DNA from: Flavobacteriales bacterium | Lineage (GTDB): Bacteria; Bacteroidota; Bacteroidia; Flavobacteriales_D; Crocinitomicaceae | Assembly (NCBI GenBank): GCA_947449575.1 | Contig: CANFRV010000014.1 | Span: 1 to 64,000 of the forward strand | DNA length: 64,000 bases | Direction of reading: 5' to 3' | Shown here: one piece after another, positions 1 through 64,000 of the stretch | How positions within the stretch are numbered: position 1 is the first letter of the stretch | How the letters are laid out: the number at the start of each line of letters is the position of its first letter | Program-made: the position numbers and the translations under genes | Notes under the pieces: model-generated | Database searches by the model: none | What the model saw: only the letters and a program-made list of their open reading frames with translations | Told to the model about the DNA's origin: nothing

Positions 1-137
1 CGCTTGGACTTTTGACGTTCTGGTGTGAACTTATTTCCGATTTCATTTTCTGACCTCTTTTGAAGGAGGTCAAAATAAAATCAGAATAACTTCCTCAGAG
101 TTTACTCGTTTTTTTTACTATTTGTCGCATTTACTAA

Positions 138-1103
138 TTGAACTTACTGACTATTAAATCTGAAACAACCATTGGTAAGGCAAAAATTACAGAAGATTTT
201 AATAAACCACTTTATACTGCAAAACTTGTTGCAAATGCTGCTTTTAATATGAAAGATTATAAAGATGGTGATGAAAATTACAATGCAGTAATAGGTGAAC
301 AATCTAAAACAATTGTTGCTTCGCCTAAAATTATGGTGATACCCAAAAAAATAGATCCGTCTAAATATGTTAATGGGGAATATCAACTAACCAAAGAGGA
401 AAAAATGCTGATTGCGGCATTTAAAAACAAATTTGAGGACAACAAGTTTACAACTTATGGTTTTGAATCAAGTTTAAAATCTGTGCTTGAAAACAGACAG
501 TTCAATGACAATGTTCAAGACGATATAAAATCCAAAATATTGGAATCATCAGGTATGGATTTTTTTGTGGAATATGAAAATCTTGACCAAAACAACACAA
601 AATGCGATAAAGTATTTGATTTCAAAATTAGAAACTATTCAACTGGGGAAGATGTTGCATCAGATGTAAAAAACCTAAATAGCTGTGGGAGCCCGGAGGA
701 TTATAAAAGTTTTGCATCTGCAATTTTAAATGCAGGAGCAATATCGAAAATCAATACCCAATTCTCCTCCCTTTTAAGTAATGGACGTAAAGTCAGTGTT
801 ATTTTCACTATAGCTAATTCCTCTCAAGCAACCTTTAACAAAGACTATAATGGTATTAAACTTAAAGATCATATTGAAAACTGTTTACAGGGTTTAGCTT
901 TTAATGGAAATTTAGATATAGAAGGTGTTGTGAATTTGAGAATGGAAACGAGTGTAAACATTCCTATATTAAATGAGAACACCGGAAAATCATATACTAC
1001 CAACACATTTTCAGAAGATATTATTAGCTATTTAAAAAAGAATGCCAACGTGGAATGTGAGAGCTCTGTAAGCAAGCAAATTGTAAATATTAAAATTAAA
1101 TAA
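138..1103 (+). CDS. DUF6175-like protein, probably 5'-truncated
   Basis: The product is about 321 residues and resembles the Bacteroidota DUF6175 family, whose function is unknown. A PKIMVIP motif at residues 63-69 starts the recognisable domain. The later blocks (FSSLLSNGRKVSVIF, and a C-terminal strand-helix segment ending in SYLKKNANVECES) follow the layout I remember for DUF6175. The frame opens with TTG directly after an in-frame TAA at 135-137. No signal peptide is visible, and the first ATG lies at residue 38, inside the sequence. The native N-terminus, which should carry a secretion signal, therefore seems to be missing or in another frame. The gene is 4 bp ahead of the exported protein at 1108, so the two probably act together at the cell envelope. 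The family call is from memory of its pattern and needs a profile search. Confidence 0.6.
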   Translation: MNLLTIKSETTIGKAKITEDFNKPLYTAKLVANAAFNMKDYKDGDENYNAVIGEQSKTIVASPKIMVIPKKIDPSKYVNGEYQLTKEEKMLIAAFKNKFEDNKFTTYGFESSLKSVLENRQFNDNVQDDIKSKILESSGMDFFVEYENLDQNNTKCDKVFDFKIRNYSTGEDVASDVKNLNSCGSPEDYKSFASAILNAGAISKINTQFSSLLSNGRKVSVIFTIANSSQATFNKDYNGIKLKDHIENCLQGLAFNGNLDIEGVVNLRMETSVNIPILNENTGKSYTTNTFSEDIISYLKKNANVECESSVSKQIVNIKIK

Positions 1104-1107
1104 GGCT

Positions 1108-2214
1108 ATGAAACGTATATTTATTTTTTCATTATTGATTTTAATAAATCAAATCGCTGTTGCTCAAACTCCAAGTTTCTTTTTGGTAAATCTTGCTGTA
1201 GAAGAAACATCGTTGTTAAACCAATCACAAAATGACAATAGCAAAGAGTTATTATTCAAAAAACTAACTAATATCTGCAACAAAGTCGATGGTGTAATCA
1301 TTGATGAGTTTTCTGACTATTACTTGGTCTGTGATATTTATTCCTCGCAATCGCAGACATCTAATGCGGGTTACTTACCTGTTGGGTCATATAAAATGAA
1401 TTTAAAACTCAAATTGATTTATAAGTCAGGTGGTAAAGCATTCAAAGAACTTAATTTCTCAAAGGATTATGCTGTAAATACTGATGTTGAAGCAGCTAAG
1501 TTACTAATTAATGACTTTTCATTTTCAGAAACAGATCTAAATGATTTTTTCAATGAGGGGAATAAGAAGATGAAGAATTTCTTTAGTGAAAATTGCAATT
1601 CAGTTCTAGAGTCAGCAAAAAAATACCAGAAAATTGGTGAACCTGAAAAAGCACTTGCTATTTGTTTATCAATTCCTACAGATGTTCCTTGTTATAAAAA
1701 TATATCTGGCCTAATTAAAGATTTATACACGTCTTTATCATATAAATCTGACTATACTATTTTTCTTAGAGCCCAAGAATTTGTCTCAAATGGCGATTAT
1801 GAAAGTGCCTTTTCAACACTTAATGAAATAAGTATTTACTCTCAGTTTCATAATCAATCACAGGCATTAGGAAATAAGATCAATGATTTTATTTTCAATG
1901 AAAAAGAACTTCAAAAAAAGAAGGAAGTTGCAGAATCGGAAAATGATTTGAAAAAAACAGAGATTGAGTTACAGCAAAAACGAAACGAATTGCAAGAGAG
2001 TATTAATCAAACAAATATTGAAATTGCTAATCAAAAAAATGAATCAGATCTTCAAATATCCATTCAAAAGCAAGAAAAACAAAAAGAGATGAAAGCTATG
2101 GAATTTGAATCTCAAGAAAGGAAGGAAATGATAAAAACAGCAGGAAGCTTACTGAACTCATACATAAACAGACCACAACCGCCGAAGAATACAAATTTTT
2201 ACATTATAAAGTAA
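1108..2214 (+). CDS. Exported protein with C-terminal coiled coil
   Basis: The product is 368 residues. A clear signal peptide covers residues 1-19, with cleavage expected after AVA. The N-terminal half holds a globular domain (about residues 20-180), possibly followed by helical repeats around residues 165-255. Residues 263-340 are rich in K, E and Q with heptad spacing and predict a long coiled coil. A short proline-containing tail ends in FYIIK. I do not recognise a named family. The gene sits 4 bp behind the DUF6175-like gene, so a two-gene operon is likely, and both products would belong to the periplasm or outer membrane. It is the last gene before the repeat-rich array that starts at 2221. 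Confidence 0.75.
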   Translation: MKRIFIFSLLILINQIAVAQTPSFFLVNLAVEETSLLNQSQNDNSKELLFKKLTNICNKVDGVIIDEFSDYYLVCDIYSSQSQTSNAGYLPVGSYKMNLKLKLIYKSGGKAFKELNFSKDYAVNTDVEAAKLLINDFSFSETDLNDFFNEGNKKMKNFFSENCNSVLESAKKYQKIGEPEKALAICLSIPTDVPCYKNISGLIKDLYTSLSYKSDYTIFLRAQEFVSNGDYESAFSTLNEISIYSQFHNQSQALGNKINDFIFNEKELQKKKEVAESENDLKKTEIELQQKRNELQESINQTNIEIANQKNESDLQISIQKQEKQKEMKAMEFESQERKEMIKTAGSLLNSYINRPQPPKNTNFYIIK

Positions 2215-2220
2215 CCGGCC

Positions 2221-2350
2221 TATAACAGCACACACCAGAAAAGCCAAGCATTTCGGGAGTTTGAGGCATTCGTTTTTCTTGTTATATTCGTCTAATCTAA
2301 AGCATTCCGTTCACCTCATTTGGCTCTTCAGGTGTGTGCGGCACGTTATT
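2221..2350 (+). repeat. Large imperfect inverted repeat, attC-like in form
   Basis: ATAAC at 2222-2226 pairs with GTTAT at 2345-2349. Inside these, GCACACACC at 2228-2236 and the following AGCCAA pair with TTGGCT and GGTGTGTGC at 2320-2339, giving about 18 of 20 matches per arm. The spacers between outer and inner arms are unequal (1 and 5 bases) and the loop is about 70 bases. This two-box stem with offset spacers is the general shape of an integron attC site, but the outer boxes do not match the canonical RYYYAAC/GTTRRRY core. It lies just after a coding stop, where a cassette recombination site would be expected. No integrase gene is visible in the window. Confidence 0.55.
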
Positions 2351-2380
2351 ACAAACCGCTTGAGTTCAAGCTTCGGGCCG

Positions 2381-2439
2381 GGGGAAATCGAAAAAGCTTA
2401 TAAATTTTGCTTCGATTTAAGTTCACGGAGGACAACAAC
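2381..2439 (+). repeat. Dispersed short repeat family R2, copy 1
   Basis: The segment starts with GGGGAAATCGA, contains AAATCGAA facing TTCGATTT as an 8-bp inverted repeat (interior about 18 bases), and ends in a TTCACGGAGGACAACAAC-like stretch. Related segments occur at 21096-21147 and 23295-23340, also just after or between genes. A hairpin-forming GCTTGA/TCAAGC palindrome lies just upstream at about 2358-2371. No coding capacity is credible here. The function is unknown; it may be a transcript-end structure or the edge of a mobile unit. Confidence 0.45.
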
Positions 2440-2637
2440 TAAAAATGTATTTAAATTATAAATCTAAATTTCAAAAAGAAAAAATAAAAGGAAAATTTTA
2501 GATAGCAAGGTCTTAAAAAAACTAAAGCCAGTTTCATCACCAGCATAAATCTGGGAGAGGAGGCACTGGCATCACATTACAAAGCTAAAACAAAAATTAA
2601 ATATTTACAACTTTTTTTTATCTTTGGTATTGAAATT

Positions 2638-2712
2638 ATGACAGAGCAACAATACAAATATTTTTTATCTACACCAAGATTCAACACTTACCTAAAAGTC
2701 TCTAGCAAATAA
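2638..2712 (+). pseudogene. Remnant of an Abi-like gene (first 24 codons)
   Basis: An ATG at 2638 opens 24 codons (MTEQQYKYFLSTPRFNTYLK...) and stops at 2710-2712, six bases before mobile-element copy C begins. The 'STPR(L/F)..YL' pattern near the N-terminus is what I recall from Abi-family abortive-infection proteins. A good -7 box (TATCTTTG, 2619-2626) lies 11 bases upstream, but no clear -33 box is seen. The simplest reading is an Abi-like gene cut off by insertion of the element or by recombination, leaving its promoter and leader. With so few residues the family call is tentative. Confidence 0.35.
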
Positions 2713-2717
2713 CATTT

Positions 2718-2917
2718 AGCGAACTAGCAGAAAAAATCCAAAAAAAAGAGTCCCATACGTGGACATTTTTTGTTAGTTTATATTGACCGATTGGTTTATA
2801 CTCATAGGTGCTAAAGCGCCTGATTTCTCTTACATAAATAGAAGGAATTTGTAGGTAGCTACTAAACTTTAAGTGCTATATTTATGAGCTGATTAGTGTT
2901 GGTTTTTTCACAGACTG
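2718..2917 (+). mobile_element. MITE-like element, copy C
   Basis: This 200-bp unit is nearly identical to 6185-6384 (copy D). Its left end, AGCGAACTAGCAG followed by an A-rich tract, and its right end, GTTGGTTTTTTCACAGACTG, share GAAAAAACCAA in opposite orientation, consistent with degenerate terminal inverted repeats. The right 60 bp (ATATTTATGAxCTGATTAG...) is common to all six copies in the window. It ends 78 bp upstream of the toxin-antitoxin module at 2996. It has no ORF. Copy E carries an IS1182-type transposase fragment on the minus strand, so I infer these are non-autonomous derivatives of such an element. Confidence 0.65.
2740..2771. terminator. Bidirectional hairpin terminator inside copy C
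   Basis: An A-run followed by GAGTCC, a seven-base loop, GGAC and a T-run forms a stem that could terminate transcription in either direction. The same structure in copy D (6207-6238) is cleaner, with AGTCC/GGACT and seven T residues. It would insulate the modules on either side of the element. Confidence 0.5.
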
Positions 2918-2959
2918 CCGTTAGGTGCCATTGCATAACCCAAAAAAACATCGTAGAAA

Positions 2960-2991
2960 TTTGGATAAAGTAAACTAATTAGTTAACTTTG
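2960..2991 (+). promoter_or_regulatory. Bacteroidota-type promoter for the toxin-antitoxin module
   Basis: TTTGG at 2960-2964 and TAACTTTG at 2984-2991 match the Bacteroidota -33 (TTTG) and -7 (TAnnTTTG) boxes with a 19-20 base spacer. Transcription would start at about 2994-2998, essentially at the GTG start codon at 2996, so the message may be leaderless. The promoter lies outside element C, in the module itself. Confidence 0.6.
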
Positions 2992-2995
2992 TTTT

Positions 2996-3343
2996 GTGGC
3001 AAGAGAAATCATTTTTTTCGGGGACAATGTAATTGACTTTTATAAATCTCAAGAATTAAAAGTTCAGTTGAAAATTGAATATGTTTTGGATCTAGTTCGC
3101 TTTGAAAGGCAAGTGCCAATCAAATTCTATAAAAAATTGGAAAGTACGAATGGGCTTTATGAAGTGAGAATAATTACATCTCAAAAAAGCATTCGAATTC
3201 TTTGTTTTCAGGATGAAGGAACATTGGTGGTTTTGACGAACGCGTTCGTTAAGAAAACGCAAAAGACTCCTAAAAATGAAATCAAACTTGCTGAGAATAT
3301 AAAAACGGAATATTTAAAACAGAAAGAAGATGAAAAACGTTAA
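2996..3343 (+). CDS. RelE/HigB-type toxin of a type II toxin-antitoxin pair
   Basis: The product is 115 residues. The pattern REIIFF...FYKKLES.NGLYEVRI...IRILCF is the RelE/HigB (phage-derived Gp49-like) fold, whose members are ribosome-dependent mRNA interferases. The start is GTG, chosen because the conserved REI strand begins two residues later and no upstream start exists. It overlaps the antitoxin gene by 14 bp and precedes it, the toxin-first order typical of HigBA. The C-terminus is lysine/glutamate rich (EYLKQKEDEKR). The module lies between element copies C and A, like a self-contained cargo unit. The molecular activity is inferred from family only. Confidence 0.85.
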   Translation: MAREIIFFGDNVIDFYKSQELKVQLKIEYVLDLVRFERQVPIKFYKKLESTNGLYEVRIITSQKSIRILCFQDEGTLVVLTNAFVKKTQKTPKNEIKLAENIKTEYLKQKEDEKR

Positions 3344-3620
3344 AACATTTGATCAACTCCTTGACGAGAAATACGGAAAAAAAGGAAACACTGAAAGAGA
3401 TCAGTTTGATGCGGATTCTCTTGCTTTTAGATTAGGCGTTATGCTAAAACAGGCGCGCGTTGAAGCGAACTTGACACAAGAAGAACTTGCCGAAAAAACC
3501 GGGACGAAAAAAAGTTATATTTCCAGAATAGAACGTGGATTAAGTGATATCCAAATTTCTACTTATTACAGGTTAATAGAACTTGGTCTAGGGAAGCATT
3601 TAAATATTTCAATTGGATAA
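3330..3620 (+). CDS. HigA-type Xre-family antitoxin
   Basis: The product is 96 residues with a helix-turn-helix of the Xre/Cro type at about residues 30-85 (LKQARVEANLTQEELAEKTG, then SYISRIERG). The N-terminal 28 residues (TFDQLLDEKYGKKG...) are the usual short extension before the DNA-binding domain in these antitoxins. It would neutralise the upstream toxin and repress the operon by binding near 2960-2991. It starts with ATG inside the toxin gene (14-bp overlap), so the two are translationally coupled. The stop codon is 12 bp before the start of element copy A. Confidence 0.85.
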   Translation: MKNVKTFDQLLDEKYGKKGNTERDQFDADSLAFRLGVMLKQARVEANLTQEELAEKTGTKKSYISRIERGLSDIQISTYYRLIELGLGKHLNISIG

Positions 3621-3631
3621 AAGGCATATAC

Positions 3632-3899
3632 TCGAATAGACGGTCCCGCCAGTCTCCTAGTGTTGCGGCCCTCGTATATGGCGGTTCACAAAATGATGGG
3701 TTTAGTTAAAAATAATCATCCAGCATCGATTGATAGCCTCTTCGTTTTAATCTCACGATGGTGATTACCTTCGGAGCTGCTTGGCGGTGTCGATTTCAAT
3801 AAATTCTTCCACGCTTCGCATCTGAATTTGTAGGTGGTTTTGATCCTTTTATTACTATATTTATGAACTGATTAGATTTGGTTTTTTCGCAGACTGACT
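3632..3899 (+). mobile_element. MITE-like element, copy A, with transposase N-terminal scrap
   Basis: The left part (GACGGTCCCGCCAGTCT and CTAGTG) is shared with copy B at 5319. The right end (TATTTATGAACTGATTAG...GTTTTTTCGCAGACTGAC) is shared with all copies. CAGTCT at 3650-3655 and AGACTG at 3891-3896 form a 6-bp terminal inverted repeat. On the minus strand, 3806-3833 encodes QIQMRSVEEF, matching the N-terminus of the transposase remnant in copy E, then runs into a stop. The unit fills the whole gap between 3621 and 3979 apart from its edges and ends about 80 bp before the serine hydrolase gene. Confidence 0.65.
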
Positions 3900-3979
3900 T
3901 TACAAGCAAGCCTGACAGGCCAAAAAACAACGACTAAACCTCTGACAATATTGACAGTCTAATTGTAAATTTTGACACA

Positions 3980-5290
3980 ATGAAAAAAATATTACTTCTA
4001 ACAATTATCAGCTTGACAAGTTTATTCCAAACGACAAAAGCACAAAGCCTTTATTTCCCTCCACTAAGTAGCACGGCTCCTTGGGACACTATTTCTCCAT
4101 CTTCATTGGGTTGGTGCTTAAACGAAATTGACACCTTATATGATTATTTGCAGCAACAAGACACCAAAGGTTTTATTGTCTTAAAAGACGGAAAAATAGT
4201 TTTAGAAAAATACTTTGGAACTTTTACAAAAGATAGTTTATGGTATTGGGCATCCGCAGGGAAGACAATTACTTCCTTTTTAGTAGGCAAAGCACAAGAA
4301 GAAAATTATTTATCCATAACAGACACTTCATCCACATATTTAAGTGCAGGCTGGACAAATTGTTCAAGTACTCAAGAAGACAAAATCAAAATCAGAAATC
4401 AACTTACAATGACATCGGGACTTGACGATGATATAGCTGACAATCATTGCACCATTGACACTTGTTTAAACTATTTAGCTGACGCTGGCACACGTTGGGC
4501 ATATCACAATGCACCTTACACTCTTTTAGAAAGTGTTTTGACAACTGCAACTGCTCAACCTATTAATACATACACTTACAATAAACTAAAATTAAAAACT
4601 GGAATGACTGGGGCTTGGACTTTTGTTGATTACGATAATGTGTTCTTTAGCAAAGTAAGAAGTATGGCTCGCTTTGGTTTATTGATGCAAAATAACTGTA
4701 TTTGGAATACTGATACTTTATTATACGATACAACATACATCAACCAAATGACAAATACTTCACAAAGCCTTAATTTATCTTATGGTTATTTATGGTGGCT
4801 GAACGGTAAATCTTCTTACATGGTCCCAACTTCTCAAGTAGTTTTTTCGGGATCATATGCTCCCGCTGCTCCTACTGATATGTTTGCAGGACTTGGGAAA
4901 AACGGACAAATAGTAAGCATTTCCAAAAGTGCAGGTTTAGTAGTAATTAGAATGGGTAATCAAGTAAGTAGTGGAGAAGTTCCAACACAATTTTGCAACA
5001 GCATCTGGGAAAAGTTAAATGCTGTAATGTGCAACGGAACATCAATCAACGAAACTAATTCGAAAACAAAGGAAATCTCTATTTTTCCAAATCCTGCAAA
5101 TACCGAAATAAATATTGTCTTGCCTGCAAACGAAAATGCTCAAATTGAAATTTCAAATGCAATGGGTCAAGTTATCATTAAAGACCAAAACAAAAATACA
5201 ATTGACATATCTAATTTGACAAACGGTTTATACTTTATTTCAGTAAAACAAGGAAAACAAAGCTACACACAAAAACTAATCAAGCAGTAA
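3980..5290 (+). CDS. Secreted serine hydrolase (beta-lactamase/PBP4-like) with T9SS sorting domain
   Basis: The product is 436 residues: a signal peptide at 1-21 (cleavage near TKA-QS), a class C beta-lactamase-type domain at about 35-345, and a C-terminal Por secretion domain from about residue 365 (ISIFPNPANTEI...GLYFISVKQG...QKLIKQ). S92-A-G-K95 is the SxxK nucleophile and general base motif; YHN near residue 175 fits the YxN motif. These enzymes act on esters, D-amino-acid peptides or beta-lactams; the substrate here is unknown. The protein should leave the cell by type IX secretion and stay on the surface or be released. It is alone between element copies A and B, in the same orientation as the other modules. 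Confidence 0.85.
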   Translation: MKKILLLTIISLTSLFQTTKAQSLYFPPLSSTAPWDTISPSSLGWCLNEIDTLYDYLQQQDTKGFIVLKDGKIVLEKYFGTFTKDSLWYWASAGKTITSFLVGKAQEENYLSITDTSSTYLSAGWTNCSSTQEDKIKIRNQLTMTSGLDDDIADNHCTIDTCLNYLADAGTRWAYHNAPYTLLESVLTTATAQPINTYTYNKLKLKTGMTGAWTFVDYDNVFFSKVRSMARFGLLMQNNCIWNTDTLLYDTTYINQMTNTSQSLNLSYGYLWWLNGKSSYMVPTSQVVFSGSYAPAAPTDMFAGLGKNGQIVSISKSAGLVVIRMGNQVSSGEVPTQFCNSIWEKLNAVMCNGTSINETNSKTKEISIFPNPANTEINIVLPANENAQIEISNAMGQVIIKDQNKNTIDISNLTNGLYFISVKQGKQSYTQKLIKQ

Positions 5291-5318
5291 TGACAACGGA
5301 CAGAACGCCAGCTGGTAA

Positions 5319-5484
5319 TCGAGTAGACGGTCCCGCCAGTCTTCTAGTGGGATGTGCCTCTCACACCTAAATAACTCATAATTATGGATGTACCTTACAT
5401 AAATACACAGGATTTGAAGGTAGTTTTAATCCTTTTATTACTATATTTATAAACTCATTAGTGTTGGTTTTTTCACAGACTGAC
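5319..5484 (+). mobile_element. MITE-like element, copy B
   Basis: The left end repeats the GACGGTCCCGCCAGTCT and CTAGTG block of copy A, and the right end repeats TAATCCTTTTATTACTATAT...GTTTTTTCACAGACTGAC. CAGTCT at 5337-5342 faces AGACTG at 5477-5482. It is about 100 bp shorter than copy A in the middle. The CTAAATAACTCATAATTATGGAT segment matches the region around the transposase start codon in copy E, on the opposite strand. It ends 76 bp before the PIN gene. Confidence 0.65.
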
Positions 5485-5560
5485 GTTGTGCGCACGAATA
5501 AAACACATCGTTTTGAATATCGTGAATTTATTCGTAAATTCGGTTTAACTTTTAAGAATA

Positions 5561-6022
5561 ATGAAACAGAGGATATATTTTGACACTTCAGTTTTCGGTG
5601 GCGTATTCGACAGCGAATTTGACGAGCCGACTTTACAACTTTTCGAGCGGGTTAAGCTCGGGAAAATTATTTGTGTATACTCCGACCTGACTGAAACAGA
5701 ACTTGTGAAAGCTCCAAAAAACGTTAGAGAATACTTTAAATCATTGCCGAAGAATTACTTAGAAAGAGTTGAAGTTGATAATGACATTTTAACTTTAGCG
5801 ACTAAATACATCGATGAAAAAGTTGTTGGACAGACTAGTTTCGACGACTGTCTTCACATTGCAACCGCCACTATTCATAAAGCAGACATTTTAGCAAGTT
5901 GGAATTTTAAACACATTGTTAATGTTTATAGAATTCGTGGGTACAACTCCATTAACTTAAGAATGAATTATACATCTCTCGAAATCCGTTCACCCAAAGA
6001 AATTGCTGAATATGAAGACTAA
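5561..6022 (+). CDS. PIN-domain (VapC-like) toxin
   Basis: The product is 153 residues. The acidic residues of a PIN ribonuclease are in place: D8 in YFDTS, E47 in LTETEL, D95/D96 in SFDDCLHIATA, and N115 in WNFKH. This argues for an active metal-dependent RNase that cuts RNA (tRNA or rRNA in related VapC toxins). A near-consensus -7 box (TAACTTTT, 5546-5553) lies just upstream. The 3' end overlaps by 11 bp a 51-codon gene on the same strand that I take as its partner. The toxin-first order and the bracketing by element copies B and D match the other accessory modules. Confidence 0.85.
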   Translation: MKQRIYFDTSVFGGVFDSEFDEPTLQLFERVKLGKIICVYSDLTETELVKAPKNVREYFKSLPKNYLERVEVDNDILTLATKYIDEKVVGQTSFDDCLHIATATIHKADILASWNFKHIVNVYRIRGYNSINLRMNYTSLEIRSPKEIAEYED

Positions 6023-6167
6023 AAAAGAAATCAAAGAAAAAGAGTTTGATACAGTTACGACTTTTAGAAAAATTAAAGAACAAATCTCAAATGACTTGGC
6101 AGGTAAATCTTTCGAACAAATTAAGGAATATTTACGTGTCAATAGTTTGAAACTTAACGCTAAGTAG
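6012..6167 (+). CDS. Small partner protein (putative antitoxin) of the PIN toxin
   Basis: ATG at 6012 opens 51 codons that overlap the PIN gene by 11 bp. The product is short, lysine/glutamate rich and helical (KEIKEKEFDTVTTFRKIKEQIS...FEQIKEYLRVNS). Genes of this size and composition directly follow PIN genes of this type in Bacteroidota as I recall them. The translational overlap, size and charge support an antitoxin role. It has no recognisable DNA-binding motif, so autorepression is not evident. It stops 17 bp before element copy D. Confidence 0.65.
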   Translation: MKTKKEIKEKEFDTVTTFRKIKEQISNDLAGKSFEQIKEYLRVNSLKLNAK

Positions 6168-6184
6168 CGCAGCCACTGCCGTTC

Positions 6185-6384
6185 AGCGAACTAGCAGGAA
6201 AAAACCAAAAAAAAGAGTCCCATACGTGGACTTTTTTTGTTCGTTTATATTGACCGATTGGTTTATACTCATAGGTACTAAAGCGCCTGATTTCTCTTAC
6301 ATAAATAGAAGGAATTTGTAGGTGGTTACTAAACTTTTAGTGCTATATTTATGTACCGATTAGTGATGGTTTTTTTCACAGTCT
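6185..6384 (+). mobile_element. MITE-like element, copy D
   Basis: This is nearly identical to copy C over about 200 bp, including the A-rich left end, the AGTCC/GGACT hairpin, the GACCGATTGGTTTATACTCA block and the right end. The right terminus differs slightly (CACAGTCT instead of CACAGACTG). It ends 44 bp before the AlkB-like gene. CTTAACGCTAAG, a small palindrome, lies just outside its left end (6152-6163). Confidence 0.65.
6207..6238. terminator. Bidirectional hairpin terminator inside copy D
   Basis: Eight A residues, GAGTCC, a seven-base loop, GGAC and a run of seven T residues form a symmetrical hairpin able to end transcription from either side. It lies 40 bp after the putative antitoxin gene and 190 bp before the AlkB-like gene. 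Confidence 0.55.
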
Positions 6385-6428
6385 ACCTTTATGGAAGGCA
6401 CCTAAGCTTTTAGAAATTATATAAAAAT

Positions 6429-7037
6429 ATGGATTTATTCAATAGCGAAATAGACTATTCAAAAAATGTATTACCAAAAGATGGTATTGTAAATTACTAT
6501 GGAAAGTTACTCACTAATCAAGATGCCAATCGCTATTTCAACTGTTTAATGAGCACCATCGAATGGAAAAATGACCAAGCAATAATCTATGGAAAACTAC
6601 TAATTACCAAACGAAAAGTAGCTTGGTATGGCGATACCGATTTTGAATACACCTATTCTAACACCACTAAACGAGCTTTACCTTGGACAAGAGAATTATT
6701 AGAATTAAAATTAATTGCCGAAGAAAAAACAGGCGATAAATTCAATTCCTGCTTGCTTAACTTATACCACAATGGCGATGAAGGAATGGCTTGGCACAGC
6801 GATGCAGAAAAAAATTTAAAGAAAAATGGAGCAATTGGTTCGTTAAGTTTGGGAGCAGAACGCAAATTTACATTCAAGCACAAGGAAACAAAAGAAACCA
6901 TTTCAATACTCTTAGAAGACGGTAGCTTATTGGTAATGAAAGACAAAACACAAAGCAATTGGCTACACAGACTTCCTCCAACAAAACTCATAGACAAACC
7001 CAGAATAAACCTAACATTCAGGACAATTGAATTGTAA
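6429..7037 (+). CDS. AlkB-family 2-oxoglutarate/Fe(II) dioxygenase
   Basis: The product is 202 residues, the usual length for short AlkB homologues. The iron ligands H123-x-D125 (WHSD) and H180 (NWLH) and the 2-oxoglutarate-binding arginines R192 and R198 (PRINLTFR) are all present, so the enzyme should be active. Family members remove alkyl groups from damaged bases (1-methyladenine, 3-methylcytosine) by oxidative demethylation. The preceding LYHNGDEGMAWHSD segment is the typical active-site strand. The esterase gene starts 1 bp after its stop, so the two are co-transcribed, although their functions are not obviously related. Confidence 0.9.
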   Translation: MDLFNSEIDYSKNVLPKDGIVNYYGKLLTNQDANRYFNCLMSTIEWKNDQAIIYGKLLITKRKVAWYGDTDFEYTYSNTTKRALPWTRELLELKLIAEEKTGDKFNSCLLNLYHNGDEGMAWHSDAEKNLKKNGAIGSLSLGAERKFTFKHKETKETISILLEDGSLLVMKDKTQSNWLHRLPPTKLIDKPRINLTFRTIEL

Positions 7038-7038
7038 A

Positions 7039-8235
7039 ATGAGAAAACGACTTTTTATATTTTATTTGCTGACCATATTCTTGACACCTCTTCTAGGTAT
7101 CGGACAAGCTAACATTATAGACAGCATTGTTCATCAAACGTATCAACGTAAATTTACTGTTCATACACCAACAGGATTTACAAATACAACGCCTGTTTCT
7201 GTGGTTCTTATGTTACACGGAAATGGCGGAACGATGGAAAACTCTCCAAATTTTACAAACCTAAATTCAGTTTCTAATACCAATGGCTTTTTAGCCGTTT
7301 ATCCTGAAGGCTATGGTGTTGTTTCTTCAGGTGGCTTTTCATGGGCTGACAGCAGGGGAACTTCAGCAGATATTGCAGGCATAGATGATCTAGGTTTCAT
7401 AAACAAACTTCTTGATACCTTGCTAGCAAATTATAGTATTGACACCAACAAAATTTATATCTGTGGCTTTTCAAATGGTGGTTATATGACACAAAGAATC
7501 GCCTGTGAACAAAACCAGCGATTTGCTGCAATGGCAAGTTTAGGAAGTATTATGGATACGAGCTTGTATTCATCCTGTAATCCTCAGAGAGCCATACCAA
7601 TGATGTTTGTTATTGGAACGGCTGACCCATTCGTCCCGTTCAATGGCGGATCAGCAAACGGTTCTGGTGGGTTAGTCAATCAAATTATAAGTGCCGATAC
7701 CCTAGTCCATTTTTGGAAAACTAACAACAATTGTCTTCAAGCTAATCCGCCAATAAATCTTCCTGACATCGACCTAACAGATTCATCAACCGCAACCGTT
7801 TTTAGCTTTTCAAATTGTTCGTGTAATTCTGATCTAACATTTTACAGAATTAATGGGGGAGGACATACGTGGCCAGGCGTTGAAATACCCTTGTATGAAA
7901 TTGTTGCAGGGCAGACAAATGAAGATATACAAGCAAATGATGAACTTTGGACCTTTTTTAATGCTCACACTCTGTGCAACACAGCAGCTGGTATAGAAGA
8001 GCAAATGATCAAACCAACCATTAAAATATATCCAAATCCTGCAAAAACAGAATTGTATGTATCCATTTCACAAACGATCATAAGTGAAATGTTAGTTAGC
8101 GATATACTAGGAAAATTAGTAATCAAAACACAAAATCAAAATCATATTGACGTTTCGAATTTACCTCACGGAATTTATTTGATAACAATTACAGAAGGAC
8201 AAAATAGATATACTCAAAAATTCGTAAAGGAATAA
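7039..8235 (+). CDS. Secreted esterase of the PHB depolymerase/feruloyl esterase family, T9SS substrate
   Basis: The ATG at 7039 is preferred to the in-frame TTG at 7027 because it gives a clean signal peptide (cleavage near GIGQ-AN). The product is 398 residues. LHGNGG is the oxyanion-hole strand; GFSNGG with nucleophile S145 is the lipase box; GTADPFVPF and GGGHTWPG supply the Asp and His of the triad. Family members cleave PHB oligomers, feruloyl or acetyl esters; the substrate is not evident. A Por secretion domain occupies about residues 325-398 (IYPNPAKTELYV...NRYTQKFVKE). The last 80 bp of the gene and 45 bp downstream recur at 18309-18434. Confidence 0.85.
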   Translation: MRKRLFIFYLLTIFLTPLLGIGQANIIDSIVHQTYQRKFTVHTPTGFTNTTPVSVVLMLHGNGGTMENSPNFTNLNSVSNTNGFLAVYPEGYGVVSSGGFSWADSRGTSADIAGIDDLGFINKLLDTLLANYSIDTNKIYICGFSNGGYMTQRIACEQNQRFAAMASLGSIMDTSLYSSCNPQRAIPMMFVIGTADPFVPFNGGSANGSGGLVNQIISADTLVHFWKTNNNCLQANPPINLPDIDLTDSSTATVFSFSNCSCNSDLTFYRINGGGHTWPGVEIPLYEIVAGQTNEDIQANDELWTFFNAHTLCNTAAGIEEQMIKPTIKIYPNPAKTELYVSISQTIISEMLVSDILGKLVIKTQNQNHIDVSNLPHGIYLITITEGQNRYTQKFVKE

Positions 8236-8280
8236 TACAGTGCGAAAGTAGGTCAAAGTAATGAGAGTGACTTGGTGGTT
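8156..8280 (+). repeat. Direct repeat, left copy (3' end of esterase gene)
   Basis: This stretch covers the last 26 codons of the esterase gene and about 45 bp beyond. It recurs at 18309-18434 with only a handful of differences, same orientation. The two copies bracket a 10-kb block (8281-18308). The right copy is followed at once by element copy E, which would be the natural neighbour of the esterase gene if the block were absent. Confidence 0.85.
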
Positions 8281-8469
8281 ACGTGGTTAAATGAAATTTA
8301 CTAAATTCCTTGATTCACTAGAATAATCATTTTTTAATTGGAGAAAAGTAGGGAGTTGAAAGTGTAAATATTGAGTGTGAAAAAAGTACGCTTATCTGCT
8401 AAAATCAAACGGTTAAACTAAAAAATTAAACGATCAAAAACAGAAAAGATTTATTTTACATTTTATTTT

Positions 8470-8477
8470 TACATTTG
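8470..8477 (+). promoter_or_regulatory. -7 box of the LytTR regulator gene
   Basis: TACATTTG fits the TAnnTTTG consensus exactly. It ends only 4 bases before the ATG at 8482, so the transcript should begin at or within a few bases of the start codon. A -33 box is not clear (TTTA at about 8450). A second ATG at 8485 is the alternative start. Confidence 0.5.
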
Positions 8478-8481
8478 TAGC

Positions 8482-9237
8482 ATGATGCGTTGTATAATAA
8501 TTGAAGATGAGCTAAATGCAAGAGAATTTATTGAAAATTTAATACACAGGTATTTTAGTTCAAAAATAAGTGTTTTAGCTGCTTGCTCTTCAATTTCTGA
8601 AGGAGTTGAAGCAATAAAAAAGTTTAAACCGGACTTAGTCTTTTTGGATATTCAAATGCCAAATGAAAGTGGATTCAAATTGTTTGAGTATTTTGACAAT
8701 ATCAAGTTTGAGGTTATTTTCACAACCGCACACAAAGAATTTGCAATAGAAGCTATAAAGCATTCTGCCCAAGATTATTTACTAAAACCTATTAGCCAGT
8801 TAGACTTGTCAGATGCATTAAAACGACTAGAAAAAAAGCATCAAAGAAATAATGGCACACCAGAAATTGGTAGAGTAATTGAGCAGTATAACGCTGATCC
8901 CTTTAAATATGGTAAAATTGCTTTGGCTACAGAAAAAGGTTTCATTTTAGAAAAAATTGGAAATATCTTATTTGCTGAAGCGCAAGGTAATTATACTAAA
9001 ATCTTCACTTATGACGACCGAACTATACTGGTATGTAAAACACTCCGTATCATTGAAGAAATGTTGCCTGAGAAATCTTTTTTTAGAATCCATAAATCGT
9101 ATGTTGTAAATTTGAACTACATTACCAAATACGATAAATCAATTGGTTTATTTGTTGAGTTAATAAATGGAATTAAGATACCTGTTTCAGTTAGAAACAA
9201 TACAGGACTAATAAATGCAATTACTTCTAAAATTTAG
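8482..9237 (+). CDS. LytTR-family response regulator
   Basis: The product is 251 residues. A receiver domain occupies residues 1-120, with acidic pocket E8/D9, phosphoacceptor D56 in LVFLDIQMP, the FTTAH switch threonine and the LLKPI lysine. A LytTR DNA-binding domain follows (about 150-250; ILFAEAQGNYTKIFT...FFRIHKSYVVNLNYI). Such regulators bind pairs of short direct repeats upstream of target genes. It overlaps the kinase gene by 23 bp, so the two form one signalling unit. The likely targets are the small exported-protein genes downstream, but this is inference from position. Confidence 0.92.
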   Translation: MMRCIIIEDELNAREFIENLIHRYFSSKISVLAACSSISEGVEAIKKFKPDLVFLDIQMPNESGFKLFEYFDNIKFEVIFTTAHKEFAIEAIKHSAQDYLLKPISQLDLSDALKRLEKKHQRNNGTPEIGRVIEQYNADPFKYGKIALATEKGFILEKIGNILFAEAQGNYTKIFTYDDRTILVCKTLRIIEEMLPEKSFFRIHKSYVVNLNYITKYDKSIGLFVELINGIKIPVSVRNNTGLINAITSKI

Positions 9238-12184
9238 CTTTTTACTTTATTTAACGTTGCGTTGTCATATAGTTGCAGCCCAGTGTTTTCCTTCTGTTCA
9301 TTTAACCATAAATGATGGATTACCTTCCAATGCCGTTTACTGTGTTTTAAAAGACTCAAGAGGTATTATTTGGATTGGAACCGATGCTGGCTTGGTAAAA
9401 TACGACGGTTTTCAATTCAAAACTTTGACCAAGAAAAATGGTCTTTCAGGTAATTTTATTCGTGACATCAAAGAGGATAAAAAAGGAAATTTGTGGATTG
9501 CTTGCTATGGTGATGGCTTGACAAAATTCGATGGAAATAAATTTACAAACTATTCTACAAAAAATGGACTTGTACATACTGAAATACGTAAGTTGTATTT
9601 TGACCAATTTCAGAAACTTTGGATCGGAACTGAGCGCGGACTCTCCGTATTTTTCAAAGATAAATTTTACAGCTATAACACCGAGAAATTTGATTTATAC
9701 AATCGATTTCAAGTCATGCAGTTTTGGGAAGAAAACGAACAATTGTATTTCCTAAGTCGAACGCATGGCTACTACAAGGCTCAAGTTAGTTCAGGCAAGC
9801 TAAAGTGCGACAGTTTAGGGAAATTGTATTCTCAGATATTCTATTTTAAAATCGGGAAAAACAAATATTTTTCAAATCACAATGGTTTGCATATTGACAC
9901 CAGCGACAATCATTTCCCAAAAGATTCAATATATGCCAAACCATTGAATCCCAACATTATTTGGGACATTGCACAAGCAAATCTTGGTACATTATTAGCT
10001 GCTAATTGCGTTTATTGCACCTCGGGAGGCTTGCTGCTATTGAAAAATGGAAAAATTGAAGATATTTCCGCGAAATATGGAATTAAATCGAAGCAGTTAT
10101 GGTCATTTTACAAAGACAATTCAAAATCTAAAATTTGGATAACAACCTTAGATGATGGTTTATACATTATTGATGATGTGCCAGAATTTTATAAAACGAC
10201 TGCTTCTAAAATGTTGGATTATTGGGAGGATGGAAAAGTTAAAATATCAGTATTAGCAAATGGGTTGTCCATTGAGCAATCGAATGGTCAAAAGTTTACA
10301 ATTCCAAATAAACAATTTTACTCGAAGATTAATAAAAAACAGTTGCTTTATATCCGAACCAAACCAGATTTAGACAAGATAAAAACAAAAGTATCTCAAG
10401 TTCCAATTAACCAAAATAACTTCCAATTAAAAAAAGTTCAAGTTCATAATGGGAAAATTTATATTTCGTCCAATGGAGGCTTTTTTGAATTGGCAATGAA
10501 TGGACAAATTCTTCAAGCTGTTAACCTAGAAACGGATCATTTTATTGTGCAGAATAATCACATTATTTATTACTGTCCTGATGGAAATTTAGCAAGTTTA
10601 AGTAAAACCAATGACAATAAATGGCTCATTGAATTTACTCAACCCAATTCAGCTGATGAACCTAAAAACACTATTAAAATTGTCAAACTAAAAAATACTT
10701 TTTTATTTGCATCTTCACTCTATGGTATTTTCAGCTTGAAACCAGAACAAGTTGCAGCAAAAAAAGTAAAACTTCCCTCTACTGAAGATGAGAAAATAAA
10801 GGATATTTGCTCCGATGGAAAAAATCAATTTTACCTGGTCAATAGCAGCAATGAGCTACTTGGTTTTACTTGGTTGAATGGACAAGTACGGCTAACCAAA
10901 AGCATAAATAATTCGAAAATTGAAGGAGAAACAATTCTAAAACTGGCGCACGATGGGAAACATTTGTTTGTGCTTACAAACAGAGGATTAAACGTTGTTT
11001 TTCCAAACCAAAATACGAGCATATTTAGAGATAAAGAACAGGGATTTGTATTTAATTCTGTTACCTATTTCAATGTCCATCAAGGAAAATTAATGGTTGT
11101 AACAGATCTTGGAACATATTATTGGAATATTGCGGGCTTGATAAAAGCCAATTCACAAAAAGAAGGTGTACTTCTATCGTGTAAAAAAGTAGCTGAAAAT
11201 GGAAAAATCCCTTCGTTTATTATTTCATCTTCCCAACAATCAATAGTCATTCCACTAGTTAAAACCTGTTTGTACCACGGACGAAAAATGATTTTTGCGT
11301 ACAGTTTAAATGGCAAAGATTGGACACCAATTAATGGCTCTGAGATTTCTTTAAATCAATTGGAAAGTGGTAATTACACCATTAAAATTCGCCAAAAAGA
11401 TTTATTTTCTGGTAAAACAATTGTGTATTCTTTGGCAACAATCAGCAAAGAAAAACCATTTTGGAATCAAGGTTGGTTTGTCGTAGTCGCTATGTTGTCA
11501 TTTAGTGGAATTGTATTTTTGATATCCAATTGGAGACTGCGAAAGATTAGAAATAGGGAACGTCAAAAATCCGAATTACTCAAACGTATTTCAGAGACCA
11601 AATTAGAAGCGCTGCAATCGCAAATGAATCCGCATTTCATTTTCAATTCGCTGACTGCCATTCATTCCTTTATCATTAAATCCGACGTGGACAATGCCTT
11701 AGCTTATATGGATAAATTTTCAAAGTTAACGCGTCAAACATTGGAGTTTTCTTCCATGATGCACGTGTCGCTTATAGAGGAAGTGGAATACCTGTCACAC
11801 TTTATTGCATTGGAAAACATGCGCTTTGGTGACAATGTTGTAACACATTTTGAATTAGGCGAACTTGATTCACGAAAAATAAAAATTCCACCGTTATTGA
11901 TACAACCTCTTGTAGAAAATGCGTTTGAACATGGTTTTACGGATAGAAATAAAAAGTACCAGCTTTTTCTAAATTTCACAGAAGAAAGCGACCAACTATG
12001 CATCACCATTTCTGATACTGGTGAAGGTTTCTTGGACACAACTCCAAAACCAGCGTCTAAAGCAATCAACATTATTCGTGAACGCTTAAACCTCATTGAT
12101 TCACAACTCCTTACAAAATTCTCATTTACCCGAGAAAACAACTTAACTGTTGTACGTTTTTACCTGCCTTTGGTAATTACATGA
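9215..12184 (+). CDS. Two-component beta-propeller sensor histidine kinase (LytS/PF06580 type)
   Basis: The product is 989 residues. A signal peptide covers about 1-22. Periplasmic regulator-propeller repeats follow (GLPSNAVYCVLKDSRGIIWIGT, then GLSGNFIRDIKEDKKGNLWI, GLVHTEIRKLYFD), filling the region to about residue 680. A Y_Y_Y-like beta-sandwich ends near 740, and one membrane segment spans about 752-773. The cytoplasmic part is a His_kinase domain, with the phosphorylatable His in MNPHFIFNSL near residue 807, and an ATPase domain (PPLLIQPLVENAFEHGF, SDTGEGF). It senses an unknown periplasmic signal and phosphorylates the overlapping LytTR regulator. Its 3' end is repeated at 13006-13095 and 14744-15412. 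Confidence 0.92.
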   Translation: MQLLLKFSFLLYLTLRCHIVAAQCFPSVHLTINDGLPSNAVYCVLKDSRGIIWIGTDAGLVKYDGFQFKTLTKKNGLSGNFIRDIKEDKKGNLWIACYGDGLTKFDGNKFTNYSTKNGLVHTEIRKLYFDQFQKLWIGTERGLSVFFKDKFYSYNTEKFDLYNRFQVMQFWEENEQLYFLSRTHGYYKAQVSSGKLKCDSLGKLYSQIFYFKIGKNKYFSNHNGLHIDTSDNHFPKDSIYAKPLNPNIIWDIAQANLGTLLAANCVYCTSGGLLLLKNGKIEDISAKYGIKSKQLWSFYKDNSKSKIWITTLDDGLYIIDDVPEFYKTTASKMLDYWEDGKVKISVLANGLSIEQSNGQKFTIPNKQFYSKINKKQLLYIRTKPDLDKIKTKVSQVPINQNNFQLKKVQVHNGKIYISSNGGFFELAMNGQILQAVNLETDHFIVQNNHIIYYCPDGNLASLSKTNDNKWLIEFTQPNSADEPKNTIKIVKLKNTFLFASSLYGIFSLKPEQVAAKKVKLPSTEDEKIKDICSDGKNQFYLVNSSNELLGFTWLNGQVRLTKSINNSKIEGETILKLAHDGKHLFVLTNRGLNVVFPNQNTSIFRDKEQGFVFNSVTYFNVHQGKLMVVTDLGTYYWNIAGLIKANSQKEGVLLSCKKVAENGKIPSFIISSSQQSIVIPLVKTCLYHGRKMIFAYSLNGKDWTPINGSEISLNQLESGNYTIKIRQKDLFSGKTIVYSLATISKEKPFWNQGWFVVVAMLSFSGIVFLISNWRLRKIRNRERQKSELLKRISETKLEALQSQMNPHFIFNSLTAIHSFIIKSDVDNALAYMDKFSKLTRQTLEFSSMMHVSLIEEVEYLSHFIALENMRFGDNVVTHFELGELDSRKIKIPPLLIQPLVENAFEHGFTDRNKKYQLFLNFTEESDQLCITISDTGEGFLDTTPKPASKAINIIRERLNLIDSQLLTKFSFTRENNLTVVRFYLPLVIT

Positions 12185-12314
12185 AACCCACTTATTTCCT
12201 GAATATTAACGGTTACATTAATTTATGCACGTAGAATAATCCACTTTTTTTTATTGATTGATTTGAGTGAGATTTGTTGAAAAATAAGTAAAAATTCAAT
12301 CAAAATTTAAACAA

Positions 12315-12818
12315 ATGAAAAAGGTATTACTAATAATTTTTAACATAATTCTATTAAGCTCTTGTCAAGTATTTAAAACAAGTACTTCAAAATCTATTGA
12401 CATTAAAATTTCAGGAGTCACACAAAAACCAACGATTGTTGATTTAAAAGTAGACGAAAAGAAAATTACAGCGTCAGTAACCTCCTTAATAGCTTCAACA
12501 CAAGATGTTTTTCAGCAACAAGCTATTTCAGAAGCATTAAAAAATTGCAATTGTGATATAATTGTGGAACCGACATTTGAATCTATCAGAAAAGGTAAAA
12601 AAACAACGACATCTGTTACAGGTTATCCCGGTTATTATATAAATTTTAGACCAATGACCTTAGAAGATACAACCTTTATAAAAATTGCGAACACTACGTT
12701 AGATAAATCAAAAGTAAAAGAAACTACTTTGGGTAAAAAACGAAAAAGTGGACCTATTATAATTGCCACATTGGGAGGGGTTGTTTTTATGGGTTTTCTT
12801 TTAAGTATCATAAATTAA
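12315..12818 (+). CDS. Putative lipoprotein with C-terminal membrane segment
   Basis: The product is 167 residues. The leader MKKVLLIIFNIILLSSC has a lipobox (LSSC), so it should be lipidated at Cys17. The middle domain carries a CNCD motif near residue 76 and a V-P-T-F-E strand pattern. A glycine-rich hydrophobic segment (PIIIATLGGVVFMGFLLSIIN) ends the protein. The family is not recognised. It follows the kinase by 130 bp, behind a conserved spacer that recurs upstream of 13205 and 15537, so it may be under the control of the LytTR regulator. Confidence 0.7.
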   Translation: MKKVLLIIFNIILLSSCQVFKTSTSKSIDIKISGVTQKPTIVDLKVDEKKITASVTSLIASTQDVFQQQAISEALKNCNCDIIVEPTFESIRKGKKTTTSVTGYPGYYINFRPMTLEDTTFIKIANTTLDKSKVKETTLGKKRKSGPIIIATLGGVVFMGFLLSIIN

Positions 12819-13005
12819 AGGACCAAAATAAATTTTAGCATTTGAGATGAAATGGTTGAATTAATCAAAACGTATGAAAATTTTGTTTTCACTCCCATTT
12901 AAGTTTTTTTTGGAAATACTGACACCAAAGATGATACTCCAATTATTATAATGGATGTTTTAAACTCCTCAGGAAAATTTAATAATGATTTACTTCACGA
13001 ATAAG
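12819..13005 (+). pseudogene. Gap with a decayed coding scrap
   Basis: Between the lipoprotein gene and the kinase-tail repeat there is no intact gene. Frame +1 of 12908-13004 reads FGNTDTKDDTPIIIMDVLNSSGKF... to a TAA, which looks like the C-terminus of a lost protein; stops interrupt it upstream. No promoter or terminator stands out. Confidence 0.35.
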
Positions 13006-13204
13006 AACCACAACTTTATGCAAAATTCTCATGTACCCGAGAAAACAATCTAACTGTTGTAAGTTTTTACCTGCCTTTGGTGTTCCAATAAAACACGATT
13101 ATTTTCTAATTATAAACGGTTACATTGATTGCTCAACGTTAGCTAAATCGCTTTTTTGTTTTGGTGAAATAGAGTGAGATTTGCTGGAATGAAACAATAA
13201 AAAA
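13006..13204 (+). repeat. Second copy of kinase 3' tail plus downstream spacer
   Basis: From about 13006 the sequence repeats the end of the kinase gene (ACAACT...AAAATTCTCAT.TACCCGAGAAAACAA...CTGCCTTTGG, as at 12105-12175). It then repeats the spacer that follows it (ATTATAAACGGTTACATTGATT, as at 12213-12228), and finally a GAGTGAGATTTG block like 12266-12277. Only the last 20 or so kinase codons are kept. It stands directly upstream of the VanZ-like gene. Confidence 0.75.
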
Positions 13205-13660
13205 ATGAAATCTACAATTTACAATAGATCCATACTTCTTAATGTCATTCTCCCATTGTTTATAGGAGGTTTCATTTATCTGCTGTTTAGGAGTGAGAGA
13301 TTGATACTGTTTGACTGGATAAGATTTTTAGGCTTTAAAGAAAGTTTAGACTTTTTGCGAGATCATTTTAGTATTGTTAGATCTTTCATGCCGAATTGGG
13401 TTTTGTTTTCTCTCCCTGACGGCCTTTGGGTGTATTCATTTACTTCTGCTATAATTATAATTTGGAATGATGATAGAAAAATTTTGATTATGCTTTTATC
13501 TATTTCGTTAATATTTGGACCAGCAGTTGAACTTCTGCAATTTTTCAAACTATTTAAAGGAACATTTGATAGTATGGATTTGGCAATAACAATTGTTTCT
13601 TTTACGCTCAGTATTTTATTTAATTTAAAAATTAATCAATATGAAAATCAAGTATGTTAA
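13205..13660 (+). CDS. VanZ-like integral membrane protein
   Basis: The product is 151 residues with about four membrane segments (residues 12-28, 68-85, 93-110, 121-140). The core LPDGLWVYSF...FGPAVELLQFFKLFKGTFDSMDLA has the spacing of VanZ-like proteins, in which a Glu and Gln on one helix precede an Asp-containing loop. The biochemical role of VanZ-like proteins is mostly unknown; the founding member gives weak teicoplanin resistance. The last 20 bp overlap the start of 13641. A diverged copy of its C-terminus reappears at 14150-14254. Confidence 0.6.
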   Translation: MKSTIYNRSILLNVILPLFIGGFIYLLFRSERLILFDWIRFLGFKESLDFLRDHFSIVRSFMPNWVLFSLPDGLWVYSFTSAIIIIWNDDRKILIMLLSISLIFGPAVELLQFFKLFKGTFDSMDLAITIVSFTLSILFNLKINQYENQVC

Positions 13661-14123
13661 ATTATTGTCAAGTATTTTGACAGTTGGTGTTTTTTTATTT
13701 CTAGCATTTGGAAGCGAAGAATCTAATGAAACAAAAACAAATGTAGAAAAAATCGATATTAACAACGATAAAGATGTAAAAAGTGCAATAATAGGAAAAT
13801 GGAATTACACAGACTTGGAAAGTTCTGATTCAGAAAACAAATATTACAGAATTGAAATTACAGATTCAACAATTAAATTTAATTGGAAAATTGGTTGGAG
13901 CAATTCGTTTGATGATAATAAGACTGAAACTTATGACTATTCTCTCGGGGAAGTAAAATCTGGGGAAAATGAGGGGAAATATGAACGATTTATTCTCATT
14001 GAAGGTGATATTTCGCTCGGCTATAGAATAATTGATCCCTTAATTATTAGAAATAATTATGATGGTGCATTAGGAATATATAGGCCAGGTGCTGTTTATC
14101 ACTTTGAAAAAGGTTGGAAATAG
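13641..14123 (+). CDS. Shared-leader exported protein 1, possible lipocalin-like domain
   Basis: The product is 160 residues. The leader MKIKYVKLLSSILTVGVFLF is almost identical to that of the protein at 14235 and similar to that at 16100. It ends in LAFGSEES, where a lipobox Cys would be expected at the Ser. A low-complexity linker (residues 28-48) precedes a beta-rich domain beginning IIGKWNY, a pattern often seen at the start of lipocalin-like domains. The rest is strand-rich and ends VYHFEKGWK. The start overlaps the VanZ-like gene by 20 bp. Its function is unknown. Confidence 0.65.
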   Translation: MKIKYVKLLSSILTVGVFLFLAFGSEESNETKTNVEKIDINNDKDVKSAIIGKWNYTDLESSDSENKYYRIEITDSTIKFNWKIGWSNSFDDNKTETYDYSLGEVKSGENEGKYERFILIEGDISLGYRIIDPLIIRNNYDGALGIYRPGAVYHFEKGWK

Positions 14124-14149
14124 ATATATCATTAAAAATTTATTGATAA

Positions 14150-14254
14150 AAAAACAGTACTGATATTACAATCAAGTCTATTATATTTTTTGCTTTTATT
14201 CTCAGTATATTATTTAATTTAAAAATTAATCAATATGAAAATCAAGTATGTTAA
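14150..14254 (+). pseudogene. C-terminal remnant of a second VanZ-like gene
   Basis: After a TAA at 14147-14149 the frame reads KNSTDITIKSIIFFAF, then ILSILFNLKINQYENQVC and a stop. The last 18 residues are nearly identical to the end of the VanZ-like protein at 13205, and the preceding 16 are a diverged version. As in the first copy, its end overlaps the ATG of the next shared-leader gene (14235) by 20 bp. The two junctions are 594 bp apart. A tandem duplication with loss of most of the second VanZ gene explains it. Confidence 0.75.
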
Positions 14255-14612
14255 ATTATTGTCAAGTATTTTGACAGTTAGTGTTTTTTTATTTCTAGCA
14301 TTTGGAAGTGAAGAATCTAAAAGTTCTAATAATAATAGTGAGGAAAATAAAATTGAGGAAAATAAAAAAACTGAGTCGCAATCAAATTCACTTTCGAATT
14401 CGGAGAAAACAGATGAGAAATCAGATTATTCTCAGGAAGAAAATCATCAGAATATGAAAGAAGCAATGGAAAATATTAGTAATCCAACTTATTGTAGTTT
14501 ATGTAAAGGAACAGGTATTGAAGAAAACAGAGCTCGTGGCACCGGATTTGGTGATGATGAATACGGTCGTATTTGTCCTATGTGCAATGGAAGAGGTGAA
14601 AGGTCTTATTAA
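14235..14612 (+). CDS. Shared-leader exported protein 2 with CxxCxGxG zinc motif
   Basis: The product is 125 residues. Residues 1-30 repeat the leader of the protein at 13641 with one or two changes. A Ser/Asn/Glu/Lys-rich linker fills about 30-85. The C-terminal 40 residues carry CSLCKGTG and CPMCNGRG, one pair of the CxxCxGxG repeats that bind zinc in DnaJ, so a small zinc domain is likely. Nothing in the C-terminal part resembles its neighbour, so leader and body have been recombined. The gene is followed by a strong terminator at 14654. Confidence 0.7.
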   Translation: MKIKYVKLLSSILTVSVFLFLAFGSEESKSSNNNSEENKIEENKKTESQSNSLSNSEKTDEKSDYSQEENHQNMKEAMENISNPTYCSLCKGTGIEENRARGTGFGDDEYGRICPMCNGRGERSY

Positions 14613-14653
14613 AAGCTTATGATTTTACACTGCCTATTAATCAAATAAAAAAC

Positions 14654-14690
14654 AGAGGGCTTCTTGTATTAGTAGTCCTCTATTTTTTAT
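14654..14690 (+). terminator. Intrinsic terminator after 14235
   Basis: AGAGGGCT at 14654-14661 pairs with AGTCCTCT at 14674-14681 (one G-T pair), with a 12-base loop, then a T-rich run (TATTTTTTAT). It closes the transcription unit that starts before 13205. Confidence 0.7.
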
Positions 14691-14743
14691 CTTTTGATTT
14701 TTAAACCACCCTTTTTAAGTAACTTAATGACTTCTATTTAAAC

Positions 14744-15395
14744 TCAATTTTTGATCATTCAATTGGAGACTGCGAAAGATTAGAAATCGGGAACGTCAAA
14801 AATCCGAATTTCTCAAACGTATTTCAGTGACCAAATTAGAAGCGCTGCAATCTTAAATGAATCCGCATTTCATTTTCAATTCACTGACTGCCATTCATTC
14901 CTTTATCATTAAATCCGAAGTGGACAATGACTTAACTTACATGGATAAAATTTCAAAGTTAACGCGTTAAACATTGGAGTTTTCTTCCATGATACACTTG
15001 TCGACTATAGAGGAAGTGGAATGGAATACCTGACACACTTTATTGCATTGAAAAACATGCGCTTTGGTGACAATGTTAAAACACATTTTGAACTAGGCGA
15101 ACTTGCTTCACGAAAAATAAAAATTCCACCGTTATTGATACAACCTCATTTAGAAAATGCGTTTGAACATGGTTTTACGGATAGAAATAAAAAATACCAG
15201 CTTTTTCTAAATTTCACAGAAGAAAGCGACCAACTGTGCATCACAATCTCTGATACTATTGAAGGTTGCTTGGACTCAACTCCAAAACTAGCGTCAAAAG
15301 CAATAAACATTATTCGTGAACACCTCATTGATGCACAAATCCTTGCGAAATTCTCATATATCCGAGAAAACAACCTAACTGTTGTGCGTTTTTAA
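14744..15395 (+). pseudogene. Third copy of the kinase 3' end: truncated, with stops
   Basis: The segment matches 11510-12166 of the intact kinase gene at high identity, from the inner end of the membrane segment through the His box and ATPase domain. MNPHFIFNSL is kept, but the frame carries TAA after CAATCT near 14853 and TAA near 14968. There is also a 6-bp insertion (GGAATG) near 15022 and several missense changes (for example GEG to IEG in the ATPase G box). It cannot make a kinase. Its downstream spacer also matches that of the intact gene and leads into the gene at 15537. Confidence 0.9.
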
Positions 15396-15473
15396 CTGCC
15401 TTTGGCGTTTCAATGAAACACGATTATTTCTTGATTATTAACGTTTATCCAAATTACAAAACGCAGGATAAAC

Positions 15474-15501
15474 CACTTTCTTTTTTTGAGAAAAGAAAGT
15501 G
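15474..15501 (+). repeat. Perfect 11-bp hairpin in the spacer before 15537
   Basis: CACTTTCTTTT at 15474-15484 pairs with AAAAGAAAGTG at 15491-15501 across a 6-base loop. The matching spacers at 12240-12277 and 13147-13176 keep only the outer CACT/AGTG-like bases and the following GAGATTTG. It may end read-through from the kinase pseudogene or mark a regulator site ahead of 15537. Confidence 0.45.
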
Positions 15502-15536
15502 AGATTTGTGGGGGATAATAGATAAAAAAGAATAAT

Positions 15537-16076
15537 ATGAAGAAATTGAAATCAATTTTATTAAATGCTCTATCATGGTCATTATTTATTTTGTGTTTGA
15601 GTTCATGTAATCAAGCTGAGAATGAAATTAAAAGAGAATGTCCTGATTGTAAAATTGAGGAAATTGAAGGAACACAATTATTAATTACGACTAACACCGA
15701 AGGGTTGGCTAATTTCTATGATACTAAAAATCATTCTTTTATGCTTTCTGATTGGATAGAGGCGAAATATTCACCGGGAATAATCTTTGATGATATTACA
15801 ATTACCATTGATGGTCAAGAAATTTTTCTATTCAAGGATGATTTTACTAAAATTTCTGATAGTTATATCCAACAAAAGCTAGCAGCGAAAAACAAAGAAG
15901 AATCTAATGACTCACAAAATTCATCAGGTAGTTCTAATAGTTATTGTTCTAAACATAGTAAAATGTATCGCACAGGAGAGTCCTGTTCAAAATGTAAAAC
16001 TGAGGATTCTGATTCACAAAATGAAAGTGAAGATGATGGTCTAGAAGAATTTAGACGCAGAGCAAGTCATCTTTAA
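15537..16076 (+). CDS. Putative lipoprotein with cysteine pairs
   Basis: The product is 179 residues. The leader ends SLFILCLSSCNQ, a lipobox with the lipidated Cys at about residue 24. CPDCKIEEIEGTQLLI follows directly. The central part is a beta-rich domain of about 80 residues. The C-terminus has CSKHSKMYRTGESCSKCK, a possible second zinc site, then an acidic serine-rich tail. The family is not recognised. It sits 140 bp after the kinase pseudogene, in the position the lipoprotein at 12315 occupies relative to the intact kinase, but the two are not similar in sequence. Confidence 0.65.
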   Translation: MKKLKSILLNALSWSLFILCLSSCNQAENEIKRECPDCKIEEIEGTQLLITTNTEGLANFYDTKNHSFMLSDWIEAKYSPGIIFDDITITIDGQEIFLFKDDFTKISDSYIQQKLAAKNKEESNDSQNSSGSSNSYCSKHSKMYRTGESCSKCKTEDSDSQNESEDDGLEEFRRRASHL

Positions 16077-16099
16077 ATTAATAATTTACACTTTTAATT

Positions 16100-16684
16100 A
16101 TGAAAACAAAGTATGTTAAAATTTATTCCACAGCTATGCTAATTGGAATCTTTACTTTTCTTGCATCGAGCAGTGGTGAAAATTCATCAAATAGTTCGAA
16201 TGAAGAACAAGACTTAACTGAGTATTACAAAAATTTTGATTTAAAAGAGTCAAAAGAAAAAGACATAAATAATATTATCGATATTTTCGGCAAAGATGGG
16301 AAAATTACGAGCAGGAATTCTGCAAAATATCTTCGAGGAACAATTTACGACTTAAAAGATGTGGAATGTTTTGCTGAGATTGAGCTATTTAAGAATGGTA
16401 AATTTATCTATAAAACAAGTTCAATGTCAGAAAAAGAAGGCAAGTGGAGTATAGCAGACAAGGCATATGATCTAAATATGCCTCAAGACTATTGTTGTAG
16501 TGAAACAAATTTTATAACATTAAAATTTCAATTAGATGGGCAAGTTGATAAAGCGCTACTTATAATTGATGATAAATATGGCCCAATGCTCTGCTGCTCA
16601 GATAATGAATATTCTTTTAATTCCTCTAATAATGAACCAGAGTTAAGGGATTTAGTTAACAGCAATATCTTTTTTGTACCATAA
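16100..16684 (+). CDS. Shared-leader exported protein 3
   Basis: The product is 194 residues. The leader MKTKYVKIYSTAMLIGIFTF and LASSSGENSS is a diverged version of the leaders at 13641 and 14235. A charged linker precedes a beta-rich domain with NGKFIYKTSSMSEKEGKWSI, again resembling the first strands of a lipocalin-like barrel. YCCSE and MLCCSD contain adjacent cysteine pairs that could form disulphides or bind metal. The family is not recognised. It lies 23 bp after 15537 and is probably in the same transcript. Confidence 0.65.
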   Translation: MKTKYVKIYSTAMLIGIFTFLASSSGENSSNSSNEEQDLTEYYKNFDLKESKEKDINNIIDIFGKDGKITSRNSAKYLRGTIYDLKDVECFAEIELFKNGKFIYKTSSMSEKEGKWSIADKAYDLNMPQDYCCSETNFITLKFQLDGQVDKALLIIDDKYGPMLCCSDNEYSFNSSNNEPELRDLVNSNIFFVP

Positions 16685-16799
16685 AAATAAATGAATTTGG
16701 TATAGTATTAGAAAGTGGAAATTAGATGTCGAAAATCTATTTCAAAATGAAATTATGAATTTCTTTTTGACTGATTTCCAAAAAATAAAATTATATATT

Positions 16800-17102
16800 A
16801 TGAAATTAAATCTATTCGGTTTTCTACTAATTTTCACTTTTAGTTGTCAACAACAAAAGAAATCAGAGGTAATAAAAACTTATCCCCCATACATAATTGA
16901 AAGTTTTACGAAGGGTTGTACTAAGGATGCTCAAGATAATATTGAGCAAACTCTATTATGTTCTTGTTTAATTGAGAAAATTCAAGAAGAATACCCAATA
17001 GACACTTATCTTAAAATCGGGGAAAACGGAAGTGGCAAGGAGTGGGATAAGCTTCAAGATTTCATGCTCAAAACAGGAAAGAAATGCCTAACAAAAGAAT
17101 AA
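16800..17102 (+). CDS. Small putative lipoprotein
   Basis: The ATG at 16800 is preferred to the in-frame ATG at 16755 because it begins a good lipoprotein leader (MKLNLFGFLLIFTFSC, Cys16). The mature part is about 84 residues. It has four cysteines (CTKDAQ, LLCSCLIEK, KKCLTK) placed as in small helical lipoproteins stabilised by disulphides. Its function is unknown. It is in the run of exported-protein genes behind the kinase pseudogene. Confidence 0.6.
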   Translation: MKLNLFGFLLIFTFSCQQQKKSEVIKTYPPYIIESFTKGCTKDAQDNIEQTLLCSCLIEKIQEEYPIDTYLKIGENGSGKEWDKLQDFMLKTGKKCLTKE

Positions 17103-17195
17103 AACAATGGACTATCTATGTATCAACTGGAAATAACATAAGATGGAATCCATATTTTCTTGTATTGAAGATAACTTTTTTAAAAATCAAAAAAC

Positions 17196-17322
17196 ATGAA
17201 TAAAAAAGACACTACAAACTTTGCCTATTGTGCGATGAGTTATAATTTTTCGTACAATGTCATTTACCTGTTCAGGAAAAATGAGTGAGCCAGAAATTAA
17301 AGTAGATCCCGGCAGTATTTAA
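17196..17322 (+). pseudogene. Decayed lipoprotein leader
   Basis: No intact gene lies between 17103 and 17342. The sequence after ATG 17196 reads, with one frame change, KKTLQTLPIVR, a stop, then VIIFRTMSFTCSGKMSEPEIKVDPGSI. This looks like a lipoprotein leader (SFTC as lipobox) with a short mature part. An open 21-codon frame remains at 17257-17322. I take it as a broken small lipoprotein gene. Confidence 0.35.
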
Positions 17323-17342
17323 ATAAAATAATCAATTAAAAT

Positions 17343-17747
17343 ATGAGTAAAATGTTCAATAATTCATCACATGATAGCATTTTTACATGGATAAAAAATG
17401 TTATCAACTTTAAGCCATGGTATTTTTTATTTTTAATCTCAGCAATAATAGGTTCATCATTTTGGACACTTCTTTGTTGTTTTTTACCATCAGTAAAATT
17501 AACATATGAACAAGAGGGAATTACAGGTTTTTTTAATTGGGAAGGATTAATGATTCTACTTTTTTTTATTGTTCCTTTTGTTTTATCTGTTTTTGCAGCA
17601 ATTAAAATGTTAGGTCACTTACTTAGTGGCAACCCTTACCCAGGCGGTGAGAGCCCCTATGGAGTTATTCCTATCTTCTCATTGGTTTTTTATTTAGTTG
17701 TAACCTGCTATATATTTTACATGTATTATAACTTTTTAACTATTTGA
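17343..17747 (+). CDS. Small integral membrane protein
   Basis: The product is 134 residues with three membrane segments (about 28-47, 66-88, 107-128). A loop SGNPYPGGESPYG lies between the second and third. The family is not recognised. It is followed after 14 bp by a DUF2752 gene; the two are probably co-transcribed and may form a membrane complex. There is no signal peptide separate from the first membrane helix. Confidence 0.6.
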   Translation: MSKMFNNSSHDSIFTWIKNVINFKPWYFLFLISAIIGSSFWTLLCCFLPSVKLTYEQEGITGFFNWEGLMILLFFIVPFVLSVFAAIKMLGHLLSGNPYPGGESPYGVIPIFSLVFYLVVTCYIFYMYYNFLTI

Positions 17748-17761
17748 AATTAACCTGACAA

Positions 17762-18154
17762 GTGGAATATGTTTTATCAAGAAAATTAATAATCATTTCA
17801 ATTTTAATCATACAAGTATTATTTATATGCTTTATCGTTATAAATTTTGGTACTTATATTTTTATTAGTACATCTCAAAGCTGCGGATATAAATCAATCA
17901 CAGGTTACAATTGTTCTAGCTGCGGAAATACGCGAAGTGTAATTTCTTTTTTTAAGGGATCTTTTGGAAAAAGCTATTCCTTTAACTACGTTGGTTTTTT
18001 CATTTCATTGTGTTTTTGTTTGGATGGCTTAATTGGAATTGTTTCATTTTTCGTTAAAAGAATTGTGATTTTAAGAATTAAATTTGTATTATTTGCATTA
18101 GCTTTTATTTTAATGTTATCCTCTTTTAGATGGGTTCATTTAAATTATTTTTAG
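17762..18154 (+). CDS. DUF2752 membrane protein
   Basis: The product is 130 residues, started by GTG at 17762, the first possible start after the upstream stop. CGYKSITGYNCSSCGNTRSV is the DUF2752 signature: a conserved Cys, then a CxxCGxTR motif at the membrane face. Three hydrophobic segments surround it. Biochemical function is unknown; in other Bacteroidota these genes often sit beside TM2-type membrane genes, as here with the membrane protein at 17343. It is the last gene of the 10-kb bracketed block. Confidence 0.75.
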   Translation: MEYVLSRKLIIISILIIQVLFICFIVINFGTYIFISTSQSCGYKSITGYNCSSCGNTRSVISFFKGSFGKSYSFNYVGFFISLCFCLDGLIGIVSFFVKRIVILRIKFVLFALAFILMLSSFRWVHLNYF

Positions 18155-18174
18155 TTAAACCTACTTTTACCATT

Positions 18175-18195
18175 CTTACCCAAAAGTGGGGTAAG
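18175..18195 (+). terminator. Weak hairpin after the DUF2752 gene
   Basis: CTTACCC at 18175-18181 pairs perfectly with GGGTAAG at 18189-18195 around a 7-base loop. It is 20 bp after the stop codon. The T-run after it is short (TTTC), so termination may be inefficient. Confidence 0.4.
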
Positions 18196-18308
18196 TTTCA
18201 GGTTTCTTGATCTTTTGTTGACGTAATAATTTTTTTGTGCTAACTTGAAAGAAAAATTTTCAAAAGACTTACTTTAGATAGTAGCAAAATGATAAGTGTC
18301 TGTGAAAA

Positions 18309-18434
18309 CGAATTTACCTAATGGAATTTATTTGATAACAATTACAGAAGGACAAAATAGATATACTCAAAAATTCGTAAAGGAATAATGCAGTGCGAAA
18401 GTAGGTCAAATTAATGAGAGGGACTTGGCGGTTA
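18309..18434 (+). pseudogene. Direct repeat, right copy: stranded T9SS tail of the esterase gene
   Basis: 18311-18388 encodes NLPNGIYLITITEGQNRYTQ and KFVKE with a stop, the last 25 residues of the esterase at 7039 with one residue changed, and the next 45 bp also match. It has no start and no body, so it is a fragment left by duplication. It joins directly to the transposase remnant at 18435. With 8156-8280 it brackets the block 8281-18308. Confidence 0.88.
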
Positions 18435-18675
18435 AAAGAAATGAATTTATCAAGTTCTAATTGCTGCACAAAACCATCCACAAACCGCAAAGTATTTTCC
18501 TTTTCAATAAATTCTTCTATACTACGCATCTGAATTTGAAACCAATCTTGAACACTTAAATAACTCATGCTTATGGATTTATTTTAAATAAACAGAAGAA
18601 TATTTGGAGGTAGTTTTAATCCTTTTATTACTATATTTATGAACTGAATAGTGTTGGTTTTTTTTACAGACTGAC
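18435..18675 (-). mobile_element. Element copy E with IS1182-like transposase N-terminus
   Basis: On the minus strand, ATG at 18568 begins MSYLSVQDWFQIQMRSIEEF and continues IEKENTLRFVDGFVQQLELDKF, then the frame passes into the esterase-tail repeat. This is the N-terminal (DUF772-type) region of IS1182/IS5-supergroup transposases. Everything after about 44 residues is lost. Upstream of the ATG, 18569-18675 is the same right end found in copies A-D, ending CAGACTGAC. This copy identifies the origin of the MITE-like units. It ends 28 bp before the gene at 18704. Confidence 0.7.
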
Positions 18676-18703
18676 TAAATGTGCAATTATAATTTGGAAT
18701 AAT

Positions 18704-19405
18704 ATGGGACAATACTCGAAAATTCTTAGTGAGAAAACAGAGGACGAATTAAAAGAAATAATTAATTCAATTACAACTTATACAGGCGAATTTATTGACG
18801 ATTATCTTGCTGAATTAGACACGAGAAGAATGTTGTGGGATATGAAATTTTTACTCAGTGGTAAGGATTTGATCACTCTTACAATCAAACTTGAATCTAT
18901 TTCAAATCCAAAATATTTGAATCTACTAAAACGTGAATTGGAAATACGTGGTTTAGAGGAAAATTACGAACAACAGAAAATGGGCTTTGTAATAGTAGAT
19001 TCAAAAACAGAAGGTAAAAAATCAAATAATTGGGTTTATGGTGGTATCATTGCCTTCATGCTTTTCGCATCATTCCTTTATAAGAAATTAAATAAACCAA
19101 CAAAGCAAGACTTTGAAAATAAAATAAACGTTCCATCAATTAATAATCCAACTATAGACTATAATCAAAAGCTTCCTGCTGACAATTCCACAGGCACAAG
19201 TTACGAATTACGGCCTTCCAAAATAGATTTTGATTTGGCCGAAATCACCACCAAAAAAAAACTAGAAATCAAGCTGCCAAAAATAAATAATAAAATGTCT
19301 GACTTCGCAAAGCCTCCTAAGTTTGATGAGATATTGAGGAATTACGAAATTCATAACAATTTGAATGAGGGATTTCACAAAATACTAGATACTATGTCGA
19401 AGTAA
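18704..19405 (+). CDS. Membrane-anchored protein of unknown function
   Basis: The product is 233 residues. Residues 1-95 are charged and helical (YSKILSEKTEDELKEIINSI...), one membrane segment spans about 109-125 (WVYGGIIAFMLFASFLY), and the C-terminal 105 residues are polar and extended, probably periplasmic. A first half inside the cell and a second half outside would suit a signal or scaffold role. No known family is recognised. The gene begins 28 bp after element copy E and ends 21 bp before the transglutaminase-like gene, so the two are likely one unit. Confidence 0.65.
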   Translation: MGQYSKILSEKTEDELKEIINSITTYTGEFIDDYLAELDTRRMLWDMKFLLSGKDLITLTIKLESISNPKYLNLLKRELEIRGLEENYEQQKMGFVIVDSKTEGKKSNNWVYGGIIAFMLFASFLYKKLNKPTKQDFENKINVPSINNPTIDYNQKLPADNSTGTSYELRPSKIDFDLAEITTKKKLEIKLPKINNKMSDFAKPPKFDEILRNYEIHNNLNEGFHKILDTMSK

Positions 19406-19426
19406 TTCTAATTAATTTAATATTCA

Positions 19427-20953
19427 ATGAAAATATTAGTTCTAATAACATTCTTTTCTTTTGGTTATTTGTTTGGTCAGAAGACTATTTCTGACACCAT
19501 TAAAATTGATCGATTAACTGACCAAGAGGTGAGAGAAATGATCAGAAGATGCTGGCCAAATGTAAAAGATACTATTTACTATAGCGATTATTTGAATGGT
19601 ACTAAGATTAATTACGCAAGGTATTCGTCTTTCTTGGATAGCACCAATGGAAAATATGGTCCAGTGACTATTTATGATATTAGTGAGACCGAGAAAAGTT
19701 CAAGTTTTGGTATTCAATCAGAAAAAAGATTTAAACAAAAAGAGATTTATCAGTTAGTATCGCCCTATAAATTAATCCTGTTCGAACGAACAGAAGAAAA
19801 AAATGGCACTTCGATAAAAAGAAAACTGGAAAAAAATGGCAAATACTACATATGTAGTTTTGACAACAGTAAATTCATTAAGACAGATACTCTTTTTGAT
19901 TTTGATTATTCCTTAAATGATGATTGGGCAAAATTTTGGTTTCAAATTGATACAACAGCATCAATTAATAGTGTTTTAGAAACAAGAAAGAATTTGAATT
20001 ATGAAACATTTGAATTCGAACCAAACTACACAACACTTATTTCAAGAGAAGAAAAACTGATAAATGGCGTTCGAAAAAAATTGACCAAAACCAAGTGTAC
20101 TAATGTAAATGTTGAAAATATTCAAATTACAGACGAATTCCTAACAGTAGTTGAACAAAGAATTGGAGATATCTACGTACATGTTATTGAAGACAAAGAG
20201 AAGGCTCTTAATTTTGAGTCACAGCTTGATCTGGCTTTATTTTATTTAATTCCAGTTGATATAAAATTCTGCGAGAGGATGAAACTCCCTAGTAATAAGG
20301 ATATTTCAAATGTAATTTTTGAAATTATTGGAAATACAAATCCTTTTGATACCACATTACAACAATTATTCTTCAGCCAAAATGGCAAGAATTACATGGA
20401 AATAAAAGCCCAGCCAAATTATATTTCCGAGGCTAACGAATTTGAAATTAGTGAGAATTTGAAAGAAACAGATTTTTACCCAATTAACGATCCTGAAATA
20501 ATTAGAATGGCTGAAAATGCTACTAAAGGGATTCATTCAAAAAGAAAAAAAATAGAGCTATTGATGAACTTCGTTAACAGCTACATTATATATTCAAAAG
20601 ATGATTATTCTCAGTGGCATATAAGTATTTATGAGATTATCAAAACAAGAAATGGAGTATGTGCCGATTATGCTGAATTATTTACCACATTGGCTAGATC
20701 CATTGGTTTATCGTGCAAAACGATTGGAGGCTATGCCCTCGACCCTGAAAATGGTTGCCTCATAGGACATGCTTGGAATGAAGTTGAGATAAAAGGCAAG
20801 TGGTATGGTGTTGATCCCACTTGGAACAAATGGTTACCGACTTTTTCACATTTCAAAGAGAATGATTTACGCAGTTCATATAATGATAATTTTTATATAC
20901 TAAGTCTAAAAAGTATTACTTATGCTACAGGAGAAGTTTTAAAATTTGATTAG
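19427..20953 (+). CDS. Exported transglutaminase-like protein
   Basis: The product is 508 residues with a signal peptide at 1-17 (FGYLFGQ). The C-terminal 130 residues are a transglutaminase/protease-like (TGc) domain: Cys about 412 in NGVCADYAELFTTLARSIGL, His about 447 in GHAWNEVEI, and Asp about 463 in WYGVDPTWN. The triad is complete, so hydrolase or acyltransfer activity is plausible. The N-terminal 350 residues are not recognised. It probably acts in the periplasm. It follows 18704 at 21 bp. The gap behind it (20954-21237) holds only the R2 repeat copy at 21096. Confidence 0.8.
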   Translation: MKILVLITFFSFGYLFGQKTISDTIKIDRLTDQEVREMIRRCWPNVKDTIYYSDYLNGTKINYARYSSFLDSTNGKYGPVTIYDISETEKSSSFGIQSEKRFKQKEIYQLVSPYKLILFERTEEKNGTSIKRKLEKNGKYYICSFDNSKFIKTDTLFDFDYSLNDDWAKFWFQIDTTASINSVLETRKNLNYETFEFEPNYTTLISREEKLINGVRKKLTKTKCTNVNVENIQITDEFLTVVEQRIGDIYVHVIEDKEKALNFESQLDLALFYLIPVDIKFCERMKLPSNKDISNVIFEIIGNTNPFDTTLQQLFFSQNGKNYMEIKAQPNYISEANEFEISENLKETDFYPINDPEIIRMAENATKGIHSKRKKIELLMNFVNSYIIYSKDDYSQWHISIYEIIKTRNGVCADYAELFTTLARSIGLSCKTIGGYALDPENGCLIGHAWNEVEIKGKWYGVDPTWNKWLPTFSHFKENDLRSSYNDNFYILSLKSITYATGEVLKFD

Positions 20954-21095
20954 GTGCGTATCTCAGCACCTATACTCCACCGGAATTTCATTTTCAACAA
21001 ATTTCAATTATATCTAAGACTCGGCGATAGTATAGTACACAACTTTGGACATAACTTTGGACGTAACTTCTCACCATAAATCTCACTCCATTACA

Positions 21096-21147
21096 GGGGT
21101 AAATCGGGGAAATTTAAATTTTGTTTCGAAATTTAAATCACAACAAC
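21096..21147 (+). repeat. Dispersed short repeat family R2, copy 2
   Basis: GGGGTAAATCGGGGAAATTT followed by AAATTTTGTTTCGAAATTTA and a CACAACAAC end resembles 2381-2439. GAAATTTAAA facing TTTCGAAATTTAAATC gives it a hairpin form. It lies in the 284-bp gap between the transglutaminase-like and Fic genes, which holds nothing else I can name. Confidence 0.4.
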
Positions 21148-21237
21148 ATTGAACGATTTATAAAGGAAAATTCAAAGATTTAAAGTATTTTTGATGTACT
21201 ATTTTTAGATGTCTAATACTGAATTTTCAACTATTTT

Positions 21238-21807
21238 ATGAAAAACATAGATAAAAAAAGTTTAGAAAATGCCTACCGCTTGTTTGATACAGACGATATT
21301 AACAAAATCGAAGTTGGTACAACCAAAGGTTTGAAAGACATTCATCTATATTTGTTTAACGGACTATATGATTTTGCAGGTCAAATTCGCTTAAAAAACA
21401 TATCAAAAGGTGGTTTTAGATTCGCAAATGCATTGTATTTGAATGAAATTTTGATCAAGATTGAGCAAATGCCCGAAAATACATTTGAAGAAATAGTAGC
21501 CAAATATGTCGAGATGAATATTGCTCATCCATTTATGGAAGGAAATGGGCGAACAATGCGTATTTGGCTTGATTTACTCCTAAAAAATAAATTGAAAAAT
21601 TTAGTAAACTGGCAATTTATAGATAAATCGCTTTATTTACAGAGTATGGAAAGAAGTCCTATTAACGACCTGGAATTAAGAACCTTACTTTATGCTAATT
21701 TAACAGATGACATTAACAATAGAGAAGTTATCTTTAAGGGAATAGAACAATCTTATTATTATGAAGGTTACCAAAAAGATGATGATGATGACGATGAAGA
21801 AGAATAA
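21238..21807 (+). CDS. Class III Fic-domain protein AMP-transferase
   Basis: The product is 189 residues. [12 protein letters not shown] at 97-108 is the Fic active-site loop with catalytic H97 and the phosphate-binding GNGR. These enzymes usually transfer AMP from ATP to a hydroxyl side chain of a target protein. SYYYEG at 172-177 fits the (S/T)xxxE(G/N) inhibitory motif, and its place at the C-terminus makes this a class III (NmFic-like) enzyme that is self-inhibited. The length agrees with that class. The last ten residues are a run of Asp and Glu. No separate antitoxin gene is needed or seen. The target is unknown. Confidence 0.9.
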
Positions 21808-21970
21808 TTAACAGTCCAACAAAATTCATAAACTCTATAAAATAATTGTAAAAACGTAATAAGCTTTGTGCCCACAGCAGCGCCCAAAACATACCCAAAT
21901 TGGGCGAAAGAAACCAGATGCAATGCAAAATTGGCGTATCCGTCAAAATTAAATAATCCCTCTAAAAAAA

Positions 21971-22555
21971 ATGAAAGCAGTAAAAATCATACTCGTAATA
22001 ATCTTAATAGCGTTTGTATTGGTCCAACTCTATTTTATAATTGCTCAAAGAAATATTGAAACATATCCGTATGTGGTCAAAAAAAAATATGACCGATTTG
22101 AAATCAGAAGTTATGAAGCTACTCTATTTACATCCGTCAAACTTTCTACAAAAGGATATAAAAATTCTTCAAGCAAAGGCTTCTCGATTTTAGCAGGATA
22201 TATTTTTGGAAATAATGAAAGAAATGAAAAAATTTCCATGACTTCCCCCGTCTCAATGTCATTAGAGGATTCCACAACAATGATGTTTATGGTACCGAAG
22301 AAATTGAATAAGGACATGCTTCCAAAGCCGAATCAACCAAGTATAGAATTTAAGGAAGTGCCTGCAAAACTAATTGCTGCGATCAGTTTTAGCGGTTGGG
22401 CAAATGACACTAAAATAGAAAACTATAAACAGGAATTAAAAGCGGCTTTAGATGCTGAAGGGATACCGTATACTAACAAATTTTATTTTTATGGTTACAA
22501 TGCACCTTATGAAGTTTTTAATCGAAAAAATGAGGTCATAGTTGAATTGCAATAA
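21971..22555 (+). CDS. SOUL-family heme-binding-type protein
   Basis: The product is 194 residues. An N-terminal membrane anchor (residues 5-25) is followed by a SOUL domain: VVKKKYDRFEIRSYEATLF, then GFSILAGYIFGNN, then KISMTSPVSM and the C-terminal YFYGYNAPYEVFNRKNEV. Family members bind heme or other tetrapyrroles, although the binding residue is not conserved across bacteria. The protein would face the periplasm. It is a single gene in the plus-strand run and has no obvious partner. Confidence 0.88.
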   Translation: MKAVKIILVIILIAFVLVQLYFIIAQRNIETYPYVVKKKYDRFEIRSYEATLFTSVKLSTKGYKNSSSKGFSILAGYIFGNNERNEKISMTSPVSMSLEDSTTMMFMVPKKLNKDMLPKPNQPSIEFKEVPAKLIAAISFSGWANDTKIENYKQELKAALDAEGIPYTNKFYFYGYNAPYEVFNRKNEVIVELQ

Positions 22556-22662
22556 AATGCGCTTCACAAATAATAAGAAATTCCAACGGTCAATAAAAAA
22601 ACGACTTAATTGAGAAAAGAATATGATAAATTTGTCAACTCAAAATAAAGAAAAAATAAAAA

Positions 22663-23295
22663 ATGAATATAACAATCATCGGAGCCTCGGCTGGAATAGG
22701 ACTTGAAACAGTAAAAAGAGGATTAAATAGAAAACATTCGATAACGACACTTTCCCGATCTGAAATTGAAATAGAAGAGAAACAATCGGTAAAAATGATC
22801 CTTGGTGATGCAACGAATAAAGCTGACCTTGTAAATGCAATCCAAAACGCGGATGCTCTAATTATAACATTGGGGACTGGCAAGAATATGAAAGCTACTA
22901 CCCTTTTTTCAGATTTTGCAAAATTAATTGTGGAAATACATGAGGAGAACAAAATAGATATTCCATTTATTTTTGTTACAGGATTTGGAACTGGAGAAAG
23001 TAAAAATTATGTTTCGTGGCTTGTAAGGCTGTTTTTAAAATACTTTTTAAAAGACGTGTATGCGGACAAAGCTAAAATGGAAGAAATAATCACTAATTCA
23101 ACTATGAATTGGACAGTTGTGCGACCAGGAAGACTATTAGACAAGGAATTGACAGAAAAATACCGTATTGAAAACAAATTATTCAAAGGAATTAATATAG
23201 GTGGAATTAATAGAGCGGATGTAGCAGACTTTTTAATCAAACAAGCAGAAAAACAAACTGAATTAAAAAAGTACGTTGCAATAGCTGAAAAATAG
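22663..23295 (+). CDS. NAD(P)-binding oxidoreductase (atypical SDR, BVR-B/NmrA-like)
   Basis: The product is 210 residues. IIGASAGIGLETVKRGL is the glycine-rich dinucleotide-binding turn, LGDAT is the strand contacting the adenine, and TVVRPGRL is the conserved segment of biliverdin-reductase-B-like atypical SDRs. The lack of a YxxxK pair also fits that group. The substrate is unknown; such proteins often reduce flavins or quinones. It is transcribed alone and is followed immediately by R2 repeat copy 3. Confidence 0.8.
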   Translation: MNITIIGASAGIGLETVKRGLNRKHSITTLSRSEIEIEEKQSVKMILGDATNKADLVNAIQNADALIITLGTGKNMKATTLFSDFAKLIVEIHEENKIDIPFIFVTGFGTGESKNYVSWLVRLFLKYFLKDVYADKAKMEEIITNSTMNWTVVRPGRLLDKELTEKYRIENKLFKGINIGGINRADVADFLIKQAEKQTELKKYVAIAEK

Positions 23296-23340
23296 GGGGA
23301 CTTGTATAATTTTGTTGCGATTTCAATTCACAGAGGAAAA
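23295..23340 (+). repeat. Dispersed short repeat family R2, copy 3
   Basis: Starting at the stop codon of the previous gene, GGGGGA, then TATAATTTTGTTGCGATTTC and AATTCACAGAGGA match the second half of 2381-2439. The hairpin arms are not kept in this copy. Confidence 0.4.
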
Positions 23341-23411
23341 TGAAAAGAATTATATCTATTAAAACTTAAAGTGCTTAACTGGGATTGAGGACGAAAAAAA
23401 ACTCGACAATT

Positions 23412-23867
23412 ATGATAAAGGGATTATACGAAACTCATTTATATGTTTCCGACATTAAAAAATCTATCGAATTTTACAAAAATGTATTAAAACTTGAGGA
23501 ATGTTATTTTGAAGAAGAAAGAAAAGCAGGCTTTTTTTGGATAGGTAAAAGTAAGCAAGCAATGCTTGGACTTTGGGAAAAGCCTAAAGAAAATATTGAT
23601 ATTAGACATTTTGCTTTTGAATGTGAAACAGAATTCATATTAAAAGAATCAGTTGACTTTCTAAATTCACATAATTTAAAACCTCGAAACTTTTTGAATA
23701 ATGGCATTGAGGAACCAATGGTATTTGCTTGGATGCCCGCTATTTCAATATATTTTAACGACCCTGATGGACATTCGTTGGAGTTTATTTCCATTTTGGA
23801 GGGTGAATCCAAACCTGAAAATGGAATTTTAACCTATGACAAATGGTTAGAACTTGAGCAAAAATAA
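23412..23867 (+). CDS. VOC-family (glyoxalase/bleomycin-resistance fold) protein
   Basis: The ATG at 23412 is preferred to the in-frame TTG at 23385 because MIKGLYETHLYVSDIKKSIEF is the normal first strand and helix of this fold. The product is 151 residues, one pair of beta-alpha-beta-beta-beta modules. Candidate metal ligands are H in ETHLYV, H in IRHFAFE and E in GHSLEFISI. Function ranges from lyase to dioxygenase to antibiotic binding, and the sequence does not decide which. It is the only gene between the R2 repeat and the inverted repeat at 23934. Confidence 0.85.
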   Translation: MIKGLYETHLYVSDIKKSIEFYKNVLKLEECYFEEERKAGFFWIGKSKQAMLGLWEKPKENIDIRHFAFECETEFILKESVDFLNSHNLKPRNFLNNGIEEPMVFAWMPAISIYFNDPDGHSLEFISILEGESKPENGILTYDKWLELEQK

Positions 23868-23933
23868 AAAAATAAAGGTTAGAAATCAAAAGTTTACGAA
23901 TAAAGTAGGAAAAGTATGATTGGTTGAAAACGA

Positions 23934-24024
23934 AACTTAGCTTCTGCTACCAGCATCTATTCAACTATGAGAAATCTAAAGAAAGTGCGAACGCGCAGAG
24001 CCGAAAAACAGTAGACGCTAAGTT
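23934..24024 (+). repeat. Inverted repeat spanning 91 bp in the gap before the sulfurtransferase
   Basis: AACTTAGC at 23934-23941 pairs with GCTAAGTT at 24017-24024. The next bases of each arm (TTCTGCTA against TAGTAGAC reversed) also mostly pair. ACGCTAAGTTGCC in the right arm resembles AACGCTAAGTAGCGC just outside element copy D (6158-6172). It may be a recombination site or the remains of one. No coding sequence is seen in 23868-24061. Confidence 0.4.
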
Positions 24025-24061
24025 GCCGAACCGACTGAAAGAATAAAAATTATAAAAGAGT

Positions 24062-24901
24062 ATGAGGATATCACCAATTATAGAAGTGGACGAGTTACTG
24101 AAAATTTACAAAAATCCTGATGTCATGATTTTCGATGTAAGCAATAGTCGAAATGCTAAAGCTAACTACGAGACGGAACATATAGAAGGTGCCTTTTTCA
24201 TTGATCTAAATACTCAATTAGCAGATATAAAAACTGATATTTCGGAAGGAGGGCGACATCCATTGCCTAGAATAGAAACTTTTGCGAAAACGTTGACCTG
24301 TTTAGGAATCACAAAAAACAAGCATATTGTAATTTATGACGATAAAAACGGTTCAAATGCTTCAGCAAGATTTTGGTGGATGTTAAAATCGGTTGGACAC
24401 GAAAAGGTTCAAGTTTTAAACGGAGGACTAAATCAGGCTAAAGAAAATTATTTTCCAATGAGCTCAAAGATCGAAATTAGTGCGAAAGATTCTGAACCAT
24501 ATCAAGTTGGCAAATGGAATTTACCTACAATCGCAATTAATGAGGTAGAAAATATATCACAAAACCCGAATTATTTGGTCGTTGACGTCCGAGACAAAGA
24601 ACGTTTCGAAGGAAAAAATGAACCAATTGATTTAATTGCAGGCCATATTCCAGGAGCTATAAATGTTCCTTTTACAGAAAATTTAGACAAGAATGGGTTG
24701 TTTCTTAAACCTGATCAATTAAAAACAAAATATAAAACATTATTTGGAGAAATTAAAACTGAAAATATTATTATTCACTGTGGTTCAGGCGTAACGGCTT
24801 GTCATACTCTCTTAGCATTGGACTATGCTGAAATAGAAATACCAAAATTATATGTTGGTTCTTGGAGTGAATGGAGCAGAAAACGATACATTGCCGTTTG
24901 A
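24062..24901 (+). CDS. Rhodanese-type sulfurtransferase (thiosulfate/3-mercaptopyruvate)
   Basis: The product is 279 residues, two tandem rhodanese domains (about 1-135 and 150-279). The catalytic loop of the second domain is HCGSGVTACH with Cys about 240; CGSGVTA is the 3-mercaptopyruvate-type loop. GRHPLPRIETF in the first domain is the usual substrate-side arginine segment of this family. It moves sulfane sulphur to thiol or cyanide acceptors in the cytoplasm; there is no signal peptide. It stands alone, 160 bp behind the VOC gene. Confidence 0.9.
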   Translation: MRISPIIEVDELLKIYKNPDVMIFDVSNSRNAKANYETEHIEGAFFIDLNTQLADIKTDISEGGRHPLPRIETFAKTLTCLGITKNKHIVIYDDKNGSNASARFWWMLKSVGHEKVQVLNGGLNQAKENYFPMSSKIEISAKDSEPYQVGKWNLPTIAINEVENISQNPNYLVVDVRDKERFEGKNEPIDLIAGHIPGAINVPFTENLDKNGLFLKPDQLKTKYKTLFGEIKTENIIIHCGSGVTACHTLLALDYAEIEIPKLYVGSWSEWSRKRYIAV

Positions 24902-24989
24902 AAATAATAGAAATTAAATTATTTACAACTCAATTAGAAAAATAAAAAGAATTTTTCTTGCAACTACCCAAACCTATATGCAAGGGGTA

Positions 24990-25055
24990 AGTAGCTCATT
25001 TTAATTCTTTTATTACTATATTTATGAACTACTTCACGTTAGTTTTTTTTACAGA
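24990..25055 (+). mobile_element. Element copy F, right end only
   Basis: AATTCTTTTATTACTATAT, TTATGAACTACTT and TTAGTTTTTTTTACAGAGG reproduce the last 65 bp of copies A, B and E with a few changes. No left part remains. It ends 58 bp before the first desaturase gene, in the same orientation relative to its cargo as the other copies. Confidence 0.6.
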
Positions 25056-25113
25056 GGGGCTTTAGATGTCATTTTAAAAGAAGGTAAAACCGACCTATTA
25101 AAACATTTACAAA

Positions 25114-26220
25114 ATGAATAAATTAAAATTTACAAAGGACGAAGGCTCTGAATTCTACAAAGAGCTGAACGAGAAAATCGAACAATACTTTACCGCTGAG
25201 GGAATTCAAAAGACGGGCAACAAGACAATGATTTTTAAAATCATACTTTATTTCAGTCTTGACATTTTGTTTTATGGACTTATGATTACAAGCACAACGA
25301 CAATTGGTTTCTACTCATTTTATTTACTAATGGGACTTTCTGTTTTGCTCACAGCATTCAATATTTCTCACGATGCAGCACACGGAGTTGCGGTAAAAAG
25401 TAAATTTTGGAACAAGCTTTTATTTTCTCTAAGTTTTAATCTGCAAGGAAACAATGCCTATGTTTGGGGAAAGAACCACAACGAATCGCACCATTTATAC
25501 ACAAACATTGAAGGAAGTGACATTGATGTCCTGAACAACCCAGTGCTTCGAATGACTTCAACCCAAACCTTAAAAAAAATCCACAAATATCAATACTTAT
25601 ATGCTCCAATATTAAGCCTTTTATATTCTATCAATTGGTTTTTTATACGTGAATTATTAATGCTTTTTAGAAAGTCAAGTAGAACCATTTCAATAAATAT
25701 TCCTTCTATAGAAATAGTAAAACTCATTTTTTTTAAATTAATCTACATCGGCTATATGCTAGTGTTGCCCATGTATTTATTGTCTTTCGGAGTTGGAACT
25801 GTTATTTTAGCATTTTTTCTTAATCACTTTATGGTCTCGATAATATTCACCAGTGTGCTCGGGGTTTCTCATTTATCTGATTTTGTTCACCACCCCATTC
25901 CTGATAAAGATGGAAAGCTTCAAATGAGTTGGCCAAAACTGCAAATGATAACTTCCGTCGATTACAATGCCGATAGCGTTTTTTTAAATTGGACATTAGG
26001 GGGTTTTAATGCACATGCCTTGCATCATCTTTTACCAAACATCAGCCATGTTCATTACCTAAAAATATTGCCAATATTTATTGAAACAGCAGAGAAACAT
26101 AATATCAATTATATGAACATGCCCTACAAAGAAGCCCTTAGTTCATACTATCGTTTTTTATACAAAATGGGGAATCAACAACACATGCAACCATTAATTT
26201 ATGAAAGCAAAGCATCTTAA
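25114..26220 (+). CDS. Membrane fatty acid desaturase 1
   Basis: The product is 368 residues. Three histidine boxes are present: HDAAH near residue 86, HNESHH near 123 and HALHH near 301, the di-iron ligands of acyl-lipid/acyl-CoA desaturases. Four to six membrane segments lie between them. NAHALHHLLPNISHVHY is typical of the linoleoyl-CoA (front-end-like) desaturase group. It would introduce a double bond in membrane fatty acids at the cytoplasmic membrane; the position is unknown. Its last 20 bp overlap the second desaturase gene, so the pair is translationally coupled. Confidence 0.9.
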   Translation: MNKLKFTKDEGSEFYKELNEKIEQYFTAEGIQKTGNKTMIFKIILYFSLDILFYGLMITSTTTIGFYSFYLLMGLSVLLTAFNISHDAAHGVAVKSKFWNKLLFSLSFNLQGNNAYVWGKNHNESHHLYTNIEGSDIDVLNNPVLRMTSTQTLKKIHKYQYLYAPILSLLYSINWFFIRELLMLFRKSSRTISINIPSIEIVKLIFFKLIYIGYMLVLPMYLLSFGVGTVILAFFLNHFMVSIIFTSVLGVSHLSDFVHHPIPDKDGKLQMSWPKLQMITSVDYNADSVFLNWTLGGFNAHALHHLLPNISHVHYLKILPIFIETAEKHNINYMNMPYKEALSSYYRFLYKMGNQQHMQPLIYESKAS

Positions 26221-27265
26221 TATACCTGAAGACACAGCGCTTTACAATTCCATTTTTAGGGAGATAAATGATAAAATTGTGCTTGACAAAAAAAAAGCCG
26301 ATCGCTATTTCCTCTTTAAGTTTTTGTTTTATGGGTCATTGAGTATTGGTTCATACGCGATGCTATTTATTATTATAAATCCATTTCTATTTGTGCTGGA
26401 TTTTGTTTTTTTTGGTTTCGTGGCCGTATTACTATGTTTTAATTTTGCGCACGATTTTTCACACCACGCAATATTCAAGCGTCCATTTTGGGATAATATA
26501 GGATTTGAATTTATTTACACATTAGTTGGAGCGCATCCCGAAGCATGGAAGGGAAGACATTTGAACTCCCATCATTTTGCTCCAAATGTTGAACATTTTG
26601 ATACCGACCTTGCTATAACGGGATTAATAAGAGTTTTACCAACAAGTAATTTAAAATGGTACCACAAGTTTCAACATATTTATGCTCTCTTTGCATACGC
26701 CACCTATTCGCTTTATTGGGTATGTATTAAAGATTTTATCGTGTTATCTCAATCAAAACACAAAGATGGTGTAACAAAAATCAAATATTACGCCGTATTT
26801 TATACCTTGAAATTATTTTATGTTTTCTATTTATTAATTCTTCCTTTGTTATTCTCTCACCAACCAGGATTGGTCATATTTATTTCGTTCATAGCAATGC
26901 ATTTGGTTCAATCCATCTATACTTTGTTGACTTTTTTTATTACACATCATGTCACAGAATCAAACTATCCTATAGCCGATAGCGATGGATTAATAAATAC
27001 TTCATGGTTCAAAAATCAAATAAACAGTTCTAATAATTTTTATCCATTCAGTCAAATTGGAAATTTTATTTTTGGCGGAGTAAACAATCATATTGCACAT
27101 CATCTTTTTCCCAACATTAGTCACTATCATTATCCTGAAATTAATGTATTATTGTTTCAAAGACTAAAAGAAAACGGAATTACTCCAAGTGTCACTACCT
27201 ATTTCGGTGGAATTGTTTCACACTTAAGGCTCCTGAAAAAAATGGGCGTTTCAGTGGTTAACTGA
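26201..27265 (+). CDS. Membrane fatty acid desaturase 2
   Basis: The product is 354 residues and a diverged paralogue of the enzyme at 25114. The boxes are HDFSHH near residue 84, HLNSHH near 120 and HIAHH near 297, with the same PNISHYHYPE end. The start codon lies 20 bp inside the first gene. Possession of two coupled but clearly different desaturases suggests two double-bond positions or two substrates. The 269-bp gap after it holds no gene; only a GTTATAAC palindrome near 27508 stands out. Confidence 0.9.
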   Translation: MKAKHLNIPEDTALYNSIFREINDKIVLDKKKADRYFLFKFLFYGSLSIGSYAMLFIIINPFLFVLDFVFFGFVAVLLCFNFAHDFSHHAIFKRPFWDNIGFEFIYTLVGAHPEAWKGRHLNSHHFAPNVEHFDTDLAITGLIRVLPTSNLKWYHKFQHIYALFAYATYSLYWVCIKDFIVLSQSKHKDGVTKIKYYAVFYTLKLFYVFYLLILPLLFSHQPGLVIFISFIAMHLVQSIYTLLTFFITHHVTESNYPIADSDGLINTSWFKNQINSSNNFYPFSQIGNFIFGGVNNHIAHHLFPNISHYHYPEINVLLFQRLKENGITPSVTTYFGGIVSHLRLLKKMGVSVVN

Positions 27266-27534
27266 TGTTACGTTTTTACTAAATTCGAAGATTCACGACA
27301 ATTATCAATTTTTAAATAAGTAGTGTTTTTTTGTTATTTTTATACTCAATAATTGGGCACTCCGTTTAAACTTCTACTTGAATAAAATAGCTGTAATCGG
27401 GATTTATCGATTTTAGTTTTGATTTTAAACATATTAACAAAAATAAGTACAGCGGCTATCTTCGCTCAAAAAAAGTAGTAATAATAATAATTGCTTGAAG
27501 CGATACGTTATAACACATTACACAAAATCAGAAA

Positions 27535-28098
27535 ATGATGAAGATATTATTGAGTTTTCTTTTCGTACTATTACATCTAATTGGATTTGGACAAGCAAAA
27601 AACTGTAACTCAGTGAATGTTCCTGGGAAATCTTGTGTGGTTCAAATCATACGTGAAAATAATGACACAATAATATGCCTTATTGAAGATGATTGCTATC
27701 ATATCGAATATGACTTAAATAAAGATGCCACATGGATATCCTATTCCAAAGACACGTCAAAAATTCTTGAAATAATAAGTTTTAATGATGGAAAACAAAC
27801 AAAAACTCACACACAATATTTCGACAATGGAAAATTGAAATGCCAAAGTAAATATGAGAATGGAGAATTGATAGGTCCTTATATACGTTTTTTTGAAGGA
27901 GGAGAAATCGAATGGGCTGGAATGTATATTGAAGGCCGTTTCATAGGCACAATTTATAAATATTGGGACAACGGCAATGTTGCAGAAATTAGAATTCAAA
28001 CTGAGTCTTCGTATTATGGAAAATATAACACATACTATGATCCTTCAGGAAACTCAATATCAGAAACAGAATTCAAACAAATGTGGAACTGCAATTAA
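27535..28098 (+). CDS. Exported MORN-repeat protein
   Basis: The product is 187 residues with a signal peptide at about 1-20 (IGFGQA). Four or so MORN-2 repeats follow from residue 80 (YFDNGKLKCQSKYENGELIGPY, FFEGGEIEWAGMYIEGRFIG, YWDNGNVAE, YYDPSGN). Such proteins are sometimes annotated as YwqK-like antitoxins, but this one is exported and alone, so that label has no support here. The role is unknown; MORN repeats in Bacteroidota exported proteins probably serve as beta-hairpin scaffolds. ATG at 27538 is an alternative start. Confidence 0.8.
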   Translation: MMKILLSFLFVLLHLIGFGQAKNCNSVNVPGKSCVVQIIRENNDTIICLIEDDCYHIEYDLNKDATWISYSKDTSKILEIISFNDGKQTKTHTQYFDNGKLKCQSKYENGELIGPYIRFFEGGEIEWAGMYIEGRFIGTIYKYWDNGNVAEIRIQTESSYYGKYNTYYDPSGNSISETEFKQMWNCN

Positions 28099-28287
28099 AT
28101 ATAAAATTACGAAAACACTCGTTTGGCTGCATTCTCTCAGTTTAGCTTCGAAAATTGATTTTTATTAGAGTAAATAATTTTAACTTCGGAGCAACGATTC
28201 ATCTAAAAAATCGTTACGCCAACAAGCACGAAACCTTCGATAATTGAAATTGAAACAAACAGAATTTGAGACAAAAATTAAAATAAA

Positions 28288-29073
28288 ATGAAAATGAAAA
28301 ATACAGCATTGATAACAGGAGCGTCTAACGGAATTGGATTAGAATTAGCTAAAATTCACGCTTCAAAAGGAGGTGATTTAGTTTTAGTAGCGAGAAACAA
28401 ATCTAAATTAGATGAAATCAAAACAGAACTTGAAAAGGAATTTAAGGTTTCTGTGTATACTATTGGTAAAGACCTTTCTATGACCAACGCTGCTCAAGAA
28501 ATATATGACGAAACCAACAAAGAAAATATTCAAGTTGATTATTTGATAAACAATGCAGGATTTGGTGACTATGGAATGTTTGCAGAAACGGACTGGAATA
28601 AAGAACTGCAAATGATTACTCTGAACATTACTGCGCTGACCCATTTTACAAAATTATATCTACAAGACATGGTTAAACGAAGTAGTGGTAAGATAATGAA
28701 TGTCGCTTCGACAGCAGCGTTTCAATCTGGACCAACGATGTCGGTGTATTGCGCAACTAAAGCGTATGTCTTAAGTTTCACAGAGGCGATTAGTAATGAA
28801 GTAATTGATAAAGGAATAACGGTCACTGCTCTTTGTCCGGGTGCGACTAAAACTGGTTTCGAAGTGGCAGGAGGTCTGGAAGATAGCAAAATTTTTAAAA
28901 ACAAAAATTTACCAACAGGGAAAGAAGTTGCCGAATATGGTTACCGTTCAATGCTAAAAGGAAAGACGGTTGCGATACATGGAATTATGAATACTATTTT
29001 GTCTACCTCTATACGATTTATACCAAGAGCATTGGTCTTGAAAGTGACACGTAAAATCTTAGGCAAAGCTTAA
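28288..29073 (+). CDS. Short-chain dehydrogenase/reductase
   Basis: The product is 261 residues, a classical SDR: TGASNGIGLEL is the cofactor-binding turn, NNAGFG the structural motif, and S in VASTAAF with YCATK the catalytic Ser-Tyr-Lys set. The arginine in LVARNKSK after strand 2 suggests NADP(H). The C-terminal part (MLKGKTVAIHGIMNTILS and RFIPRALVLKVTRKIL) resembles DltE/YqjQ-like SDRs of unknown substrate. Its neighbour at 29213 is not obviously related. Confidence 0.88.
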   Translation: MKMKNTALITGASNGIGLELAKIHASKGGDLVLVARNKSKLDEIKTELEKEFKVSVYTIGKDLSMTNAAQEIYDETNKENIQVDYLINNAGFGDYGMFAETDWNKELQMITLNITALTHFTKLYLQDMVKRSSGKIMNVASTAAFQSGPTMSVYCATKAYVLSFTEAISNEVIDKGITVTALCPGATKTGFEVAGGLEDSKIFKNKNLPTGKEVAEYGYRSMLKGKTVAIHGIMNTILSTSIRFIPRALVLKVTRKILGKA

Positions 29074-29212
29074 TCAAAATGTTCAAATATTGAAAAGAAC
29101 GAACGAATTGAAGAAGTTGGGTAAATGGAGGATTTAATGCGTAAATTCAACGGCAGTTATTCGATTACACTTTTGCGCAAAAATCAAACAGCATTTATAA
29201 TTCTTAAATAAA

Positions 29213-29620
29213 ATGAAAAATAAAATCGGTACGAAAGAAAGTCCTTTAGCTTTAAAAACACCTCCATTGTCATCAGAATATACTATGCACGTTGACGAAA
29301 AGGAAGGGAAGGAAGTTTTAGTTTGCACAGTCGGAAAGACAGTTTTACTGTATGACATTCGTTGTCTTGACGACTTACATTCAATGCTGAAAAAGCACGG
29401 AGACTGGATGGAACTTGGTAGTGCGGACGAGCAAAAACCTGCAAAGGCTGGAACAGTAGAAGCTTGGGGACGTTCAGAGAATAATCCAGTGAAGGGTTGG
29501 TATGGACTAAAGAAAGGACTTCGTGGACGTTTTGGGATGTATATTCCGCCATTAATGGAAAAACTAGGACTTGCTGAAGACACACACGATCCAAGGGGAA
29601 ACAAAATGAAAGCAAAGTAG
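29213..29620 (+). CDS. DUF6855-like protein
   Basis: The product is 135 residues. KESPLALKTPPLSSEYTM, HGDWMELGSADEQKPAKAGT, and GWYGLKKGLRGRFGMY are blocks I recall from a widespread small bacterial family labelled DUF6855. The function is unknown. The protein has no signal peptide and should be cytoplasmic. It stands between the SDR gene and the convergent HxlR regulator gene. Confidence 0.7.
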   Translation: MKNKIGTKESPLALKTPPLSSEYTMHVDEKEGKEVLVCTVGKTVLLYDIRCLDDLHSMLKKHGDWMELGSADEQKPAKAGTVEAWGRSENNPVKGWYGLKKGLRGRFGMYIPPLMEKLGLAEDTHDPRGNKMKAK

Positions 29621-29690
29621 CTAGTGGCAGAAATAGAGAATGGCAACTGATGTGAAAAATTAGCTGCTAAGTACTGCTCGAAATAGACAA

Positions 29691-30017
29691 TTAGACAGTA
29701 AACTCTTGACCCCAAGTGTGCAATGACACAATGCTAGGCAATAATTTTTCGCCTTTGATTGTCAAAGTATATTCAACAGTTGGCGGAACAGTGGCAAAAA
29801 CTTCTCTTGTGATAATTCCATTCGCTTCCATGTTTTTCAATTCCTTGACTAACATTCTTGTATTAATTCCCTCAACGCTTCTTTCTAATTCTTTAAAACG
29901 CATTTTACCTTTTGACAATATATAGATCATAGGCATTGCCCATTTTCCACCTATTATATCTAAAACTTCTTTTAAGCTACAAGTTTTTTCAGAAACTATT
30001 GTTTTATTTTTTTCCAT
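29691..30017 (-). CDS. HxlR-family transcriptional regulator
   Basis: The product is 108 residues, one winged helix-turn-helix of the HxlR type (CSLKEVLDIIGGKWAMPMIY, then MRFKELERSVEGINTRMLVKEL, then VEYTLTIKGEKLLP). The single N-terminal Cys13 is the position at which related regulators (YodB, HypR) sense quinones or hypochlorite, so an electrophile sensor is possible. It is divergent from the ene-reductase operon at 30136. The intergenic region holds a 13-bp inverted repeat that is its likely operator, so it should control both itself and the reductase. Confidence 0.9.
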   Translation of the reverse strand: MEKNKTIVSEKTCSLKEVLDIIGGKWAMPMIYILSKGKMRFKELERSVEGINTRMLVKELKNMEANGIITREVFATVPPTVEYTLTIKGEKLLPSIVSLHTWGQEFTV

Positions 30018-30035
30018 ATCGTATTGATTTCATTT

Positions 30036-30095
30036 AATACTTTACTTTGGGTTACTACTGTACATTCGTGTAACTACTTGCAAAAGTAAAGTATT
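30036..30095. promoter_or_regulatory. Probable HxlR operator: 13-bp inverted repeat
   Basis: AATACTTTACTTT at 30036-30048 and AAAGTAAAGTATT at 30083-30095 are perfect inverted copies 34 bases apart. With one mismatch they extend to ATTyAATACTTTACTTT. The right arm falls in the spacer of the ene-reductase promoter and the left arm lies 18 bases in front of the regulator gene, so binding would block both directions. Confidence 0.65.
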
Positions 30096-30108
30096 GAATA
30101 TAAGTTTG
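30078..30108 (+). promoter_or_regulatory. Promoter of the ene-reductase operon
   Basis: TTG at 30078-30080 and TAAGTTTG at 30101-30108 are 20 bases apart and fit the Bacteroidota -33/-7 boxes. The spacer contains the right arm of the operator repeat. The message would begin near 30113, giving a leader of about 23 bases. Confidence 0.6.
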
Positions 30109-30135
30109 CAACTTAATAGATAAAAAAAGAACAAA

Positions 30136-31215
30136 ATGAAATTATTAGAACAAATAAAAATAGGCAATTACACGCTTAAAAATAGTATGGTAATGGCACC
30201 AATGACAAGAAGTCGTGCAAATTTTGATGGAATTGTTGGCGATAATACTGTATTGTATTATACACAGCGAGTGAGTGCAGGTTTAATAATTAGTGAAGCA
30301 ATTAATATTTCAAAACAAGCCATTGGAAGTCCGCTTACACCAGGCATCTATACATCTGAACAAATTAGCGCTTGGAAAAAAATCACACAAGCCGTTCACG
30401 AAAAAGGAGGTGTGATTTATGCTCAACTATGGCACACAGGCCGCGTAGGGCATTCACTTGTGAAAAATGGAGAGAAACCTGTTTCTCCTTCTCCTTTGGC
30501 CATTGAAGGTCAACAACATTTTACAAGTGAAGGAATGAAAGATTATGAAACGCCAAGAGAATTAAGCATAGAAGAAATAAAAAACATTGTTCAAGATTAC
30601 AAACAAGCTGCCATAAATGCTATGGAAGCAGGTTTTGACGGAGTTGAACTTCATTCAGCATTTGGCTATTTGCCTAATCAGTTTTTAGCAGAAAGTGTGA
30701 ATCAAAGGAATGACCAATACGGAGGAAACACCGAAAATCGTAATCGTTTTGTACTAGAAATAATGCAAGAAATGATTAAAGCTATTGGCAGCGACAAAGT
30801 GGCTATCCGAATTTCGCCGACAAGCACATACAACAGTATAATACACCAAAATCCTTTAGAACAATTTACTGCTCTTATTGAAGATTTAAACAAAATGCCA
30901 TTGTCGTATATACACATCATGAATGTCCCATTTCCTGCCGACAAATTTCCTCTCTATCCAGCCAATTCTGTTGAAACATTTGGAAAATTAACGCAACATA
31001 AAGTTATTGCAAATTGCGGCTATACAAAAGAAACAGGCGAAGAAGAATTAGAAAAAGGAATTGCAAAACTTATCTCATATGGAACATTATTTTTAGCCAA
31101 TCCCGATTTACCAAAACGATTTGAGCTAAATGCAGAACTAAACCAGCCTGACAGAGCGACAATGTATGGTGGACAAGACCAAGGCTACACAGACTATCCG
31201 TTTTTAAATCAATAA
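30136..31215 (+). CDS. Old yellow enzyme family ene-reductase (NemA-like)
   Basis: The product is 359 residues, an FMN-dependent TIM barrel. APMTRSRA, YAQLWHTGRVGH, GFDGVELHSAFGYLPNQFLAESVNQR and VIANCGYT are the standard blocks. It should reduce activated C=C bonds or nitro groups with NAD(P)H. In the HSAFGYL block the second substrate-binding residue, usually His or Asn three residues after the His, is Phe. The gene is divergent from the HxlR regulator and is followed after 12 bp by the small exported protein at 31228. An electrophile-detoxification role fits the regulator type. Confidence 0.9.
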   Translation: MKLLEQIKIGNYTLKNSMVMAPMTRSRANFDGIVGDNTVLYYTQRVSAGLIISEAINISKQAIGSPLTPGIYTSEQISAWKKITQAVHEKGGVIYAQLWHTGRVGHSLVKNGEKPVSPSPLAIEGQQHFTSEGMKDYETPRELSIEEIKNIVQDYKQAAINAMEAGFDGVELHSAFGYLPNQFLAESVNQRNDQYGGNTENRNRFVLEIMQEMIKAIGSDKVAIRISPTSTYNSIIHQNPLEQFTALIEDLNKMPLSYIHIMNVPFPADKFPLYPANSVETFGKLTQHKVIANCGYTKETGEEELEKGIAKLISYGTLFLANPDLPKRFELNAELNQPDRATMYGGQDQGYTDYPFLNQ

Positions 31216-31227
31216 TTATTTAATAAA

Positions 31228-31587
31228 ATGACCAAAAAGCATATCCAGTTCATCGTACTTTTACTACTATTAGTTTTTTCAAACAAAGTTTATTCACAAT
31301 CAAATTCAAATAAAATGGAACAAAACAGAATACAAGCAATTTTAACATTAGACATGGATAATATTCCAAGTAATTTTCAAGAAATAATAAAAGATGAACA
31401 AGAAGTTGTAGCAAAATGGCAAGAAGAAGGGATTTTAGAAAACTTGTTTTTAAGACACGGTCGAAATGGTGCGGTCTTACTATTTAAAGGAGTTGACGAA
31501 GAGAAAGTGAAAGAATTAATGGCGACACTGCCTTTGTACAAACTTAAAAAAAGCGTAGAATACTTGAACTTAATAAAACAGTTCTAA
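31228..31587 (+). CDS. Exported muconolactone isomerase/YCII-like ferredoxin-fold protein
   Basis: The product is 119 residues. A signal peptide covers 1-23 (SNKVYSQS), followed by one dimeric alpha-beta barrel module: AILTLDMDNIP, then VVAKWQEEGILENLFLRHGRNGAVLLF and ATLPLYKLKKSVEYLNL. This is the shape of muconolactone delta-isomerase and YCII proteins, although the catalytic residues of the isomerase are not identifiable. It is 12 bp behind the ene-reductase gene, so it belongs to the same operon. An exported partner for a cytoplasmic reductase is unexpected. Confidence 0.7.
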   Translation: MTKKHIQFIVLLLLLVFSNKVYSQSNSNKMEQNRIQAILTLDMDNIPSNFQEIIKDEQEVVAKWQEEGILENLFLRHGRNGAVLLFKGVDEEKVKELMATLPLYKLKKSVEYLNLIKQF

Positions 31588-31648
31588 AAACAAGCGAGCT
31601 TACAAAAATATACTACAGCTAAAAGTGGTTTTACAAAAGGATAGATTA

Positions 31649-31672
31649 AGCACTGAATTCAAAATTAGTGCT
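31649..31672. terminator. Weak hairpin between convergent genes
   Basis: AGCACT at 31649-31654 pairs with AGTGCT at 31667-31672 around 12 bases. It lies between the converging ends of the ene-reductase operon and the PHB operon. There is no strong T-run on either side, so terminator function is only likely from position. Confidence 0.3.
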
Positions 31673-31687
31673 ACATCTACTCTTTTA

Positions 31688-32458
31688 TTACGCAACCCAA
31701 CCACCATCGACAGGAATTGATGTTCCGGTGATAAGATTTGCTGCATCTGACGCGAGAAATACAGCCAATTTACCAATCGATTCGCTTGTCACGAATTCTT
31801 TAATGGCATGTTTTTGCAATAATATGGTAGAAATTACTTCATCTTCCGATATTCCATGCGTTTTCGCGTGATCAACGATTTGCTTTTGAACCAAAGGAGT
31901 TCTGACATATCCAGGACAAATAGCATTGACAGTAATTCCAAATGTTGCCCCTTCCAACGCAAGAACTTTTGTCAAACCTACCACCCCATGTTTAGCTGCC
32001 ACATAAGCTGATTTATTTTCAGAGGCAACAACCCCATGTGCAGAAGCGATATTAATAATTCTACCAAAATTTTTAGCTTTCATCGTATTCCATGCAAATT
32101 TTGAAACACCAAAAACAGCACTTAAATTCAATTGAATAACCTCATTCCATTTTTCAATTGGAAAATTCTCAACAGGTAAAACAAACTTAATTCCAGCATT
32201 ATTTACAAGTACATCAATTTTTTCAAAATCACTTTCAATTTTCAAAATCATTTCTTCAACTTGCTTCATATCAGTCAAATCTGACTGATAATACATGGTT
32301 CTTACATCAAACTCCAGCCCTATTTTTTCGGCAATTTCATATCCATATAACTCTAGGCCATTAAAAGCAATAGAATACCCTTCACGTGCAAATTCAATCG
32401 CAATACCTAATCCAATACCACTCGTACTTCCGGTAATTAAAACAGTTTTTGAATACAT
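31688..32458 (-). CDS. bdhA: 3-hydroxybutyrate dehydrogenase
   Basis: The product is 256 residues, a classical SDR (TGSTSGIGLGIA; NNAGIKF; catalytic Ser in IASAHG, YVAAK). SAHGVVASENKSAYVAAKHG and AICPGYVRTPLVQKQI are characteristic of D-3-hydroxybutyrate dehydrogenases, which oxidise 3-hydroxybutyrate released from PHB to acetoacetate with NAD+. It is the last gene of the minus-strand PHB operon, 150 bp behind phaB. The segment LLQKHAIKEFVT replaces the more usual QP-containing helix, a minor change. Identity as BdhA is well supported by the operon context. Confidence 0.9.
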   Translation of the reverse strand: MYSKTVLITGSTSGIGLGIAIEFAREGYSIAFNGLELYGYEIAEKIGLEFDVRTMYYQSDLTDMKQVEEMILKIESDFEKIDVLVNNAGIKFVLPVENFPIEKWNEVIQLNLSAVFGVSKFAWNTMKAKNFGRIINIASAHGVVASENKSAYVAAKHGVVGLTKVLALEGATFGITVNAICPGYVRTPLVQKQIVDHAKTHGISEDEVISTILLQKHAIKEFVTSESIGKLAVFLASDAANLITGTSIPVDGGWVA

Positions 32459-32608
32459 TTATTCTTCTCTCATAAATTGGTAAATACTCTCATAAACTTT
32501 AGATACTGCTTCACTATTTAAATACATTATGCTTGTTCTTTACATTCTGTTATATTAACGTATTTTACTTACGTTATTCTTTTACACGCAACAACTACAA
32601 TGCGTTTT

Positions 32609-33376
32609 TTACGACATGTGCAATCCCCCATTGATTGAAATATCGGCACCTGTGATATAGCGACCTTCTTCTGATGCTAAATAAGCTACCGCCCCGGCAA
32701 TTTCTGCAGGTGTACCTAATCGTCCCGAAGGAATTTGCTCGATAATTTTCGTTCGTATTTCTTCTCTAATTGCCATTACCATATCGGTGCCAACATACCC
32801 TGGAGACACAGTGTTTACAGTAATTCCTTTTTTTGCAACTTCCAACGCTAAAGATTTTGAAAAACCATACATTCCCGCTTTTGTTGCCGCATAATTCGTT
32901 TGACCAAATTGTCCTTTTTTACCATTTACTGAAGAAATACTAATGACCCGTCCCCACCCTCTTTCAATCATTCCTTCGATAACAAGGCGAGTGCATATAA
33001 AAACACTGTTTAGATTGGTATTAATTACTTCGTCCCATTGCTCGATAGACATTTTATGAAGAGCAGCATCCCTAGTAATTCCAGCGTTGTTTACCAAAAC
33101 ATCAATTGGTCCCATTTCTTGCGTAATTTCCTTTATCATTTTTGCTGCAGAACCATAATTCGAAATATCTCCTTCAATGACTTTCATCTCAAAACCCATT
33201 TTAAGTTGATCGTCTCGCCACTTTTTAGCCTCTTCTCGCCATTTCATAGCGCTGGTGAAATCTCTATAATTTGCTACTACGGTGTACCCATCTTTGTACA
33301 ATCTTTCGCAAATAGCTGTCCCCATCCCCCCTGTTCCACCAGTAACTAGTGCAATTTTATTATTATTTATTCTCAT
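32609..33376 (-). CDS. phaB: Acetoacetyl-CoA reductase
   Basis: The product is 255 residues. TGGTGGMGTAICERL, NNAGITRDAALHKMSIEQW, SSVNGKKGQFGQTNYAATKAG and VSPGYVGTDMV are the signature blocks of PhaB, an SDR that reduces acetoacetyl-CoA to R-3-hydroxybutyryl-CoA with NADPH. Catalytic Ser, Tyr and Lys are in place. It lies 41 bp behind phaC on the minus strand and supplies the monomer for the synthase. The ketothiolase PhaA that makes acetoacetyl-CoA is not in the window. Confidence 0.93.
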   Translation of the reverse strand: MRINNNKIALVTGGTGGMGTAICERLYKDGYTVVANYRDFTSAMKWREEAKKWRDDQLKMGFEMKVIEGDISNYGSAAKMIKEITQEMGPIDVLVNNAGITRDAALHKMSIEQWDEVINTNLNSVFICTRLVIEGMIERGWGRVISISSVNGKKGQFGQTNYAATKAGMYGFSKSLALEVAKKGITVNTVSPGYVGTDMVMAIREEIRTKIIEQIPSGRLGTPAEIAGAVAYLASEEGRYITGADISINGGLHMS

Positions 33377-33417
33377 ACAAATGATTCTTTTATAGCATTA
33401 AAAAATGACAAATAGTT

Positions 33418-35214
33418 TTAACAATCTGATATATTGTTTCCACACTTTTCTATTACATATCTTCCTGGAGCAGGTTCGATTGGTTTATATTTACTGTTGC
33501 CCAATTTCTTAGGTGCACTAATTTCCGCACCCGATCTTTCAGCAAGACGTTGACTCCACGTTATCCACCAGCTACCTTTGTGAAACTTCGCTGATTTTTT
33601 CCAAACATCAAATCCACTATCCAAAATACCATCCGTGTAATGACCATATTTTTCTTTAGAAGGCGGATTGATAACACCCATTACGTGACCCGATTGCCCT
33701 AAAATAAATTCGACTTGCCCACTTACTAATTCCGTTGTAGTGAAAGTTGTATGGCAAGGTGAGATATGATCATCCTCAAAACCAACAGCAATTATCGGAA
33801 TGTCAATTTTTCCCACATCAATTGCCGTATCACAAATTCTCAAGGCTTTTTTTCTACTTAATTTATTCTCTAAAACCATATATCTTAAATAAAATAGATA
33901 CATATTTGCAGGAAGATTTGTATTATCATTCGTCCAAAAAAGTAAATCAAAAGGAGCCGGATTTTTACCTTTCAAGTAATTATTTACTACATATTTCCAA
34001 ATTAAGTCATTCGCCCTAATAAGGTTAAAAGCACGTTCCATGTCATGTCCATGCATCAATCCGTTTTCCAATAATTCGCCCCTTTCCAACTTGTGAACCA
34101 GTGCATTATCGATCACGTCGCCCATTGGTCCTGCATCCGAAAAATCGATCATTGTAGCAATAAAAGTGGCTGAATTAACTGGATTTTCTTCCGTAGAATT
34201 TTTTCCTGCAAGAACAGCAAGTGACGTTGCTAATAAGGTTCCTCCAAGGCAATACCCCAAGGTATTTACTTTTGCAGATTTTGAAATGGATTGCGCCACT
34301 TCAATAGCTTTCAATGCTCCTTTCTGAACATAATCGTCAAAAGAAATATTTCGCATTTTTGAATTTGGATTTTTCCATGAGACAATAAAAGTATTAAATC
34401 CTTGATCTACAATAAATTTTGAAAAGGAATTTTCAGGACGTAAATCAAAAATGTAGAATTTATTGATCCAGGGTGGAATAATAACCAATGGCGTTTCAAA
34501 GAATTTTTCCGTTGAAGGCGCGTACTGTATTACTTGCATTAGCTCATTTTCGAACACAACTTCTCCAGGGGTAATCCCGAGATTCTTACCTACTTCAAAA
34601 CCCGACATGTCTGATTGAGATATTTTACCATTTTCCAAATCCTCGGACAGATTATTGAGTCCATCGATGATGCTTTGCCCTTTTGTTTCCTTCGCCAATT
34701 TTAAAGCCTCAGGATTGGTTGCAAGAAAGTTCGAAGGAGACAATGCATCAATGAATTGTTGTGAATAAAAATTTAATTTTTTCTTTGATCGAGCATCAAT
34801 TTCAGACGTATCAATAATTTCTTCCATCAAGTTGGACACTAAAAGATAACTTTGCTTCACAAAATCAAAATAAGCAGGCGCCTCCTCCCAATCTTTTGAA
34901 CTGAAACGTCGATCTCCGTCTTTTGGCGAAATCACAGGGACGTATTTATCCGTTATTCCCATTTGTTTTTCACAAATACGATTCCATAATTCTTGTTGGC
35001 TTTTGAAAAACTTTTGACACGATTCATTTACTTTCTCTAATTCTCCAGGCGAAGCGACCAGCTTACTGCCGAATTGCAAAAATGAATTAGACATATCTCT
35101 CGTGTCATAGTACAAACTCGATTTATTATCCATGAAATTTTGGATAATTTTTTGACTTACCTTCGTCATTTTTGTAGTCAATTCTTGAAGGTCTAATTGT
35201 GGCAAACTTTCCAT
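33418..35214 (-). CDS. phaC: Class I polyhydroxyalkanoate synthase
   Basis: The product is 598 residues, the length of class I synthases. The N-terminal domain (about 1-200) precedes an alpha/beta-hydrolase core with the lipase box GYCLGG (Cys about 320 as nucleophile), the catalytic Asp in EDDHISP and His in GHVMGVINPP. WNDWKSP-type and GSWW elements of the C-terminus are represented by GSWWITWSQRLAERSG. It polymerises R-3-hydroxybutyryl-CoA on the surface of granules. It lies between the phasin gene (145 bp upstream) and phaB. Confidence 0.95.
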   Translation of the reverse strand: MESLPQLDLQELTTKMTKVSQKIIQNFMDNKSSLYYDTRDMSNSFLQFGSKLVASPGELEKVNESCQKFFKSQQELWNRICEKQMGITDKYVPVISPKDGDRRFSSKDWEEAPAYFDFVKQSYLLVSNLMEEIIDTSEIDARSKKKLNFYSQQFIDALSPSNFLATNPEALKLAKETKGQSIIDGLNNLSEDLENGKISQSDMSGFEVGKNLGITPGEVVFENELMQVIQYAPSTEKFFETPLVIIPPWINKFYIFDLRPENSFSKFIVDQGFNTFIVSWKNPNSKMRNISFDDYVQKGALKAIEVAQSISKSAKVNTLGYCLGGTLLATSLAVLAGKNSTEENPVNSATFIATMIDFSDAGPMGDVIDNALVHKLERGELLENGLMHGHDMERAFNLIRANDLIWKYVVNNYLKGKNPAPFDLLFWTNDNTNLPANMYLFYLRYMVLENKLSRKKALRICDTAIDVGKIDIPIIAVGFEDDHISPCHTTFTTTELVSGQVEFILGQSGHVMGVINPPSKEKYGHYTDGILDSGFDVWKKSAKFHKGSWWITWSQRLAERSGAEISAPKKLGNSKYKPIEPAPGRYVIEKCGNNISDC

Positions 35215-35359
35215 ACAGATTTTTATTATTTAAATGGATGTTGTAAAAAGTAAAACACATTATTAATAGAGATATTCGGGGAAAATTCTCTCAATTAACA
35301 ATGTGTTTCTAAATAAACATCACTTCTAAAAATTATTAAATAAAGAGTTATTTATTTGT

Positions 35360-35962
35360 TTACAATTTAACTTTTTGTTCTGTTTGTTTCCACCATTCAG
35401 AAGCTAATTCAGAAAATTTATTCATACCTTTACTTTGAAGACTGAATAAGTATTCAATATGCGTGTTAATATTTTCTCCAATTTTTTGGTTGAAATTAAC
35501 TGCTAAATTGGTGTGCTTATTATACGCATCTACAATCTCTTGGGTGTTCTTAACACTTAATTTACGAGAAGCCTCAAAATTCTCTTTAATCAAATTCAAT
35601 AATTTTTCTGGAGTAGAACTATTAGTATCCTTAACGATGTCAATTAATTTCGTGTTAAAATCAACATTCATTTCCATTTGTCTTGAATATGAATTGATTA
35701 TACTATCCAACGCATCTTCCGCCAACTCAACTGATTTTCTAAATGTACTTTTTAACGAATCTGTTAAAGTATCTTCAATATCTTGCTGATTCAATTTTAA
35801 TTTAACTGCATCAACTACTTTTTTATTATAATCTAAAGCATCATTAATAAATTTGGTATTTGCACCAATAATTTCTCTAATTGTTTCTTTTGATTTCTCT
35901 GCAGTATCTTTAATACTCACTTTCATTTTCTCTGCTCTTTCATTTAAAGTCGCTCTTGTCAT
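35360..35962 (-). CDS. Phasin-like granule protein
   Basis: The product is 200 residues, almost entirely amphipathic helix, with no Cys or Trp before the C-terminal WWKQTEQKVKL. NFNQKIGENINTHIEYLFSL and the repeated helix pattern fit phasins that coat PHA granules. Position directly upstream of phaC supports this. It is the first gene of the operon; no clear TAnnTTTG box is seen in 35963-36100. It could instead be another PHA-associated helical protein such as PhaM, but phasin is the better fit. Confidence 0.75.
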   Translation of the reverse strand: MTRATLNERAEKMKVSIKDTAEKSKETIREIIGANTKFINDALDYNKKVVDAVKLKLNQQDIEDTLTDSLKSTFRKSVELAEDALDSIINSYSRQMEMNVDFNTKLIDIVKDTNSSTPEKLLNLIKENFEASRKLSVKNTQEIVDAYNKHTNLAVNFNQKIGENINTHIEYLFSLQSKGMNKFSELASEWWKQTEQKVKL

Positions 35963-36227
35963 AACTTTTGTTTTTTAACTGATTTATATTTTATTAATTT
36001 CATTTCTAATTTTCTACCTGTCTTTAACGAGCTTTTTTATTCAAAAGGCATATCTTAACTTCCTGTTTTTTTAAAGAATACTAATCGTAACAGATTTCCA
36101 ATTAATCAATTTTATAGAACAAAAATAGAGGGGTTGAATGGAAAAAAACATGATAGTAATTTACTTGATTCTGACAGTTGTCATTATTAAGAATTATTAC
36201 TTATATTTAACCATCCTAAAAAATTAT

Positions 36228-39200
36228 ATGCAAAACATTGCTGAAAAACCGTTAAAAATATTGAATGCTTCTGCCGGAAGTGGTAAAACATTCAATTTAG
36301 TGAAAGAATACGTGATGTTGCTTCTAAGTGATTCACATGTCACAAATCGTTTTTCGAATATCATAGCGATGACCTTCACGAACAAGGCTGCATTGGAAAT
36401 GAAAAGCAGAATTATTCAGGCGTTGGATGAGTTGAGTTTCCCTGATAAATACAAGGAAAAATCGGATAAATATGCCCTGCTGATTGGAAAGGCATTGGGA
36501 ATTAACCCAGAGGAAGTGCATGTGAGGGCTCGAAAAGTTTTACAAAATATTCTTCATTGCTACGAAGATTTTCATGTGATGACCATTGACAAATTCAATC
36601 TAAAATTGATTCGTTCCTTTAGTCGTGATTTGAATTTACCCAACGATTTTGAAATCATTCTAAATGAAAACGAAGTCATTGAAAGAGTTGTCGATACAAT
36701 GATGAGTCAATTGGGGCAGGCTGATTTACAAAAATTAACGGACCTTGTTTTTGCCTATGCGAAAGACAACATCGAAGAAGGTGAAAAATGGGATTTTAGA
36801 AAAGATTTAATAAAATTTGCCTCCATCTTACAAAAGGAAAACTATTTTCAGATTGTAGAAAAATTGATGGACAGCGATTTTACAGGAGAAACTTTGAATG
36901 GATTGAAGTTTGAACGTAAAAGAATGGTGGATCATTTCATTAGTGAATGTCAGGTAGTTTATCAATTATTTTTGAGCGAGAATATCAGTCCAGATGAATT
37001 GCCAGGAGCATCGGTAACATTCAAAGTTATATCACAGTTAGGTTCCATCGCTACCATACCAAAAATATTATTCTCAGATTCTTTTATTAAATATTGCTCA
37101 AATGAACCTCCTGTAAAAAAACGATTTCCATCCAATTTGCAAGAATCTCTGCTCAATTTAGAAAAAGAATGGGAGAATTACATCAAAGAATTCACGAGTA
37201 TCAGCTTGTACATCAAGAATTTCTACAACATGGCCTTACTTCAATTCATGGCGAAGCAATTAGTGATTGTGAGAAAAGATGAACAACTCATTCGAATTTC
37301 AGAATTCAATAAATTGATCTCCGATTTAGTGAAAAACGAAGAAGCACCTTTTATATACGAACGCCTAGGTAGCCGTTTTCATCATTTTTTATTAGATGAA
37401 TTTCAAGACACATCTCATTTACAATGGTTGAATATGGTTCCGCTCATACATGAATCGATTTCTCAAGATAAAAAGAATCTCATCGTTGGCGATCCCAAGC
37501 AATCTATTTATCGCTTCAAAAATGGTTTAGCTGAACAATTTGTTCTTTTACCAGAAATCTACAACCCAGACAATGATAGTAAAGTAGCTGAACGTTCTGC
37601 TTATTTTAAGAAAATGGGGGAAATGTTTCCTTTAGAGGATAACTGGCGCTCAGCAGCTACAATTGTTAATTTTAATAACGATTTTTTTGAACTTTTGAAA
37701 GAAGAATTAGATGATGAATTTAAGCCTTTTTATAATTCCATTAAACAAACTCCTACGTCAAAAAAAGAAGGTTATATCGAAATCGTTTCTCGTGAAATAA
37801 GTGCTACCGAAGAAAACAATGAAGTAAAATTGCTTCTAGAGTGGATTCAAGCCTGCGAAGAGGATGGATTCAAGCGAGGCGAAATATGTATTTTAGGTAA
37901 TAAAAACAAAGAATGTTCATCGTGGGCGATTGCATTAACGGAAAATGGATACGATGTAGTTTCGGCGGATTCTCTTTTGGTAAATAGTTCACCGGCCGTT
38001 CAATTAACAATTGCCTATTTGAGACGTAGATTAAATCCTCTCAGTGAGAATGAAAAGCGACGATTTGGAGAAATGTATTTCAGGCTATTCCCTGATAATG
38101 CTTACAATAAATACAAGTCCTATTTAGATGAAAAACACTCTGAAACAACAGGTAAAATATTTAAATTTTTCAATGATGAACGATTTTTAAGCGATTGTTT
38201 CGGTTCAAAAACAGACTTTTTTGCGAAGTATGAAAATTTATATGACCTCATTCAAAAGTTTTATTCACTTATTCACTTTGATGAATTGACGAATCCCTAT
38301 TTGCATCATTTAGCAGATATGGCACATGAGTTTGACTTGACAAAAGGACCAGATTTGAAAGGTTTTCTAGAGAATTATTCCGTTCAAGGAAAAAAATCGG
38401 CTGTACAATTACCTGAAAGTGAAAATGCAATTCGAATTATGAGTATTCATAAATCGAAAGGATTAGAATTTCCAGTAGTGATGCTTCCAAAGATGGATTT
38501 TGATTTATCTATTCATAATAATTCCAAATTCTTAATTTCAACCAAGGACCGAATTTTATATACACCTCAAGGCAAGGATTCTCCGATTGATGAAATAAAA
38601 GCATTTACAGAGCAAGAATTGGGGCAAGTAAAAACAGATGTCATCAATAAATGTTATGTCGCGATGACACGTCCCATCGAACGCATGTTTATCAATAATG
38701 AGTTTGAAAAGAAATCAAAATTTTCGGAAATTTTCCAAGGAATTTTAGGGCAAATTGAAGGAGAAAAAACAGAAATAAATGGAGGTTTTAAATTAACCAT
38801 AGGACAACGAAGCACACGAGAAGCAGATTCTATAACTGTCGAAGCGCCTTATTTTGTGCCGAAAAATGTAGCAGACCGTTTGTGGTTTCCAGATATTTCA
38901 TTGCAGGACCAAGAAGACTTACTAACGCCCGACACACTAACGGAAGCGCAACGGTATGGTAATCAATTGCATTTGATTTTATCCATTGTTAATTTTGAAG
39001 GAGAAATAGATTTGTGTATTGAAAACCTATACAAAGAAGGTCAAGTGGAAATTGAATTTGTAGATCGAATGAAAACAGAGTTAAAGAAACTTTTTAATGA
39101 TTCTGACTATCAAAGTTTATTTGAAAATTCGACTGAAATAATGAGTGAGCAACCGATCATTATCGATGAGCAGACTACTATTCGTCCGGATAAGATTATT

Positions 39201-39395
39201 TTAAAAAATACCGAAAAAGAGTCGGGTCAAATAGGTCAAAATGCAATTGTGATTGATTACAAGACAGGAATGCCACATGATAAATACGGTAAGCAAATTC
39301 GGCAATACACCAGTGCAATGAAGGAATTGGGATATGAAGAAGTGGAAGGATATGTTTTTTATACCGCTACCAGAGAATTGGTTAGGATCAGTTGA
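36228..39395 (+). CDS. addA: AddA-like UvrD-family helicase with C-terminal nuclease domain
   Basis: The ATG at 36228 is chosen instead of 36138 because MQNIAEKPLKILNASAGSGKT places the Walker A loop at the usual distance from the N-terminus; the 30 residues before it are a low-complexity hydrophobic stretch. The product is 1055 residues. Motifs: ASAGSGKTF (I), DEFQDTS (II), VGDPKQSIYRFKNG (III), IHKSKGLEFPVVMLP (V), YVAMTRPIERMF (VI). VIDYKTG in the last 80 residues is the PD-(D/E)XK nuclease core. The enzyme would process DNA double-strand ends for RecA. Its usual partner AddB is not next to it. It overlaps menC by 8 bp, tail to tail. Confidence 0.85.
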   Translation: MQNIAEKPLKILNASAGSGKTFNLVKEYVMLLLSDSHVTNRFSNIIAMTFTNKAALEMKSRIIQALDELSFPDKYKEKSDKYALLIGKALGINPEEVHVRARKVLQNILHCYEDFHVMTIDKFNLKLIRSFSRDLNLPNDFEIILNENEVIERVVDTMMSQLGQADLQKLTDLVFAYAKDNIEEGEKWDFRKDLIKFASILQKENYFQIVEKLMDSDFTGETLNGLKFERKRMVDHFISECQVVYQLFLSENISPDELPGASVTFKVISQLGSIATIPKILFSDSFIKYCSNEPPVKKRFPSNLQESLLNLEKEWENYIKEFTSISLYIKNFYNMALLQFMAKQLVIVRKDEQLIRISEFNKLISDLVKNEEAPFIYERLGSRFHHFLLDEFQDTSHLQWLNMVPLIHESISQDKKNLIVGDPKQSIYRFKNGLAEQFVLLPEIYNPDNDSKVAERSAYFKKMGEMFPLEDNWRSAATIVNFNNDFFELLKEELDDEFKPFYNSIKQTPTSKKEGYIEIVSREISATEENNEVKLLLEWIQACEEDGFKRGEICILGNKNKECSSWAIALTENGYDVVSADSLLVNSSPAVQLTIAYLRRRLNPLSENEKRRFGEMYFRLFPDNAYNKYKSYLDEKHSETTGKIFKFFNDERFLSDCFGSKTDFFAKYENLYDLIQKFYSLIHFDELTNPYLHHLADMAHEFDLTKGPDLKGFLENYSVQGKKSAVQLPESENAIRIMSIHKSKGLEFPVVMLPKMDFDLSIHNNSKFLISTKDRILYTPQGKDSPIDEIKAFTEQELGQVKTDVINKCYVAMTRPIERMFINNEFEKKSKFSEIFQGILGQIEGEKTEINGGFKLTIGQRSTREADSITVEAPYFVPKNVADRLWFPDISLQDQEDLLTPDTLTEAQRYGNQLHLILSIVNFEGEIDLCIENLYKEGQVEIEFVDRMKTELKKLFNDSDYQSLFENSTEIMSEQPIIIDEQTTIRPDKIILKNTEKESGQIGQNAIVIDYKTGMPHDKYGKQIRQYTSAMKELGYEEVEGYVFYTATRELVRIS

Positions 39396-40410
39396 CCAGA
39401 AAAATCTCTCCGTTTTCAACCCGCAAATCACTTTCTACATTATTTGTGTACAAACTTCCAGTACCCAACCCTTGAGGTAAATGATTAGTATACTCTCCAG
39501 CAAACTGAGCCACTGCATTGAGTCCCACATTTGATTCTAAAGCAGAGGTGATCCACCACGGAATATTCATAGATTCTGAAAGTTCAATCCATTCTCTACA
39601 CCCTTTTATTCCTCCATGGAGACTTGGTTTTAAGATAATGAATTGAGGAACTATCGTTTCTAAAAGTTCGCGTTTTTGTGTCATCTGAGTTATTGAAATT
39701 AACTCCTCATCTAAAGCGATTGGAAGTGCAGAATTCAAACACAAATCTTTCATTACTTCCCACTGTCCAACTTCTATTGGCTGCTCTATCGAGTGAATAT
39801 CAAAAATGGACAGAGCATTTAATTTACTTTGCGCTTCCGTTGGAGAAAAAGCTCCATTGGCATCAACTCGTATACTTATTTCCTCACTTGAATAGCGATT
39901 ACGGATCGTTTCCAAGATTTTTAATTCAGCTTGAAAATCAATCGAGCCAATCTTCATTTTCAAACAGGAAAAACCTTCTGTTAGTTTTTGTTCAATTTGA
40001 GCATGCAGATAATTGGAATCGCCCATCCAAATCAGTCCATTGATAGGAATTCTTCGTTTCCCTTGCGAAAAATCATTGTCAAAAATAACTTTTTTTCCTC
40101 CATTCTTGAGATCTAAGAAAGCTGTTTCCAAACCAAATAAAATGGAAGGATAAGCATTCAACACCTCTAAATCAGAAAGATAGTGATCAACGTTGGAACA
40201 TACCTTGGAAAGCATTTCTTCGTATGAATTAATATCAACAAAATCTGGCGACAAACCTTCAATTACACTACATTCCCCCCTTCCAATTCGTGCAGAATCA
40301 TCCGCGTGAAACAAATCAATATACCAAGAATATTTCTCTGTCAAAACACCTCTACTCGTCCCACTTGGGCGTTTAAAATAAAAGATTTGTTTTGAGAATG
40401 TCGCCTTCAT
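39388..40410 (-). CDS. menC: o-Succinylbenzoate synthase
   Basis: The product is 340 residues of the enolase superfamily. LKMKIG carries the catalytic KxK, RVDANGAF, EQPIE and DEEL carry the metal ligands (Asp, Glu, Asp), and ILKPSLHGG carries the second catalytic Lys. SALESNVG is the typical C-terminal loop of OSBS. It dehydrates SHCHC to o-succinylbenzoate in menaquinone synthesis. The gene is 3 bp behind menA on the same strand, which secures the pathway assignment. Confidence 0.9.
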   Translation of the reverse strand: MKATFSKQIFYFKRPSGTSRGVLTEKYSWYIDLFHADDSARIGRGECSVIEGLSPDFVDINSYEEMLSKVCSNVDHYLSDLEVLNAYPSILFGLETAFLDLKNGGKKVIFDNDFSQGKRRIPINGLIWMGDSNYLHAQIEQKLTEGFSCLKMKIGSIDFQAELKILETIRNRYSSEEISIRVDANGAFSPTEAQSKLNALSIFDIHSIEQPIEVGQWEVMKDLCLNSALPIALDEELISITQMTQKRELLETIVPQFIILKPSLHGGIKGCREWIELSESMNIPWWITSALESNVGLNAVAQFAGEYTNHLPQGLGTGSLYTNNVESDLRVENGEIFLVN

Positions 40411-40413
40411 CTA

Positions 40414-41313
40414 TCAAATATTCATCAATATACTGGTCAAAACAGACATGGCAAAAGTGGTCAGCGCTACTTTTTTCAACTCCGGATCATAGTCCACTGG
40501 ATTTGTTGTTTTTTGCACCTTTTTTAAGTGAATAATCAACACCAACGCCGGTACGATTCCAATAGCGCCAAAGGGAGAATCTTGTATTTTCAAAAAAATC
40601 ATGAGCGAAATAATTCCTCCCATAATCAAAATAGAATGATAATATTTTGCCTTCAAACCACCCATTTTCACCACCAACGTATTCTTTCCTACTTTTTTAT
40701 CGTTGTATTCATCTCTCATATTATTGAGATTCAAAACAGCTGTACTTAAAAAACCAATTGACATTGCAGGTAAAATGTTGAGATAATCAACTGATTTTGC
40801 AAATAAAGTATACACGCCTAAAAGGCTAACAAGGCCAAAGAAAATAAAAACAAATACATCACCGAAACCGCTATATCCATATGCTTTCTTCCCTACAGTG
40901 TAGGTTATAGCAGCCAAAACACACAAAATAGCTAATCCTACATAGACCGTTAAAATGGATGTTGGCATATTTTTCGTGCCCAGATAAATCAATGGTGCAG
41001 CACTACAAAAACTCAAAAAAGAAGTCAAAATAACCGCCTTTTTCATTTCCGAAATAGAAATAATACCTGACTGCACAGCTCTCACAGGTCCAATTCGTTC
41101 TGCATTGTCCGCTCCTTTTTGACTATCACCAAGATCATTGGCTAAATTGGAAACAATTTGAAAAAGCACCGTTGTTATCATTGCTAGTACAAAAATTGTT
41201 GTGTCCCAAAAACCATTTTTATAGGCAATTGCAGAACCTAAAATGATACCAGAAAGAGAAAGAGGAAGCGTTCGCAGACGCAAAGCTTTCAACCATGCTT
41301 GAGATTTTGTCAT
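40414..41313 (-). CDS. menA: 1,4-Dihydroxy-2-naphthoate polyprenyltransferase
   Basis: The product is 299 residues with eight or nine membrane helices (UbiA fold). NLANDLGDSQKGADN is the first Asp-rich motif that binds the prenyl diphosphate through Mg; NNMRDEYNDKKVGKNTL is the second. It attaches the isoprenoid tail to dihydroxynaphthoate at the membrane, the penultimate step of menaquinone synthesis. It heads a menA-menC pair. TAACTTTA in the 25 bp upstream is close to a -7 box. Confidence 0.92.
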   Translation of the reverse strand: MTKSQAWLKALRLRTLPLSLSGIILGSAIAYKNGFWDTTIFVLAMITTVLFQIVSNLANDLGDSQKGADNAERIGPVRAVQSGIISISEMKKAVILTSFLSFCSAAPLIYLGTKNMPTSILTVYVGLAILCVLAAITYTVGKKAYGYSGFGDVFVFIFFGLVSLLGVYTLFAKSVDYLNILPAMSIGFLSTAVLNLNNMRDEYNDKKVGKNTLVVKMGGLKAKYYHSILIMGGIISLMIFLKIQDSPFGAIGIVPALVLIIHLKKVQKTTNPVDYDPELKKVALTTFAMSVLTSILMNI

Positions 41314-41538
41314 GGCATAAAGTTAAAAATTGATACTGAATTATGCGACATAATTAGAATTATTATCCCTCATTTCTATTTCTTCAGAGAAAAAAGGAAT
41401 AGCCCACAATTTAACTAGTTTTACTTCAAAGATTTAGTTAATTTGAGATAGTATCCTTTTTAATACTTTCTACCATTGAAATTAATCATCTCGTAAAAAA
41501 AAGCATAGAAGACAATAAATTATAACTATATTCGATAT

Positions 41539-42516
41539 ATGGAAGAATTAAATCGAATAGAAGCACCTTTAAGTGATTTACTAGGTATTAGATATCCCAT
41601 CATAATGGCTCCCATGTTTTTGGTTTCCAACACAGACATGATAATAGAAGCCGTTAGAGCTGGAATAACCGGAGCAATTCCCGCCTTAAATTATAGAACA
41701 ACAGAAGAATTAAGGACTGCCATTCGCTTGATTCAATCAGAAGTTACAGGACCGTTTGGAATAAATTTAATCGTTAGCAAATCCAATTTTCTCTACAAAG
41801 AGCAATTGAAAGTTTGTTGTGAGGAAAAAATCTCTTTTATCATCACTTCCCTAGGTTCTCCCGAAGAAACTATTAATGAAGCTCACAAGGTTGGTGTCAA
41901 AGTTTTTTGTGATGTTACGGATACTACGTATGCTAAAAAAGTAGAAGAATTAGGAGCAGACGCAGTAATCGCCGTTAATAAAGAAGCAGGTGGGCATGCA
42001 GGTAATTTATCCTATAAAGAATTGATCCCGCAATTAAAAAAAGCAGTTTCCATACCCGTAATTTCTGCAGGAGGTGTTGGATCAGGAGCTGGACTTAAAA
42101 ACATGCTTGAAATTGGCGCGGCAGGAGTTTCTATGGGGAGTCTCTTCATTGCTACTATAGAATCAGCCGTTTCAGAAGAATATAAACAGGCTTGTGTAGA
42201 TTTTGGAGCAAAAGACATTGTCATGACCACCAAATTATCAGGAACACCTTGTTCTGTCATTAAAACTCCCTATGTAGATAAGATTGGCACGTCACAAAAC
42301 TGCATTGAAAGAATTCTTTCTAAAAGTAAACGATTGAAAAAATGGTTCAAGGCATTTACATTTTACCGAGGAATGAAAAACCTAGAAAAAGCAGCATTCG
42401 GAGCGACCTATAAAACCGTTTGGGTGGCAGGTCCAAGCATTGAATATACCAAGGAAATACGAAAAGTAAGAGAAATAGTTAAACAACTTATTGCGGAATA
42501 TGAGCAAGCCAAATGA
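41539..42516 (+). CDS. Nitronate monooxygenase family flavoprotein
   Basis: The product is 325 residues, an FMN TIM barrel. RYPIIMAPMFLVS at the N-terminus, DAVIAVNKEAGGHAG (the catalytic-His loop), PVISAGGVGSGAGL and AAGVSMGSLFIA (phosphate-binding) are the family blocks. Members oxidise nitronates or act as enoyl-ACP reductase-like reductases; the exact substrate is not clear. It overlaps the DUF4442 gene by 17 bp, so the two are one operon and the pair may act on acyl compounds. The 225 bp upstream hold no gene. Confidence 0.85.
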   Translation: MEELNRIEAPLSDLLGIRYPIIMAPMFLVSNTDMIIEAVRAGITGAIPALNYRTTEELRTAIRLIQSEVTGPFGINLIVSKSNFLYKEQLKVCCEEKISFIITSLGSPEETINEAHKVGVKVFCDVTDTTYAKKVEELGADAVIAVNKEAGGHAGNLSYKELIPQLKKAVSIPVISAGGVGSGAGLKNMLEIGAAGVSMGSLFIATIESAVSEEYKQACVDFGAKDIVMTTKLSGTPCSVIKTPYVDKIGTSQNCIERILSKSKRLKKWFKAFTFYRGMKNLEKAAFGATYKTVWVAGPSIEYTKEIRKVREIVKQLIAEYEQAK

Positions 42517-42982
42517 GACTTTTTCGATTAAGAAAATGCGGTGGTTATTATTTTTAATGGGGATTTTCAAAATTCCGTTGATAGGCTATGTTTGTCCAAA
42601 ATTACTTGAAATAAATGACGACTCAGTAAAAGTGAAAATTCGACTTCGTAGAAAATCTAGAAATCATCTTAAATCAATGTATTTTGGCGCATTAGCGGTT
42701 GGAGCAGATATCGCTGGAGGAATACATGTCTTTTATTATTCAGAAATAATGGGTAAAAAAGTTTCCTTTGCATTTAAAGGAATGAAAGCGGATTTTATAA
42801 AACGCGCAGAATCAGACGTTACTTTTGAAAGTAATCAAGGTCACGTAATAAAAGCTGGGATTTTGGAAAGTATTGAAACAGGAGAAAGAGTGAATAAAAC
42901 AATATTGGTGACTGCATTTGATTCGAACAATGAAGTGGTGGCGACTTTTGAAATGATTTCATCACTGAAGGTGGTTGTATGA
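42500..42982 (+). CDS. DUF4442 hotdog-fold (thioesterase-like) protein
   Basis: The ATG at 42500 is preferred to the TTG at 42491. The product is 160 residues and fits the DUF4442 hotdog family: YFGALAVGADIAGGIHVFYY is the hotdog helix region, and SFAFKGMKADFIKRAESDVTF is a typical strand pair. It is probably an acyl-CoA thioesterase or acyl-binding protein. It overlaps the flavoprotein gene upstream. The last 39 bp are part of a 50-bp direct repeat that reappears at 43881-43930, behind the beta-lactamase gene. The repeat includes its stop codon, and ATGA is shared with the beta-lactamase start. Confidence 0.8.
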   Translation: MSKPNETFSIKKMRWLLFLMGIFKIPLIGYVCPKLLEINDDSVKVKIRLRRKSRNHLKSMYFGALAVGADIAGGIHVFYYSEIMGKKVSFAFKGMKADFIKRAESDVTFESNQGHVIKAGILESIETGERVNKTILVTAFDSNNEVVATFEMISSLKVVV

Positions 42983-42993
42983 AAACGATTTTT
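42944..42993 (+). repeat. 50-bp direct repeat, left copy
   Basis: This 50-bp segment covers the last 39 bp of the DUF4442 gene and 11 bp beyond. It matches 43881-43930 at 48 of 50 positions (differences CTGAAG/CTTAAG and GAAAAC/GAACAC). The two copies enclose the class D beta-lactamase gene. Confidence 0.95.
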
Positions 42994-43863
42994 GGACGAT
43001 ATCAAGGTGTACTATTTATTTGGGTCTCTTTGCACGTTGGTATAAAAACATTGATCGATAAGCCTAAAATAATACTTTTGATTATAGCCGCTTTTGGAAT
43101 CACAGCTTTTGGACAAAAACGAACGATAGAAATTCGTAACGACTTTAAAAAGTATTACGACCAATTTAAGGTTGAAGGTTCTTTTGTGCTTTACGACCCT
43201 CAAACGAACAAGTGTGTTTTTTACAACCCAGACCAGTATGAGCAAACTTTTACACCTGCTTCGACTTTTAAAATATGTAATTCGCTTATTGGCCTTGAGA
43301 CAGGAGTGATTAAAGACGAGAATTTTATTATTTCTTGGGACAGCGTAAATCGACAAAACCCAAAGTGGAATAACGACCAAGACTTAAAAACCGCTTTCAA
43401 AAATTCAACCGTTTGGTATTATCAAGAGCTTGCAAGACGAGTTGGAAAACATAAAATGAAATCCTGGTTAAAGAAGGTAAAGTATGGTAACAAATGTACT
43501 TCAGGAGGTATTGATAAGTTTTGGCTAACTGGCGGTCTTCGTATTTCACCTAAACAACAAATTGACTTTTTACAGCGGCTTCACGACAACCAACTCCCTT
43601 TTTCACAGCGTTCAGTTGACATTGTAAAAAACATAATGATTGTAAAGGATACATTGGACTATGTAGTAAGAGCGAAAAGCGGTTGGGGTGGACAAGACAA
43701 CAAAGATATTGGTTGGTATGTCGGCTATCTGGAGACAAAAGATCAGGTTTATTATTTCGCTAACTGCATTCAATCAGCTGACTTAAACAATGAGGGCTTT
43801 GCAACTGCAAGAATAGACATTGTTTATCAAATCCTTAAAGAACTTCAACTGATTGACGAATGA
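42979..43863 (+). CDS. Class D (OXA-type) beta-lactamase
   Basis: The product is up to 294 residues. All class D motifs are present: S95-T-F-K98, S143-T-V145, Y169-G-N171 and K233-S-G235, plus the FWLTGGLRISPKQQIDFL helix typical of OXA enzymes. It should hydrolyse penicillins through a Ser-bound acyl enzyme. ITAFGQ at 41-46 is the signal peptide cleavage site. The first five codons (MKTIF) belong to the flanking 50-bp repeat, so the original start may lie further in, for example at a TTG near residues 18 or 25; the assigned ATG overlaps the upstream stop. Both flanks carry the repeat, so the gene arrived as an insertion. Confidence 0.92.
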   Translation: MKTIFGRYQGVLFIWVSLHVGIKTLIDKPKIILLIIAAFGITAFGQKRTIEIRNDFKKYYDQFKVEGSFVLYDPQTNKCVFYNPDQYEQTFTPASTFKICNSLIGLETGVIKDENFIISWDSVNRQNPKWNNDQDLKTAFKNSTVWYYQELARRVGKHKMKSWLKKVKYGNKCTSGGIDKFWLTGGLRISPKQQIDFLQRLHDNQLPFSQRSVDIVKNIMIVKDTLDYVVRAKSGWGGQDNKDIGWYVGYLETKDQVYYFANCIQSADLNNEGFATARIDIVYQILKELQLIDE

Positions 43864-43880
43864 GAATTCCTGCTGCTACC

Positions 43881-43930
43881 ACTTTTGAAATGATTTCATC
43901 ACTTAAGGTGGTTGTATGAACACGATTTTT
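43881..43930 (+). repeat. 50-bp direct repeat, right copy
   Basis: This is the second copy of 42944-42993. It contains the last 13 codons of the DUF4442 gene including its stop, but stands alone. It ends exactly at the edge of the minus-strand phosphoribosyltransferase gene, whose stop codon follows at 43930-43932. Before the insertion the DUF4442 and phosphoribosyltransferase genes would have been adjacent, tail to tail. Confidence 0.95.
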
Positions 43931-44565
43931 TAAACTACTTTCTCAAATTGGTGAATTTCTTTCAAGAGTTTGATCACTTGTTCATCACTCACGTGTGAAA
44001 AATCATTGTAGTGATGTCCTACACCAATAAAAATATCCGGTATATAGGGACAAATGAATTCATCCACTACATTTTTTATTTTAGCAGCAGCCTCTTTTGA
44101 AGAAACAGGAACTGCTACTACGATTTTTTTTACATTTTTATTTCTTAGCATTTGAATAGATGACAGTAACGTATTGCCCGTAGCTGCTCCATCATCTACA
44201 ACTATTACTATTTTATTTTCTAAATTCAACGGTTTACGATTCTCCATAAAGAGTTGATATCGCTCTTGTAAATCCTTTCGAATTCTTTTAATGCTATCCT
44301 TTATATAGGAAGGAGGGACATTAAAACTCTCATCTATGGTGTAATCTTCCAAACCAACTGCTCCGATAGCTAATTCAGGATTTGAGGGGTAACCAATCTT
44401 CTTTGTCATCAACAATTCGAGGGGGAAATTATATTCTTTAGCAATATCATACGCTATTGGAACTCCACCACGCGGGATTGCTAAAACAACTCCTGATATA
44501 TTTCTATATTTTTCCAAATACGGAATAAGCACAGATGCCGCATTCGATCTATCTTTAAAGTACAT
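43930..44565 (-). CDS. Phosphoribosyltransferase-family protein
   Basis: The product is 211 residues. IVIVVDDGAATGNTLL is the PRPP-binding loop of type I phosphoribosyltransferases, and VLAIPRGGVPIAYDIA and LMTKKIGYPSNPELAIGAVG are typical of the stand-alone group found widely in bacteria, often next to stress enzymes. The substrate is unknown. The 257 bp between its start and 44823 hold no gene. It converges on the DUF4442/beta-lactamase unit. Confidence 0.88.
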   Translation of the reverse strand: MYFKDRSNAASVLIPYLEKYRNISGVVLAIPRGGVPIAYDIAKEYNFPLELLMTKKIGYPSNPELAIGAVGLEDYTIDESFNVPPSYIKDSIKRIRKDLQERYQLFMENRKPLNLENKIVIVVDDGAATGNTLLSSIQMLRNKNVKKIVVAVPVSSKEAAAKIKNVVDEFICPYIPDIFIGVGHHYNDFSHVSDEQVIKLLKEIHQFEKVV

Positions 44566-44822
44566 TTTCTTTTTTCATTTGAATTAAATTCAAAGGAAAG
44601 CCTTTATGACTTTGATATGCATGATTACACCAAGAAGTACGAATGATTTAAGTCATTATGAAAAATCTGACTTGAAAATATATCCCAGAACAATTTCATT
44701 AATGAAAAAATAATAAAGATTATAGTAGGATTTTATTTCTATATTAGGTTATGATTCAGCTGATATTTATTACATTGTGAAAAATTTTAGAGTTATAAAC
44801 GATTTTAATTTAAAATTATATT

Positions 44823-45623
44823 TTGATATTTACTTATAATTCTAGCTTTTTATTAAAATTAGTAAAAGTTAAACCGTTAATCATTATTACCTTTTTATAT
44901 CTCAATCCTATTTTTTCCTTTGCTCAAGCAAGCAGTGTAAAGGATCTTGCATTGTGGACTTGGTTTCAAGTAAATGCAAATACCTCAAAAAAAACGTATG
45001 TTTCACTGCAATATGAGGCACGTTTTAATCATAATATGAGTCAATTTAATCGTAGTAATTTTTACTTTCTGGGTGGTTATAATCCTAAAAAAAAAATCAA
45101 CATTGAATTATTATATCAATTTAATACAACGTATAAAAAAGACTTTCATGTTTTTTATGCAGGAATCATGTACAAATTTAGTCGAAATAAGTTCTCATTT
45201 TTTTACAGAACTGCTCTTCAACGAACACAAAATTCTCTTACAGGATTATACAAATATGACAACCCCATTAATCAATTTAGAGCAAGGTTTCGAATTCAAT
45301 ACAAACAAAACAATTATTTTAAGTATGCACTTTCCGCTGAACCAACAATTGATTTATTTGACAAACGGGCTCTTTACATTTCTAAAATAAGGTATACTGC
45401 AATTGTTTCCTTTCAATATAATAAATATCAAGCATTGAACATGTTCTATTTCTTTGAACCAAGCTACAAAATGAAATCTGCAACTCAATTAATCAATATT
45501 TTAGGAGTCACTTACACATTCACTCTCCCCACTAAAAAGAAACAATTCAAAAAAATATTTAAATCCGATATTTTTGATAAAGAAAAAGAGGCTAAAGAAA
45601 AAGAATCACGAGATGTTTTTTAG
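44823..45623 (+). CDS. DUF2490-like outer membrane beta-barrel protein
   Basis: The product is up to 266 residues. A signal peptide ends near FSFAQA, and the mature part consists of alternating strands (DLALWTWFQVNAN, YVSLQYEARF, NIELLYQFN, FHVFYAGIMYKF) as in DUF2490 barrels of the outer membrane. The frame opens at TTG 44823; no ATG precedes the signal peptide, so the true start may be this TTG or another TTG/ATT before LKLVKVKPL. The tail is charged (KEKEAKEKESRDVF). The function is unknown. Confidence 0.7.
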   Translation: MIFTYNSSFLLKLVKVKPLIIITFLYLNPIFSFAQASSVKDLALWTWFQVNANTSKKTYVSLQYEARFNHNMSQFNRSNFYFLGGYNPKKKINIELLYQFNTTYKKDFHVFYAGIMYKFSRNKFSFFYRTALQRTQNSLTGLYKYDNPINQFRARFRIQYKQNNYFKYALSAEPTIDLFDKRALYISKIRYTAIVSFQYNKYQALNMFYFFEPSYKMKSATQLINILGVTYTFTLPTKKKQFKKIFKSDIFDKEKEAKEKESRDVF

Positions 45624-45766
45624 CAAAAACTTGAAATTAACCAAGTTTATTTTAAATAACTACATAAGGTATTATTTCGAAGTTAGAAAAACGAATATAA
45701 TTTTGTCAATTTTATTCAGATTAGCAATAACATTATACCAAATTAATTCCAAAATATTAAGTAAAT

Positions 45767-47788
45767 TTAGTTTATTCGGTTTTCAAAAATGCCTTCAATT
45801 ACTGAATCGTCGACAAGTTCCGGAACCGTCACTTTTAATCTTGGCTCTACTTCCATTGCACGCTTTATAGCAAAAATTGCCCCTTCATTTCGCGCCCAAC
45901 TTCTGCGCGAGATTCCGTTATTTACATCCCAATGAAGCATCATTTTTAATCTTCGATCCGCCTCTCTAGAACCATCTAGCAACATTCCAAAACCACCGTT
46001 GATAACTTCTCCCCAACCAACTCCGCCGCCATTATGAATAGAAACCCATGTTGCGCCTCGGAAACTATCGCCAATTACATTTTGAATAGCCATATCAGCA
46101 GTAAAACGCGATCCGTCATATATATTAGAAGTTTCTCGATACGGAGAGTCTGTTCCTGAAACATCATGATGATCTCTCCCTAAAACGACAGGTCCAATTT
46201 TACCTTCTTCAATAGCATTATTAAAAGCCTCAGCAATTTTCATTCTTCCTTCTGCATCTGCATAAAGAATACGGGCCTGAGAACCTACAACCAATTTATT
46301 TTCTTGTGCCCCTTTTATCCAACGTATATTATCAGCCATTTGTTGCTGAATTTCAACGGGACTATTTTTCATCATTTCCTCTAAAACTTCACACGCTATT
46401 TCGTCTGTACGTTTTAAATCTTCTGGTTTTCCTGAAGCACACACCCAACGAAAAGGTCCAAAACCAAAGTCAAAGCACATAGGTCCTAAGATATCTTGAA
46501 CATATGAAGGATATTTGAAATCAATCCCGTTTTTTGCCATCACATCAGCACCCGAGCGAGAAGCTTCTAATAAAAAAGCATTTCCATAATCGAAGAAATA
46601 AGTTCCTTTCGCGGTATGTCTATTGATAGATGCAGCATGTCGAACGAGTGTTTCTTTCACTTTTTTCTCGAATTGCATCGGTTCTTCGGCCATCATTCTA
46701 TTCGATTCTTCCAAACTTTGACCAACAGGATAATACCCACCCGCCCAAGGATTGTGCAAAGAAGTTTGATCTGACCCTAATTCAACAAAAATATTTTCTT
46801 GATCAAATTTCTCCCACACATCCACTATATTTCCAACGTAGGCAATAGAGACAATTTCCTTCCCATTCTTTGCTTGAAGAACTCTTTCACACAGTTGATC
46901 TAAATTATCAAAGACTTCATCCACCCAACCTTGAGAATGACGTGTATGAACCGCTTTTGGATTAATCTCTGCCGTGACAGAAACGCAGCCTGCAATATTT
47001 CCAGCTTTCGGCTGAGCGCCTGACATTCCTCCTAAACCAGCAGTAATAAATAATTTACCTTCCAAGCCTTCTCCATTCTTAGAGATTTTTCGTCCAGCAT
47101 TTAAAACCGTAATTGTCGTCCCGTGAACAATTCCTTGTGGCCCAATATACATGTACGAACCAGCGGTCATTTGTCCGTATTGAGTTACACCTAATGCATT
47201 GAATTTCTCCCAATCGTCTGGTTTAGAATAATTAGGAATCATCATTCCATTCGTAACAACAACTCTTGGAGCTTCTTTATGAGACGGAAATAATCCCATT
47301 GGGTGACCAGAATACATCACAAGCGTTTGCTCGTCTGACATTTCAGCCAGATATTTCATCGTAAGTCGGTACTGAATCCAATTTTGGAAAACAGCACCAT
47401 TTCCACCATAGGTTATTAATTCATGAGGATGTTGAGCAACTGCATAATCTAAATTATTTTGAATCATTAACATAATTGCCTTTGCTTGCATGCACTTCCC
47501 AGGATAATCTTGTATAGGCCTAGCATACATTGAATAAGTAGGTCTGAATCTCAACATATAAATTCGTCCATACGTTTCTAATTCAAACATAAAATCAGAA
47601 GCTAATTCCTCGTGCTGATCTTTTGGAAAATAGCGGAGTGCATTTCTCAAAGCTAATTTCTTCTCTTCTAAAGATAAAATTTCTTTTCTTTTAGGAGCGT
47701 GATTAATTTCAGAATCATACACTTGTTTACCCGGAATACTTGCCGGAATACCTTCTAAAATTTCTGCATGAAAAACGTCTAAACTCAT
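45767..47788 (-). CDS. hutU: Urocanate hydratase (long form)
   Basis: The product is 673 residues, the extended form found in Bacteroidota (the common form is about 555). GGYYPVGQSLEESNRMM, AAGLGGMSGAQPKAGNIAGC-type and HNGGGVGWGEVINGGFGM blocks identify the enzyme, which uses tightly bound NAD+ to convert urocanate to imidazolonepropionate in histidine breakdown. No other hut gene is in the window. It lies behind the eno terminator and has a near-consensus -7 box (TACCTTTA) upstream of the ATG. Confidence 0.95.
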   Translation of the reverse strand: MSLDVFHAEILEGIPASIPGKQVYDSEINHAPKRKEILSLEEKKLALRNALRYFPKDQHEELASDFMFELETYGRIYMLRFRPTYSMYARPIQDYPGKCMQAKAIMLMIQNNLDYAVAQHPHELITYGGNGAVFQNWIQYRLTMKYLAEMSDEQTLVMYSGHPMGLFPSHKEAPRVVVTNGMMIPNYSKPDDWEKFNALGVTQYGQMTAGSYMYIGPQGIVHGTTITVLNAGRKISKNGEGLEGKLFITAGLGGMSGAQPKAGNIAGCVSVTAEINPKAVHTRHSQGWVDEVFDNLDQLCERVLQAKNGKEIVSIAYVGNIVDVWEKFDQENIFVELGSDQTSLHNPWAGGYYPVGQSLEESNRMMAEEPMQFEKKVKETLVRHAASINRHTAKGTYFFDYGNAFLLEASRSGADVMAKNGIDFKYPSYVQDILGPMCFDFGFGPFRWVCASGKPEDLKRTDEIACEVLEEMMKNSPVEIQQQMADNIRWIKGAQENKLVVGSQARILYADAEGRMKIAEAFNNAIEEGKIGPVVLGRDHHDVSGTDSPYRETSNIYDGSRFTADMAIQNVIGDSFRGATWVSIHNGGGVGWGEVINGGFGMLLDGSREADRRLKMMLHWDVNNGISRRSWARNEGAIFAIKRAMEVEPRLKVTVPELVDDSVIEGIFENRIN

Positions 47789-47825
47789 TATATCTATTTT
47801 GAAGTAAAGGTAATATGTTTTGAAG

Positions 47826-47852
47826 AAAAAAGGAGACTAAAAAGCCTCCTTT
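47826..47852 (-). terminator. Intrinsic terminator of the carA-eno unit
   Basis: Read on the minus strand, AAAGGAG pairs with CTCCTTT (47846-47852 and 47829-47835) around a 10-base loop, and more T residues follow. It lies 22 bp after the eno stop. Confidence 0.75.
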
Positions 47853-47873
47853 AACAAAAATCAATAAATGATC

Positions 47874-50281
<2,408 letters not shown>

Positions 50282-50297
50282 TAATTTAATTTTTTTG

Positions 50298-50305
50298 CAA
50301 AGTTA
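50298..50305 (-). promoter_or_regulatory. -7 box of the carA-eno operon
   Basis: On the minus strand the box reads TAACTTTG, an exact match to TAnnTTTG. Transcription would start about 10 bases before the carA ATG. The -33 box is imperfect (TTTCG about 20 bases upstream). Confidence 0.55.
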
Positions 50306-50341
50306 GGGTTTCAAATTCAAATAAGCGAAACAAAAAGACAT

Positions 50342-50375
50342 AAAAAAAGGGTAATGTTTCCATTACCCTTTTATA
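50342..50375 (-). terminator. Strong terminator after rplQ
   Basis: On the minus strand AAAAGGGTAATG, a GAAA loop and CATTACCCTTTT form a perfect 12-bp stem, followed by more T residues. It ends the ribosomal operon 20 bp after rplQ. A-runs on the other side could let it act in both directions. Confidence 0.9.
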
Positions 50376-50393
50376 CGTCAAAAATTCACGTAA

Positions 50394-50966
50394 TTAATCT
50401 TCTTTTGTTTCAGCTTCATCAGTTGATTCAGCCTCATCTTGCACATCATTTGCAACATCAGTTGCCGGTGCTTCTGGAGTTTCTGGAGTTTCGTCAACAA
50501 CAACTTCTTCAGTTGAAGTAGAATCGTCAGCAACATCATCTGCTTTTTTAGCACCACCACGGCGAGAACGACGAGTAACTTTCTTACTAGATTCGTTAGA
50601 ATAAAGATCATTATAATCTACTAATTCAATCAAACACATTTCTGCGTTATCTCCTAAACGATATCCTGTGCGAATAATTCTAGTGTATCCACCATTTCTA
50701 GTTGCCACTTTTAAAGAAATATCTCTGAATAATTCAGTAACAATCTCTTTGCTTTGCAATTCACTAAATACAGCTCTTCTTGAATGTGTCGTATCTGTTT
50801 TAGATTTTGTTATTAAAGGCTCAACATACACTCTTAATGCTTTCGCTTTCGCTACCGTAGTATTGATGCGTTTGTGCAATAAAAGAGAACAAGCCATATT
50901 AGATAGCATCGCTTTTCTGTGCGCTGTCTTTCTACCTAAATGATTATTTTTCTTTCCGTGTCTCAT
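50394..50966 (-). CDS. rplQ: Ribosomal protein L17 with acidic tail
   Basis: The product is 190 residues. The first 120 ([20 protein letters not shown]...) are the conserved L17 fold near the exit tunnel. The last 65-70 residues are an extension rich in Glu, Asp, Ala and Pro ([11 protein letters not shown] at the end), as in other Bacteroidota L17 proteins. It is the last gene of the ribosomal operon, 93 bp behind rpoA, and is followed by a strong terminator. Confidence 0.97.
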
Positions 50967-51059
50967 TTTTTTAAATTTCGTAAGTAACGGTTAACTGAGT
51001 CTTTTAAAGTATCGCTTAAGCTCAACCACCTATTACGCCATTATTAATTTATTACGATA

Positions 51060-52052
51060 CTAATCTTTGTCCAATTTATATTTGGCAACATTCATTCCGA
51101 AAGTAAGTCCTTTGTTATCCACAAGGTCTTCTAATTCAGTAAGAGATTTCTTACCAAAATTACGGAATTTCAACAAGTCATTTTTGTTGTAAGAAACCAA
51201 ATCACCTAATGTCTCAACATCAGCTGCTTTCAAACAATTCAATGCACGTACTGATAAATCCATATCAACCAATTTGGTTTTCAATAATTGTCTCATGTGT
51301 AAAGAAGTTTCATCAAACTCTTCAGAATCTGCTTTCACTTCGCTATCCAATGTAATTCTCTCATCAGAAAATAACATAAAATGGTGAATTAAGATTTTTG
51401 CTGATTCTTTTAAAGCTTCTTTTGGATGAATTGAACCGTCAGTTACAATATCAAAAATTAATTTTTCATAATCCGTTTTTTGCTCAACACGAAAATTTTC
51501 AACAGAAAACTTAACGTTTTTGATTGGAGTAAAAATAGAATCTACGAAAATAGTACCGAAAGGAACATTTGTTAATTTGTTTTCTTCAGCTGGAATATAA
51601 CCACGACCTTTAATAATCGTAAGTTCTAATTCTAATTTAACTGAAGACTCCATATTACAGATAACTAAATCTGAATTCAACACTTGAAAAGCGGAAGTAA
51701 ATTTACCTAAATCACCTGCAGTCAATTTATTTTGACCACCGACAGAAACAACAACAGTTTCAGTGTCTGTTCCTTCAATTTGTTGTTTAAAACGAACTTG
51801 TTTTAAATTTAAAATTATTTCAGTAATATCTTCTACAACACCTTTAATTGTCGTAAACTCATGATCAGCACCTTCAAAACGTACGGACGAAATTGCAAAT
51901 CCTTCTAAAGAAGAAAGCAAAATACGACGCAATGCGTTTCCAACTGTTATTCCGTATCCAGGTTCAAGTGGACGGAATTCAAATTGTCCTTGATGCTCAT
52001 CGGACTGAATCATAATAACCTTATCAGGTTTTTGGAAGTCTAGAATTGCCAT
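51060..52052 (-). CDS. rpoA: RNA polymerase alpha subunit
   Basis: The product is 330 residues. The N-terminal dimerisation domain ([20 protein letters not shown]) and the C-terminal domain ([30 protein letters not shown]) are intact. It nucleates assembly of RNA polymerase. It is located between rpsD (16 bp upstream) and rplQ, the standard order. Confidence 0.99.
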
Positions 52053-52068
52053 TTTAATGCTTTATTTA

Positions 52069-52677
52069 TTATTTAGAATACAATTCGACGATTAACTGTT
52101 CTTTAATATTTTCAGGGATCATCTCACGTGCAGGCACATTCAACATTCTTCCTGTCATATCAGAGTTATTCCAATCCAACCAGTCGTATTTTTTATTATT
52201 TGAAGATAAAGAAGTTGAAATTACTTCTAACGATTTTGATTTCTCACGAACACCAACAACATCTCCAATTTTAACTACATAAGAAGGGATGTTCACAACA
52301 TCACCATTTACTGTAATATGTCTGTGAGATACTAATTGACGAGCACCACTGCGAGTTGGAGATAAACCAAAACGAAAGATTGTATTGTCTAAACGAGTTT
52401 CACACAATTGTAACAAATTTTCACCAGTAATACCTTTCATTCTTGAAGCTTTTTCAAACATGTTTGAAAATTGCTTTTCAAGAATACCATACGTATACTT
52501 TGCTTTTTGTTTTTCTTTTAACTGAATACCATATTCAGATAATTTACCACCACGTCTCTTGTTTGGACCGTGCTGTCCTGGACCGTATGCTCTACGATCT
52601 AATGCTTTGTCTGGACCAAAAATCGGATCTAAAAAACGACGCGCGATTTTTGATTTTGGACCTGTGTATCTTGCCAT
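52069..52677 (-). CDS. rpsD: Ribosomal protein S4
   Basis: The product is 202 residues. [32 protein letters not shown] and the S4 RNA-binding domain ([33 protein letters not shown]) are present. It lacks the zinc-type CxxC N-terminus. It binds 16S rRNA early in 30S assembly. It lies 85 bp behind rpsK, a wider gap than most in the operon. Confidence 0.99.
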
Positions 52678-52762
52678 TTTAAATTAATTTACAAAGAGAG
52701 ATTATGAATTAAGGCTTTGTCCTTCGATAACCGTATTCTCTTCTTATTTATACTTGAGTATA

Positions 52763-53149
52763 TTATACTCTTCTTCTTTTCGGAGGTCTACAACCGTTAT
52801 GTGGTAAAGGAGTAACATCAATGATTTCAGTTACTTCAATTCCATTGTTATGCAAAGATCTCATAGCAGACTCACGTCCACCACCTGGTCCTTTTACATA
52901 TACTTTCACTTTACGAAGTCCGAAATCATGAGCTTCTTTTGCACAATCCTCAGCAGCAACCTGTGCAGCATAAGGAGTGTTCTTTTTAGAACCTCTAAAA
53001 CCCATCTTTCCCGCTGAAGACCAAGAAATAACTTGACCAGCGTTGTTAGTCAAAGAAATAATGATATTATTGAAGGTAGCATGGATATGCGCTTCGCCAA
53101 TAGCATCTACTTTGACAATCTTCTTCTTTTTTTGATTAGACTTTGCCAT
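52763..53149 (-). CDS. rpsK: Ribosomal protein S11
   Basis: The product is 128 residues. [36 protein letters not shown] and [18 protein letters not shown] are the family blocks. It sits on the 30S platform near the mRNA exit. It lies 12 bp behind rpsM. Confidence 0.99.
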
Positions 53150-53161
53150 TTTTTACTTTAA

Positions 53162-53536
53162 TTATTTAGTCGCTTTTTTCTTGTTCGCAACTGTTTTTCT
53201 CTTACCTTTTCTCGTACGAGAGTTGTTTTTCGTGTGTTGACCTCTTAACGGAAGACCAGAACGATGACGAATTCCTCTGTAACAACCGATATCCATTAAT
53301 CGTTTAATGTGTAATTGAACTTCTGAACGAAGTGCACCTTCCACTTTAATCTCATTTAATGAATTACGAATCGCTCCTAGCTGATCGTCATTCCAATCTT
53401 GAACTTTGATGTTTTCATCAATACCACTAGACTTCAAAATTTGCGCTGAAGTGCTACGTCCAATTCCGTAGATGTAAGTCAAACCGATTACACCTCTCTT
53501 GTTTTTTGGTAAATCTATACCTGCAATACGTGCCAT
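53162..53536 (-). CDS. rpsM: Ribosomal protein S13
   Basis: The product is 124 residues. [26 protein letters not shown] and [22 protein letters not shown] identify S13, which contacts tRNA and the 50S subunit from the 30S head. It lies 11 bp behind rpmJ. Confidence 0.99.
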
Positions 53537-53547
53537 ACTTTTAAATT

Positions 53548-53664
53548 TTACCCTTGTCTTTGTTTAAGTTTAGGATTTTTTTTATTAATCACATAAACCA
53601 CACCTTTTCTTTTAACGATTTTGCAATCTGCAGATCGTTTTTTAACTGAAGCTCTAACTTTCAT
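53548..53664 (-). CDS. rpmJ: Ribosomal protein L36
   Basis: This 38-codon gene starts at 53664 ([20 protein letters not shown]) and stops at 53548. It continues [18 protein letters not shown]. Only one Cys remains of the usual zinc-binding set (C..C..C..H), so this is the zinc-independent form. It lies between infA and rpsM as in other bacteria. Confidence 0.97.
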
Positions 53665-53689
53665 TTTTATTTAATTTTTGAAGTTATTC

Positions 53690-53908
53690 TTATTTATACC
53701 TAAAAGAGATTCTTCCTTTTGATAAATCGTAGGGAGACATCTCAACTTTAACACGGTCACCTGGTAAAATTTTAATGTAAAACATTCTCATTTTACCTGA
53801 TATATGCGCTGTTAAAACGTGACCATTTTCTAACTCTACTCGAAACATTGCGTTTGAAAGAGCTTCCGTGATCACTCCATCTTGTTCAATTGATGCTTGC
53901 TTTGCCAT
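53690..53908 (-). CDS. infA: Translation initiation factor IF-1
   Basis: The product is 72 residues, one OB fold: [59 protein letters not shown]. It blocks the ribosomal A site during initiation. The gene is 3 bp behind secY, without the map or adk genes found between them in many bacteria. Confidence 0.99.
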
Positions 53909-53911
53909 TTC

Positions 53912-55246
53912 TTAAATTCCAGATAATTCATTTGCCGTTCTTCTACCTCTAACACGAGTCCCTTCCATCAAACCATCCATGTGACGATTCAATAAATAAG
54001 ATTCTATTTGTTGCAAGGTATCCAATACAACACCAACCATAATTAATACTGAAGTTCCACCGAAAAACATTGCAAATGCATCATTTACTCCAGCTATCTT
54101 AGCTATCGCTGGTAAAATAGCGACTATTGCTAAAGACAAAGAACCAGGAAAAGTAATACGAGACACCAAAGTATCAATGTATTCAGCAGTATCTTCACCA
54201 GGTCTAACCCCAGGAATAAAACCACCATTTCTTTTTAGCTCATCAGCAATTTTTCTTGGATTGATCATAATTGCCGTATAGAAATACGTAAATACAATTA
54301 TCAAAACAGCCAATAAAGAATTATAGCCAATCCCGTATGGGTTACCTAATTGCCTTTGCAAAAATCCAGGTTGCGTATTACTTGCAAACAACATAACTGG
54401 AATGGTCATAATAGCTTGAGCGAATATGATAGGCATAACCCCACTTGCATTCACTTTTATTGGCAGGTAATCTCTAGCACCTTGTGCATCTACCGATCTA
54501 GCACCAACAACTCTTTTAGCAGTATTTAATGGAATCTTTCGAACCCCCTGCACAATTAAAATAGTCCCCATCACAACAAGCATAAAAGCTATTATTTCGA
54601 TGACAATTTTAATTAAATTATCTTTACTAATACCAACTTCAGCTGTAAACGCTTGCGGAAAACGAGCAAGAATTCCAACAGTAATCAACAATGAAATACC
54701 ATTCCCAATTCCTTTATCTGTAATTCTTTCTCCTAACCAAACAGCAAACATAGATCCTGCAATTAACACAAGAATCGTTTGTCCCCACCAAAAAGTTGAA
54801 GCATCCAAAGGCAAAGCACCTTTAGAATCAACATACATTTTCAGATAACTTGGAGCTTGCAATCCACAAATAATTATTGTTAGAATACGAGTATAATTGT
54901 TTATACGCTTTCTACCCGACTCACCTTCATTTTGCATTTTTTGAACAGCTGGAACAGCCATACCTAATAATTGCATAATAATAGAAGCACTAATATAAGG
55001 CATAATTCCAAGAGCCATTACAGATGCATTTGAAAAACCACCACCTGAAAAAAGTGACAATAAAGTTTCAAGTGCATTTTGGCCACCCGCTTTTTGAGCA
55101 TTTTGAAGAGCAGTATAATTAACGCCTGGCAAAATAATAAATGATCCAACCCGATAAATTAGAATTAGAGAAAGAGTTAAAATAATTCTCTTTCTCAATT
55201 CTTCCACTTTCCAGATGTTCTTAATGTTCTGTATAAACCGTTTCAT
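53912..55246 (-). CDS. secY: Protein translocase subunit SecY
   Basis: The product is 444 residues with ten membrane helices. The plug region (GGGFSNASVMALGIMPYISASI), the helix 7 region and the cytoplasmic loop FKIADELKRNGGFIPGVRPG-type (RKIADELKRNGGFIPGVRPG) are present. It is the channel of the general secretion pathway, through which T9SS substrates also cross the inner membrane. It lies between rplO and infA. Confidence 0.99.
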   Translation of the reverse strand: MKRFIQNIKNIWKVEELRKRIILTLSLILIYRVGSFIILPGVNYTALQNAQKAGGQNALETLLSLFSGGGFSNASVMALGIMPYISASIIMQLLGMAVPAVQKMQNEGESGRKRINNYTRILTIIICGLQAPSYLKMYVDSKGALPLDASTFWWGQTILVLIAGSMFAVWLGERITDKGIGNGISLLITVGILARFPQAFTAEVGISKDNLIKIVIEIIAFMLVVMGTILIVQGVRKIPLNTAKRVVGARSVDAQGARDYLPIKVNASGVMPIIFAQAIMTIPVMLFASNTQPGFLQRQLGNPYGIGYNSLLAVLIIVFTYFYTAIMINPRKIADELKRNGGFIPGVRPGEDTAEYIDTLVSRITFPGSLSLAIVAILPAIAKIAGVNDAFAMFFGGTSVLIMVGVVLDTLQQIESYLLNRHMDGLMEGTRVRGRRTANELSGI

Positions 55247-55271
55247 TCTATAAAATAGTTGGCAAAGTTAA

Positions 55272-55718
55272 TTAGATTTCTGAACAATTACCACCTTTTT
55301 CTTCAATTACTGATTTTGCAGACCCTGAAAATTTATGTGCTGTAACGTTAACCTTAGCTGATAACTCACCTCTACCTAAGATTTTTACCAATTCATTTCT
55401 TGAAACAAGACCATTATCACGCAATACTTCAGGCGTAATTTCAGTAATATTCTTGCGTTCAAACAATGATTGAATCATATCTAAATTAATAGCTTTATAT
55501 TCAACACGGTTGATATTTTTGAAACCAAATTTAGGTACACGTCTTTGAAGTGGCATTTGCCCACCCTCGAAACCGATTTTTGTTTTGTAACCTGATCTTG
55601 ATTTTGCTCCTTTGTGACCTCTTGTAGAAGTTCCACCTCTACCTGATCCTTGTCCACGTGCTATTCTCTTACGGTTTTTCGTAGAGCCATCTGCGGGAGT
55701 TAAATTTTCTAAATTCAT
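55272..55718 (-). CDS. rplO: Ribosomal protein L15
   Basis: The product is 148 residues. MNLENLTPADGSTKNRKRIARGQGSG-type start, HKGAKSRSGYKTKIGFEGGQMPLQRRVPKFGF and a C-terminal globular domain are typical. It is a late 50S assembly protein. It lies 21 bp behind rpmD. Confidence 0.98.
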   Translation of the reverse strand: MNLENLTPADGSTKNRKRIARGQGSGRGGTSTRGHKGAKSRSGYKTKIGFEGGQMPLQRRVPKFGFKNINRVEYKAINLDMIQSLFERKNITEITPEVLRDNGLVSRNELVKILGRGELSAKVNVTAHKFSGSAKSVIEEKGGNCSEI

Positions 55719-55739
55719 CGTAAATTCGTTTTATAAGTT

Positions 55740-55916
55740 TTACTCAACAACTTTCAAAAGATGTTGTACTTTCTTTACCATACCAAGGATTTGTGGAGTA
55801 GCCTCTTTTTCAAGAGTCTGATTCAACTTTTTAAATCCTAACGCAACAAGCGTAGCTTTTTGATCAGCTGGGCGATTAATAGCACTTCTTACATGCTTAA
55901 TTTTAATTGTAGCCAT
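55740..55916 (-). CDS. rpmD: Ribosomal protein L30
   Basis: This 58-codon gene begins at 55916 (MATIKIKHVRSAINRPADQK), continues with ATLVALGFKKLNQTLEKEAT and PQILGMVKKVQHLLKVVE, and stops at 55740. The L30 ferredoxin-like fold and its place between rpsE and rplO make the call secure. Confidence 0.97.
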   Translation of the reverse strand: MATIKIKHVRSAINRPADQKATLVALGFKKLNQTLEKEATPQILGMVKKVQHLLKVVE

Positions 55917-55927
55917 AATAATATCTA

Positions 55928-56443
55928 TTAACCGTTAAATACTTGATCAATTGTAATACCACGTTGTTTTGCTACTGCAACCGCATCTCTCATACGAGAT
56001 AGTGCATCAATTGTAGCTTTAACAACATTGTGAGCATTTGAAGACCCTTGTGATTTTGCTAGTACGTTGTGAATACCAACACTTTCTAATACAGCACGCA
56101 TTGCACCACCTGCAATAACACCTGTACCTTCTGAAGCTGGTTTAAGTAATACTTCTGCACCACCAAATTTACCTTTTTGAGTATGAGGAACTGTTCCTTT
56201 CAAAATTGGAACTTTAATTAAGTTCTTTTTCGCATCCTCTATACCTTTAGTAATAGCTTCAGTAATCTCTTTCGCTTTTCCTAAACCATGACCAACGATT
56301 CCGTGCTCATCTCCAACAACTATAATAGCTGAGAAAGTAAAGTTACGACCTCCTTTAGTTACTTTCGTAACACGGTTTACAGCAACAAGCTTATCTTTAA
56401 GCTCTATATCTGAAGGTTTTACCCTGTTTAATACTTGTGCCAT
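55928..56443 (-). CDS. rpsE: Ribosomal protein S5
   Basis: The product is 171 residues. [32 protein letters not shown] and [17 protein letters not shown] are the RNA-binding and C-terminal blocks. It takes part in decoding accuracy. It lies 3 bp behind rplR. Confidence 0.99.
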
Positions 56444-56446
56444 AAT

Positions 56447-56800
56447 TTAAAATTTAAGTCCAGCCTCTCGAGCTGAGTTAGCTAATGATTTAACTCTACC
56501 GTGGTATAGATATCCGTTACGATCGAACACAACTGATTCTATTCCCGCTTTTATTGCTTTTGCAGCAACTTCTTTTCCTATAATACCAGCTTGATCAGAT
56601 TTATTTTCTTTTCCTACTGCTTTATTTTTGAAAGAAGATGCTGACACCAATGTTTTTCCTGCAACATCATCCACTAACTGAGCATAAATTTGCTTGTTGC
56701 TTCTGAACACAGTTAAACGTGGCGTCTTAGAAGTACCAGTAATTCTTTTTCTGATTCTTCTTTTAATCTTTGCTCTTCTATTTATCTTACTAAATGCCAT
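56447..56800 (-). CDS. rplR: Ribosomal protein L18
   Basis: The product is 117 residues. [40 protein letters not shown] and [24 protein letters not shown] identify L18, which brings 5S rRNA to the large subunit. It lies 12 bp behind rplF. Confidence 0.99.
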
Positions 56801-56812
56801 GATAATAACTAA

Positions 56813-57367
56813 TTATTTTTTACCTGCAGCTTTACCCGCTTTTCTTCTTATTTCTTCACCTAAGTAACGAACACCTTTTCCTTTGTATGGCTCTGGCTTG
56901 CGAAGGGAGCGAATTTTGGCTGCTACTTGACCTAAAAGTTGCTTATCAATCGACTGTAAAGTAACGATTGGCGCTTTCCCTTTTTGGGTGTCTGCGGTAA
57001 CCATAATTTCTTTAGGCAGTTTGAACACAATTGGATGAGAGTATCCTAAAGCTAACTCCAACATTTGACCTGTTGCAGTAGCACGGAAACCAACTCCTAT
57101 TACTTCTAACTCCTTTTTGTACCCTTCCGATACTCCAACAACCATATTTGCAATTAAAGCACGGTATAAACCATGTTTTGCACGGTGCGCTGGGCTCTCT
57201 GATTCGCGGCTCAAAGTTATTACGTTTTCCTCAACTGCTACCGTTATACAAGATTCAATCTCTTGAGATAACTCACCTTTGGAACCCTTAACGATAACAG
57301 CGTTACCTTCTAACTTGACGTTTACTCCACTCGGGATGTTAACTGGGGATTTTCCTATCCTTGACAT
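56813..57367 (-). CDS. rplF: Ribosomal protein L6
   Basis: The product is 184 residues, two related domains: SRIGKSPVNIPSGVNVKLEG at the start and EPYKGKGVRYLGEEIRRKAGKAAGKK at the end. It binds 23S rRNA near the sarcin-ricin loop. It lies 17 bp behind rpsH. Confidence 0.99.
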   Translation of the reverse strand: MSRIGKSPVNIPSGVNVKLEGNAVIVKGSKGELSQEIESCITVAVEENVITLSRESESPAHRAKHGLYRALIANMVVGVSEGYKKELEVIGVGFRATATGQMLELALGYSHPIVFKLPKEIMVTADTQKGKAPIVTLQSIDKQLLGQVAAKIRSLRKPEPYKGKGVRYLGEEIRRKAGKAAGKK

Positions 57368-57384
57368 TTTACACTTATTAAAGA

Positions 57385-57783
57385 TTAATAAACATAACAG
57401 AGAACTTCTCCTCCGATGTTATGCGTTTTTGCTTCTTTGTTTGTGATTATACCTTTAGAAGTTGAAACAATCGCTATACCTAATCCGTTTAATACGCGGG
57501 GCAAGTTATCTGCACCACAATATTTTCTTAGACCTGGTCTAGAAGCTCTCTCCAATTTTGTAATTGCAGGAACCTTTGTTGACTGGTTATACTTTAAAGC
57601 GATTTTAATCACTCCTTGCTTATCATCCTCTTCAAATTTGAAATTTGTGATGTAACCTTGATTATATAAAATCTGAGTCATCGCCTTTTTCACATTTGAA
57701 CCAGGAATTTCGACCATTTTAAGACGAGCCGAACTTGCGTTACGAATTCTCGTTAAAAAATCTGCGATAGGATCTGTATTCAT
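57385..57783 (-). CDS. rpsH: Ribosomal protein S8
   Basis: The product is 132 residues. [30 protein letters not shown] and [20 protein letters not shown] are the standard blocks. In enteric bacteria S8 represses the spc operon by binding its mRNA; whether that happens here cannot be seen. It lies 21 bp behind rpsN. Confidence 0.99.
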
Positions 57784-57804
57784 AATTTTCCTATTATTCT
57801 TTAA

Positions 57805-58119
57805 TTACCAACTTGCTTTCTTTACTCCTGGGATCTTACCAGCCAATGCCATTTCACGGAAAGTTACCCTTGAAATACCAAATTGTCTTATGTAACCTCT
57901 AGGGCGACCTGTCAATCCACAACGATTATGTAAACGAATTTTTGATCCGTTAACCGGCATTTTTTGAATAGCCATCATAGCATCCCATTTTGCAGCTTGA
58001 ATATCTTCAGAAGTGCTAGTTGACTTTAAAATTGTAGTCAATTCTTCACGTTTCTTCGCATATCTTGCAACACATTTTTCTCTCTTGCGCTCACGCGCTT
58101 TCATCGATTCTTTAGCCAT
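57805..58119 (-). CDS. rpsN: Ribosomal protein S14, long zinc-free form
   Basis: The product is 104 residues. [15 protein letters not shown] at the start and [20 protein letters not shown] with [18 protein letters not shown] at the end are diagnostic. The CxxC zinc pairs of the short form are absent. A middle segment of about 25 residues ([19 protein letters not shown]) makes it close in length to the enteric protein and longer than the 89-residue form I remember from many Bacteroidota. Confidence 0.97.
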
Positions 58120-58125
58120 CTCTAC

Positions 58126-58677
58126 TTATTTTTTAATAAATGGAAAACCAAAAGCATCTAACAATGCTTTCCCTTCTTCATCATTCTCAGCAGTTGTCAC
58201 GAAAGTAATATCCATTCCTAGAATTTTATTTACTTTATCGATGTCGATTTCAGGAAAAATGATGTGTTCTTTTACTCCTAAATTGAAGTTTCCTCTTCCG
58301 TCAAATCCTTTTGAGTTTATACCTCTAAAATCTCTAGTTCTTGGCAAAGCAACAGAAATAAAACGATCTAAAAAATCGTACATTCTATCACCTCTCAAAG
58401 TAACTTTCGTTCCAATTGGCATTCCTTTTCTTAATTTGAAATTAGAGATATCCTTTTTAGAAACAGTTTGAACAGCTTTTTGACCAGCAATTCTTGTTAA
58501 ATCTAAAACGGCATTATCAATTAATTTTTTATCAGCAACCGCATCACCCATTCCTTGGCTCAATACGATTTTTTGAAGTCTCGGTACTTTCATTACTGTT
58601 TTGTACCCGAACTTCTCAGTTAATCCAGAAATGATTTCCGTAGAATACATTTCTTTAAGTCTTGGTGTGTAACTCAT
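58126..58677 (-). CDS. rplE: Ribosomal protein L5
   Basis: The product is 183 residues. [53 protein letters not shown] and [29 protein letters not shown] are present. It binds 5S rRNA and tRNA in the central protuberance. Its ATG shares one base with the rplX stop. Confidence 0.99.
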
Positions 58678-58994
58678 TACTTAATTTCCTCCCCTGATTT
58701 TTTTGAATAACGTACTAATTTACCTTTATCATTCATTTTACGGCCGATGCGTGTAGCAACACCATTATGAACTACCATAAGATTAGAAATATGTAAAGCA
58801 GCTTCCCGCTCAACAATTCCACCTTGAGGATCAGATGCACTTGGTTTAGTGTGACGTTTAATCATGTTCACACCTTCAACAACTGCACGCAATTTTTTCT
58901 TGTCAATTGTAAGGATTTTTCCTTCTTGACCTAAAGACTCTCCGCTTAATACTTTAACGGTGTCTCCAACTTTAATGTGTAATTTCTGTTGCAT
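58677..58994 (-). CDS. rplX: Ribosomal protein L24
   Basis: The product is 105 residues with the KOW motif [20 protein letters not shown], followed by [21 protein letters not shown]. It initiates 50S assembly. Stop and the rplE start overlap by one base. Confidence 0.99.
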
Positions 58995-59008
58995 AACTTA
59001 CCTTGAAA

Positions 59009-59377
59009 TTAAAGTACTTCGGGTGCTAAAGAAACAATTTTCATATAATTGTTTTCTCTTAACTCACGAGCTACCGGTCCAAAAATACGTGTACCTCTGA
59101 TCTCACCCGCTTGATTTAAAATAACGCAAGCGTTATCATCAAAACGGATATAAGAACCATCAGCACGACGAATTTCTTTTCTTGTTCTTACGATTACCGC
59201 CTTAGCTACCTGACCTTTTTTCACGGCACCAGAGGGCGTTGCACTTTTAATAGCTACGACAATCTTGTCTCCTACAGAAGCATAACGACGTTTTGTTCCA
59301 CCCAATACTCGGATGCACAATACTTCTTTCGCTCCTGAATTATCAGCTACTGCTAGTCTTGATTCTTGTTGTATCAT
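59009..59377 (-). CDS. rplN: Ribosomal protein L14
   Basis: The product is 122 residues. [18 protein letters not shown] and [23 protein letters not shown] are the L14 signatures. It forms part of an inter-subunit bridge. It lies 9 bp behind rpsQ. Confidence 0.99.
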
Positions 59378-59386
59378 TACTAAAAA

Positions 59387-59644
59387 TTATTTAGCTCGTT
59401 CAATAACTTCTACTAGTCTCCAGTTCTTTGATTTACTCAAAGGTCTAGTTTCCATGATTCGAACTGTATCACCCAAATGGCAATCATTATTCTCATCATG
59501 AGCGACAAATTTAGTAGTTTTTTTCACAAACTTACCATACTTAGGGTGTTTTACTTTTCTTTCTACAGAAACTACGATAGATTTTTCCATCTTATCGCTA
59601 GCAACGATCCCTATACGTTCCTTTCTTAAATTACGCTTTTCCAT
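59387..59644 (-). CDS. rpsQ: Ribosomal protein S17
   Basis: The product is 85 residues, an OB fold: [34 protein letters not shown] and [21 protein letters not shown]. It binds 16S rRNA early in assembly. It lies 30 bp behind rpmC. Confidence 0.99.
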
Positions 59645-59674
59645 ATAAGCTAATTCTAAATTTTAAAGAGGCAA

Positions 59675-59869
59675 TTAAGCCTGCGCTTCACGTTTAGTCA
59701 ATTCAGTACTTAGTCTTGCAACTATTTTTCGTACTTTTTGAATCTGTATTGGATTTTCCAATGGGGCAACACTATGAGTTAATTTTAACTTCGATAGTTG
59801 CTCAGAGAAATAAACTACACGACCCTTCAAGTCTTCAACTGAAAGCTTTGTGATTTCTTGCATCTTCAT
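59675..59869 (-). CDS. rpmC: Ribosomal protein L29
   Basis: The product is 64 residues (62 if the second ATG is used), a helical hairpin with the usual EDLKGRVVYFSEQLSKLKLTH and VRKIVARLSTELTKREAQ. It sits at the exit tunnel. It lies 8 bp behind rplP. Confidence 0.97.
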   Translation of the reverse strand: MKMQEITKLSVEDLKGRVVYFSEQLSKLKLTHSVAPLENPIQIQKVRKIVARLSTELTKREAQA

Positions 59870-59877
59870 ATTAATTA

Positions 59878-60306
59878 CTATTTTTCAGGTATAACATAAT
59901 CGTTACGAACAACGAATTTACATTTTACTGGCATTTTTTGAGCTGCTAAACGAAGCGCCTCTTTTGCTGTTTCGTATGGCACGCCATCCGCTTCAAACAA
60001 AATACGACCTGGTTTTACAACTGCTACCCAGTGACTTGGAGCACCCTTACCTTTACCCATACGAACTTCAGCTGGCTTTGAGGTAACTGGTTTGTCAGGG
60101 AAAATTCTGATCCACACTTTTCCTTCACGTTTCATGTATCTTGTAACCGCAATACGCGATGCCTCGATTTGACGTGATGTAATCCATGCTGGCTCCAAAG
60201 TTTTAAGTCCGAAAGATCCGAAAGATACCGTACTACCTTTGTGGGCAATACCTCTATTTCGTCCTTTTTGAACTCTTCTAAATTTACTTCTTTTTGGCTG
60301 TAACAT
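59878..60306 (-). CDS. rplP: Ribosomal protein L16
   Basis: The product is 142 residues. [39 protein letters not shown] and the C-terminal [16 protein letters not shown] are typical. It positions tRNA in the A and P sites of the 50S subunit. It lies 25 bp behind rpsC. Confidence 0.99.
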
Positions 60307-60331
60307 CTTTTAAAAATTTTACTGTCCTAAC

Positions 60332-61060
60332 TTATTTTTTCTTTCTTTTATTTCCCATTGGTTTACGTCCTGCTCCTACTCCTGGCTTCCCTGGAGTTGA
60401 TGCTGACATTCCCACATTAGGAGAAAGGTCACGTTTTCCATACACCTCACCTTTGCATATCCACACTTTGATACCCAATCGGCCATAAGTTGTATGAGCT
60501 TCTGCAAGCGCATAATCGATGTCAGCTCTGAACGTATGTAACGGAGTACGTCCATCCTTGTACATCTCTGAACGAGCCATTTCTGCACCATTGACACGTC
60601 CGGAAATTTTGCATTTGATTCCTTCAGCGCCCATTCGCATTGTACTCGCAATAGACATTTTGATAGCTCTTCTAAAAGAAATACGAGCTTCAATTTGACG
60701 AGCGATACCATCAGCAACTAAACGAGCATCCAATTCAGGACGTTTAACCTCGAAAATATTGATTTGAATATCTTTCTTCGTCAATTTTTTTAACTCTTCT
60801 TTCAATTTATCAACCTCTTGTCCACCTTTACCAATGATTACTCCTGGTCTTGCTGTATTAATTGTTACAGTAACCAATTTAAGAGTTCTCTCAATAATGA
60901 TTTTTGCAATATTAGCTCTAGATAGACGAGCATTTAAATATTTACGGATTTGATCATCTTCTACAAGTTTTTCCTTGTAATCATTTCCTCCATACCAATT
61001 AGACTCCCATCCATGGATGAAGCCTAGTCTGTTTCCTATTGGATTCGATTTTTGTCCCAT
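60332..61060 (-). CDS. rpsC: Ribosomal protein S3
   Basis: The product is 242 residues. It has a KH domain ([20 protein letters not shown]) and the C-terminal domain with [13 protein letters not shown] and [23 protein letters not shown] basic tail follows. It lines the mRNA entry site. It lies 1 bp behind rplV. Confidence 0.99.
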
Positions 61061-61061
61061 C

Positions 61062-61466
61062 TTATGCTACCTTAATTGCACCATCAACTGTAATGGTAAC
61101 GTGATTTGATCTTTTTCTAACTCTGTGAGCTCTTCCTTGTGGAGCAGGTTGAATTCTTTTCAACATTGCACCACCACCAACTTCAATTGATTTAACAATT
61201 AACGTTTCATCTTCAATGCTCTTTCCTTCATTTTTTTGTTCCCAGTTAGCAATTGCTGAACGCAATAACTTACCTAAACTTGTAGAAGCATTTTTTGAAT
61301 TGTGGTTTAAAATGTTTAAAGCTTTATTTACTTCAACACCTCTTACAAGATCAGCTACCAATCTCATTTTTCTTGGAGCAATTGGAGAATCATTTAATCG
61401 AGCAAAGGCCAATGTAGTCCTTGCTTCTTTCATGTTCTCAGCTCTCAATCTTTTTCTAGCACCCAT
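61062..61466 (-). CDS. rplV: Ribosomal protein L22
   Basis: The product is 134 residues. [19 protein letters not shown] and the tip loop [20 protein letters not shown], which reaches the exit tunnel and is a common site of macrolide resistance mutations, are normal in form. It lies 18 bp behind rpsS. Confidence 0.99.
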
Positions 61467-61484
61467 ACTATTTGCTATTAAGTT

Positions 61485-61763
61485 CTATCTTTTTTTATCT
61501 TTCTTATTACCACCATGACCACGGAAGTTACGAGTTGGAGAAAATTCCCCCAATTTGTGACCTACCATGTTCTCTGTAGCAAAAACTGGAATAAATTTAT
61601 TCCCATTATGTACAGCGAATGTCAACCCAACGAAGTCAGGTGTGATAGTAGAAGCACGAGACCAAGTTTTGATCACTGCTTTGCTTTCTGATGCTTTTGC
61701 ATTATCCACACGTATCATTAATTTATAATGTACAAACGGTGGTTTCTTCAACGAACGACTCAT
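61485..61763 (-). CDS. rpsS: Ribosomal protein S19
   Basis: The product is 92 residues. [35 protein letters not shown] and [20 protein letters not shown] are standard. It contacts the A-site finger from the 30S head. It lies 7 bp behind rplB. Confidence 0.99.
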
Positions 61764-61770
61764 ATCCTAT

Positions 61771-62595
61771 TTATTTTTTTCTTCTAGAGACGATAAACTT
61801 ATCTGAATATTTTTGCTTGTCACGTGTTCTGAATCCTTTTGCAGGAATAGAATTACGTGATCTTGGATGGCCTCCAGAACTTCTTCCTTCACCACCTCCC
61901 ATAGGGTGATCCACTGGATTCATCACAACACCACGTACACGTGGACGACGACCCAACCATCTAGATCGACCTGCTTTACCAGATACCACTAAATTGTGTT
62001 CAGAATTAGAAACTGATCCAATTGTTGCTCTACAAGTAGTTAAAATCAATCTGATTTCACCTGAAGGCATTTTAACAATCGCATACTTACCATCACGAGC
62101 GTTCAGTTGTGCATATGTTCCTGCACCACGAGCAACTGCTCCACCTTTTCCTGGTTTTAATTCGATATTATGAATTACAGTACCAAGAGGAATATCACTT
62201 AAGAAAAGTGTGTTTCCAACATTAGGAGCTGCAGTTTTTCCTGAAACAACTGTGTCACCAACTTTTAATCCGTCTGGTGCAACAATATAACGCTTCTCTC
62301 CATCTGCATAGAACAATAAAGCAATACGAGCAGTTCTATTCGGATCATATTCGATCGAATTAACTGTAGCTGGTACTTCTTCTTTATCGCGTTTAAAATC
62401 AATAATACGGTATTTTTGCTTGTGACCACCTCCAATGTAACGCATGGTCATTCTACCGTCATTATTACGACCTCCATTCTTACTGATACCTACTACTAAG
62501 CTCTTTTCAGGAACTCTCGTAGTGATCTCTTTGTAATCACTGTTGATCTTGTGTCTTTGCCCTGGAGTTGTAGGCTTGAATTTCTTAAGACTCAT
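61771..62595 (-). CDS. rplB: Ribosomal protein L2
   Basis: The product is 274 residues. [36 protein letters not shown] and [20 protein letters not shown] (with the conserved His near the peptidyl transferase centre) are present. It lies 13 bp behind rplW. Confidence 0.99.
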
Positions 62596-62608
62596 CTTTT
62601 TGAACTAC

Positions 62609-62905
62609 TTAAAAATTAGTAAACAAATCAATCGTTTCTCCATCTGCTACTGTCACAACTGCCTTTTTCCAAGGGTTGTTAGGTTGCTCAACGATACCTC
62701 TATTCGTGTGTTTCACTGAGGATTTACCGCCGCCATATGTCATTGTACGAACTTCAGTTACGTGAACTGAGTACAGTTTCTCGACAGCATTTTTTATTTC
62801 AATTTTGTTAGCCTTTTTATCAACTGAAAAAGTAAAACGGTTGAATTTTTCACCTGCCGCTGTTGCTTTTTCTGAAATGATAGGCTTTTTGATAATTACT
62901 TTCAT
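62609..62905 (-). CDS. rplW: Ribosomal protein L23
   Basis: The product is 98 residues. IIKKPIISEKATAAGEKFNR and KIEIKNAVEKLYSVHVTEVRTM are the L23 blocks. It is the docking site for trigger factor and SRP at the exit tunnel. It lies 5 bp behind rplD. Confidence 0.99.
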   Translation of the reverse strand: MKVIIKKPIISEKATAAGEKFNRFTFSVDKKANKIEIKNAVEKLYSVHVTEVRTMTYGGGKSSVKHTNRGIVEQPNNPWKKAVVTVADGETIDLFTNF

Positions 62906-62910
62906 TCCAA

Positions 62911-63537
62911 TTAGTTTAAGATCTTTTCGATAACTTCAATTGAACTTTCAGCCATAACAATTTTCTTCGCATTTAACACATCATATGTATTAACTGAATC
63001 AGCTGTTACCACCTTAATTCTTCCTAGGTTACGTGATGACCAATAAACATTGTCATTTTGAGAACCTAATATCATCAAAACTTTTTCGTTTTCTAGTTTT
63101 AAACCAGCTAACATTGCTTTGAATTCTTGTGTCTTAGGAGACGCCATTTGTAAATCTTCTAAAACAAGAATCGCTTCCGATTTCATTTTATAAGCAAATG
63201 CAGATTTTCTAGCTAAACGTTTTAATTTAACGTTTAATTTGAAATGGTAATTTCTTGGACGAGGTCCAAAAATACGACCACCACCAACTCTAGTTCCAGA
63301 TTTAATATTACCAACACGCGCACCACCGGTACCCTTTTGTTTTTTAATCTTTCTACTAGATCCTGCTATTTCAGCTCTCTCTTTCGCTTTGTGCGTTCCT
63401 TGACGACGATTTGCCAAGTGTTGCTTTACGTCTAAATAGATTGCATGATCATTTGGTTCAATACCAAAAATAGCATCTGAAAGCGTTACTTTCTTAGAAG
63501 TAGCTTTTCCTTTTGAGTCAAATACTGTTACTTCCAT
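62911..63537 (-). CDS. rplD: Ribosomal protein L4
   Basis: The product is 208 residues. HLANRRQGTHKAKERAEIAG and QKGTGGARVGNIKSGTRVGGG form the tunnel loop, and NLGRIKVVTADSVNTYDVLNA the C-terminal part. In enteric bacteria L4 also regulates the S10 operon. The start codon overlaps the rplC stop in a TAATG arrangement. Confidence 0.99.
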   Translation of the reverse strand: MEVTVFDSKGKATSKKVTLSDAIFGIEPNDHAIYLDVKQHLANRRQGTHKAKERAEIAGSSRKIKKQKGTGGARVGNIKSGTRVGGGRIFGPRPRNYHFKLNVKLKRLARKSAFAYKMKSEAILVLEDLQMASPKTQEFKAMLAGLKLENEKVLMILGSQNDNVYWSSRNLGRIKVVTADSVNTYDVLNAKKIVMAESSIEVIEKILN

Positions 63538-64000
63538 TAGTTTTGTAAAATTACGGTTGAACCTTTAGCTCCAGGAATTGATCCTTTCACTACTATCAAA
63601 TTCCTATCACCTAATACTTTAAGAATTTGAAGATTCTCAATCATTACTCGAACATTTCCTGTTTGACCAGCCATACGCATTCCTTTGAATACCCGTGCTG
63701 GATAAGAAGCTGCTCCGATAGATCCTGGTGCACGCAAACGATTATGCTGACCGTGTGTTGCTTGACCAACTCCACCGAAACCATGACGTTTCACTACCCC
63801 TTGGAAACCTTTTCCTTTTGAAGTACCAACTACTGCAACGAACGTACCTTCCTCGAAGATATTTACATCCACTACATCACCAAGATTTAAATTATCAAAT
63901 CCTTTAAATTCAGCTAACTTCGCTTTTGGCGTCGTTGTTGCTTTTTTAAAGTGACCTTTCAATGCATTTGGAGTGTTTTTTTCTTTTCGCTCTCCAAATC
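63537..64000 (-). CDS. rplC: Ribosomal protein L3, 5' end beyond the window
   Basis: The frame stays open through the right edge, so the gene is cut by the window. The visible part reads from [20 protein letters not shown] to VILQN, about 153 residues of the roughly 205 expected. [20 protein letters not shown] and [23 protein letters not shown] are the L3 core with the Gln that is methylated in enteric L3. The TTG at 63962 is an internal Leu codon, not a start. Confidence 0.97.

Follow-up and report, generated by a model that had tools for sequence, protein, structure and literature searches.

A class D beta-lactamase gene of cassette origin between two copies of a gene 3' end in a Flavobacteriales genome

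Introduction

Insertions with a long, variable target duplication were first noted in Helicobacter pylori, where the inserted genes often belong to restriction–modification systems (PMC3031569, PMC1643837); for the descriptions themselves, these two papers cite Nobusato et al. 2000 and Furuta et al. 2010. As far as could be found in the literature, no settled mechanism has been put forward for such insertions. The locus described here lies in a window of 64,000 nucleotides (the whole stretch of DNA that was analyzed, to which unprefixed positions refer). It resembles the H. pylori cases in having a gene without a transposase flanked by long direct repeats of its target, with a length that varies by locus, and in having been detected through comparison of related genomes. 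It differs from them in its cargo, a cassette-derived beta-lactamase gene here and a restriction–modification system there; in its target, which here is the 3' end of a gene; and in that the genome used for comparison (G002) has an insert of its own at the site.

Other described systems share some of these features. Integron cassettes can occupy secondary sites (attG), and the gene studied here does take the form of a cassette in loci L063–L067, standing alone behind a stop codon in L067; unlike an attG insertion, the window locus has an R'' box only, no attC, and a 50-bp duplication besides. Unusual cassettes in which a partial attI copy replaces attC (PMC12901181) likewise have two copies of the same upstream sequence around a gene without attC, but the repeat there is the attI1 or attI2 of a mobile integron and here the end of a chromosomal gene. 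Elements that integrate into gene 3' ends by means of a tyrosine integrase are flanked by direct repeats of that end (attL/attR), of which one completes the gene while the native end is displaced to the far side, as in our locus; in contrast to them, the insert here has a single cargo gene and no integrase, and the other loci involve unrelated target genes. The window locus shows neither an element-borne integrase nor a common att core, the marks of an integrative element, and it has none of the short target duplication, terminal inverted repeats and transposase that mark a transposon.

A class D beta-lactamase gene between two copies of a gene end

Two segments of the forward strand, 42944–42993 and 43881–43930, are identical at 48 of 50 positions, with a start-to-start spacing of 937. 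Of the two differences, one (42967 G versus 43904 T) is silent in a Leu codon of the preceding DUF4442 gene and the other (42984 A versus 43921 C) falls directly past the stop of that gene. Chance can be excluded as the source of the pair, since only about 1e-16 pairs of such quality are expected within 2 kb in the window, and so can a genome-wide repeat family, as these are the only two copies in the 3.53-Mb assembly (a draft of 69 contigs with an estimated contamination of 4%).

The left copy completes the DUF4442 gene (42512–42982, forward strand; PF14539 at 46.5 bits, cut-off 25) and contains its stop codon, 42980–42982. This gene is kept in 10 of the 12 genomes of the genus. The right copy is an orphan with no gene of its own, and its last base is also the first base of the stop codon (43930–43932) of a convergent phosphoribosyltransferase gene (43930–44565, reverse strand; PF00156 at 61.2 bits). 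Behind the left copy, a 47-bp segment (42994–43040, forward strand; exact boundary uncertain) leads to a cassette-like part; a search of the genus and of 399 genomes of the order gave no relative of this segment.

The single open reading frame between the copies (42979–43863, forward strand, 294 codons) is intact. A curated family score (NCBIfam NF012161, 280.7 bits against a cut-off of 250) and active-site motifs read from the translation (STFK, STV, YGN, KSG and WYVG) predict a class D beta-lactamase; the protein also matches PF00905, and its best solved-structure match is 6nhs. The open reading frame starts within the left copy, at an ATG (42979) that shares bases with the DUF4442 stop (ATGA), so that expression through translational coupling would be possible. 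Similarity to relatives begins only at about residue 28 (43060), and the start used by cassette relatives corresponds approximately to a TTG at 43051; the class D gene may have gained a ready-made start codon at the DUF4442 end. Neither a transposase nor a recombinase is encoded by the neighboring open reading frames, and the repeat list for the locus contains no inverted repeat at the two ends of the insert.

The orphan copy as the native chromosomal end

Within the genus, the nearest genome is G002, which shares 97% identity in the DUF4442 region and lacks the class D gene. Its DUF4442 end is present in a single copy (L023 1172–1223), which agrees with 43881–43932 at 52 of 52 positions and with the left copy at 48 of 50. 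Because this single end matches the right copy over 52 bp, the orphan is the native end, which has kept its place beside the phosphoribosyltransferase gene on the chromosome, and the copy that completes the gene is the changed one. Both changes in the left copy spare the DUF4442 protein.

These comparisons bear on an earlier note, written from this DNA alone. Its account of the 48/50 repeat pair, of a true DUF4442 end on the left and an orphan abutting the phosphoribosyltransferase stop on the right, of an intact class D enzyme between them and of the absence of a nearby transposase agrees with what we found. So does its reading of an insertion between the two genes with the repeat at its boundary: it had named copies unrelated to that boundary, or a gene fixed in relatives, as findings that would speak against it, and G002 shows neither.

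In G002 the gap between the DUF4442 and phosphoribosyltransferase genes is filled by a different gene (L023 1344–2306), with junctions CGATTTTTTA|CATA and ATGC|TTTTTTAACTAC. Joined over the T run, these junctions give the window junction beside the orphan copy, one A apart. Originally, only about 11 bp separated the two stop codons, and the two inserts lie within 2–3 bp of each other; selection against breaking either gene could explain how two independent inserts came to sit so close together. In other members of the genus, the DNA behind DUF4442 varies from genome to genome. The gap gene of G002 has a weak match to Polyketide_cyc2, and the phosphoribosyltransferase gene there has decayed (L023 1344–2484).

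A gene cassette of distant Bacteroidota

The class D protein is most similar to proteins from other orders: it is 81% identical to a protein from a Cytophagales MAG, 76% to one from a Ferruginibacter MAG and 73% to those of Flavobacteriia and Bacteroidales MAGs. The class D genes of its own genus are just 55%–61% identical and sit at other loci, behind msrAB-like genes in three genomes (gene name by eye). Taken together, identities of 73%–81% to other orders versus 55%–61% within the genus indicate that the gene is of foreign origin and was acquired horizontally. We found no relative of the gene in viral contigs, and every match in plasmids was below 60% identity (best about 41%).

The relatives also indicate the form in which the gene travels. 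At loci L063–L067, GTTAGCAGYAACAATA stands before the class D gene and GCTAACA behind it, after the stop codon and a short spacer; they make up the R' and R'' boxes of an integron attC. In L064, L065, L066 and L067 the gene has the form of a cassette with an attC; L064 is a cassette array with several attC sites, and L067 has a lone, complete class D cassette placed immediately after the stop codon of a gene, at G|TT, without duplication. As far as can be judged from these loci, the class D gene circulates among distant Bacteroidota as an integron-type gene cassette.

What the window retains of such a cassette is its 3' end (43861–43880, forward strand), comprising the stop codon and an R'' box (GCTACC for GCTAAC); 17 of its 20 bases match L063 and L064. 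The retained sequence reaches the R'' box only, and the right repeat copy begins at the next base. The cassette sequence of L063 likewise ends at R''. Neither a hairpin search nor a covariance model detected an attC at the window locus, including one formed by the 50-bp copy. We conclude that the class D gene in the window is, by its sequence, derived from a cassette and has lost its attC. It thereby shows how a beta-lactamase gene from the cassette pool of environmental Bacteroidota can come to lack its attC and be fixed next to a core gene. A cassette start at G|TTGGTAT (43041, with GTTGGTAT at 43040–43047 as the R' box) fits by eye; as its alignment scores are no higher than those of shuffles, we do not claim it.

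Strong flanking repeats at other class D loci were confined to L063 and L089, and that of L063 is a 373-bp module with a recombinase fragment. The remaining 29 class D loci had no flanking repeats or short, weak matches of 20–48 bp. Across L063 3634–7215, cassettes (the class D gene and, by eye, toxin–antitoxin-like pairs) are parted by modules of up to about 820 bp, each consisting of an N-terminal tyrosine recombinase fragment and its upstream region.

Other 3'-end duplications in the genus

We scanned 0.89 Mb of the 3.53-Mb genome, plus extra stretches of G002, for direct repeats at a spacing of 0.2–6 kb. Few were found, and several of them share the layout of the class D locus. On contig C5, a small lipoprotein-like gene (by eye) separates the 3' end of a gene (69839–70822) from its copy (83 bp, 89%), and the orphan lies 8 bp behind the stop of a convergent gene; the polarity is reversed here, the copy on the gene side being the native-like one. 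An orphan on C2, located behind a Fic-like gene (by eye), retains two blocks that together amount to about 60 bp of the end of a gene, and on C5 of G002 about 170 bp of a gene end are copied across a gene of 1362 aa. Within the window, the 3' end of a histidine kinase gene (9215–12184) recurs as 181 bp at 13009–13189 and as a decayed 763 bp at 14747–15509, with small genes between these fragments (9215–15509), possibly as a result of repeated insertions at the 3' end of one gene.

Counted by position, the gene/orphan repeats involve the 3' end in six cases, the 5' end in one and an internal site in one (C2, about 105 bp from the 3' end), these counts being small and part of the G002 sequence having been picked because of its hits. 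The 3'-end duplications that flank genes here and in G002 span about 60–760 bp, and no junction motif shared among them was seen. With several such duplications and a dozen genomes at about 70%–97% identity, the genus is well suited to a study of the mechanism.

How the insertion may have arisen

Going by sequence features, the class D locus is best filed as a further case of insertion with long, variable target duplication, because the repeats vary in length, the junctions have no common motif, there is no transposase and the cargo is a single gene. The target is single-copy in the related G002, which has no class D gene and holds another insert in the gap; the flanking direct repeat exceeds transposon duplications and is variable (50 bp here, about 60–760 bp elsewhere); and the insert carries no transposase. 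The earlier note was right that 50 bp is too long for a transposon duplication, yet duplications that are long and variable form an established class in themselves. The locus appears to add one more example of a familiar, if poorly understood, mode by which bacteria acquire single genes.

Our preferred account, to which we give a probability of roughly 0.6, is that homology in DUF4442 anchored one end of the incoming DNA and that the other end was joined illegitimately, a join that we infer. The donor would have been DNA of a related strain with a slightly different DUF4442 end followed by the class D gene. On the left side, homologous recombination in DUF4442 would have anchored this DNA; on the right, the R'' box of the cassette would have been joined without homology to the recipient chromosome, 39 bp before the DUF4442 end, leaving the native end behind as the orphan. 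An anchored left side and an illegitimate right join would thus yield a changed left copy, a native orphan and intact neighbors, and selection may have kept the event because DUF4442 and phosphoribosyltransferase genes both stay intact. Some observations count against this join. The C5 locus shows the opposite polarity; G002, with its gap occupied, does not provide a clean empty allele; a donor with DUF4442 and then the class D gene was found neither in the genus nor in 399 genomes of the order; and no microhomology could be demonstrated, nor any import boundary, divergence from G002 showing no change toward the junction within DUF4442.

The same final sequence is predicted by a single crossover of a circle carrying the class D gene and a copy of the 50-bp DUF4442 end. 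We think this rather unlikely as the actual course of events. The left copy carries both differences and the right copy neither, as if the crossover had fallen in the first 23 identical bases, but 50 bp, with the first mismatch after only 23 identical bases, is little homology for homologous recombination to act on. The circle itself might have arisen in another strain through homologous recombination that excised the same repeat-flanked unit, an origin that we regard with similar doubt, as it requires an earlier repeat-flanked unit and leaves the first duplication unexplained. The earlier note had proposed either such a crossover or an unfamiliar cassette mechanism. A cassette derivation is borne out and the polarity fits a circle crossover; its suggestion of a new mechanism found no support, given that the attC is lost, that one-sided illegitimate integration predicts the same sequence and that long target duplications have been described before.

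It is improbable, in our judgment, that the integron integrase of the genome, or another tyrosine recombinase, cut at the R'' box of the cassette and took the end of DUF4442 for a secondary site. In favor of this are the start of the right copy, which falls exactly at the R'' box, the cassette sequence of L063, which also stops there, L067, with the same gene behind a stop codon at G|TT, and the presence in the genome of both attC sites and an integron-type recombinase (see below). A cassette inserted at a secondary site, however, keeps its attC complete without duplicating anything, as L067 shows, and here the attC is missing; moreover, the insert has no integrase and the junctions at other loci share no motif. 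Action at the R'' box is suggested solely by where the right junction lies. We give equally little credence to the broader idea that in this genus single genes move about as small units and enter gene 3' ends through the integron recombinase at R'', each time bringing along or creating a replacement end. If a recombinase did act at R'', the 50-bp repeat would be the mark of a new insertion route for cassettes outside attI and attC. A tandem duplication of DUF4442, after which the incoming gene replaced most of the second copy and left a 50-bp remnant, seems very improbable: the 181-bp and 763-bp histidine kinase remnants in the window could be relics of tandem copies, but two events would be required, no further DUF4442 remnant lies between the repeat copies, and the genus offers no tandem DUF4442 (one gene in nine genomes and two matches on separate contigs in G006). 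Fusion of two strain variants into one contig by the assembler is hardly to be expected either. The draft state and estimated contamination of the assembly would allow it, and the orphan copy is identical to the sequence of a relative; against it, the copies differ, so that a shared word would not by itself be enough to join them, reads must have covered both junctions, and 3'-end duplications recur at other loci and in another assembly, that of G002.

attC sites and recombinases in the genus

A covariance model built from the attC sites of the cassette relatives was used to scan the genus, and it detected attC sites in 11 of the 12 genomes, many of them in arrays. In the present genome (G000), an attC lies behind a gene for an integron-type tyrosine recombinase (C17, about 84014–85441 and 86041–86174). 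With 227 bits, the C17 protein stays below the integron-integrase cut-off of 265; for the broader recombinase/integrase family NF040815 it reaches 221 bits, where the cut-off is 220. Arrays of attC sites resembling chromosomal integrons are common in the genus (G000, G002, G007, G005, G010 and G001), with sites of about 85 and about 138 nt. On C17 of G002, an integron-type recombinase stands beside operon-like genes of ubiquitin type (JAB, E1 and E2, by eye; L104 4980–12265), and attC sites follow further along.

Behind a gene of unknown family (1108–2214), the window has a complete attC-like site at 2216–2356 (model R1, E 5e-7), and would therefore hold an integron-type cassette there. At 2700–2790 of the window, as at 4910–5010 and 6390–6480 of L063, AACATTTAGCSNRCTAGC is followed by a terminator-like hairpin, a combination also seen in an L063 module that carries recombinase fragments. 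Finally, a repeat of up to about 200 bp is interspersed at G000 C2 87564–87762 and in many other places in G000, G002, G001 and G007, its copies being mostly about 85%–95% identical.
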